Positions 1 to 38,613 of a DNA stretch of 38,613 nt are shown piece after piece. Every line of letters begins with the position of its first letter. Position 1 is the stretch's first letter. The notes below the pieces were generated by a model. That model made no database searches, was not told the origin of the DNA, and worked only from the letters and a program-made list of their open reading frames with translations. The stretch covers positions 1 to 38,613 of the forward strand of contig JANQNJ010000087.1 in NCBI GenBank assembly GCA_028279645.1, in the 5' to 3' direction. This DNA is from Thermoplasmatota archaeon. GTDB taxonomy: Archaea > Thermoplasmatota > JAKEGO01 > JANQNJ01. Made by a program: the position numbers and the translations under genes.

Positions 1-235
1 TTCCGTCGACCGAGAGATGTACCGTATCATCGTCAACTGTTGGATTCGTGATGCTGATATTATAGACAAAGGTATCGCCGGGTTCGATCGATCCCGCAAC
101 AGGATCGATATCGGCCCAATCGGCTCCCATGGCCGTGGATGTCACAGCTATCAGGAAAATGGCGAAAAAGAGGTGAAATAACAGGTTGGTGGGGATCTTC
201 TTCCTTCCTTCCTTCTCGGTTGGATGTTTGTTCAT
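1..235 (-). CDS. Secreted/surface protein N-terminus, truncated by window edge (signal peptide plus beta-domain-like start)
   Basis: Own translation of - strand from ATG at 235: MNKHPTEKEGRKKIPTNLLFHLFFAIFLIAVTSTAMGADWADIDPVAGSIEPGDTFVYNISITNPTVDDDTVHLSVDG...; hydrophobic signal, open to the window edge. Absent from the ORF track because it has no stop in the window. Confidence 0.6.
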   Translation of the reverse strand, partial: MNKHPTEKEGRKKIPTNLLFHLFFAIFLIAVTSTAMGADWADIDPVAGSIEPGDTFVYNISITNPTVDDDTVHLSVDG

Positions 236-474
236 CGCAATCACCCCGTAACGGCAACTCGATAAAGTTGGGCTACGCACTCAGAACTATGTCCAGGAGT
301 GTATATAAGGAGATTTGTACGATAATTTGACACAGGATGGCCCATTTTTTCCTGAGTCGCTCATATATTAACAAAGGGGGTATCCTGATCGAACTTCCAG
401 CAGCTTATCACATGTTGAACAAGTGGACGGCCCCGGTAAGAAGTATGATATACGCATTGTAACGTTGAAAGGCC

Positions 475-1041
475 ATGGCTGTCAGGACCTTCGTGGCTGT
501 CAAGATACCATGCTCCAACGAACTGAGATCGCTAAAGGGGGAGATCGACCGCTTGAAGGGAAAAGGACTGAGGCCGGTCGACGTGGAGAACCTCCACATC
601 ACGCTCAAGTTCCTGGGCGATATCGATGAGGGTGATGTAGGGCTATTGGCGGATGCCATTGAAGGTGCGATGGAAGGAATGTCAGCCTTCACGGCCCATC
701 TGAAAGGTACCGGTGTGTTCCCCAGCAGGAAGATGATCAAGGTCCTGTGGGTAGGATTGGAGGAAGGAGGCGAGGAGCTCAGGTCGCTCTCCCGGGATAT
801 CAACGAGGCCCTCAAGCCGTTGGGCCACAGGCCCTCGAAGTTCGATCCGCATGTGACGATGGCGAGGATCAAGACACCCCGGTTGAAGGCGGATATCAAC
901 GCCCTCCTGGACAGGTTTCCGGACCGGTCCTTCGGCACCTTCACAATTGATACCGTGATACTCATGAAAAGCTACTTGACCCCGTCCGGTCCGATATACA
1001 CTCCGCTTCGAAAAGTGAGGCTCGGCGAGGGCGAAGCGTAG
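475..1041 (+). CDS. thpR: RNA 2',3'-cyclic phosphodiesterase (2H phosphoesterase, LigT/ThpR family)
   Basis: Two HxT motifs (HITLKFLGDI, HVTMARIK) and family-like N-terminus MAVRTFVAVKIP. Confidence 0.9.
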   Translation: MAVRTFVAVKIPCSNELRSLKGEIDRLKGKGLRPVDVENLHITLKFLGDIDEGDVGLLADAIEGAMEGMSAFTAHLKGTGVFPSRKMIKVLWVGLEEGGEELRSLSRDINEALKPLGHRPSKFDPHVTMARIKTPRLKADINALLDRFPDRSFGTFTIDTVILMKSYLTPSGPIYTPLRKVRLGEGEA

Positions 1042-1130
1042 GCCAGTATACATCGGGAAACGTAGGTGGAACCGCCTAATCCACAACATTAAAAAGGGAG
1101 GAGGCGATACCACACACAAGGTGAGAGCCG

Positions 1131-1829
1131 TTGTTCAAGGATTCCATCAAAGGTCTCGATAAGATATTCAAGACCGACATCCAATCCACCGTCGCCCTAG
1201 CCATAGTCGGAGAGGGTGGAACCCTAAAATCATCCTTCACATACAGCCTGCTCGCCGAGAACTGCCTCACCGACGACGCCCTCGGTATCTACATCACTCT
1301 CGAGGAGACTGCGGAGTCCCTTCTGCAGAACCAGCGCTCGATCGGGGTACGCCTTGAGGAGCGCCTGAAGATCGTGGACTACAACAGCATGAGGCGCCGC
1401 TTCAGGGGCGAGGAGAAGCATCTGGCCTTCCTCCGCATGATCCTGTCCATTCTATTATCCTACAAGAAGCAGCACGGCGACCGGTTCAAGTACGTGGCCC
1501 TGGACTCCCTTGGCGCTCTGTACTCGCTCGTCGAGCTCAAGGACCCGAGGCGTGAGATGTACCACTTCTTCAACACCCTCAGGGAGAACGACCTCACCAC
1601 CTGGATCATCATGGAGAGGGTCGGCCTCGGCGAGACCTACGCCGGCGCCGAGTCGATGCTGTTCCTGGTGGACGGCGTGATCGAGCTCGGGGTCGTTGAG
1701 ACGACCCAGAACGTACGGCGCTATATCCAGGTAAAGAAGATGCGTTCGGTGAAGCACGACATGGAGAAGTTCGTGCTGGATGTTGGCGAGGAGGGCCTAG
1801 AGGTCCTCGGTCCGCTGTATGGATACTGA
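1131..1829 (+). CDS. Single-domain RecA/KaiC-like ATPase
   Basis: P-loop GEGGTLKSS, Walker B-like YVALDSLGALY, KaiC-like terminal region (RRYIQVKKMRSVKHD); TTG start. Confidence 0.7.
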   Translation: MFKDSIKGLDKIFKTDIQSTVALAIVGEGGTLKSSFTYSLLAENCLTDDALGIYITLEETAESLLQNQRSIGVRLEERLKIVDYNSMRRRFRGEEKHLAFLRMILSILLSYKKQHGDRFKYVALDSLGALYSLVELKDPRREMYHFFNTLRENDLTTWIIMERVGLGETYAGAESMLFLVDGVIELGVVETTQNVRRYIQVKKMRSVKHDMEKFVLDVGEEGLEVLGPLYGY

Positions 1830-1936
1830 GCCATTGTTCGTTCCGTTCACCTATTATTCTCTATCTTGGTGTTATATCAAAGCAGTTTCTCTTCATGATA
1901 GGTCGTGAGCTTCCTGAATTCAGCCCTTCCTGATCG

Positions 1937-2076
1937 GCCCTCCAACGCTCGACCATGGATAGGGGCCAAGCATCATCGGACCTGACACCGATAGAAGTTG
2001 AATGATCTTTGAGAAGTTGTTCCACTCTTGATACTGACCTTATTGGCCCCAATCCATGGCTCTGCTGGGAGAGGGC
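1937..2076. repeat. Large imperfect inverted repeat in convergent intergenic region
   Basis: ccatggataggggccaa (1953-1969) pairs with ttggccccaatccatgg (2043-2059), 16/17; outer gccctc (1937-1942) / gagggc (2071-2076). Confidence 0.7.
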
Positions 2077-2195
2077 GACATGAATATCCCTTCTTATGGA
2101 TGAATGTCGGACTCGAAGGGCGGGGGGCACAACAGGACTCACGTTCTACATGGATAATCCAGAATATTGATGATAGTTCCTCATGGACAGGGAGC

Positions 2196-2480
2196 TCAAA
2201 CGACATGCTTCTCGATGATTCCCGTGATTATCTCCAGATGCTCACCAGCGGTATCCTCCCCGCCGCACCTGATCATCAACTTGCCCGATCTGAACACGGT
2301 CAGTGAATCCAATCCCCTCGAGGTCTTCGAGAAGACGGCCACAACCTTGGCATCGGATAACAGCTTGTACCCGCTGGTCTGGAGATCCTTGATCACTCCG
2401 GGCATGTCCAGATGGACCTGCTTTCCTGGAACGGCCTCGAACGAGCCGCCGCCCTTGCACGGTTTAAGGACCGAATACAT
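2196..2480 (-). CDS. Conserved-looking small protein of unknown function, overlapping the upstream ThiI-like gene
   Basis: 94-aa ORF with host-like composition; start overlaps the 3' end of the upstream gene, suggesting translational coupling. Confidence 0.55.
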   Translation of the reverse strand: MYSVLKPCKGGGSFEAVPGKQVHLDMPGVIKDLQTSGYKLLSDAKVVAVFSKTSRGLDSLTVFRSGKLMIRCGGEDTAGEHLEIITGIIEKHVV

Positions 2481-3096
2481 GGGTCTCGCTCCTTTCGATG
2501 GCCGTGTCGATCAATGCCTCATCTAGATTTTCCTCATTCTCCTGGATGCTGTCTGTTCGGGCCATGGTCGCCGGTCGGTTCGGGACCAGCGTGCAGCAGG
2601 TCCCGGGTCTGATGGATATGTCGTATGTTCCGATCTCCTTGGCAATGGTGATGATCTCCTCCTTGTCCATTCCGATCAGAGGCCGGAGGATCGGGAGGTC
2701 GTGCGCCGCGGTCTCCGTCATCAGGTTCCTTAGGGTTTGGGATGCCACCTGGCCAAGTGACTCGCCCGTGATCAATCCTTCTGCACCGATCTTACGGGCC
2801 AGCTTGGAAGCGGTCAAAAGCATCCGCTTCCTGCATAGGACGCACTGATACCGGCGTTCCGAGTTCCTGGCGATATCGGCCTGCACATCGCCGTTCGGAA
2901 CGATGACCAGCTCCAGTTCCCTGCCGGTGTGGGTTGCGATCCGCTGTACGGCGTCCTTGGTCCTGGTCATGAAGGTCTCATCGGTGAACGGCCGGTTGTC
3001 GCAGTGTACAGAGATGACGTCGGCACCCCTGGCTATCATAAGATAGGTCGATACGGGGGAATCGATCCCGCCGGAGATCAGGGAGACCAGCTTCAT
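2464..3096 (-). CDS. ThiI-like PP-loop ATPase domain protein lacking a THUMP domain
   Basis: PP-loop SGGIDSPVSTYLM, YQCVLCRKRML, PGTCCTLVPNRPAT; starts directly at the PP-loop domain. Confidence 0.8.
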   Translation of the reverse strand: MKLVSLISGGIDSPVSTYLMIARGADVISVHCDNRPFTDETFMTRTKDAVQRIATHTGRELELVIVPNGDVQADIARNSERRYQCVLCRKRMLLTASKLARKIGAEGLITGESLGQVASQTLRNLMTETAAHDLPILRPLIGMDKEEIITIAKEIGTYDISIRPGTCCTLVPNRPATMARTDSIQENEENLDEALIDTAIERSETHVFGP

Positions 3097-3162
3097 CGTA
3101 GATGGTTATCCCGAACTGATAGATAAGAATCGTGGTGCCGTGGGTCCTGTCCGATCCGAGGC

Positions 3163-3834
3163 TCATACCGCCGGACGCCGTCTATATCGACCTCGACTGT
3201 CGATCCTTTCGATATGCTCCACAACGGCATCCCCATCAGGGCTTGTTGACAGGTAGCCATCGATCGCGTCGTCGAAGAGGGTCGTTCCCGGGTGGGTGCT
3301 CTCCACAGCCTCGCGTAGAAGGCGGAGGTCCACGGCCTTCTCCTCGATATCTGCGCCACGGGAGCCGAGGGACAGGTCGATGAACCAGACCTCGCCGTCA
3401 TGGTAGATCATGTTCGACGTCGTCGGGTCGCCGTGGGCGAGGCCGCCGGCATGGAGCTTCGCGAGGCCCGCACCGATGGATCTCCCGATCGCGGAAATCT
3501 GATCTCTGCCCCCATCTGGCCGGACATCCAGGTTCCCATCTGTTATCTCGAGGACCAGGTCCCTTACGACTGGTCCCTCGATCATCTCCATCATGATGGT
3601 GTGTTCCTTAAGGTCGATATCGATGATCCGCGGCGTCCAGACATGGTCACGCGCGGCCCTGAGCATCCTCGCCTCGTGCCTCGTCCTCTCGCTCCTGAGC
3701 TGGAGATCTATGGAAGGATGCCGGTAACCCTTCGATATCCGTGTCTTGATCACGACCTTCATATCCTCCCAGGTGCCCGCATGCACAACGGCCTCGGATC
3801 CCCGGCGGATCACATCACCTCGGGTCACCTCCAT
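3163..3834 (-). CDS. bud32: KEOPS complex atypical kinase Bud32
   Basis: Bud32-like kinase motifs (HGDPTTSNMIYHDGEVWFIDLSLG); adjacent to Kae1. Confidence 0.93.
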   Translation of the reverse strand: MEVTRGDVIRRGSEAVVHAGTWEDMKVVIKTRISKGYRHPSIDLQLRSERTRHEARMLRAARDHVWTPRIIDIDLKEHTIMMEMIEGPVVRDLVLEITDGNLDVRPDGGRDQISAIGRSIGAGLAKLHAGGLAHGDPTTSNMIYHDGEVWFIDLSLGSRGADIEEKAVDLRLLREAVESTHPGTTLFDDAIDGYLSTSPDGDAVVEHIERIDSRGRYRRRPAV

Positions 3835-4814
3835 GTGACCTCCACCTCCTCTGTCCGGAACCGCTGCAGGATGCCGCTTTCCTCGATGGATATGAATGCT
3901 CCAGCATTGAACATCTTCAGGCCGGTGTAGGCGATCATGGCGCCGTTGTCCCTCAGTAGTGGAGGAGGTGGAACGAAATGACTAGCCCCTCGCTCCCGGC
4001 ACATGATATCCACCATCTCCACCAGCCGCGCGTTCTGGGCGACACCGCCTCCTAGCAGGACCTCCTCCTTCCCCGTATGGGCTAGCGCCCTCTCGGTCAC
4101 CTCGACGAGCATTGCGAATGCGGTCTCCTGGATCGAGTGGCTGAGATCCTCGATGGAAGCGCCCTTCTCGTGCAACCTGGCGGCGGAGGTGAGTATCCCG
4201 GAGAAGGCGACGTCCATCCCCTTGACGGAATAAGGAAGAGGTAAGAGCTCGCCTCCATTCCTGGCCTTGGCCTCAAGCACCGGGGCGGCAGGGAACGGGA
4301 TGCCCAAGGTCGAACCAAACTTATCCAGCATGTTGCCGATCCCGATGTCCATTGTCTCGCCGAACACCCTGTACCTTCCGTTGACGAAGGCGATCACCTG
4401 GGTGTTGCCTCCGGATACGTATAGTAGGATCGGATCGGTGGCGCCTGTAAGGTCGCCGACCTCGAGATGGGCGACGCAGTGATTGACCCCGATGAGCGGA
4501 ATATCCATGGAGACCGAAAGCGCTCTGGCCGCTGTGGCCGCTGTTCGCAGGCAAGGGCCAAGACCGGGGCCCTGAGAGAAGGCGACCGCAGCGAGGTCGG
4601 TGCGATCCAAATCGGCTTCCTTCATTGCCCGGTCGATCATATCAGGCAGGATGTCGGAGTGATGGTCGGCAGCCTCCCGAGGATGGATGCCGCCCTCCTC
4701 GGGGCTATAGGAATCGATGATATTGGACAGGATCCTACCATCGGGTCCGACGATGCCCACACCCGCTGTGTGAGCGGTTCCTTCGATCCCGACGATGTGA
4801 CCGGTCAAAAACAA
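3825..4814 (-). CDS. kae1: KEOPS complex tRNA N6-adenosine threonylcarbamoyltransferase Kae1
   Basis: GIEGTAHTAGVGIV, NHCVAHLEVG, YVSGGNTQV, LGGGVAQNARL. Confidence 0.95.
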   Translation of the reverse strand: MFLTGHIVGIEGTAHTAGVGIVGPDGRILSNIIDSYSPEEGGIHPREAADHHSDILPDMIDRAMKEADLDRTDLAAVAFSQGPGLGPCLRTAATAARALSVSMDIPLIGVNHCVAHLEVGDLTGATDPILLYVSGGNTQVIAFVNGRYRVFGETMDIGIGNMLDKFGSTLGIPFPAAPVLEAKARNGGELLPLPYSVKGMDVAFSGILTSAARLHEKGASIEDLSHSIQETAFAMLVEVTERALAHTGKEEVLLGGGVAQNARLVEMVDIMCRERGASHFVPPPPLLRDNGAMIAYTGLKMFNAGAFISIEESGILQRFRTEEVEVTWR

Positions 4815-4841
4815 TCACCTGTCCGAGTCCTAGAGGAGGTT

Positions 4842-6119
4842 TCAGGAGACCTCGATGGTCATGTGGCGTTCAGGGCCGATAGAGAGGAGCTTTGCAGGAA
4901 CGCCAAGAGATGAGGTTATGAGCTCGATATAATCCTGCATCTCCTTCGGAAGGGCATCTAGCCCGCCAGAAAGGTCGAATGTTTCGCAGGAACCCCATCC
5001 CGTTAATGCGGTGTACACCGGCTCGATCGATTCGACTAGATCATTGGAAGCGGGGAATCTGTCGGTCTCGACCCCGTCGATGATATAGGAGGTACAGACC
5101 TTGATCTCATCGAGGCCGTTCAGGACATCGAGCTTCGTGATGCCCAGCGATGTCACTCCGTTCAGCTTTGCCGAATAACGGGCCATCACGAGGTCGAGCC
5201 ATCCACACCGACGCGGTCTTCCCGTGGTGACCCCGAACTCTCGACCGACATCCCTGAGGTGTTCCCCATAACGATCCTCGAGCTCGGTCGGGAACGGTCC
5301 CTCGCCCACACGCGTGGTATACGCCTTGAGGATACCGACCACCTCGTCGATCCTGGTGGGACCGACCCCGGCGCCGGAGCAGGCGCCTCCGGCTACGGTG
5401 TTGGAGGATGTGACGAACGGATAGGTACCGTGATCGATGTCGAGGAACGTTCCCTGCGCCCCCTCGAAGAGGATCGACATACCCGAATCGAGGGCTTCGT
5501 TGAGCAGATATGTCGTGTTCTGGACATAAGGTGCGATGACCTTGCCGATACCCAGAAGCTCCTCAAGGAGGTCAGGATCCGAGGTGAACTCGAGACCGTG
5601 CGCGGTCGCCGTTGTCCTTACGGTCTGAAGGTTCTCCTCCAGCTTCGGTCCCAGCCTCTTACGGTCGAGCAGGTCGATGACGCGGACGCCTGACCTCGCG
5701 ACCTTGTCCCGGTAGGTGGGCCCGATGCCGCGTCCCGTGGTCCCGATCTTCTTATCGCCGAGCTGGGCCTCCTTCATCCCGTCAAGGAAGCGGTGGTAAG
5801 GCATGATCACGTTCGCTCTGTCGCTTATGACAAGATCGGTGGTGTCGAGGCCCATTCCCTTCAGGGTCTCTATCTCGTTCAACAGGACCCACGGGTCCAT
5901 GACGACCCCGTTCCCGATGACGGCCTTCTTTCCGGGCCTAAGGATCCCGCAGGGCAGGATGTGCAGCTTGTACTCCTGGTCGCCCACGATCACCGTGTGG
6001 CCAGCGTTATTGCCGCCCTGGAATCGGACGACGATATCGGCCCTCTCCGCGTAGTAGTCCGTGACCTTTCCCTTCCCCTCGTCCCCCCATTGCATCCCGA
6101 CGACGATGGTAGCGGTCAT
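4842..6119 (-). CDS. purA: Adenylosuccinate synthetase
   Basis: VVGMQWGDEGKGKVTDYYAERADIVVRFQGGNNAGHT; GTTGRGIGPTYRDK. Confidence 0.97.
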   Translation of the reverse strand: MTATIVVGMQWGDEGKGKVTDYYAERADIVVRFQGGNNAGHTVIVGDQEYKLHILPCGILRPGKKAVIGNGVVMDPWVLLNEIETLKGMGLDTTDLVISDRANVIMPYHRFLDGMKEAQLGDKKIGTTGRGIGPTYRDKVARSGVRVIDLLDRKRLGPKLEENLQTVRTTATAHGLEFTSDPDLLEELLGIGKVIAPYVQNTTYLLNEALDSGMSILFEGAQGTFLDIDHGTYPFVTSSNTVAGGACSGAGVGPTRIDEVVGILKAYTTRVGEGPFPTELEDRYGEHLRDVGREFGVTTGRPRRCGWLDLVMARYSAKLNGVTSLGITKLDVLNGLDEIKVCTSYIIDGVETDRFPASNDLVESIEPVYTALTGWGSCETFDLSGGLDALPKEMQDYIELITSSLGVPAKLLSIGPERHMTIEVS

Positions 6120-6208
6120 TTCGATCCTCGCCCTGTAGATGGCAGGGATATATTAAGGTTCTTCTCCCGCCGGAAATCCTTTAATGCGAACAGGTGCATG
6201 GCAGGCTG

Positions 6209-7816
6209 ATGCCCACAAAGGTACTGCTGCTGGTCCTTGATGGCTGGGGCCTCTCGGACAAGGTCGAGGGGAACGCGATCAGGGCTGCGGAGACGCCGAA
6301 CTTCGATCGACTCTGGGACACCTATCCTTCCGGTCCCATCTCCTCGAGCGGAAGGCTTGTCGGACTGCCAGAGGGACAGATGGGGAATTCCGAGGTGGGT
6401 CACATCACGCTGGGTGCGGGAAGGACCGTCTACCAACCCTACATGAGGATCTCTGACTCTATCGAGAAGGGCGAGATCTTCGATAACAAGGTCCTGAGGG
6501 ATACCATACAGAGAGGCGCGGTCCATGGAAAGATGCACCTGATGGGGATGGTCTCTGACGGAGGTGTGCACAGCCACAACACACATCTCTATGCACTGCT
6601 CCGGATGATACGCGACCTGGGCCCTATCGAGAACGTTCATATCCACGCATTCCTGGACGGAAGGGACACGCCCCCCCGGTCGGCGATCGGATATCTCGAA
6701 CAGCTCGAACACAGTATCGAGGAGATCGGGACCGGAAAGGTGGGGACTGTCACTGGTCGTTACTACGCCATGGACAGGGACAAGCGATGGGATCGGACCG
6801 CCAAGGCCTTCGATGTACTGGTCAATCGGAGGGGAGAGATCGCTCGTACACCCCTGGAAGCGGTGGAGAACGCGTACGGCAGGGACGAGAACGACGAGTT
6901 CGTCCTTCCTACCGTGATATGTCCAGAGCGTGGATCATCGAGCGAAAGCGGGATCGGTCCGGAAGACCCCATAATCCTTTTCAACTTCAGACCCGACAGG
7001 ATCAGGCAGATAACGAAAGCTCTCCTGGACGATGGGTTCCAAGGGTTCAAACGGATGCTGGTCAGAGGTGGCTCGGAGATGGAATGGGAGCCACACCGTG
7101 GAGGCCTGGTCTCGATGATGGAGGTAGGTCCGGATATCTCGACCTCGATCGCCTTTCCCCCGATCAAGATCGACAACACCCTGGGAGAGATCGTCTCCCG
7201 ATCAGGCAAGCAGCTGAGGATCGCCGAGACCGAGAAGTACGCCCATGTCACCTTCTTCTTCAATAACGGCAGGGAGGATCCGTTCCCCGGAGAGGACAGG
7301 ATCCTGGTCCCGTCGCCGAAGATCGCGACATACGACCTCCAACCTTCCATGAGCGCAGTCGAGGTAACCGATAGACTTCTATCGAAGCTCGAGGAGGAGA
7401 GCTACGATCTGGTTGTCCTGAACCTCGCAAACCCGGACATGGTCGGCCATACGGGAGAGATGGAAGCGACCATAGAGGCGCTGGAGACCGTAGATGTATG
7501 TATCGGACGGATCATGTCGGTCCATGACGGATATGCCCTGATCACCGGCGACCATGGTAACGCGGAGCAGATGTTCTACGATGGTGGCGCGGTGACGGCG
7601 CATTCCAGCAATCCAGTACCGTTGATCATATGTGGACCTGGTTTCACGGGCAAGGAGATCCGGCTCAAACACCCTCTGGAGGACGGGTGCACGCTGGACC
7701 CACCGGATCAGCAGAATGTCCTGGGGAGCCTGAGGGATATCGGACCGACCATCCTCGACCTGCTCGGATATCCTGTCCCAGAGGAGATGGAAGGGAACGG
7801 CTTCATTATCCATTGA
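6209..7816 (+). CDS. gpmI: 2,3-bisphosphoglycerate-independent phosphoglycerate mutase (GpmI type)
   Basis: LLVLDGWGLSDKVEGNAI, GQMGNSEVGHITLGAGR, ITGDHGNAEQM; ORF track start is 6194 but MPTKVLLLVLDGWG at 6209 fits better. Confidence 0.95.
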   Translation: MPTKVLLLVLDGWGLSDKVEGNAIRAAETPNFDRLWDTYPSGPISSSGRLVGLPEGQMGNSEVGHITLGAGRTVYQPYMRISDSIEKGEIFDNKVLRDTIQRGAVHGKMHLMGMVSDGGVHSHNTHLYALLRMIRDLGPIENVHIHAFLDGRDTPPRSAIGYLEQLEHSIEEIGTGKVGTVTGRYYAMDRDKRWDRTAKAFDVLVNRRGEIARTPLEAVENAYGRDENDEFVLPTVICPERGSSSESGIGPEDPIILFNFRPDRIRQITKALLDDGFQGFKRMLVRGGSEMEWEPHRGGLVSMMEVGPDISTSIAFPPIKIDNTLGEIVSRSGKQLRIAETEKYAHVTFFFNNGREDPFPGEDRILVPSPKIATYDLQPSMSAVEVTDRLLSKLEEESYDLVVLNLANPDMVGHTGEMEATIEALETVDVCIGRIMSVHDGYALITGDHGNAEQMFYDGGAVTAHSSNPVPLIICGPGFTGKEIRLKHPLEDGCTLDPPDQQNVLGSLRDIGPTILDLLGYPVPEEMEGNGFIIH

Positions 7817-7925
7817 TAATGGACCTTGAGCATCTGCGTCAACAACCCTCTGGACCCCGACTGGTTACATCTGTCACATAAACTATTTATAAGGCACTGG
7901 CAATCATTCAGTCTAGGTGAGGGTT

Positions 7926-9089
7926 ATGGACCCGTTCAAAGCTATCTCGTTGCTCATCTGCATGCTTTTCCTCATGACCTCGTTCGGATGTCTGGAGGAG
8001 GGAGACGAGGAGAAGAACAAGGACCCGTTCGCACTTCTGGAACTTGAATCGACCGTGGTGAACGTCGGCGAAGAAGCGACGTTCTTCGGTGACAAGTCCA
8101 CGGATAAGGACGGGAAGATCAAGTACTACTACTTCTGGTACGGGGACGGCGATTCCAGCGGAGAGCTGGATGCCGGATATGCGGTCCACACCTACACGAA
8201 GCCTGGTACCTACAACGTGACCCTGAACGTCTTCGACAACAAGGGCGGCGTCGGCGAGGACAGGAAGTCGATCCGGGTGAACGATTTCCCGAAACCGGTG
8301 ATAACGCTCCAGCCGAACAAGGACACCATTTACGTCGGAGATTCGCTCAACCTGAGCGGATCGCAGAGCGAGGATTCCGACGGATTGATCATCAGCTATA
8401 CCTGGGACTTCGGCGATGGCGGGACAGCCAACACCATGAACGTCTCCCATACCTTCAACAGCGTTGGTGTGTACAATGTCACGCTGACAACGGAGGACAA
8501 CGACGGAGCCAGTGCGGTCACCTCGAGATTGATCACGGTCAAGCTGCGTTGGTACCGTGCGATATGGAACAACACCAGTGAGGACAGCGAGAACGTCGAC
8601 AGCACGATCTTCAACGCTGATGAAGCAAGCGGTGGGAACTCGGAATACCAGAACTGGACAACGATCCAGGGCAACCTACTATGGGTCGGCGTCCTGGTGA
8701 ACTGGACCGACGACGACGAACCGTTCGACGATATCGGCGGGGAGCCTGACAACTTCATCACCAACATCTCCACACCGATGAACACGACCAAGACCAAATC
8801 GGCCGTCTCGTTCCAGCACACCATCAACTCATCCTGGAAATGGGAGAAGCCTGAATACATATTCCAGGCAGCATCGTACGACGACGCTATGGACGAGGCT
8901 CAGGACTACAATTATTCCCACACCGACGGGACCGGGACCTACAAGATACTGATCCATCTCAATGCCCGGGGTGCCTATGGCTTCCCGATCATTCAGGACG
9001 AGCAGAACACTTACAGCCGAGAGGTCCGATGGATGTGGTACAGCAACACACCGACCATTGTTGATATCACCGACCAGATGGAAGCGTGA
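7926..9089 (+). CDS. Lipoprotein with PKD domains
   Basis: Signal/lipobox MDPFKAISLLICMLFLMTSFGC; two PKD-like repeats (YYFWYGDGDSSG...TYNVTLNVFDNKG; SYTWDFGDGGTAN...VYNVTLTTEDNDG). RBS aggtga precedes ATG 7926. Confidence 0.8.
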   Translation: MDPFKAISLLICMLFLMTSFGCLEEGDEEKNKDPFALLELESTVVNVGEEATFFGDKSTDKDGKIKYYYFWYGDGDSSGELDAGYAVHTYTKPGTYNVTLNVFDNKGGVGEDRKSIRVNDFPKPVITLQPNKDTIYVGDSLNLSGSQSEDSDGLIISYTWDFGDGGTANTMNVSHTFNSVGVYNVTLTTEDNDGASAVTSRLITVKLRWYRAIWNNTSEDSENVDSTIFNADEASGGNSEYQNWTTIQGNLLWVGVLVNWTDDDEPFDDIGGEPDNFITNISTPMNTTKTKSAVSFQHTINSSWKWEKPEYIFQAASYDDAMDEAQDYNYSHTDGTGTYKILIHLNARGAYGFPIIQDEQNTYSREVRWMWYSNTPTIVDITDQMEA

Positions 9090-9143
9090 CCACTTTCGGC
9101 TCGGGTTACCAGTAAGATAAGTATGATCACAATCGAGGCTATC

Positions 9144-9758
9144 TCACTTCTTTAAACAGAGTGTGAACGAGTCGTTCTCGGGCCCGTGGCCCGGAAAGAA
9201 CCCGAACTGATGAACGGTCACAAGATCGGGATGTTCAAAGGAGAGGTCCAGGAAGTCTCCTGCCGTCTTGAAGCTTGTATTGTCGAAGAACAGGATCCCA
9301 CCGCTCTTCAGGAGATCGACGCATCTGTCAAGGACCCCTGGATAGAACTCCTTCTCGATATCGACGAAGATCATATCATAGGTCCCAGCAAGGTCTTCGA
9401 TGACCTCGCGAGCGTCCCCCTCGATGACAGTGACCCTGCCGGATTGATCGGCGCTCTCAATGTTCTTTCTTGCAGCAGTTGCCATATCAGCATCGAACTC
9501 CACCGTCTCGACAGTGCCTCCCACGTGGGCGGTTGCCATCCCAAGAATGATGGCTGAGTAGCCCGTGGCAGTACCGAGCTCGAGGATGGCTTTCGCTCCT
9601 ACTGACCTGGCTATGACGTAAAGGAGCCGCCCCATGGCAGGTCCGATTATCGGTACGTCCTCCTGTTCGGCGAACTCCTCCATGGATGCTAGATGTTCAT
9701 CATGGAGGAGACTGAAGCCCCTGTATCTTTCCTCGTCGAAGCGATCTGGTATTGCCAT
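9144..9758 (-). CDS. SAM-dependent O-methyltransferase (CCoAOMT-like)
   Basis: ILELGTATGYSAIILG, MIFVDIEKEFYPGVLD, GGILFFDN. Confidence 0.85.
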   Translation of the reverse strand: MAIPDRFDEERYRGFSLLHDEHLASMEEFAEQEDVPIIGPAMGRLLYVIARSVGAKAILELGTATGYSAIILGMATAHVGGTVETVEFDADMATAARKNIESADQSGRVTVIEGDAREVIEDLAGTYDMIFVDIEKEFYPGVLDRCVDLLKSGGILFFDNTSFKTAGDFLDLSFEHPDLVTVHQFGFFPGHGPENDSFTLCLKK

Positions 9759-9946
9759 GTCGATCCCAGGTGGAATCCTGTTCTCACAGTAAAAGGATAA
9801 CCCCGTATGATCGATGCTCCACCCTTCTCCAGCGTTCCTGAAGACTGTTCAACAGGTCTTTTTTATGCCGATTACCAAATAAGATTTATATCAACCCTTG
9901 AATATGGTCAATTGATGATAGGTCGATGGACCAAGGGGGGAAATGA

Positions 9947-11281
9947 ATGAACATCAAGATCATAGCCGTCCTGATAGTGGGTCTGATAATCATGGCGACC
10001 GCCTACGTGGTCCTTGTCGAGGAGGACGACGGCAAGGGGAAGAAGAAGGATGACGACGAACCTCCCATTGTCTATCCATACGAGGATGTGAGATACTTCA
10101 CGGCCATCGATCCCGAGACGAATACGACCATCGGAACGACGGCATGGGCCGTCTTCAACCGAACCCACGGCGGCAATTGCTGCGAACATTACCTGGCTAC
10201 CACGCAGGAGGGATGGATAACGAACCTGGGGGGAGAGTATCCGACCTGGAGCGAGGACCATGGTCTCAATTGGCAGGACTACCGGCCGATCACAGAACCT
10301 TTCGATGGGCTCGGTGAAGGCTCCATCGTGCAGGCTCCCAACGGGGACATAATCGCCATGTCCTGGTTCCCGTACTCCGGTGACCGGTTCATATCGTTCT
10401 TTTACGAAGCATCCAGCGGTACCTGGGATTACAGGGAGAACCACTGGGGGTATGCACCTTTCTACGATCGACCGTGGCAGGTTGCGGTCCAGGGCCCGAT
10501 AACCTCCTTAACTGGGACATACCCCTGGGCTTCCATTGTTGTCTCCAACTTCTGGCAGGACCTGGTTGCCAGCTATAACGGTCTTGATTACTTCAATCTA
10601 GCAGAACCTGACTCTGCTGTGGGATCGGTGACCTTCGATCTGGACTTCGAACCAGGACCTGAGTATGATTATCTCACGCCGCATCGCGAGATGAGGGCCA
10701 CGACGATCCCGACCGGTGGCCTGCTGGTACCGAACTACTTTGGCGAGGGGGATAGCGCGTTCCTACAGCAGGACCTTACATGGACGCATCATTATACGGA
10801 GAACGGCGTCCCGATCCCGGCACAGCATCTTGTTATCGACAGTTCGGGTGCGTTGCACAGCGTCGAGGCGATTGATACAACGATCGTCCACCACATGAGC
10901 CTGGACGGAGGGGATACCTGGACCTCTTACTCACACGAATGGGCGAACGCGAGCTCCCTTGAGGAATGGGAGTTCCAGGCCGACGGAAACCTGGGGATAG
11001 CAGCGATATCCATCAGGGTCCAGGACGGGAACGTGGACAAGGATATCCTGTTCCAGATCGAGGACTACCGGGAGAGCATGGCGGCAGATGAGATAACACT
11101 CATCGGAGAGGGAGACCTCGATGCCACATCAGGTGCCGGAAACGACGTACGATTCGATTTCGCCAGTCTGGCGATCCTTCCGGATGGTACGGTCATTGTC
11201 GCCTATATGGATACCACGGACAGGAATCCGTTGTTCGCAATGGAGCTGGAAGTGACGGATTTCGAAGAGCTGGATGATTAG
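9947..11281 (+). CDS. Membrane-anchored extracellular protein, sialidase/BNR-like repeats
   Basis: N-terminal TM, charged linker, Asp-box-like SLDGGDTWTSY and SEDHGLNWQDY. Confidence 0.6.
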   Translation: MNIKIIAVLIVGLIIMATAYVVLVEEDDGKGKKKDDDEPPIVYPYEDVRYFTAIDPETNTTIGTTAWAVFNRTHGGNCCEHYLATTQEGWITNLGGEYPTWSEDHGLNWQDYRPITEPFDGLGEGSIVQAPNGDIIAMSWFPYSGDRFISFFYEASSGTWDYRENHWGYAPFYDRPWQVAVQGPITSLTGTYPWASIVVSNFWQDLVASYNGLDYFNLAEPDSAVGSVTFDLDFEPGPEYDYLTPHREMRATTIPTGGLLVPNYFGEGDSAFLQQDLTWTHHYTENGVPIPAQHLVIDSSGALHSVEAIDTTIVHHMSLDGGDTWTSYSHEWANASSLEEWEFQADGNLGIAAISIRVQDGNVDKDILFQIEDYRESMAADEITLIGEGDLDATSGAGNDVRFDFASLAILPDGTVIVAYMDTTDRNPLFAMELEVTDFEELDD

Positions 11282-11332
11282 TCTGGTGACTTGATCTCGT
11301 CCAAGGATCAGCGGTACAAGTTCGTCGACCTT

Positions 11333-12559
11333 TTACTCGATCTCAGCGCCGAGCTTGACCATCTCGATGATGACCTCTACAGCCTTCTCCATCGACTGTA
11401 TCGATATGAACTCCTGTTTTCCGTGGAAGTTGATCCCGCCGGTAAACACGTTCGGCGTTGGTAAGCCCATGAAGCAAAGTCGGGCGCCGTCGGTCCCACC
11501 CCTGATGTTCTTGACCTTTGGCTCCATGCCGGCATTTCTGCAGGCCTGAAGTGCGACCTCCATGACGTGAGGATGCTTGTCAAGGACCTCCTTCATGTTC
11601 CGATACGATTCCTTGATCTCGAGATCGACCTCGATACCCGGGAAGATATCGGTGACCTTTTCAGGAACGGTCCTAAGATACTCCCTGAACTTCTCCATTC
11701 CTTCCTCGGAAAAATCACGGATGAGGACCTTGACAGTGCTATCTTCTACGGTTCCAGTAACGCTGAAAGGATGTAGATAGCCTTCCCAGCCGTCAGTGGT
11801 CTCAGGAGCCTCCTCCTTCGGTATCAGGGAAGCAAGAAAGCTTGCTGCTCTGATAGAGTTCCGCATCTTGTCCTTTGCATAGCCCGGATGGACATTGTAT
11901 CCCTTGATGTTGAAGATGGCAGTGGCGGCATTGAAGTTCTCGTTCTCCAGCTCGCCAGGCTCGCTCCCGTCCATGGTGAACGCATACTCGGCACCGAACG
12001 CCTCGACATCGAAGAACGCGGTACCCTTGGCAACCTCCTCGTCCGGGGTGAAACCTATTCGGATCTTGCCGTGAGGGATCCCTTCAGAGATGACCCGTTC
12101 CATTGCAGCGACGATCTCCGCTACGCCCGCCTTGTCATCCGCACCAAGGAGCGAGCTCCCGTCGGATGTTATCAGGTCCTGGCCGATATACTTGGAGAGT
12201 TCGGGATTTTCTTCAGGCGTGATCTTGACATCATCCACTGGTAGCTCGATCGTCTTTCCGTCGTAATCCTTCCAGATCATCGGAACGGCCTTTCCAGGAG
12301 CATCTGGAGATGTGTCCATGTGTGCTATCAGTCCGAGGACCTTCTTGTTCTCGTATCCCTCGGTTGGAGGGAGAGTAGCGTAAACATAACAGTGGTCGTC
12401 CACATGGGCATCCTCGATCCCGATCTCCTGAAGTTCTTTTACTAATAGCTTAGCGAGATCGAACTGTTTTTCTGTGGATGGTACCTGTTCTACATCAGGT
12501 TTCGACTGGGTATCTATCTGAACATAACGCAGGAAGCGATCTACGACGGTTTCGGGCAT
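11333..12559 (-). CDS. pepT: Peptidase T (tripeptide aminopeptidase, M20)
   Basis: LIAHMDTSPDAPG, LLGADDKAGVAEI, GFTPDEEVAKG, IRGGTDGARL. Confidence 0.93.
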   Translation of the reverse strand: MPETVVDRFLRYVQIDTQSKPDVEQVPSTEKQFDLAKLLVKELQEIGIEDAHVDDHCYVYATLPPTEGYENKKVLGLIAHMDTSPDAPGKAVPMIWKDYDGKTIELPVDDVKITPEENPELSKYIGQDLITSDGSSLLGADDKAGVAEIVAAMERVISEGIPHGKIRIGFTPDEEVAKGTAFFDVEAFGAEYAFTMDGSEPGELENENFNAATAIFNIKGYNVHPGYAKDKMRNSIRAASFLASLIPKEEAPETTDGWEGYLHPFSVTGTVEDSTVKVLIRDFSEEGMEKFREYLRTVPEKVTDIFPGIEVDLEIKESYRNMKEVLDKHPHVMEVALQACRNAGMEPKVKNIRGGTDGARLCFMGLPTPNVFTGGINFHGKQEFISIQSMEKAVEVIIEMVKLGAEIE

Positions 12560-12620
12560 GATATCACGTCCCCTCGTGAGGGGGATGGGGTGGGGTTGTA
12601 TATATTCATTTTCAGATAGG

Positions 12621-15245
12621 TTAATCCTTCATCTTATCTTTAATTATTGAAATCTTGTTTTGGTTTCCCATTTCTGTGAATACTTGAATTGCTTTCTGAT
12701 AATGTGAAATTGATTCTTCTCTCCGTCCTTGGGACATTACGATATCACCATACATTTCCCAAAATGAGCCAATATTTTGGTGGCCTCCGATTTTCTCAGT
12801 GGTTTCTATGGCTATCTTGATATATTTCTCTGCGTTCAAATAATCCTTTTGTTGGAGATATGTATCAGCGAACTGGGAATTGGCAAAAATGGTCCCATAG
12901 ATGTCTAGAGAATTTTCAAAGATGTCTATTGCTTCTTCTAGTCCAGCAATCGCCTTATCATATTCACCGTAATCCGAATAAATTGATGCCAAATTTGCTT
13001 TTGAGAAAGCTAAGGCAGTGTTGATGTGATGAGTTCCGGAATAAATAACATTTGATTCCCAATACACTTTGGCTTCATCTATTCGACCATTTATGTATGA
13101 TAAAATTCCTAAATTGTTATATGACCGAGCAATAAGAAAGATGTTATTATCGATCTCTGCTAAAGATAATGATTTTTCCATATATTCTAAACCAGAAGGT
13201 TCATGTTTACTTAATAATCCGAGATCATGATATATCTCACTTAAGAGACGGTTGTCCTTTAATTCTATTCCTAATTGCTCAGCCCGTTTTAAATAGGTTG
13301 TAGCCTCCTTGTTATTCCCTGACCGCCAGTTGACTCGACCGATGCCGATTAAAATTAAACAGGTTTCAGATTTTAATCCTTGTGAAATTGAAATTATTAA
13401 TGCTTCATCGAGATTATTTAGCGCATCAGACCAATTACCTTGTTTAAAGTTTAATCCACCTAGGTAGCGATAAATTGTGATCTTCTGATTGTGATCACAG
13501 GTTGATCCAACAATCTCTTGAAAAGTTCTAATCCCTTCTAAGATATTGTTGTTGTAATAATTCGTGATGCCAAGGAACATCTTGTATTTGATCGGGTCTA
13601 ATTCCTGACCATTGATTCCTTGATAGGATAATAGATCCAATTGATTCATTTCAAATAGAAGTGGAATTCCAGAATCAATGATAATGTCGATTAGTTCGGC
13701 ATTTTGATTCGAACAATAGAGATGATGTAGTAATTCAAAGGTGGAATGATAGTCATTGAAAGATCGGTAATAATTTGCCGCATTGTTATGATATTGTTTA
13801 AATGCTCCTTCATTGTGTCCAGAATGTAAGCTTTGACATATGATATCATGAAGGTAGAAGCCTTCTTTCTTGGTCTCAATAATTAAACCTTTACTCAGCA
13901 GAGAATCAAAGGCATCAAATTCTTCATCATGTTCAATTATTGCGTTTGAATCAACAGGATCACGGAAAACCGATAGCTTCCTTAATATCCGTTTTTCTGC
14001 CATTGATAATTGATTTAAGATCTCATCATGTAAATAGGAATTGAATGACAGATGGTCTCCAAGGGGGTTCTTGATAAGGATTAGTGCATAAGGATGTCCT
14101 TTGAACCTCTCATTGATCAAATGGATCTCTTCAGATGTTTCAATTCCTTTTCCTGTCAGAATTTGACTTGCTTCATCTTCCCTAAGTCCATTTAAGATAA
14201 TCTCACAATGATTATCTCCTGGAGATTGGTTATGCCGAAATGTAATCCTTTCTCGAGAAAGCTGCATAATTCTTAACTTCGGATTTCCATGATCTGCTAG
14301 AATGCTGAAGAATGGTTCCACTGAATCACTTTTTAAATGAACATCATCTAATATTATTACGCCATTAATCTCATTAAGGGAAGTATTAATCACTCCCCAA
14401 ACCTGGTTGTGGGTTAGGAGTGATTTCTCGTCTATTAGACCATATTGATGCGGAATATTTTGTAAATATGAACTGAGATTTGTTAGACCCATTGATGAAA
14501 GGAAGATAGAAATCTCATGTATTAGATCTGATGTAGTCTTATGCGTTTTAAAGGAATAATAGAATAAATTGTTATTGAAACGCGATCTCTTAATGACCTC
14601 ATTAGCTATCGAGGTTTTCCCAATTCCTGCGATACCAGATATGTTGATAACTGCGTGCTTATCTTTCAATGATGACATTATATTATCGATCTGTGTTTCC
14701 CTTCCGTAGAACACCTCATAATTTGGGAGTCCTGGGGTGTGAATGATGAACTTCCTTTCGTGTTGGAGATTAAATGATTTTAATGCTTTATCAAAATCTA
14801 CGGCAGTCCGGATCGTGGATTTCAACCTATTAAGAAAGGAAATCAGGTGATTATCAGCTGGGAAGATCGATCTCAATCTAACAGATTGAACCTCGCCGTC
14901 TGTCAGTACAATTACATCATTTTCCAATATCCTCTCCTTATCGAGGTACGCCTTTTGCTTCCCCTTAGATGTGAGTAAATATACAAATCGACGTCTCCGA
15001 CCATTGTAGATATTCCCTTTCTTCTCCTCCACTAATCCCTCCTTCTCAAGTGATTTTAAAGCTCGTGATACATGGTTCCATTTCAGCTCAGTACCTTCTG
15101 CGACACCTTCCTGCGTTATCTCGAATGGTAGGCTCTTAATAATATCGTCTTTATCAAAATCTTCGATATCAAGGATCTCTTCCTTTGGATAATCAAGTAA
15201 ATAGAGGAGGATCTTGTCCTTCACGGTCAACTCCCGCCAATCCAT
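12621..15245 (-). CDS. Winged-helix + STAND NTPase + TPR protein (paralog 1)
   Basis: N-terminal wHTH (TQEGVAEGTELKWNHVSRALKSLEKEGLV), Walker A GIAGIGKTS, Walker B GVIILDDV, GHPYAL, C-terminal TPRs. ORF track start is 15272, but TATA 15291-15300 and RBS aggtga favour MDWRELT at 15245. Confidence 0.88.
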   Translation of the reverse strand: MDWRELTVKDKILLYLLDYPKEEILDIEDFDKDDIIKSLPFEITQEGVAEGTELKWNHVSRALKSLEKEGLVEEKKGNIYNGRRRRFVYLLTSKGKQKAYLDKERILENDVIVLTDGEVQSVRLRSIFPADNHLISFLNRLKSTIRTAVDFDKALKSFNLQHERKFIIHTPGLPNYEVFYGRETQIDNIMSSLKDKHAVINISGIAGIGKTSIANEVIKRSRFNNNLFYYSFKTHKTTSDLIHEISIFLSSMGLTNLSSYLQNIPHQYGLIDEKSLLTHNQVWGVINTSLNEINGVIILDDVHLKSDSVEPFFSILADHGNPKLRIMQLSRERITFRHNQSPGDNHCEIILNGLREDEASQILTGKGIETSEEIHLINERFKGHPYALILIKNPLGDHLSFNSYLHDEILNQLSMAEKRILRKLSVFRDPVDSNAIIEHDEEFDAFDSLLSKGLIIETKKEGFYLHDIICQSLHSGHNEGAFKQYHNNAANYYRSFNDYHSTFELLHHLYCSNQNAELIDIIIDSGIPLLFEMNQLDLLSYQGINGQELDPIKYKMFLGITNYYNNNILEGIRTFQEIVGSTCDHNQKITIYRYLGGLNFKQGNWSDALNNLDEALIISISQGLKSETCLILIGIGRVNWRSGNNKEATTYLKRAEQLGIELKDNRLLSEIYHDLGLLSKHEPSGLEYMEKSLSLAEIDNNIFLIARSYNNLGILSYINGRIDEAKVYWESNVIYSGTHHINTALAFSKANLASIYSDYGEYDKAIAGLEEAIDIFENSLDIYGTIFANSQFADTYLQQKDYLNAEKYIKIAIETTEKIGGHQNIGSFWEMYGDIVMSQGRREESISHYQKAIQVFTEMGNQNKISIIKDKMKD

Positions 15246-15290
15246 GAGATCACCTAAACATGCGTTAAACACCGATATATCGCTACTTGT

Positions 15291-15300
15291 TTATATACAC
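15291..15300 (-). promoter_or_regulatory. TATA box of STAND paralog 1
   Basis: gtgtatataa on - strand about 45 nt upstream of ATG 15245. Confidence 0.5.
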
Positions 15301-15358
15301 ACCTAAAAAACTCCCATATGAAAGGTTTGAGAATATTCTTTGCTAGGTCAAGCGCAAG

Positions 15359-15391
15359 TATATAATAAAATCGGCAAATATATTTATATCA
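15359..15391 (+). promoter_or_regulatory. Candidate promoter (TATA-like) for the + strand cassette
   Basis: tataataaaat and aatatatttatatcag in the divergent intergenic region. Confidence 0.35.
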
Positions 15392-15448
15392 GTACTAGTA
15401 TCTGTTACAAGTCGAACATAGCAATATGTTCGGTTGTGCTCGAGGTGA

Positions 15449-15642
15449 TACCAAAAAGGCGTTTGGTAAAAAGAGGCAAATCCCATAACCAGTGTTACGT
15501 CCCCTTTCACCAAAAGGAAAATTATCTGGTTCATTAGGATTGCTCTATAAGCAATCTTATCCCGAGAACCGTGATAATGGTTAACATGGTTTAGCGTGAG
15601 CTAGGCCTCTCACCTCAGCCTCGACGTAAGAGAAAGAGGTGA
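15449..15642 (+). promoter_or_regulatory. Candidate structured 5' leader with RBS-sequestering hairpin
   Basis: Stems taccaaa/tttggta (15449-15468), ccttt/aaagg (15503-15517), ggttc[gattgct/agcaatc]gaacc (15528-15570), tcacctc/gaggtga (15610-15642). Confidence 0.4.
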
Positions 15643-15647
15643 AATGA

Positions 15648-15716
15648 ATGCTAGGAAAATATGCAAACCTTGTAAGATACGAGAGCATGAAGGAGATCGA
15701 GAACCGGTTCTTCTGA
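15648..15716 (+). CDS. 22-aa micro-ORF copy A: MLGKYANLVRYESMKEIENRFF
   Basis: Own translation; RBS gaggtga 5 nt upstream; homologous to 16583-16651. Confidence 0.6.
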   Translation: MLGKYANLVRYESMKEIENRFF

Positions 15717-15732
15717 GGTCAGGTGGTTTCTG

Positions 15733-16452
15733 ATGAGGGTAAGGACGTTTTCGATTTTCATGATAATGGCACTGGTAGCAACCACTTACATGTCAGTTGC
15801 TGTGCCCGCGAACAGTGGAGAAGGACCGGTCGACCGTTATGCTGTGATCGCAGCACCCACTCACCCTGGGGGAAATGTTTACGAGGAAGCACTCGCAATG
15901 AGGGAATATCTGATCTCAAGAGGCTGGAATGACAACGAGATAGTGTTCCTCACTGATGCTTCCAACGAGTGGTTCGTTGATGGGATATCAACGAAGTTCA
16001 ATATTGAGAACGCTATCAGGTGGGTTGCTGAGAACGCAGATGAGAACGATGTTGTAGGATTAATTCTTGGAGATAGAGGAATGATTTGTGGTAATATGCC
16101 TTACATTGTCACCTCTGATCAAGAATTAATCTCAAGCCATGAATTATCGACATGGATAAATGAGATCAATTGTCCGAACATGCTTGTGAGTTTATCTTTC
16201 GACTTTGATGGTAACTTTATCGAAGCGATTGCTGAACCTGGACGATTAATTACTACATCCCATGGCCTCTTCGAGGAAACTCCGTTCAATGCATACTCTT
16301 TGGCAGAAGGACTCAGAAATCCATTGGCAGATATGAACCGTGACGGGCATGTTTCGATCGAGGAAGCTCAGTCGTTCATTGGAATGCGGATGTTTGAGTT
16401 TGGGCAGTCTCCACAAATGTTCGATGGCGTTCCAGGAGAATTCATTCTCTAG
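15733..16452 (+). CDS. Secreted clan-CD (C13 legumain/caspase-like) protein, predicted catalytically inactive
   Basis: Signal peptide; YAVIAAPTHPGGNVYEEALAMREYLISRGWNDNEIVFLTDA; ISSHELSTWINEINCPNMLVSLSFDFDGNF; NAYSLAEGLRNPLADMNRDGHVSIEEA. GHG and CxSG motifs replaced by GDRG and DFDG. Confidence 0.8.
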   Translation: MRVRTFSIFMIMALVATTYMSVAVPANSGEGPVDRYAVIAAPTHPGGNVYEEALAMREYLISRGWNDNEIVFLTDASNEWFVDGISTKFNIENAIRWVAENADENDVVGLILGDRGMICGNMPYIVTSDQELISSHELSTWINEINCPNMLVSLSFDFDGNFIEAIAEPGRLITTSHGLFEETPFNAYSLAEGLRNPLADMNRDGHVSIEEAQSFIGMRMFEFGQSPQMFDGVPGEFIL

Positions 16453-16465
16453 GAGCGTGCATTCA

Positions 16466-16573
16466 ATGAATAGGAAGAGAAGTAGGATAACAAGAGATCT
16501 TCAACCGACTCTTGGTTGTGAACAACTTGTACGTTGTCATGGACTTAGGGAAAGGGAGATCGACGAAAATTGA
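16466..16573 (+). CDS. Candidate 35-aa ORF MNRKRSRITRDLQPTLGCEQLVRCHGLREREIDEN
   Basis: ATG 14 nt after the pseudo-peptidase stop with aggagcg upstream; stop TGA overlaps the RBS tgaggtga of micro-ORF B. Confidence 0.35.
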   Translation: MNRKRSRITRDLQPTLGCEQLVRCHGLREREIDEN

Positions 16574-16582
16574 GGTGATCCT

Positions 16583-16651
16583 TTGCTAGGTAAGAATTCA
16601 GGATTAATCCGATTTGAAAGCCTTAAAGAGGTCAACGATCGGAAACTTTAA
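16583..16651 (+). CDS. 22-aa micro-ORF copy B: (M)LGKNSGLIRFESLKEVNDRKL
   Basis: Own translation; TTG start, RBS gaggtga 4 nt upstream; same length as and homologous to 15648-15716. Confidence 0.55.
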   Translation: MLGKNSGLIRFESLKEVNDRKL

Positions 16652-16696
16652 AAAAAGAGAGAAAAACAGCGGCATGTTTTCCTCATCTACGCCTCT

Positions 16697-16734
16697 TAGA
16701 TAGAATATGCTGGACGGGAGGCATATTCTATCTA
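16697..16734 (+). terminator. Perfect 14-bp hairpin between convergent genes
   Basis: tagatagaatatgc - 10 nt - gcatattctatcta followed by T-rich tttattttttattt. Confidence 0.65.
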
Positions 16735-19443
16735 TTTATTTTTTATTTCTTTAATTTCAGATTTTATATTATTAACTATTTCAGGTTTATTATGTTTCTC
16801 ATAGATATCTAGAGCTTTTGTAAGATATGAAAGAGCGCTGGTTGTATCTTTCATTGCCTTAAACATTTGCGCATATTCGTAGAACCTTTCAGCAAGATTT
16901 ATTGGTATGTTTAATTGAGTGGTGAGCTCAATGCTTTTTTGAAACCATTTATCTGCAATGGAGTACTCTTCTTTTAGGGTATGTAATATTCCATAACCTT
17001 GATAGACGTAAGAGATTCCAAGCGGATCATTCATTTTTTCCAGGACTGATAATGATTTATCTAGATTTGATAACGCTTTCTTAAAATCACCTTTGCTGGC
17101 ATAAATATCTGCTGTGTTGAATAAGGCATATGCCATTTTATGAATATTGCCGCATTCCATTGATAACTCTATACAACGATTCCAAGAGTCAAGGGCTTTT
17201 TCGAAATCTCCTTGTGTATAATAAAAAACACCAATAATGTTCAAAACATTTGCTTTACCATATATTGCTTTAGCTTTTTCGAAGTACTCAAGGCTCTGTT
17301 TATAGTATGTCTCTACATCTTTAGGTGAGCGTTCAATATACATCATTCCAATGTCAATAGTTGTTTCTCCAAGGAGTATGAGATCGTCATTTATCCGTGC
17401 AAAGTCGAGTGATTTCTGATAATTGCCCAGAGCTTCCTCATCTTCACCTTTCCGCCAATGTACCTTTCCGATACCACGATAGGTATCACCAATGCCTTCT
17501 TTAATATCAATCGAATTTGAGATTTCTAAACTCCGATTATAATAATCGAGTGCTATATCCCATTCACTCCTTTCTCTAAACAAATGACCTAATTTTCGAT
17601 AGATATTTGAAGTTTTTTTAGACATCTCATTGTCGGAGATCCCTAAGGCTTTCTGAAACATCTCAATAGACTCATCCCACTCCCCAATGGCAAAGGCGAT
17701 ATCCCCCTGCAGCATGAACACATCAGCTTTCAGTTCAGGAGGAATATCATCCTCGCTTACAGTATAGGTATCCCGCAACTCCTCCAGGAAACCACGGTTA
17801 ATGAAGACCCTTCCGTTCTCAACGGCGATCTCGGTCGCCTCGTGGAAGGAACCGCTCTCGAGGTAATGGAAGATCGCCTCGATCAGCGATTCGTCCTCCT
17901 TCTGCTCCTCGTAAAACTTGGCCGCCTTGAAATGAAGTTCCTTCTTGTGGTCCTTTGGTAGGGATGAGAAGGATATCTCCTTGACGAGGTCGTGTACCTT
18001 GTAACCAACAAGGGGGATCTCCTCAAGCAGAACATTGTTCACGAGGTTCTCGATGATCGTGTAATCGAGCTCCTCCTCGATGAAGGCCTCAGCCGGGACA
18101 GGCATACGGAACACAGAGACAGTGGACAGAAGGCGGATCTCCTCCTTCGACAGCTTGACGAAGACCTCCTTGTGCATGAAGCGTCTGATATCGCTGGGAC
18201 GGATGATGTCGTAGGGCGACATCATCAACTCTAAAGCCAACGGATGTCCACCGGTCGTCTCGTATACCTTGTCGAAGTTCTCGATCAGGATCTTCTTGTC
18301 CTCGAGCAGCTTCTTGCTGCTCTCGAGGTCGAGGCCGGTTAGGCGGTATTCCTTGACCAGGCCCTTGATGGAGATATCCCTTGTGCTGTAGAAGTTGGGA
18401 ATGTTCCTTGTGAATACCACGATCCGGATCCCCTCGACCTTCTCGAGGGTCTCGAGGAATACCGAGAAGAGAGCTCCGATATGCTCCTCGGATTTCTGGA
18501 GATCGTCGAATATCAGGACGGCGTTGGATTCAGAGAAATCGCTCTCGATGATATCGTATATCTCGTTGAGGTTGATCATCAGCTTGGTGTCTTCGTACCA
18601 ACTTCCGCCCTGACGCCTCTTAGCCGTTAGATACGTCTTCAACCTGTTCTTCCCGATCTGCGAGAGGAAATCGGCTATCTGCTCGAGGACAGCCCTGATG
18701 GTGTCCCATTCGTGGAGATTGTAGTAGAAGGTGTTATACTTCGCCTTGAGGTCCTGGATCAAACGGGCCGCCAGAAGGCTCTTTCCGATACCGGCGATAC
18801 CCTGGACCACCGTGAACTTGGTGTCCGACTCGATGAACTCCATGATCTCGGCGACCTCCGAGGACCTGCCGTAGAAATGCCTTATGGCGGGAATACCCTC
18901 GGAGTATTCGATGAACTCGCGCTCCTTTTCGACCCGCTCCCATTCCTTGAGCTCGAGGTAGATCTCGTCGAGGTTGGAAAGGTCCTCCTCGATGTTCTTG
19001 ATCTCCCTGAGCATCATTGGTAGCGGGAGGTCCGAGGCGTACTTCTCCTTGAGAACGGTCACCGTCCCCGAATGCTTCTTTCCCTCACGTACAATGGTGA
19101 TGGTCATATCGTCGATCTCGACCTTCCGGTTCTGAGAGACCTCTGAACCCTCGGGTGTCAGGAAATAGATGTTGCGACGGCGACCACCGCCGATCACGTG
19201 GGCCTTCTTCCTCATGACCCATTCGTTCTTCTCGAACTCCTTCACGACCCTAGATACGTGGTTCCAGTTGATCCCGACATATTCGGCGATACCCTCCTGG
19301 GTGACCTCCTTCGGCATGGTCGAGAGGATCTCCTTCTTGTCGAGCTCCTCCGGGTCCATGAACTTCTCGAAAGGGTAGTCTAAAAGATGGAGAAGGATCT
19401 TGTCCTTCACGGTGATGTTGGTCGGATGGCTCTTCAGGGTCAT
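16732..19443 (-). CDS. Winged-helix + STAND NTPase + TPR protein (paralog 2), compositional mosaic
   Basis: wHTH (TQEGIAEYVGINWNHVSRVVKEFEKNEWV), Walker A GIAGIGKSL, Walker B AVLIFDDL, GGHPLAL, multiple TPRs; homologous along its length to 12621-15245. Confidence 0.9.
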   Translation of the reverse strand: MTLKSHPTNITVKDKILLHLLDYPFEKFMDPEELDKKEILSTMPKEVTQEGIAEYVGINWNHVSRVVKEFEKNEWVMRKKAHVIGGGRRRNIYFLTPEGSEVSQNRKVEIDDMTITIVREGKKHSGTVTVLKEKYASDLPLPMMLREIKNIEEDLSNLDEIYLELKEWERVEKEREFIEYSEGIPAIRHFYGRSSEVAEIMEFIESDTKFTVVQGIAGIGKSLLAARLIQDLKAKYNTFYYNLHEWDTIRAVLEQIADFLSQIGKNRLKTYLTAKRRQGGSWYEDTKLMINLNEIYDIIESDFSESNAVLIFDDLQKSEEHIGALFSVFLETLEKVEGIRIVVFTRNIPNFYSTRDISIKGLVKEYRLTGLDLESSKKLLEDKKILIENFDKVYETTGGHPLALELMMSPYDIIRPSDIRRFMHKEVFVKLSKEEIRLLSTVSVFRMPVPAEAFIEEELDYTIIENLVNNVLLEEIPLVGYKVHDLVKEISFSSLPKDHKKELHFKAAKFYEEQKEDESLIEAIFHYLESGSFHEATEIAVENGRVFINRGFLEELRDTYTVSEDDIPPELKADVFMLQGDIAFAIGEWDESIEMFQKALGISDNEMSKKTSNIYRKLGHLFRERSEWDIALDYYNRSLEISNSIDIKEGIGDTYRGIGKVHWRKGEDEEALGNYQKSLDFARINDDLILLGETTIDIGMMYIERSPKDVETYYKQSLEYFEKAKAIYGKANVLNIIGVFYYTQGDFEKALDSWNRCIELSMECGNIHKMAYALFNTADIYASKGDFKKALSNLDKSLSVLEKMNDPLGISYVYQGYGILHTLKEEYSIADKWFQKSIELTTQLNIPINLAERFYEYAQMFKAMKDTTSALSYLTKALDIYEKHNKPEIVNNIKSEIKEIKNK

Positions 19444-19456
19444 TTTGGCGATTATC

Positions 19457-19480
19457 TACCAACATCTTGGTATAAAAATA
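19457..19480 (-). promoter_or_regulatory. TATA-like box and adjacent palindrome upstream of STAND paralog 2
   Basis: TACCAA-CATC-TTGGTA (19457-19472) abutting tatttttata on - strand. Confidence 0.4.
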
Positions 19481-19564
19481 TTGACCTCTGGACCAATACT
19501 GGATACGTCTATCAAGAACGTGTTGTTGGATCCGGGATTTACTCGAGAATGGAAAGGTGGGGGT

Positions 19565-20701
19565 TCAGAGCAGCCCTCGAGCAACGACCATCCTCTGTAT
19601 CTCGTTCGTGCCCTCGTAGATCTGTGTCACCTTTGCATCCCGCATGTATCGTTCCACGGGATAATCTCTTGTGTAGCCGTAACCGCCGTGTATCTGGACG
19701 GCCTGGACGGCACACCACATCGCCGCATCGGTGGCGTACATCTTTGCCATGGCAGAGATATCTCCGAACGGCTTACCGGCATCCTTGAGAAATGCAGCCT
19801 GTAGGACCAGACCTCGTGCAGCTTCGACCCGGGTGGCCATCTCTGCAAGCATCCACTGGATGGCCTGGAACTTGGCGATGGGCCTTCCGAACTGCTCCCT
19901 CTCCTTGGCGTATTTGATGCTCTCCTCGAGGCAGGCACGCGCGATCCCGAGGCCCTGGGCCCCGATGCCGATCCGGCCGCCGTCCAGGGATGACATGGCT
20001 ATCTTGAATCCCAGTCCAATGCTGCCCAGGCGATTCTCGTCGGGGATGTAGAGGTCCTCGAAGATCAGTTCGCTGGTGTCTGAGGCCGTGATCCCCATCT
20101 TGTCCTCGAGACTGCCGTAGGTGAATCCGTCCATGTCCTTCTCGACCAGGAATGTCGAAAAGCTCTTGGAAGTGTTCTCCTGCTTGGTGCGTGCAAGAAC
20201 GATCACGACGCCCGAGGCGCGTCCCTGGGTTATGAATATCTTCGAGCCGTTCAGGACCCATCCGTCCCCATCCTTGTCGGCTGTGGTCCGGACCCCCATG
20301 ACATCGCTTCCGGCCTCGGGCTCGGTGAGGGCGAATCCTCCCAGGACCTCGCCGGTTGCCATCCTTGGTAGGAAGCGCTCCTTCTGTTCATCGGTGCCGT
20401 ATTTCAGGATCGGATAGGAACTGACCGAGTTATGCACGGCCATAATTACGCCGGCAACGGCAGAGTGACGGGAGATCTCCTCGATCGCTGTCACATAGGA
20501 GACAGAATCCGATCCGGAGCCGCCGTACTCCTTTGGGATGACCATGCCGAGGAAACCGACCTTGCCCATGAGGGAGATCAGCTCGTATGGGAACTCGTGC
20601 TCACGGTCCATCACTTCGGCTCTCGGTGCTACCTCTGACTCAGAGAACTCGCGTGCGACCTTTCGAATGAGAGCCTGCTCAGGAGAGAATTTAAGGTCCA
20701 T
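19565..20701 (-). CDS. Acyl-CoA dehydrogenase
   Basis: [48 protein letters not shown]. Confidence 0.96.
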
Positions 20702-20735
20702 GTGTGATACCCTCTGGATATGTGACTGTATCGGA

Positions 20736-20954
20736 TCAGGTCAAGGTCCTGTGGATCTTCTCCAGGAGCTCGAAATCCGCGTCCTTGACCGTCTTCCGGC
20801 CTGCATGCCGGGAGAGTTCAACGACCAGGGAGGTCATCTCGAAGGCCTTGTCCTCCATCAACTGGTTCAGGGTGTCCACTGCGTCCTTTGACACCATCTT
20901 CGCCCCACCCTTCTTGATGATCCTTTTGACCTGTGCATTGGGAAAAGTACCCAC
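20736..20954 (-). CDS. Archaeal histone
   Basis: [59 protein letters not shown] start with RBS aggtga. Confidence 0.88.
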
Positions 20955-21111
20955 CTTATCACCTACATCAAACGGTAAGGCATAAGGGGATTTTAAGGTT
21001 GTGGATGGAGGTTAAACCATCCGAAAATGCCGGGAGATCGATCTTATCTCGGGTTGTGACGAAACGATGGGGCTACGTTGCCATAAATGAGGGTTTCGCT
21101 CGGTCTATTCA

Positions 21112-21978
21112 GTGATGTTCCTATTGGAAAGTGATATATATCGAACTCACCGATTATTATCCGCTGACCAAGCCGGAAGTGTTCGCCTGAACAATGACGT
21201 AGGACAAGAGGATCAAGCCGAGGTCGAGGCGGGAGAGGAGATATTCGAGGCCCTGCCCCTTCCAGCGTTGGTCCTGGACAAGGATCACAGGATACTCATG
21301 GCCAACCAGGCGAGCCTCAGGATATCGGGGTTGACAAAGAACGAGATGATCGGCCGAAAGTGCCACGAGATTTTTCACGGAACGGATATGCCAGCGGACA
21401 GTTGTCCCCACGAAGCGTTGTGCAAGACCGGTATATGCGGGTCGGTGGACATGGAGATGGAGGCCCTGAACCGGACGTTCATCGTATCATGCACGCCGAT
21501 CCTCGATGATGCGGGAGAGATAGACCGGATCATCCATGTTGCCACCGATATCACCACTCGGAGACGGGCGAAGGAGGAGCTGGAGGAGTCACAGAACTTC
21601 CTCAGGAACATCATCAGCAACGCGGGTGAGGGAATAATCGTGTACGATGCCGGGTTCAGGTATCTCCTCTGGAACAGTATTATGGAGGAGATCACCGGTG
21701 TGAAGGCGGAAGAGGTCATCGGCAGGGTCGCCTACGAGGTGTTTCCACACCTCAAGGACCACGGTGTGGACATACTCCTGAACGAGGCGATGGAAGGAAA
21801 CACCGTCAGGTCGGCAGTCGTTCCCTTCGAATCACCGAGCAGCGGACGGACCGGCTGGGTGACGGGGATCTATTCGCCGATGAAGGACTTCGATGGTAAC
21901 ATAATCGGGGTCATCGGCATAATCAGGGATGTGACGGAGCAGACCATCTTGGAGAAGAAGCTCGAGGAATCCCAGTAA
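21112..21978 (+). CDS. Tandem PAS-domain protein without an output domain
   Basis: Two PAS units (ALVLDKDHRILMANQASLRISGLTKNEMIGRKCHEIFHG...; GIIVYDAGFRYLLWNSIMEEITGVKAEEVIG...), ends in EKKLEESQ. Start uncertain. Confidence 0.8.
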   Translation: MMFLLESDIYRTHRLLSADQAGSVRLNNDVGQEDQAEVEAGEEIFEALPLPALVLDKDHRILMANQASLRISGLTKNEMIGRKCHEIFHGTDMPADSCPHEALCKTGICGSVDMEMEALNRTFIVSCTPILDDAGEIDRIIHVATDITTRRRAKEELEESQNFLRNIISNAGEGIIVYDAGFRYLLWNSIMEEITGVKAEEVIGRVAYEVFPHLKDHGVDILLNEAMEGNTVRSAVVPFESPSSGRTGWVTGIYSPMKDFDGNIIGVIGIIRDVTEQTILEKKLEESQ

Positions 21979-22031
21979 CTGAAGACCGTTCGATCATGAT
22001 CCCTGCATAATCGTTATGTAATCTTCCCACT

Positions 22032-23291
22032 ATGTTCGGGCCGATGGAACTCCCCGAACGGCAGGATATCGCTTCTGAGCATGACATCGCTGTAATTGGC
22101 GGTGGACCTGCCGGATCCGCTGTTGCCCTTCGGACCGCCATGAAAGGCGTTTCAGTCATCGTGTTAGAGGAGGATCCAGCCATCGGAGATCCGGTCCATT
22201 GCGCCGGCCTGATCTCTGTGAAGACCATCGACCTCGCCCAGGATCTAGGCGTACCTGATGATGCCATCGAAAGCACTATTCTGAGAGAGATCAGGGGAGC
22301 GGTCATCCATTCACCTTCTGGTAGAACGTTCTCAATGAGGAAGGACGATGTCCATGCGGTGGTCATTGACAGGGCCAGGTTCGATTCCGTCATAGCTGAG
22401 GCGGCGGAGAGGGCCGGTGCGACCTATGCACTCTCCTCGAAGGTCACCGACATCCGCAGGGTGGAGGATGGATTCGACCTGCAATGCAGTACCAGGGATG
22501 GTCTCCGAACCGATGTTAAGGCTAGGCGTCTGGTGGGTGCAGATGGGTTCCGATCAACGGTAGCAGCGAAGCTCGATCTCGGTGTTCCTAGATCCATACT
22601 CCCAGCTCTCCAGACAGTTGTCGAGGACTGGCAGGGGGAACCCGATATGGTGCACGTAGTGCTTGACCCGGATATCGCCGAAGGGTTCTTCGCATGGGTA
22701 GTACCCGAAAAGGTCGGTGCGAGGATAGGCCTCGCATCCACTGGGGGAAGATTGAATGAAAGGCTGGACAGGGTCGTTTCGAATCTCTCAGAACTGGACC
22801 TCACCAGCGGTAAGAGCACAGGATATCAGGGAGGAGGCATACCGATCGGCCCGGCTGACAGGACGGCGGACGAGGGGGTCCTTACAGTGGGTGATGCGGC
22901 CGGGCAGGTCAAACCGGTCTCGGGTGGAGGGATCTTCCCTGGTCTCGAATGTGCGAACATTGCGGCTGATCAGATACTCAGGAGCCTAGAGGATGATGAC
23001 CCTCTTATCGTGAACGATTATGAACAGGCATGGCGCGAGAGATGGGGGAAGGAGCTAAACCTCGGATATCACATCCGAATGGGGTACACACATCTGAACT
23101 CTAAGAAGGTCGAGAAGCTGGCAGAGGTCCTTTCGAGGGAGAAGCTCATTCCTGTGTTCGAGGAGTGCGGCGACATGGACTATCCGTCAAAATTGATACG
23201 TCCGTTATTCAGGAAGGCACCTGGCCTGATAGGGTTCGCCGGTCCCCTGTTGAAAGGTATTTTCAGGTCCCGGTTCGGGATCGACAAATAG
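22032..23291 (+). CDS. Geranylgeranyl reductase family FAD-dependent oxidoreductase
   Basis: DIAVIGGGPAGSAVALRTAMKG, DPVHCAGLIS, VGDAAGQVKPVSGGGIFPGL. Confidence 0.93.
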   Translation: MFGPMELPERQDIASEHDIAVIGGGPAGSAVALRTAMKGVSVIVLEEDPAIGDPVHCAGLISVKTIDLAQDLGVPDDAIESTILREIRGAVIHSPSGRTFSMRKDDVHAVVIDRARFDSVIAEAAERAGATYALSSKVTDIRRVEDGFDLQCSTRDGLRTDVKARRLVGADGFRSTVAAKLDLGVPRSILPALQTVVEDWQGEPDMVHVVLDPDIAEGFFAWVVPEKVGARIGLASTGGRLNERLDRVVSNLSELDLTSGKSTGYQGGGIPIGPADRTADEGVLTVGDAAGQVKPVSGGGIFPGLECANIAADQILRSLEDDDPLIVNDYEQAWRERWGKELNLGYHIRMGYTHLNSKKVEKLAEVLSREKLIPVFEECGDMDYPSKLIRPLFRKAPGLIGFAGPLLKGIFRSRFGIDK

Positions 23292-23304
23292 GTCGGATCT
23301 GGGC

Positions 23305-23607
23305 TCAGCATGTCTGCATCGTGAAGATCTGGACATGGGGAACGCCTTCGATCTTCATCACACAGTCAGGATCTATATAGCCCTGGTCCGCAGCGCATGC
23401 CACTGAACGTTCTCCCACAAGGTTGACGATGGTCGCGTCCTTGAGGAAGTTCGGAAGGGCTTCCTCGTCGATGAGCGCACCCTCGTAGAACGACGAGACC
23501 TCGAGCTTGATCTGACCTTCGCGGTACTTCTTTCCGAGGAGCTCCGAGTCGCAGGCCGCCACGACGACCTCCATGCCCGATCTGTACACGTTAACGCTTA
23601 TCGTCAC
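23305..23607 (-). CDS. DUF424 domain protein
   Basis: Pattern recognition of the small archaeal family (VVAACDSELLGKKYREGQIKLEVSSFYEG, ATIVNLVGERSV). Confidence 0.75.
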   Translation of the reverse strand: MTISVNVYRSGMEVVVAACDSELLGKKYREGQIKLEVSSFYEGALIDEEALPNFLKDATIVNLVGERSVACAADQGYIDPDCVMKIEGVPHVQIFTMQTC

Positions 23608-23688
23608 CTTGATCGACCTGACCTATATCCATCCACACTTAAAACGATTTGGCCTACATCGGCAGGACTGTTGCCTGTCGTAATCCGG

Positions 23689-25785
23689 TCACCGGGTCGA
23701 CTTGATGCGGCCCGTCTGATCGATGTAGACGTTGCTGTACTCCTCCCTCAGCTGGTTGAGGATGTACTCCAGCTCCTCTTCGTTGATATCGAGCGGCGCG
23801 GTCTCGTTCCTGAGATCGTCCCTGGTGATCCCCTCTGCGCCGGCGTTCCGAATGATCTGGAGGACGTTGGTCAACCGGTCCCGCTTCGTCTTGCTGATGC
23901 CGGTCCCGGTTGCGTACATATCGATATCGTACGATCCGTCCTCGGACAGGGCCACCGTATGGAGGAAGTTCTCCATGATATGGATCGACCTCTCGACGTC
24001 GTCGAGCACGATCTTCTCGGACAGCCTGAGCCTGGCGCTGGCCTCCGACAGACGGATCAGCGCTTCCAGCTGACGGGCCGTGATTGCAACGGTTCCCTCG
24101 ATGCTGTAGACCCGCCTCATGTCGACGAAGTATTCGTTGAGGCGCTCCGCCGCGGACTGGGTCAGGACGGGGAACACGTTGCGGCGGGCGTAGGAGACGT
24201 ACTTCTTCAGCAGCTCGTGATCGATGGCTGGAACGATGGTCTCGTCGGCGATGGGCTCGATATGGCTACCCTTGGCCCTGTCATGCTGCATCTGCTCTGC
24301 TACCATGCTGGTCTTAAGGATGTGGGATGCCAGCTCTCCGTCCTTCTCCGCATCGGGCTTGTCCATCAGAGAGAAGATCACGTCGAACCTGGTGATGAGA
24401 GGTGGTGGGAGGTTGATCTGCTCGATGATCGTCTTGAACTTGTCGAAACGGCCATGCTGGGGATTCGCCGCTGCCAGGAGCGAGCACCTTGCCTGGAGGG
24501 TGGCCGTTATCCCGGCCTTGGCAACGCTGACCGTCTGCTGGGCCATGGCCTCGTGCATCGAGCTCCGGTCCTCGCTTCGCATCTTGTCTATCTCGTCGAT
24601 GCAGGCCATCCCCTTGTCCGCCAGGACGAGGGCTCCGGCCTCGAGGGTCCAGCGGCCCTCGCCGGTATCGTCCGGGACGGCCGCCGCCGTTAGGCCAGCC
24701 CGTGTGGCTGCCTGGCCGGAGGCGTATATACCCCGAGGCGCCATGCGTGAAATGTATCTCAGCAACTGTGATTTCGCTGTACCGGGGTCTCCGACCAGCA
24801 ATATGTGGATGTCGCCCCTGATCTTGGTGTTGTCGGGCGCTGTCTTCATCACCCCGCCGAACAGCTGGAGGGCAAGGACGTTCTTCTCGAGCTCCATGCC
24901 GTAGATCGTTGGGGCGATGGACGAGGCGACCTTGTCATAGATGTTCGAATCCTTGGCCAGGAGTATTATCTCCTCCTCGTCCTCGGCGGTCAGCTCGTAG
25001 TCCTCGAAGTCGTGCTCCTCGATCTCGATGCTGTTCACGTCGAGGTAGATGTTGTACGTGGTCGATTGCACCCGTGAGGCCCTGGAAGGTGTTGCCCGAA
25101 CGGTCCCGTTCAGTATGACCTTGTTGCCGGGAAAGACCTGGCCCGTCAGGTCCTTCTCGAGATAGGCGGTCAGCCTCTGCGGCTGTTCGCCCCCCTTGAG
25201 GCCCTCTGGGGATTCCTGGATCTCCAGCTTCTGGGTGTCGATGAAGACCGATTCGTCGGTGAGCAGGCGGAAGGCGAGGCTCTGGTCCTTGCGGCATCCT
25301 GGACACTGGAGTGGCTCCTTCTGGACCATCCTCTCCTGGATGACGCGAACCTTCTCGGTGCACTTTAGGCACTCGTAGACGGCGATATGAAGGCGGGGCC
25401 TCACCTGGACCGTGTTCTTGATCAGGCCCTTGACCGCGATATACCTGTTCAGATGCGCCGCCCGGATCGATCTCACCTCGATCCGGTCGGTCATTGGGAT
25501 CTCCTTGATCCGGACGTTCAGCTCGGGCTTCAGGCCTCTGGCCTTGAGCAGCTCGATCTCGTCCGGAGGAATGAAGGCGTTCGCGGCCCGCTCCGCTCCT
25601 CTGATCACGGAAGTGGGGTTCTCGAGAAGGTGGTCCGCAAGTTCGGGATCGTGTAGGTTGATGTCGCGATGGCTTACGACCACCGACTGCTTGTCGGTGG
25701 TACCGAAGGTGGAGGTGATGTATGTGCCCACACCGGCCTCGCGGAGGAATGCCTCCCAACGCTTCACTATCATATCGTACTTCAT
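23689..25785 (-). CDS. mcm: Replicative DNA helicase MCM
   Basis: Zn ribbon CLKCTEKV...CPGCRKDQ, Walker A GDPGTAKSQLLRY, ALVLADKGMACIDEIDKM, TRFDVIFSLMD; start moved from 25878 to MKYDMIVKRWEAF at 25785. Confidence 0.96.
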   Translation of the reverse strand: MKYDMIVKRWEAFLREAGVGTYITSTFGTTDKQSVVVSHRDINLHDPELADHLLENPTSVIRGAERAANAFIPPDEIELLKARGLKPELNVRIKEIPMTDRIEVRSIRAAHLNRYIAVKGLIKNTVQVRPRLHIAVYECLKCTEKVRVIQERMVQKEPLQCPGCRKDQSLAFRLLTDESVFIDTQKLEIQESPEGLKGGEQPQRLTAYLEKDLTGQVFPGNKVILNGTVRATPSRASRVQSTTYNIYLDVNSIEIEEHDFEDYELTAEDEEEIILLAKDSNIYDKVASSIAPTIYGMELEKNVLALQLFGGVMKTAPDNTKIRGDIHILLVGDPGTAKSQLLRYISRMAPRGIYASGQAATRAGLTAAAVPDDTGEGRWTLEAGALVLADKGMACIDEIDKMRSEDRSSMHEAMAQQTVSVAKAGITATLQARCSLLAAANPQHGRFDKFKTIIEQINLPPPLITRFDVIFSLMDKPDAEKDGELASHILKTSMVAEQMQHDRAKGSHIEPIADETIVPAIDHELLKKYVSYARRNVFPVLTQSAAERLNEYFVDMRRVYSIEGTVAITARQLEALIRLSEASARLRLSEKIVLDDVERSIHIMENFLHTVALSEDGSYDIDMYATGTGISKTKRDRLTNVLQIIRNAGAEGITRDDLRNETAPLDINEEELEYILNQLREEYSNVYIDQTGRIKSTR

Positions 25786-25990
25786 GTCGTCCCCATCACT
25801 GCGGAAGGGGTACATACTACTCGGTGTAAAAATAGTTATTGCAGGGGGGTGGGTGAAAGATTGTCGGTCCGAGCTCATGGGGCGGCGGGATCACGGCCCA
25901 CGACCGACCTTCAGGCGAACGACCTGCCGAAGCCAAGGCTGGTAGGAACGATCTGTTCGACTCGGATAATAGCGGTGGTCGAGCGGAGGC

Positions 25991-26272
25991 TCAGCGCTTT
26001 TCCGTGACCTTGATGAGATGGAAGCCGAACTCGGTCCTGACGGGATCGGAGACCTTGCCAACGTCCAGTTTGAAGGCCGCTTCCTCGAACGGTTTGACCA
26101 TCATGTTGCGGCCGAAGAAGCCCAGGTCGCCGCCGTTCCTTCCGGACGGACATGCGGAATGGGCCTTGGCCAGCGCGCCGAAATCGTCGCCGGCGTTGAT
26201 CTTGGCCAGGATATCCCTGGCCTCCTGCTCGGTGTTGACGAGGATGTGACTTGCCTTTACCTCAGTGACCAT
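25991..26272 (-). CDS. Parvulin-type peptidyl-prolyl isomerase
   Basis: [20 protein letters not shown]...[23 protein letters not shown]...[11 protein letters not shown]. Confidence 0.93.
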
Positions 26273-26414
26273 AAGAACCACTGGCGCTTCATTGTGCTGA
26301 AATTATAAAAGGATGACCCTGGGGTTCCCGATAGGAGCTGGGAGAGGATGGGCTGTTGCTCCAATGGCCTCCTCCGGGGAAAGGTTTAACTTATCCCGCC
26401 GGGATTCGTTCGTG

Positions 26415-27485
26415 ATGTTCAAGTTCCGCGATGCCGATGTGACGAAGAGGATAGTGGAGGTGCTAGGCGGGATCGAGCGTGACCTCAAGTTCATGCACGT
26501 GTGCGGCACCCACCAGGACACCATGGTCAGGTTCGGCATCGAGGGGATGCTGGAAGAGGTAGGGGTCAAGATCGTGCAGGGCCCGGGCTGCCCCGTATGC
26601 GTCACCACGGAGAGGGAGTTCGAGGAGGCAAAAGCGATAGCGGAGCAGGGAGCCATCGTCGCAAGCTACGGGGACATGATCAACGTACCCTCCCAGGGGA
26701 GATCACTTCAGGACATGAAGAGCGATGGGGCGGATGTCAGGATAGTCTACTCGGTGGACGATGCAGTCGAGATCGCCCAGGGGACCGACAGGGAGGTCGT
26801 CTTCATGGCGGCCGGCTTCGAGACGACGACGCCACCGACGGCGGCGATCCTACTGAGGGGGGTTCCTGAGAACATGAGCATCCTCAACTGTCACCGGACC
26901 GTACCTATGGCCCTGAAGGGGCTCATGGAGATGGGAGAGGTCCAACTCGACGGCGTAGTTCAGCCCGGCCACGTGAGCGTGATCATCGGCAGTCAGGTCT
27001 ACGAGTTCCTATCGACCGATTACGGTGTTCCCCAGGTGATATGCGGATTCGAGCCGCTTGACGTCCTCATGGGCGTTCTGATGCTCTCCCAGCAGGTCAG
27101 GGAAGGGGTGGCGAAGGTGGAGAACGAGTACGGCCGTGCAGTAAGGCCCGAAGGGAACCTGAAGGCGATCGAGGCGATGGCCGAGGTCTTCGAGACCCGG
27201 GACATCAGATGGAGAGGTTTCCCCGAGATCCCGGGTTCCGGGTTGAAGCTCAAGGCGGAGTTCGAGGACCATGACGCCAGCAAGCGGTTCGAGAATGCTT
27301 TCGTCGATCTGCCGGAGCATTTCCCGGAGCCGGCTGGATGCTCCTGCGGCGAGGTGCTCAGGGGGATCAAGGACCCGAGGGAGTGCCCTCTGTTCAAGGT
27401 CACATGCTCGCCGAAGAACCCGGTGGGACCGTGCATGGTCTCAAGGGAAGGAAGCTGCAACATCCTGTTCCGTTACAGCGGATGA
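26415..27485 (+). CDS. hypD: Hydrogenase maturation protein HypD
   Basis: FMHVCGTHQDTMVRFG, GPGCPVCVTTEREFEEA, AAGFETTTPPTA, PAGCSCGEVLRG; start chosen at 26415. Confidence 0.95.
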   Translation: MFKFRDADVTKRIVEVLGGIERDLKFMHVCGTHQDTMVRFGIEGMLEEVGVKIVQGPGCPVCVTTEREFEEAKAIAEQGAIVASYGDMINVPSQGRSLQDMKSDGADVRIVYSVDDAVEIAQGTDREVVFMAAGFETTTPPTAAILLRGVPENMSILNCHRTVPMALKGLMEMGEVQLDGVVQPGHVSVIIGSQVYEFLSTDYGVPQVICGFEPLDVLMGVLMLSQQVREGVAKVENEYGRAVRPEGNLKAIEAMAEVFETRDIRWRGFPEIPGSGLKLKAEFEDHDASKRFENAFVDLPEHFPEPAGCSCGEVLRGIKDPRECPLFKVTCSPKNPVGPCMVSREGSCNILFRYSG

Positions 27486-27539
27486 TCGATGGGAGGATAA
27501 AGGAGTTGGAACGGACGATCTTCACTGGAGGACCATTAT

Positions 27540-29333
27540 ATGCCGTTTGACAGCCTTCATCCGTCGATCAGGCAGGTCCTGGAGGCTCGAGGGTTCGGAT
27601 CCCCCTCCGCAGCACAGGAGGCCGCGATCCCGGTCATTCTCGGCGGTGAGAACACACTCCTGATAGCGCCGACGGGTATGGGGAAGACCGAGGCAGCGAT
27701 CCTTCCACTCTTCCATGATCTTCTCAACAGAGAGCATAGGCCTATCACAGTTCTGTATATCACTCCGCTCAGAGCGCTCAATCGCGACATGCTCAAGCGG
27801 TTGAGGGAGTGGGCCGCCGATCTCGATATCAGGATCGACGTCAGACACGGGGATACATCGCAGGCGCAGAGGCGCAAGCAAGCCCTCGACCCGCCTGACA
27901 TTCTCATAACGACCCCGGAGACGTTCCAGCTTCTCTTCCTCGGAAGTCGGTTACGAGAGGCGGTAACGGGAGTGAGATACGTAGTAATTGACGAGATACA
28001 CGAGCTCGCGTCGGATGAGAGGGGAGCTCAGCTGTCGCTGGCCATGGAACGGCTCGAGGAGGTATCACCCGGTTTCCAGAGGATCGGGCTCTCCGCCACC
28101 GTGTCCAACCCGGAAGAGGTGGGGCGGTTCCTCGCAGGAGGCGAAAGGGAGGGGAGCCCGGCTGGAGAGCAGGAAGCGGTTACATGGAAGCCCCGCCCTT
28201 TCAGGACCGTTGTGGTCAAATGGCCCAGGGAGAGGGACCTGAGGGTGGAGATCCCCGAGGTCTCGAAGAACGATGACGAGCTGGGCCAGGACCTCATGTG
28301 CAATCCCCAGGTGGCGGCCGCCATGCGGGAGATGGTCGACCTGATGAAGGGATCCAGGTCGACGCTGGTCTTCGTGAACACCAGGGAGGCGGCCGAGGCT
28401 CTCTCCATGCGCCTGGGTCTGATGGGGATCGAAGGGATCGGGATCCATCACGGCTCCCTGTCGAAATCGATCAGGGTGGCCATGGAGGAGGACTTCAAGG
28501 CCGGCCGCCTGCGGGCGTTGATATGCACATCATCTCTGGAGCTCGGCATCGATGTCGGCTCCACCGATCTGGTCATCCAGTACAACTCACCGAGGCAGGC
28601 CACTCGATTGCTGCAGAGGGCCGGAAGGTCCGGCCATACCATCGATGGAACATCACGCGGGGTGACGGTGGCCACAAGCACCGAGCAGGCCATGGAGGCG
28701 CTGGCCATCACGGAGTTGGCCTCGGCCGAGACGGTGGAGGAGGTCAGGGTCAGGGAGAGGCCGCTCTCGGTCCTCGCGAACCAGCTGTCGGCAATGACCC
28801 TGGTGAGGACCTACGGCATCGAGGAGGCCTTCGATCTGGCGACAGGTGCGTATCCGTTCCGTTCGCTGACCATGCGTGAGCTAAGGATGGTGCTTCAGCA
28901 GCTGGACAACGACGGATTGATACAGCATGATGAGAAATCGTTCTGGCGGAGGGGGAAGGGGCGCTACTATTTCTACGAGAACATCTCGATGATCCCGGAC
29001 GAGAGGACCTATCCGGTCAGGGACATCGTGACGCGCAGGATCATCGGCACTCTGGACGAGGCCTTCGTGATATCCTACATAGAACCCGGAGGTACCTTCG
29101 TAATGAAGGGGGCCGGGTGGAGGGTGGTCGAGGTCGCCGACAACGGCGAGATCACGGTGGAGCCGCACCTTGGTGTGGCCGCGATCCCTTCCTGGATCGG
29201 GGAGGACATCCCTGTGCCGTTCATTGTGGCCCAGAAGGTGGGCGACATGAGGGAGAGGTTGTGGGAGGAGAAGTACGGCAAGGATGAGGACGGAGATGAC
29301 AGCAAGGATCCCGGGAAGGAGAACGAGCGCTAA
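27540..29333 (+). CDS. Short Lhr-like DExH-box helicase
   Basis: IAPTGMGKTEAAILP, VIDEIHELASDERGAQLSLAMERL, STLVFVNTREAAEAL, LQRAGRSGHT; only 597 aa. Confidence 0.9.
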   Translation: MPFDSLHPSIRQVLEARGFGSPSAAQEAAIPVILGGENTLLIAPTGMGKTEAAILPLFHDLLNREHRPITVLYITPLRALNRDMLKRLREWAADLDIRIDVRHGDTSQAQRRKQALDPPDILITTPETFQLLFLGSRLREAVTGVRYVVIDEIHELASDERGAQLSLAMERLEEVSPGFQRIGLSATVSNPEEVGRFLAGGEREGSPAGEQEAVTWKPRPFRTVVVKWPRERDLRVEIPEVSKNDDELGQDLMCNPQVAAAMREMVDLMKGSRSTLVFVNTREAAEALSMRLGLMGIEGIGIHHGSLSKSIRVAMEEDFKAGRLRALICTSSLELGIDVGSTDLVIQYNSPRQATRLLQRAGRSGHTIDGTSRGVTVATSTEQAMEALAITELASAETVEEVRVRERPLSVLANQLSAMTLVRTYGIEEAFDLATGAYPFRSLTMRELRMVLQQLDNDGLIQHDEKSFWRRGKGRYYFYENISMIPDERTYPVRDIVTRRIIGTLDEAFVISYIEPGGTFVMKGAGWRVVEVADNGEITVEPHLGVAAIPSWIGEDIPVPFIVAQKVGDMRERLWEEKYGKDEDGDDSKDPGKENER

Positions 29334-29365
29334 GTTTTATAACGGCTCGGACCTTTCCACTAGGC

Positions 29366-30556
29366 ATGGAAGTCGGTGTAGTAGGGAAACCTAACGTTGG
29401 AAAGAGCACTTTCTTCTCGGCGCTCACCCTCGCCAAGGCGGAGGTAGCCGCCTATCCGTTCACGACGATCGATGCGAACAAGGGTGTTGGCTACGTGAGG
29501 GCCGAATGCCCGCATGTGGAGTTCGAGAAGCCATGCACCCCGAACAATTCCCGCTGCATCGACGGCGTCAGATACATCCCGATCGAGCTCATCGATGTGG
29601 CCGGCCTGGTCCCTGACGCCCATACAGGCAAGGGTCTGGGAAACAAGTTCCTCGACGACCTGAGGCAGGCCCACGCCCTGGTCCATATCATCGACGCATC
29701 CGGCTCGACCGATGCGGAGGGGAACCCCATAGACGTCGGAGGCCACGACCCGCTCGATGACGTCTCGTTCCTGGAGAACGAGATCGACCAGTGGATCAAG
29801 GCGATCATGAAGAGGGACTGGGGGCGCGTCTCGAGGACCATGGAACTATCGGGGGGGAAGATCGAACGTGCCCTTGCAGAGAGGCTGACCGGCCTGAGGG
29901 TCAAGGAGTATGCCGTTCATCACGCCCTGCTCAAGCTGAAGCTGTCGGACAAGCCCAGCACCTGGACCGAGGAGGAGCTTCTCGAACTTGCCAAGGAGGT
30001 CAGGCTCAAGGCGAAGCCCATGATACTCGCCGCGAACAAGGCCGATCGGGCGCCGCCCGAGAACCTGGAGGCGCTAAAAGGCGTCGAGGGTGCGATAGTT
30101 ATCCCGACCTCGGCGGAGTACGAGCTCGCACTCCGACGGGCCTCCGAAGCGGGTATGATATCGTACAATCCTGGTTCGTCCGATTTCGATATCCTGGCTG
30201 AGGACAAGCTGAACAAGGCCCAGCTGCAGGCCCTGGAAAGGATCAGGGAGTTCCTCGCAGCTCACGGGAGCACCGGCGTCCAGGAGGTCCTGGAGAAGGC
30301 GGTTTTCGACCTCCTCGACCTGGTACCGGTATTCCCGGTTGAGGACGAGAACCACCTGACCGACAAGGAGGGGAGGGTGCTACCTGACGCGTTCCTGCTG
30401 CCGAAGGGGTCGACCGCGAAGGACCTCGCGTACAAGGTGCATACTGATCTCGGTGACAACTTCATCAGGGCTATCGATGCGAGGACCCATCGGGTGATAG
30501 GCGCTGACCACGAACTGAAGGCCAGCGATGTGATACGCATAGTTGCCAACGCTTGA
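29366..30556 (+). CDS. ychF: Obg-like GTPase, YchF/OLA1 family with C-terminal TGS domain
   Basis: GVVGKPNVGKSTFFSALT, LIDVAGLVPDAHTGKGLGNKFLDDLR, C-terminal TGS. Confidence 0.93.
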   Translation: MEVGVVGKPNVGKSTFFSALTLAKAEVAAYPFTTIDANKGVGYVRAECPHVEFEKPCTPNNSRCIDGVRYIPIELIDVAGLVPDAHTGKGLGNKFLDDLRQAHALVHIIDASGSTDAEGNPIDVGGHDPLDDVSFLENEIDQWIKAIMKRDWGRVSRTMELSGGKIERALAERLTGLRVKEYAVHHALLKLKLSDKPSTWTEEELLELAKEVRLKAKPMILAANKADRAPPENLEALKGVEGAIVIPTSAEYELALRRASEAGMISYNPGSSDFDILAEDKLNKAQLQALERIREFLAAHGSTGVQEVLEKAVFDLLDLVPVFPVEDENHLTDKEGRVLPDAFLLPKGSTAKDLAYKVHTDLGDNFIRAIDARTHRVIGADHELKASDVIRIVANA

Positions 30557-30621
30557 TCCTGCCGAGAGCAATTAGAAATCGATTCTAGTTTGGATCTGAG
30601 ACAGATAGAACATGAGTTCTT

Positions 30622-31401
30622 TCAGCCGAACGGCTGCAGGTCCTCTCCGCCCATGAAGATCTCCTGCACCTTGTCGTAGAGGTCCTCGAATCCGATCAGG
30701 TCGGTGTTGGAGATCGGTGTGAGATTGCTGAACACCGACAGCTCCTCTATGGTTCTGTAGAGATTGATCCCCATCTCGCGCTCCATGGACGGCGCCTCCA
30801 TCATGGCAGCCTCGTGAAGCTCCTCAGGGTTCTCCACCCAGTTCAGGATGAAGTCAAGGCGCTCCTCGTCAAGGATATCGACCTTGCTTAGGGCGCTGAT
30901 CATCGGGACCGGGAACCGGAACTGCACTATGGCTCCAAGGAGGAACTGGGAGATGATCCCCGACGGTGATGACGAGAGGATCGGATCGTAGAGGAAGACC
31001 ATGGAGGACCTTCCTGGAGCCAGGGAGCCCATGGTGATCTTGCTTGACGACCTGAAGGCGAAGAGCTCGATCTGACCGGGGGTATCGACGAGGACGTAAT
31101 CGACCCGGAACGAGCTGCAGACCTCCTGTATCTCCTTGAGGTTGAGGGCGACCATGTCAGCGGCTACCACCTGTGCACCGTTGGGGCCGAGGTCGTGCTC
31201 CTTCATGATCTCCGTGAGCTTTATCCAGTCGCGGATGTCAACGTCGGGTTCGTACGGTATCTTCTCAGCGCCCGGGTCCAGGTTGACCGTCGCCGTGGAG
31301 AATCCCTGGATCGATGCCCATTCGGAGAAGGCCTTGCAGAAGCTGCTCTTGCCCGAGCCGGCTGTGCCCAGCACATAGATGTAGACTGTCTCCTGGTCCA
31401 T
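30622..31401 (-). CDS. GPN-loop GTPase
   Basis: VLGTAGSGKSSFCKAF, NLDPGAEKIPYEPDVDIRDW, LGPNGAQV, LVDTPGQIELF. Confidence 0.93.
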   Translation of the reverse strand: MDQETVYIYVLGTAGSGKSSFCKAFSEWASIQGFSTATVNLDPGAEKIPYEPDVDIRDWIKLTEIMKEHDLGPNGAQVVAADMVALNLKEIQEVCSSFRVDYVLVDTPGQIELFAFRSSSKITMGSLAPGRSSMVFLYDPILSSSPSGIISQFLLGAIVQFRFPVPMISALSKVDILDEERLDFILNWVENPEELHEAAMMEAPSMEREMGINLYRTIEELSVFSNLTPISNTDLIGFEDLYDKVQEIFMGGEDLQPFG

Positions 31402-31460
31402 GTGAATGTGAAACGGGTCTGCGGTCTTAAGGGTTTACATCGGCAGCCCTGTGCTGGGCT

Positions 31461-32888
31461 TCAACAGAGGAAACTGCCGATCCGGTCGCCCATGAGCGCT
31501 CCGTCCTTCATGATGACCTCGCCCCTGAGCACGGTCATCCACGGGAAGATCGAGTCCATCCCCTCGAAGGGAGTCCAGCCGCATTTCGAATGGAGGTCGT
31601 CGCCATGGATCTCGGTGACCTCCTTCAGATCCACGATCATCAGGTCGGCATCTCTGCCCTCCTCTATCGCGCCTTTGTTGAGACCGAATATCTCTGCCGG
31701 CCTCGTCGAGATGGCGCTGACGAAACGGTCAAGCGGCAGGATGCCTCGATCCACGTAATTCAGCATCAATGGTATCCGGGTCTCCACACCCGGCATTCCG
31801 GAGGGAGCATGTGCGAACTCGGCCTCCTTCTCATCGGGCAGGTGTGGTGCATGGTCCGAACCGACGGTATCGATCCTGTCTTCGATCAGGGCCCTCCATA
31901 GGGCCTCGGAATCGGACCTCCTCCGTAGAGGGGGGTTGACCTTGCCGTATGCCCCTAGGTCAGAATCGACATCCAGAAGCAGGTGGTGCGGGGTCACCTC
32001 CGAGGTGATATCGTACTCCCTCACCTCCTGGACCAGCGGGATGGACATGGCCGAGGTGAGGTGGGCGATGTGCACACGGAACTGGGGCACTATCGAGCAG
32101 GACCTGGGTCCATCCTCACGAGGTTCGTCGGGTCTCGTATCGGATCGCGATCTGGCCTGGTCGTACAGCTTCTGGACCTCTGGTATCGAATAACGGGTCG
32201 CTATGTTGAGAAGGTGTTCTATCGCAGCGATCTCCGAGGCCGCGGGCCTGCTCCGGTCATGGTCCGCCAGGCTCTTGACCTCGACGGCCTCGAACAGATC
32301 GGGTTCCTCGGCATGGACCATGAGGGGGCGGTTAGCTCCGATGGCCGCGTGAACGAGACCTTCGATGTCGTCGCTGGGATCCGCTGCAGTGGTATCGGAC
32401 ATGAACAGCTTGAAGCCCAAAGCGGAGCGAGCTACACTGAGCACGTCGCATATCATCTCGGAGTCGGGTTCGTCGGGAAGTCCGGTGCCGCTGGTATCAT
32501 GGTCGGGGCAGATTCCTTCCGTCAGCTGGACATGGAGGCCGAAGTCAACGAAGGCCGATCCCTCAACGGTGGAACGTTTGTCCCGCAGAGAGGTGAGATC
32601 GACCACCGGAGGGATAGTGTTCGGCATGTCGCCCACGAATGTCGTTCCACCGAAAGCAGCTGCCTGTGTCCCGGTGCGGAAATCCTCCTTATTGGTGAAG
32701 CCTGGCTCCCTCATGTGTACATGGGGATCGACGCCGCCGGGAAGGATCAGACGGCTACCGACATCCACGGTGTCCTGGTTGACGGACTTTCTGACGTCGG
32801 CTATGATACCGTCTGTCACGCAGACGCAGCCGGTCCTGACCTCGCCCTTGTAGTAGATGCGTCCCTCGTAGACGGTGTCGAATGCCAT
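31461..32888 (-). CDS. pyrC: Dihydroorotase
   Basis: LILPGGVDPHVHMREPGFTNKEDFRTGTQAAAFGG, GSDHAPH; start shortened to MAFDTVYEGRIYYKG at 32888 just downstream of a TATA-like box. Confidence 0.93.
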   Translation of the reverse strand: MAFDTVYEGRIYYKGEVRTGCVCVTDGIIADVRKSVNQDTVDVGSRLILPGGVDPHVHMREPGFTNKEDFRTGTQAAAFGGTTFVGDMPNTIPPVVDLTSLRDKRSTVEGSAFVDFGLHVQLTEGICPDHDTSGTGLPDEPDSEMICDVLSVARSALGFKLFMSDTTAADPSDDIEGLVHAAIGANRPLMVHAEEPDLFEAVEVKSLADHDRSRPAASEIAAIEHLLNIATRYSIPEVQKLYDQARSRSDTRPDEPREDGPRSCSIVPQFRVHIAHLTSAMSIPLVQEVREYDITSEVTPHHLLLDVDSDLGAYGKVNPPLRRRSDSEALWRALIEDRIDTVGSDHAPHLPDEKEAEFAHAPSGMPGVETRIPLMLNYVDRGILPLDRFVSAISTRPAEIFGLNKGAIEEGRDADLMIVDLKEVTEIHGDDLHSKCGWTPFEGMDSIFPWMTVLRGEVIMKDGALMGDRIGSFLC

Positions 32889-32972
32889 CGTTCCGACCAA
32901 GGGCATAGGTTGTATAAAAACCGTAAGATTAATCATCGCCAGGAGGGATATGGAGGGTGAGGGCGTGAGGCG

Positions 32973-33461
32973 ATGAGGACGCACACTTGGATAGACGACG
33001 GGGTCCTGAAGGAACGCGGTGTAATGGTACTTGTTGTTGAATCGGAGGAGGGGGTGGAGAGAGCGACGTTCCATCCGGGCAAGCTTGGAGCAGGGGAGAG
33101 GAAGAGGCTCACCGAAGGTACGGTCATGGGCGAGGGGAAAGGGGCGAAACAGATAAGGGAGTACCTGAAGGGAGGAAGAAGGGATTTCGATGTGGACCTC
33201 ATTGTCAGTGGGACCGAGTTCCAGAAGGCAGCCTGGAGGACCATCATGGATATCCCCTACGGTGAGACCCGGACCTACAAGTGGGTGGCCGAGCAGATCG
33301 GGGTCCCCAAAGGCGCGCGGGCGGTCGGTGGCGCGATGGGGTCGAACGACATCGTCCTGATCATACCCTGCCACAGGATAGTCGGATGCAACGGTCCCGG
33401 AGGGTTCGGGGGCCGGGTCGATGTGAAGCTGGCGCTGCAGCAGCTCGAGTCCAGGTCCTGA
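32973..33461 (+). CDS. ogt: Methylated-DNA-[protein]-cysteine S-methyltransferase
   Basis: TEFQKAAWRTIMDIPYGETRTYKWVAEQIGVPKGARAVGGAMGSND...IPCHRIVG. Confidence 0.95.
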   Translation: MRTHTWIDDGVLKERGVMVLVVESEEGVERATFHPGKLGAGERKRLTEGTVMGEGKGAKQIREYLKGGRRDFDVDLIVSGTEFQKAAWRTIMDIPYGETRTYKWVAEQIGVPKGARAVGGAMGSNDIVLIIPCHRIVGCNGPGGFGGRVDVKLALQQLESRS

Positions 33462-33538
33462 GGACGGACATCCCTTCCGGCCAGGGCCATTCCGGAGCCG
33501 GAGTTAAACCTATCTACCTTGCCGTGGATTACCGTCAG

Positions 33539-35026
33539 ATGGCCGGCCGACTGATGATCGTTGGGTTCGACGGTGGGACCTGGGAGGTTATCGACAGGGG
33601 TATCGAGCAGGGCACCCTCCCGACGTTCAGGAGGATCATCGAGGAGGGCTGCAGGAACGACCTTAGATCGACGATACCGTCGATCACATCCCCGGCATGG
33701 AAGTGTCTGACAACGGGCAGATTGCCTTCCCAGCTGGGCGCATACTGGTGGGCGGCCCTGAACAGGGAGGAGGGAGAGATCGACTTCCATACGTCGGGCG
33801 ATTACCACGGCAAGGAGCTCTGGGACATCCTCGGGTTCGTGGGCAAGAGGAGCCTAGCCATCAACATACCCACCACGTTCCCCCCCAATAGGATCAACGG
33901 CTCGATGATATCCGGACCGATCATCCCGGAGGATTCCGTCTATACCTATCCCGAGGAGCTGGCCGCCGGCCTCGATAAGCGGTTCGGCTACACCCCCAAA
34001 GAGGAGGTCAAGCTCTCGGACGACCAGTCCAAGGGGACCGCGGAGATAATCAGGAAGAACTCCCAGCTCTTTGAGATCAGCAGGAGCCTTAGAAAGGGGA
34101 TCGAACCCGACCTGACTTTCCTGACGATATTCCTCACCGATACCGTCCAGCACGAGCTCTGGACAACGAGGAACGATCCCGGGAACAGGATTATGGAGGT
34201 CTGGGAGGCAGTGGATTCCAAGATGGCCGATCTTCTTGCGGAGCTCGAAGCAGAGGGAACTCCCCTCATCATCGTCTCGGACCACGGCTTCACCGAGATG
34301 AAGGCCAGGGTCCATATCAACCAGTGGCTGATGGAGAACGGATACATTGTATTGAAGGAGCGTATCCAGGCTAAGGTCCCATTGGGAACCCGTATCTACC
34401 GGCGCATCCGTTCCTGGCTCAGGAGGCACAACCTCACCGGACCCGCGAAGAGGGTCATGGGGAAGAAGGTCAGACAAGGATTGGCAAAGCGCGCCCAGGC
34501 GGGACAGGAGCATGGGGAGGAGGCCGTGGTCTCGTTCAACCGGGTCATGGAGCTGATAGACCATGATGAGAGCAAGGCTGTCTGCTTTCCCGACGGTCCG
34601 CTGTACATCCTGAACCGGGATGGGACCGATATCGACGGACTCATCAAGGGCCTTGCCTCGATCGTTCTGCCTGATGGAACGACACCGATCAGGAAGGCCT
34701 GGAGGACGGAAGAGCTGTACGCGAGCATGGGCGACGACAGCGGCGACCTGAAAGGCAGTCCTCCCGACCTGGTACTGGAGATGGAGATGGGGTACGACCT
34801 TTCCGGTGGTCTCAGGAGGGACGGGAGCCTGACCGGAAGCGGATCAGGATGGACCGGGACCCACCGAAGGGAGGGTATCTTCATGGCCTGGGGGGAAGGG
34901 ATCCGTCACCGGGAGTTCGAGGAGCCTTTCGACATCATCGATCTGTTCCCCACAGTTCTGCGGAGGTTCGGGATCCCGGCCGCGGATGACCTCAAGGGAA
35001 AGGTAATGCCGATCTTCGAGGAGTAG
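33539..35026 (+). CDS. Alkaline phosphatase superfamily phosphodiesterase/nucleotide pyrophosphatase
   Basis: LMIVGFDGGTWEVIDRGIEQGTLPTFRRIIEEG, SITSPAWKCLTTG, LIIVSDHGFTEMK, IDLFPTVLRRFGI; upstream extension in ORF track overlaps ogt. Confidence 0.88.
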   Translation: MAGRLMIVGFDGGTWEVIDRGIEQGTLPTFRRIIEEGCRNDLRSTIPSITSPAWKCLTTGRLPSQLGAYWWAALNREEGEIDFHTSGDYHGKELWDILGFVGKRSLAINIPTTFPPNRINGSMISGPIIPEDSVYTYPEELAAGLDKRFGYTPKEEVKLSDDQSKGTAEIIRKNSQLFEISRSLRKGIEPDLTFLTIFLTDTVQHELWTTRNDPGNRIMEVWEAVDSKMADLLAELEAEGTPLIIVSDHGFTEMKARVHINQWLMENGYIVLKERIQAKVPLGTRIYRRIRSWLRRHNLTGPAKRVMGKKVRQGLAKRAQAGQEHGEEAVVSFNRVMELIDHDESKAVCFPDGPLYILNRDGTDIDGLIKGLASIVLPDGTTPIRKAWRTEELYASMGDDSGDLKGSPPDLVLEMEMGYDLSGGLRRDGSLTGSGSGWTGTHRREGIFMAWGEGIRHREFEEPFDIIDLFPTVLRRFGIPAADDLKGKVMPIFEE

Positions 35027-35077
35027 CCAGTACGTCCCCGGACCCTCGTTCATACGGCGAACAACAATACGGTATGT

Positions 35078-36664
35078 TCATTTCAACCGCTTCAGGAGGA
35101 AACTCAGAGAGATCCCGGTCTTTCGCTGGAAGACCTTCAGGAGGTTGATGTCCTCCTGCTCGTAGGCCCTGAACTTGATGAAGAGGACAGGGAAGACAGC
35201 ACCGTAGATCGCCATGAAATACGGTATCACCCAGAAGGTGTCGTGGATGCCGAGAAGTCCCGATGTACCGTAGATGATGCATACAAGACCAACAGCGGAG
35301 AGTATCGTCTTAAGGTAGTTCCAGTTGAACGGGTTGAAGCGGTGGCCCCTGAACAGGATGATGAAGATCAGGGTATGCATGGTGGCGAAGGAGGTGAATG
35401 TCGCGATGGCAGCACCCATTCCTCCCAGCACGGGAATGAGTGCGAGATTGACGCCGACGTTCAACGCGGTGACAGTGAGCGAGATGTTCATCAACATCTT
35501 GTTGCGTCCGATGACCACCATCGAGTTGATGTTCGGCCCGAAGAAGATGTGGGCCAGATAGCCCACGGAGAGGACCATCAGGATGGTGTATCCGGATGTG
35601 TATGCATCGCCGAAGAAGAGATCTATCAGTACCTCTGAATAGCTGAAGAGCAGGAAGAATGCCGGGAAAGCGATCAGAAAGGCCCACTTTGTCAGGACGG
35701 CATGGACCCGCCTGAGGTCCACCAGCTTCTGCTCCGCGAAGAGCTTGGAGCCCATCGGAACGTAGATGTAGGCGATGGCGAACATGATGAACTTTAGGTT
35801 CGTTGCGAGCATCCTCGATGCATCGTATATTCCCACCTCGTCCGGCTCTCTGAAGTATCCGAGCATGATGACGTCGAAATGGGTGAGGATCTCGAACATG
35901 AACACATGGGTCAGCAGGGGCAGCGAGAATAGGAGCAGCTCACGCCGCTTGTCGGTGACCACCGGTTGCCTCCCCTTGATCGGGCTTTTCAGAGCGAAGT
36001 AGACCAGAGAGGCGCACATGGTCACGAAGACCGAAAGGAAGAACCCGAACACGGCCATCATCAGGGTGATACCCATAAGGGCCATTACCAGGAAGATCGT
36101 GAACCTGGCTCCCTTCATGACGATGTCGATGAAAAGTACCTTGGGAAGAGGGTCGTCGAAGCCCCTGTAGATAGAGGTGCCGACCCTGAGGACGACCGTG
36201 CACGGTATCGCCGCCGCGACGATCCTCAGATAGAGGGCGACATCGGGCTCGTGGAAGAGGTGTTCCGCGATGAGGTCCGCTGTGAGGAGGATGGTAATGA
36301 AGGTCACGATCCCGGATACCGCACCGATCTGGAAACCGTACCGGACGAGGTTGTGTATGGAGGTGTAGTCCTTCTTCCCTCGGTAATATCCGATGAGCCT
36401 AGGTAGCCCGGATGAGAGGCCCAGGAAGCCGATGGTGCTGAAGAAGGTGAAGAAGGCGACGGAGATGGAGAAATAACCGTAGTCGTCGACATCCAGGGTC
36501 CTCGTGAGCACCACGCGCCCGAGGAAGGCCAGCAGAATGCCGATTACGGTACCGACGGAGAAGAGACCTGCGCCCTTGATAACCGATCTCAGAGTGCTGT
36601 CGACGGTTCGATCATCCAATATTCCACCGCTGGGGATGATAACAGGGGGTTTCTTTATATTCAT
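35078..36664 (-). CDS. Flippase / polysaccharide biosynthesis membrane protein (MOP superfamily)
   Basis: Multi-TM protein with Wzx-like N-terminus (GAGLFSVGTVIGILLAFLGRVVLTRTLDVDDYGYFSISVAFFTFFSTIGFLGLSSGLPRLIGYYRG). Confidence 0.88.
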   Translation of the reverse strand: MNIKKPPVIIPSGGILDDRTVDSTLRSVIKGAGLFSVGTVIGILLAFLGRVVLTRTLDVDDYGYFSISVAFFTFFSTIGFLGLSSGLPRLIGYYRGKKDYTSIHNLVRYGFQIGAVSGIVTFITILLTADLIAEHLFHEPDVALYLRIVAAAIPCTVVLRVGTSIYRGFDDPLPKVLFIDIVMKGARFTIFLVMALMGITLMMAVFGFFLSVFVTMCASLVYFALKSPIKGRQPVVTDKRRELLLFSLPLLTHVFMFEILTHFDVIMLGYFREPDEVGIYDASRMLATNLKFIMFAIAYIYVPMGSKLFAEQKLVDLRRVHAVLTKWAFLIAFPAFFLLFSYSEVLIDLFFGDAYTSGYTILMVLSVGYLAHIFFGPNINSMVVIGRNKMLMNISLTVTALNVGVNLALIPVLGGMGAAIATFTSFATMHTLIFIILFRGHRFNPFNWNYLKTILSAVGLVCIIYGTSGLLGIHDTFWVIPYFMAIYGAVFPVLFIKFRAYEQEDINLLKVFQRKTGISLSFLLKRLK

Positions 36665-36682
36665 TTCTACGACCGATGGAAC

Positions 36683-36715
36683 TGGCCTCCCGGTCCGACA
36701 GGTCCGGGGAGGCCA
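36683..36715. repeat. GC-rich hairpin in divergent intergenic region
   Basis: tggcctccc (36683-36691) / gggaggcca (36707-36715). Confidence 0.6.
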
Positions 36716-36830
36716 TGAAAACCATTAGAACGGAGGCAAAAAAGGGAGATCCGGGTCGTCTTTCACCCATAAAGTATATAACATGAGAGTATATAGGAGG
36801 AAGCTAGCCATCCCCATCTGAGGTGAGGAA

Positions 36831-37223
36831 TTGGTAGACTTCAAGGTATCTATAAGTGACGACGACGGAAAGGCCTACAAGGCCGAGGTCTCTGGCCATC
36901 ACGCGAACACCCTGCTGGGTAAGAAGATAGGCGACAGTATCGACGGGATATTCGTCAATCTACCCGGCTACAAGCTCGAGATCACAGGTGGAATGGACAA
37001 GGACGGGTTCCCCATGAGGAGGGACCTGCCCGGACCACAGAGGAAGGCGCTCCTGGTCTCGGAGAGCACGGGCTTCAGGCCCAAGGAGAACGGTGTCAGG
37101 GCCCGCAAGAAGATGCGGGGTAACACGATCTCCCAGGATATCAGCGTCATCAACATGAAGGTGGTCAAGAAGGGCTCGAGGCCGATACCCGACGTCATGA
37201 AGAGCAAAGAGGAGAAAGAATGA
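36831..37223 (+). CDS. rps6e: Small ribosomal subunit protein eS6
   Basis: [58 protein letters not shown] start with gaggtgagg upstream. Confidence 0.95.
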
Positions 37224-38467
37224 AGACACAGGCCCAGCCGGAGGTGAACATCGGCCTCGTCGGCCACGTGGACCACGGAAAGACCACGCTGACACAGGCG
37301 CTCAGCGGGGTCTGGACCGACAGGCACTCCGAGGAGATCAAGAAGGGGATCTCCATCAGGCTGGGCTATGCGGACACCAACATCTACAGGTGTCCGAAGT
37401 GCGAGGAGCCTAAGTGCTACTCCACCACGCCTAAATGCAAGGCCTGCGACTCCGAAACGGAGTTCCAGAGGGCAATCTCATTCGTCGACGCTCCCGGCCA
37501 CGAGACCCTGATGGCCACAATGATATCTGGAGCGGCGATCATGGACGGCGCCCTGCTGCTGATAGCGGCCAACGAACCGTGCCCGCAGCAGCAGACCATC
37601 GAGCATCTCATGGCGCTCGAGATCGCCGAGGTGAAGAACGTCGTCATCCTCCAGAACAAGATAGACCTCCTCTCCAAGGAGAAGATCATCGAGAACTACA
37701 AGCAGATATCGGAATTCATAAAGGACACCTGGATCGAGGATGCCCCGATAATCCCGATATCCGCACATCACGATGTCAACCTGGACGTCCTGGTCCAGGC
37801 GATCGAGATGAACATCCCGACCCCCGACCGCCAGCTCGACGTTCCGCTCAAGATGAACATCGCCAGGTCCTTCGACATCAACAAGCCGGGGACCGGTATC
37901 TCCAAGCTCAAGGGCGGTGTCATTGGCGGCTCGATCACCGAGGGACGGCTTGGCAAGAGCGAGGAGATCGAGATCGCGCCCGGGATCAAGTCGAACGACA
38001 ACCCTCCGAAGTGGACGAGCCTGACGACCAAGGCCGACTCCCTTGTGGCAGGCGAGAACGATTACGAAGAGATACAGCCCGGAGGCCTCGTCGGGATCGC
38101 AACAAAGCTCGACCCGTACATGACGAAGTCGGACTCCCTGATCGGCAACGTCCTAGGGAAGCCCGGAACGCTTCCGCCGGTCAGGAACAACCTGAAGATG
38201 GAGGCCCATCTTCTGGACCAGCTCGGACTCACAACGGGCAAGGGCGATACCACGATCACCGAAGAGGTGGAGCCGATCAGGTCGAACACACCGCTCATGC
38301 TGAACATCGGCACTGCGACCACGGTCGGCGTTGTGACATCGGTCCATGACGAGATCGTCGAGGCGGTCCTGAAGCTCCCGATCTGCGCAGAGGAGGGAGC
38401 CCGGGTCGCAATGAGCAGGAGATCCGGAAGCAGATGGAGACTGATCGGATACGGAATAATCCAGTGA
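37220..38467 (+). CDS. Translation initiation factor aIF2 subunit gamma
   Basis: [79 protein letters not shown]. Confidence 0.97.
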
Positions 38468-38613
38468 TCTTCGATTCCAGCGCGTTTTTCATACCCTTCG
38501 AATCGACGGTCAATCTGGATGAGGAACTCGAAAGACTTCTAGGCAGTTTCACTCCTGTGGTTCCAGGGATCGTTCTCAACGAGCTCGAGCGGATCAGCTC
38601 AAGGAAGAAGAAC
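38464..38613 (+). CDS. PIN-domain protein, N-terminal fragment (truncated by window edge)
   Basis: Own translation from GTG overlapping the aIF2-gamma stop: [50 protein letters not shown]; archaeal eS6-aIF2g-PIN gene order. Confidence 0.75.

Follow-up and report, generated by a model that had tools for sequence, protein, structure and literature searches.

Two reading frames of 22 codons that resemble each other bracket a gene for a peptidase-like protein in the 38,613-nucleotide stretch of Thermoplasmatota DNA analysed here (the window), and the question that they raise is whether such short frames are genes and what their products might do. An earlier note on this DNA described them as twins at 15648-15716 and 16583-16651, with 11 identities in 22 positions counting the initiator and with the ribosome-binding site gaggtga ahead of both. 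These readings hold: the coordinates, frames, start and stop codons are exact, alignment of the two products (p1 and p2) gives 50% identity over 22 columns (11/22 with the initiator), and GAGGTGA is the SD at 15636-15642 for p1 (spacer 5 nt) and at 16572-16578 for p2 (spacer 4 nt). The gene between p1 and p2, which the same note took for a pseudo-peptidase, is a pseudo-caspase gene. The locus contains the following features.

12621..15272, minus strand: STAND-A, winged-HTH + STAND NTPase + TPR protein of 883 aa, divergent from p1 (Pfam NB-ARC, TPR_12, HTH)
15376..15416, plus strand: probable archaeal TATA box and operon start region, AAATATATTTATAT, then TACAAGTCGAA (from sequence)
15480..15660, plus strand: structured 5' leader, in which TCACCTC at ~15619 pairs with the p1 SD
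15648..15716, plus strand: micropeptide p1, 22 aa, ATG start, MLGKYANLVRYESMKEIENRFF and stop
15733..16452, plus strand: pseudo-caspase, 239 aa, predicted to be secreted, no catalytic His/Cys, EF-hand-like loop DMNRDGHVSIEEA
16466..16573, plus strand: possible 35-aa ORF MNRKRSRITRDLQPTLGCEQLVRCHGLREREIDEN between pseudo-caspase and p2, with stop/SD overlaps at both ends (TAGGAG and TGAGGTGA)
16583..16651, plus strand: micropeptide p2, 22 aa, TTG start, LGKNSGLIRFESLKEVNDRKL and stop
16697..16734, no strand: terminator-like hairpin, a perfect inverted repeat of 14 bp with a T-rich run after it, between the convergent p2 and STAND-B (repeat search)
16732..19443, minus strand: STAND-B, winged-HTH + STAND NTPase + TPR protein of 903 aa, convergent with p2 (Pfam)

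Both peptides are charged, contain no hydrophobic stretch and lack an export signal. The only direct repeat reported near the locus by the repeat search (15327/16570) is short and was treated as chance.

The window genome comprises 2.24 Mb and is 82% complete; searched in full with p1, it yields p2 alone besides p1 itself (E 0.018). Across 390 genomes of the phylum, a degenerate peptide pattern matches at four sites and no others, namely p1, p2 and two sites in Ca. Thermoplasmatota archaeon PL23a_bin.111 (GTDB record JANQNK010000001.1; hereafter G002), which belongs to the same order and another family. The reversed pattern, used as a control, has one match among the genomes listed. In G002, a p1 homolog (MPGKYGLLVRMESLKEIGRN; 67% over 18 aa against p1) lies directly upstream of the orthologous pseudo-caspase gene, and a p2 homolog (MVKGKYSHLVHAETLKELGLK), missed by the p1 query and found by reading the locus, lies directly downstream. 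A BLOSUM profile built from the four peptides scores all of them at 51-57 and anything else in 43 fetched loci at 27 or below. E-values from a 22-aa query are weak alone, and the case is made by synteny and the uniqueness of the pattern, at two loci in one order. The archaeal homologs that the earlier note proposed to look for thus exist as an intact pair in G002; no frameshift was seen there, and neither the 390 genomes nor a GTDB-wide pattern scan contains a longer homolog from which the peptides could have decayed. Each of the four copies has kept its reading frame, SD and stop codon. The block tcgacg, which the note had seen upstream of both ORFs of the window, is not obvious in G002.

Other matches were rejected. 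Methanobrevibacter Nop10-like proteins (L049-L068) ending in GKYRRILKKESMKE fit the pattern by what was judged chance, the identities being forced by the pattern itself, and the Nop10 of G002 ends in FGKYRRRAKREMAEE, which counts against a Nop10 link. The GTDB-wide scan, for which the pattern was tightened slightly, gave no relevant addition; its remaining matches are a few long proteins and some out-of-context sites, and the five matches in viral contigs are all unrelated. No further credible copy was found with the four-peptide profile across three genomes of the class, and the best match of the peptide profile in the PDB is no better than E 0.11.

p1 and p2 of the window agree at 9 of 16 core residues, six of the nine being encoded by different codons. 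NG86 dN/dS is saturated or undefined for most pairs and a randomisation test was used instead. The four 16-codon cores, aligned by codon, form six pairs, and in each pair more amino acids are identical than when the observed nucleotide differences are placed at random (P 0.0002 to 0.03, the six comparisons not being independent); changes are concentrated at silent or conservative sites in all comparisons. The protein-level constraint that the earlier note had read from third-position differences is thus borne out in all six pairs. Between the window and G002, p1 (67%, 18 aa) is better conserved than the pseudo-caspase (42%) and the STANDs (25-38%). p1 is closer to the p1 of G002 than to p2, which suggests from sequence that p1 and p2 arose by a duplication older than the separation of the two families. 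That p1 and p2 are selected, paralogous and conserved coding genes is strongly supported, and the micropeptides are very probably real because their arrangement is kept in a relative whose larger genes at the locus have diverged further.

The two frames appear to belong to one transcription unit. Upstream of p1, TACAAGYCGAA occurs at a comparable distance from a TATA-like box in G002, the alignment alone not being significant; the promoter similarity between the two genomes is likewise not significant. The 5' leader of the window folds more stably than shuffled sequences (z of about -4 in 100-nt windows and -3.75 for 15415-15720), and neither leader nor locus matches Rfam. A conserved 5' RNA structure was rejected, since G002 lacks the fold, which is thus a lineage-specific detail. 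In both genomes, the TGA stop of p1 overlaps the pseudo-caspase SD, the gap between the two genes being 16 nt in the window and 13 nt in G002. In G002, the pseudo-caspase stop overlaps the p2 SD (TGAGGTGA) and p2 follows directly; the possible 35-aa ORF has no counterpart there. The terminator region of the window (16640-16739) folds with a z of about -4.3, and a terminator-like hairpin of G002 (GGCCTCAAGTGAGGCC) spans the p2 stop. From these signals, p1, the pseudo-caspase gene and p2 look like one translationally coupled operon. p2 is unlikely to be a leader for a downstream gene, because a terminator hairpin follows it and no co-directional gene comes after. Its homology to p1 argues that both act as peptides.

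The operon is framed by two regulator genes, in the order HTH-STAND-TPR (minus strand), p1, pseudo-caspase, p2 (plus strand), HTH-STAND-TPR (minus strand), with the same order and strands in the window and in G002. Pfam matches in the two STANDs are NB-ARC (2.9e-6) / ATPase_2 (1.3e-10) and HTH_Crp_2/MarR, and TPR_12 is found in both (E 2.5e-26 and 6.2e-37). The counterpart of STAND-B in G002 (L014:8426-11245) is 38% identical. The positional counterpart of STAND-A (L014:4844-7441) is only 25% identical, and its orthology is weak (tree support 91/92, long branches). A third genome (G001) carries a STAND-B ortholog (L099:2436-4653) that runs into the end of its contig at the very point where one would look for the micropeptide operon, and this genome is thus uninformative on the micropeptides. 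The earlier note had looked to recurrence beside clan-CD or STAND genes as support, and the G002 pair does flank an orthologous pseudo-caspase gene between two STANDs. Micropeptides are present at both of the two loci where two STANDs frame the operon. They are absent from the other pseudo-caspase loci that were read, which have one STAND or HTH-TPR gene; a third STAND of G002 (L100:5390-8026), the STAND on contig C18 of the window genome and a STAND of genome G007 are without them too.

The product of the middle gene is a caspase-fold protein of clan CD, as judged from profile and model comparisons. A profile of 19 family members matches metacaspase-1 (E 4.9e-6) and legumain (8e-5) in the PDB, and Foldseek matches an AF2 model of modest confidence (pLDDT 59, pTM 0.65) to metacaspase 9 (E 4e-6). 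The catalytic Cys is replaced in 19 of 19 aligned family members, the catalytic His is replaced in the window (GDRGM) and in G002 (GDNGA), and the N-terminus has a hydrophobic, signal-like segment. A search of GTDB contigs with the pseudo-caspase gave no relatives; a profile search of whole genomes found a relative in 55 of 390. Neighbours were surveyed at 15 further loci from families f7 (L075) and f10 (L076-L089) and at C18; wherever a neighbour was typed, through Pfam or by comparing it with the STANDs of the window, it is a TPR regulator, and in several of them an HTH was detectable. Judged by gene neighbourhood, pseudo-caspase and TPR regulator may constitute a wider, uncharacterised two-gene system across the phylum.

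Several further observations concern this wider family. Across the phylum, Cys-less secreted pseudo-caspases (L076-L089, L075, L013) adjoin regulators of either wHTH-TPR (440-494 aa) or HTH-STAND-TPR type. Contig C18 (L013:4479-9917) carries four tandem pseudo-caspase paralogs, separated by long intergenic regions and followed by one STAND-B-like gene, with no micropeptides at the locus. The word AGAGGCGTAGA, expected about zero times in the window, occurs at 16686-16696 by the p2 terminator and again at L013:5692-5702 and 7659-7669, near the pseudo-caspase genes of C18; it is a possible shared regulatory site.

What the peptides do can be proposed tentatively. p1 and p2 may serve the STAND-TPR regulators on either side as leaderless ligands or partners, with the pseudo-caspase as a secreted output or an outside capture component. 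Lacking an export signal, the peptides would act as leaderless ligands or small partners and bind the TPR sensor as inducer or inhibitor; the bound peptide would determine the state of the NTPase switch and the binding of DNA at the divergent operon promoter. The pseudo-caspase, with a peptide-binding fold and no catalysis, would be exported or would capture peptide outside, and the operon products would report their own translation, or peptide returned by a neighbour, to the regulators in a feedback loop. This is the most economical idea because the peptides occur only at two-STAND loci and the TPR-like sensor of a STAND regulator binds an inducer (PMC4381067). It also draws on the retention of the cassette in two families of the order, on p1 as its most conserved part, on constraint at the codon level and on the finding that all typed pseudo-caspase neighbours are TPR regulators. 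Counted against it are the two loci in one order, the charged, signal-less nature of the peptides, the other STANDs without micropeptides and the weak STAND-A orthology. The specific form, archaeal peptide signalling in which two leaderless paralogs are read by two STAND-TPR regulators and a dead secreted caspase serves as capture or output, is doubtful. Among the functions offered by the earlier note, a signalling or ligand role would fit best, whereas a leader role is disfavoured for p2 and a toxin/antidote role finds no supporting evidence.

It is somewhat unlikely, and nearly as likely as a ligand role, that the micropeptides are obligate subunits or chaperone-like partners of a complex (for example with the pseudo-caspase precursor prior to its export, or with another cytoplasmic protein), with no signalling and with two copies on the mRNA setting the stoichiometry. 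Tight coupling on both sides, through the TGA-SD overlap of p1 with the pseudo-caspase gene and the overlap of pseudo-caspase and p2 in G002, fits such a role, as does the strict co-occurrence of the peptides with this pseudo-caspase subtype. However, the peptides are missing beside other members of the pseudo-caspase family, four of them in the same genome, and a pseudo-caspase with a signal would part on export from peptides that have none. Less probable still is that p1 is a leader peptide or coupling ORF for pseudo-caspase translation (by attenuation or SD unmasking), p2 being a duplicate with a similar role in cis. The 16-nt or 13-nt distance, the stop/SD overlap and the structured leader that masks the p1 SD in the window would suit p1, but the 5' structure is absent in G002, in both genomes nothing follows p2 but a terminator hairpin and a convergent gene, and amino acid sequence is kept over most of the peptide, p2 included.

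Two further alternatives have only a slight chance. Both STAND NTPases and caspase-type proteases have been considered in connection with prokaryotic conflict systems (PMC7159879), and the peptides might belong to a defence unit, of toxin-antitoxin or self/non-self type, in which the STANDs are immune sensors. This is very improbable: PADLOC models match generic TPR and HTH-bearing parts only, at their N-termini the STANDs carry a DNA-binding domain and no toxic effector, the caspase-fold protein is predicted to be secreted and has lost its catalytic residues, and the peptides are unlike hydrophobic toxins. The slightest chance falls to a conserved RNA element, or to remnants of the ends of a longer gene or of a mobile cassette, with no peptides made. 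The ORFs are very short and occur in two genomes only, but silent and conservative changes prevail in all comparisons, reading signals are intact in the four copies, and the scans found no longer homolog, no Rfam match and no structure common to both genomes.

None of the families found here matches the micropeptides, and p1 is better conserved than the large neighbouring genes. p1 and p2 provide a testable case of two functional 22-aa archaeal genes, which routine annotation would probably overlook. Should they prove to be ligands of the STAND-TPR proteins, the range of peptide sensing by HTH-TPR proteins would widen to include archaea and STAND receptors, and the phylum-wide linkage of secreted pseudo-caspases with TPR regulators would gain a working hypothesis. 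Signalling of this kind, if true, would run via STAND rather than RRNPP proteins and outside Firmicutes.

In MalT, which senses maltotriose, the HTH is C-terminal. STAND-A and STAND-B resemble it in combining a DNA-binding domain, a STAND NTPase and a repeat sensor, but their HTH is N-terminal and the two frame micropeptide genes. As a STAND regulator, MalT binds its inducer through the TPR-like sensor (PMC4381067). Pseudo-orthocaspases have a caspase fold whose catalytic dyad is lost (PMC6426788); linkage of the fold to NTPase and TPR domains is known in bacteria, and a survey of 2012 found the dyad retained in every archaeal metacaspase that it covered (PMC3501461). The window protein shares the fold and the loss of the dyad but differs in its signal-like N-terminus, its EF-hand-like loop, the replacement of Cys in 19/19 members and the separate HTH-TPR/STAND genes alongside. 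In the literature searched, no paper was found that links micropeptides to archaeal STAND or pseudo-caspase genes.

Two peptide systems of Firmicutes are also comparable. RRNPP systems (Rap, Rgg, NprR, PlcR, PrgX) pair a small gene for an exported propeptide (10-100 aa), often unannotated and with a good SD, with an adjacent TPR receptor of 250-500 aa that mostly binds DNA (PMC10075063). Here too 22-aa ORFs with an SD adjoin TPR regulators, p1 divergent from STAND-A and p2 convergent with STAND-B, and both STANDs carry TPRs, the peptide-binding domain of RRNPP receptors, for which peptide binding is putative here. However, the receptors have 883 and 903 aa with an NTPase, and p1 and p2 are two charged peptides without the basic N-terminus and long hydrophobic segment of a secretion signal; because receptor size and export signal differ, the locus is not filed as RRNPP. 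RRNPP systems are moreover known in Firmicutes and their mobile elements, whereas this locus is archaeal and has a pseudo-caspase between the peptides. In LCP systems, leaderless peptides are bound by TPR regulators, and candidate target genes are mostly divergent to the receptor (PMC10518010). As in SIP-RopB, p1 and p2 appear from sequence to lack a signal, and a TPR regulator is divergent to candidate target genes. LCPs, however, are ultrasmall (the SIP ORF has 24 bp) and act on a RopB/Rgg-type receptor, whereas p1 and p2 have 22 aa, are duplicated, are conserved along most of their length and adjoin STANDs. The best reading is that the p1/p2 system is analogous to the RRNPP and LCP peptide systems and a member of neither.
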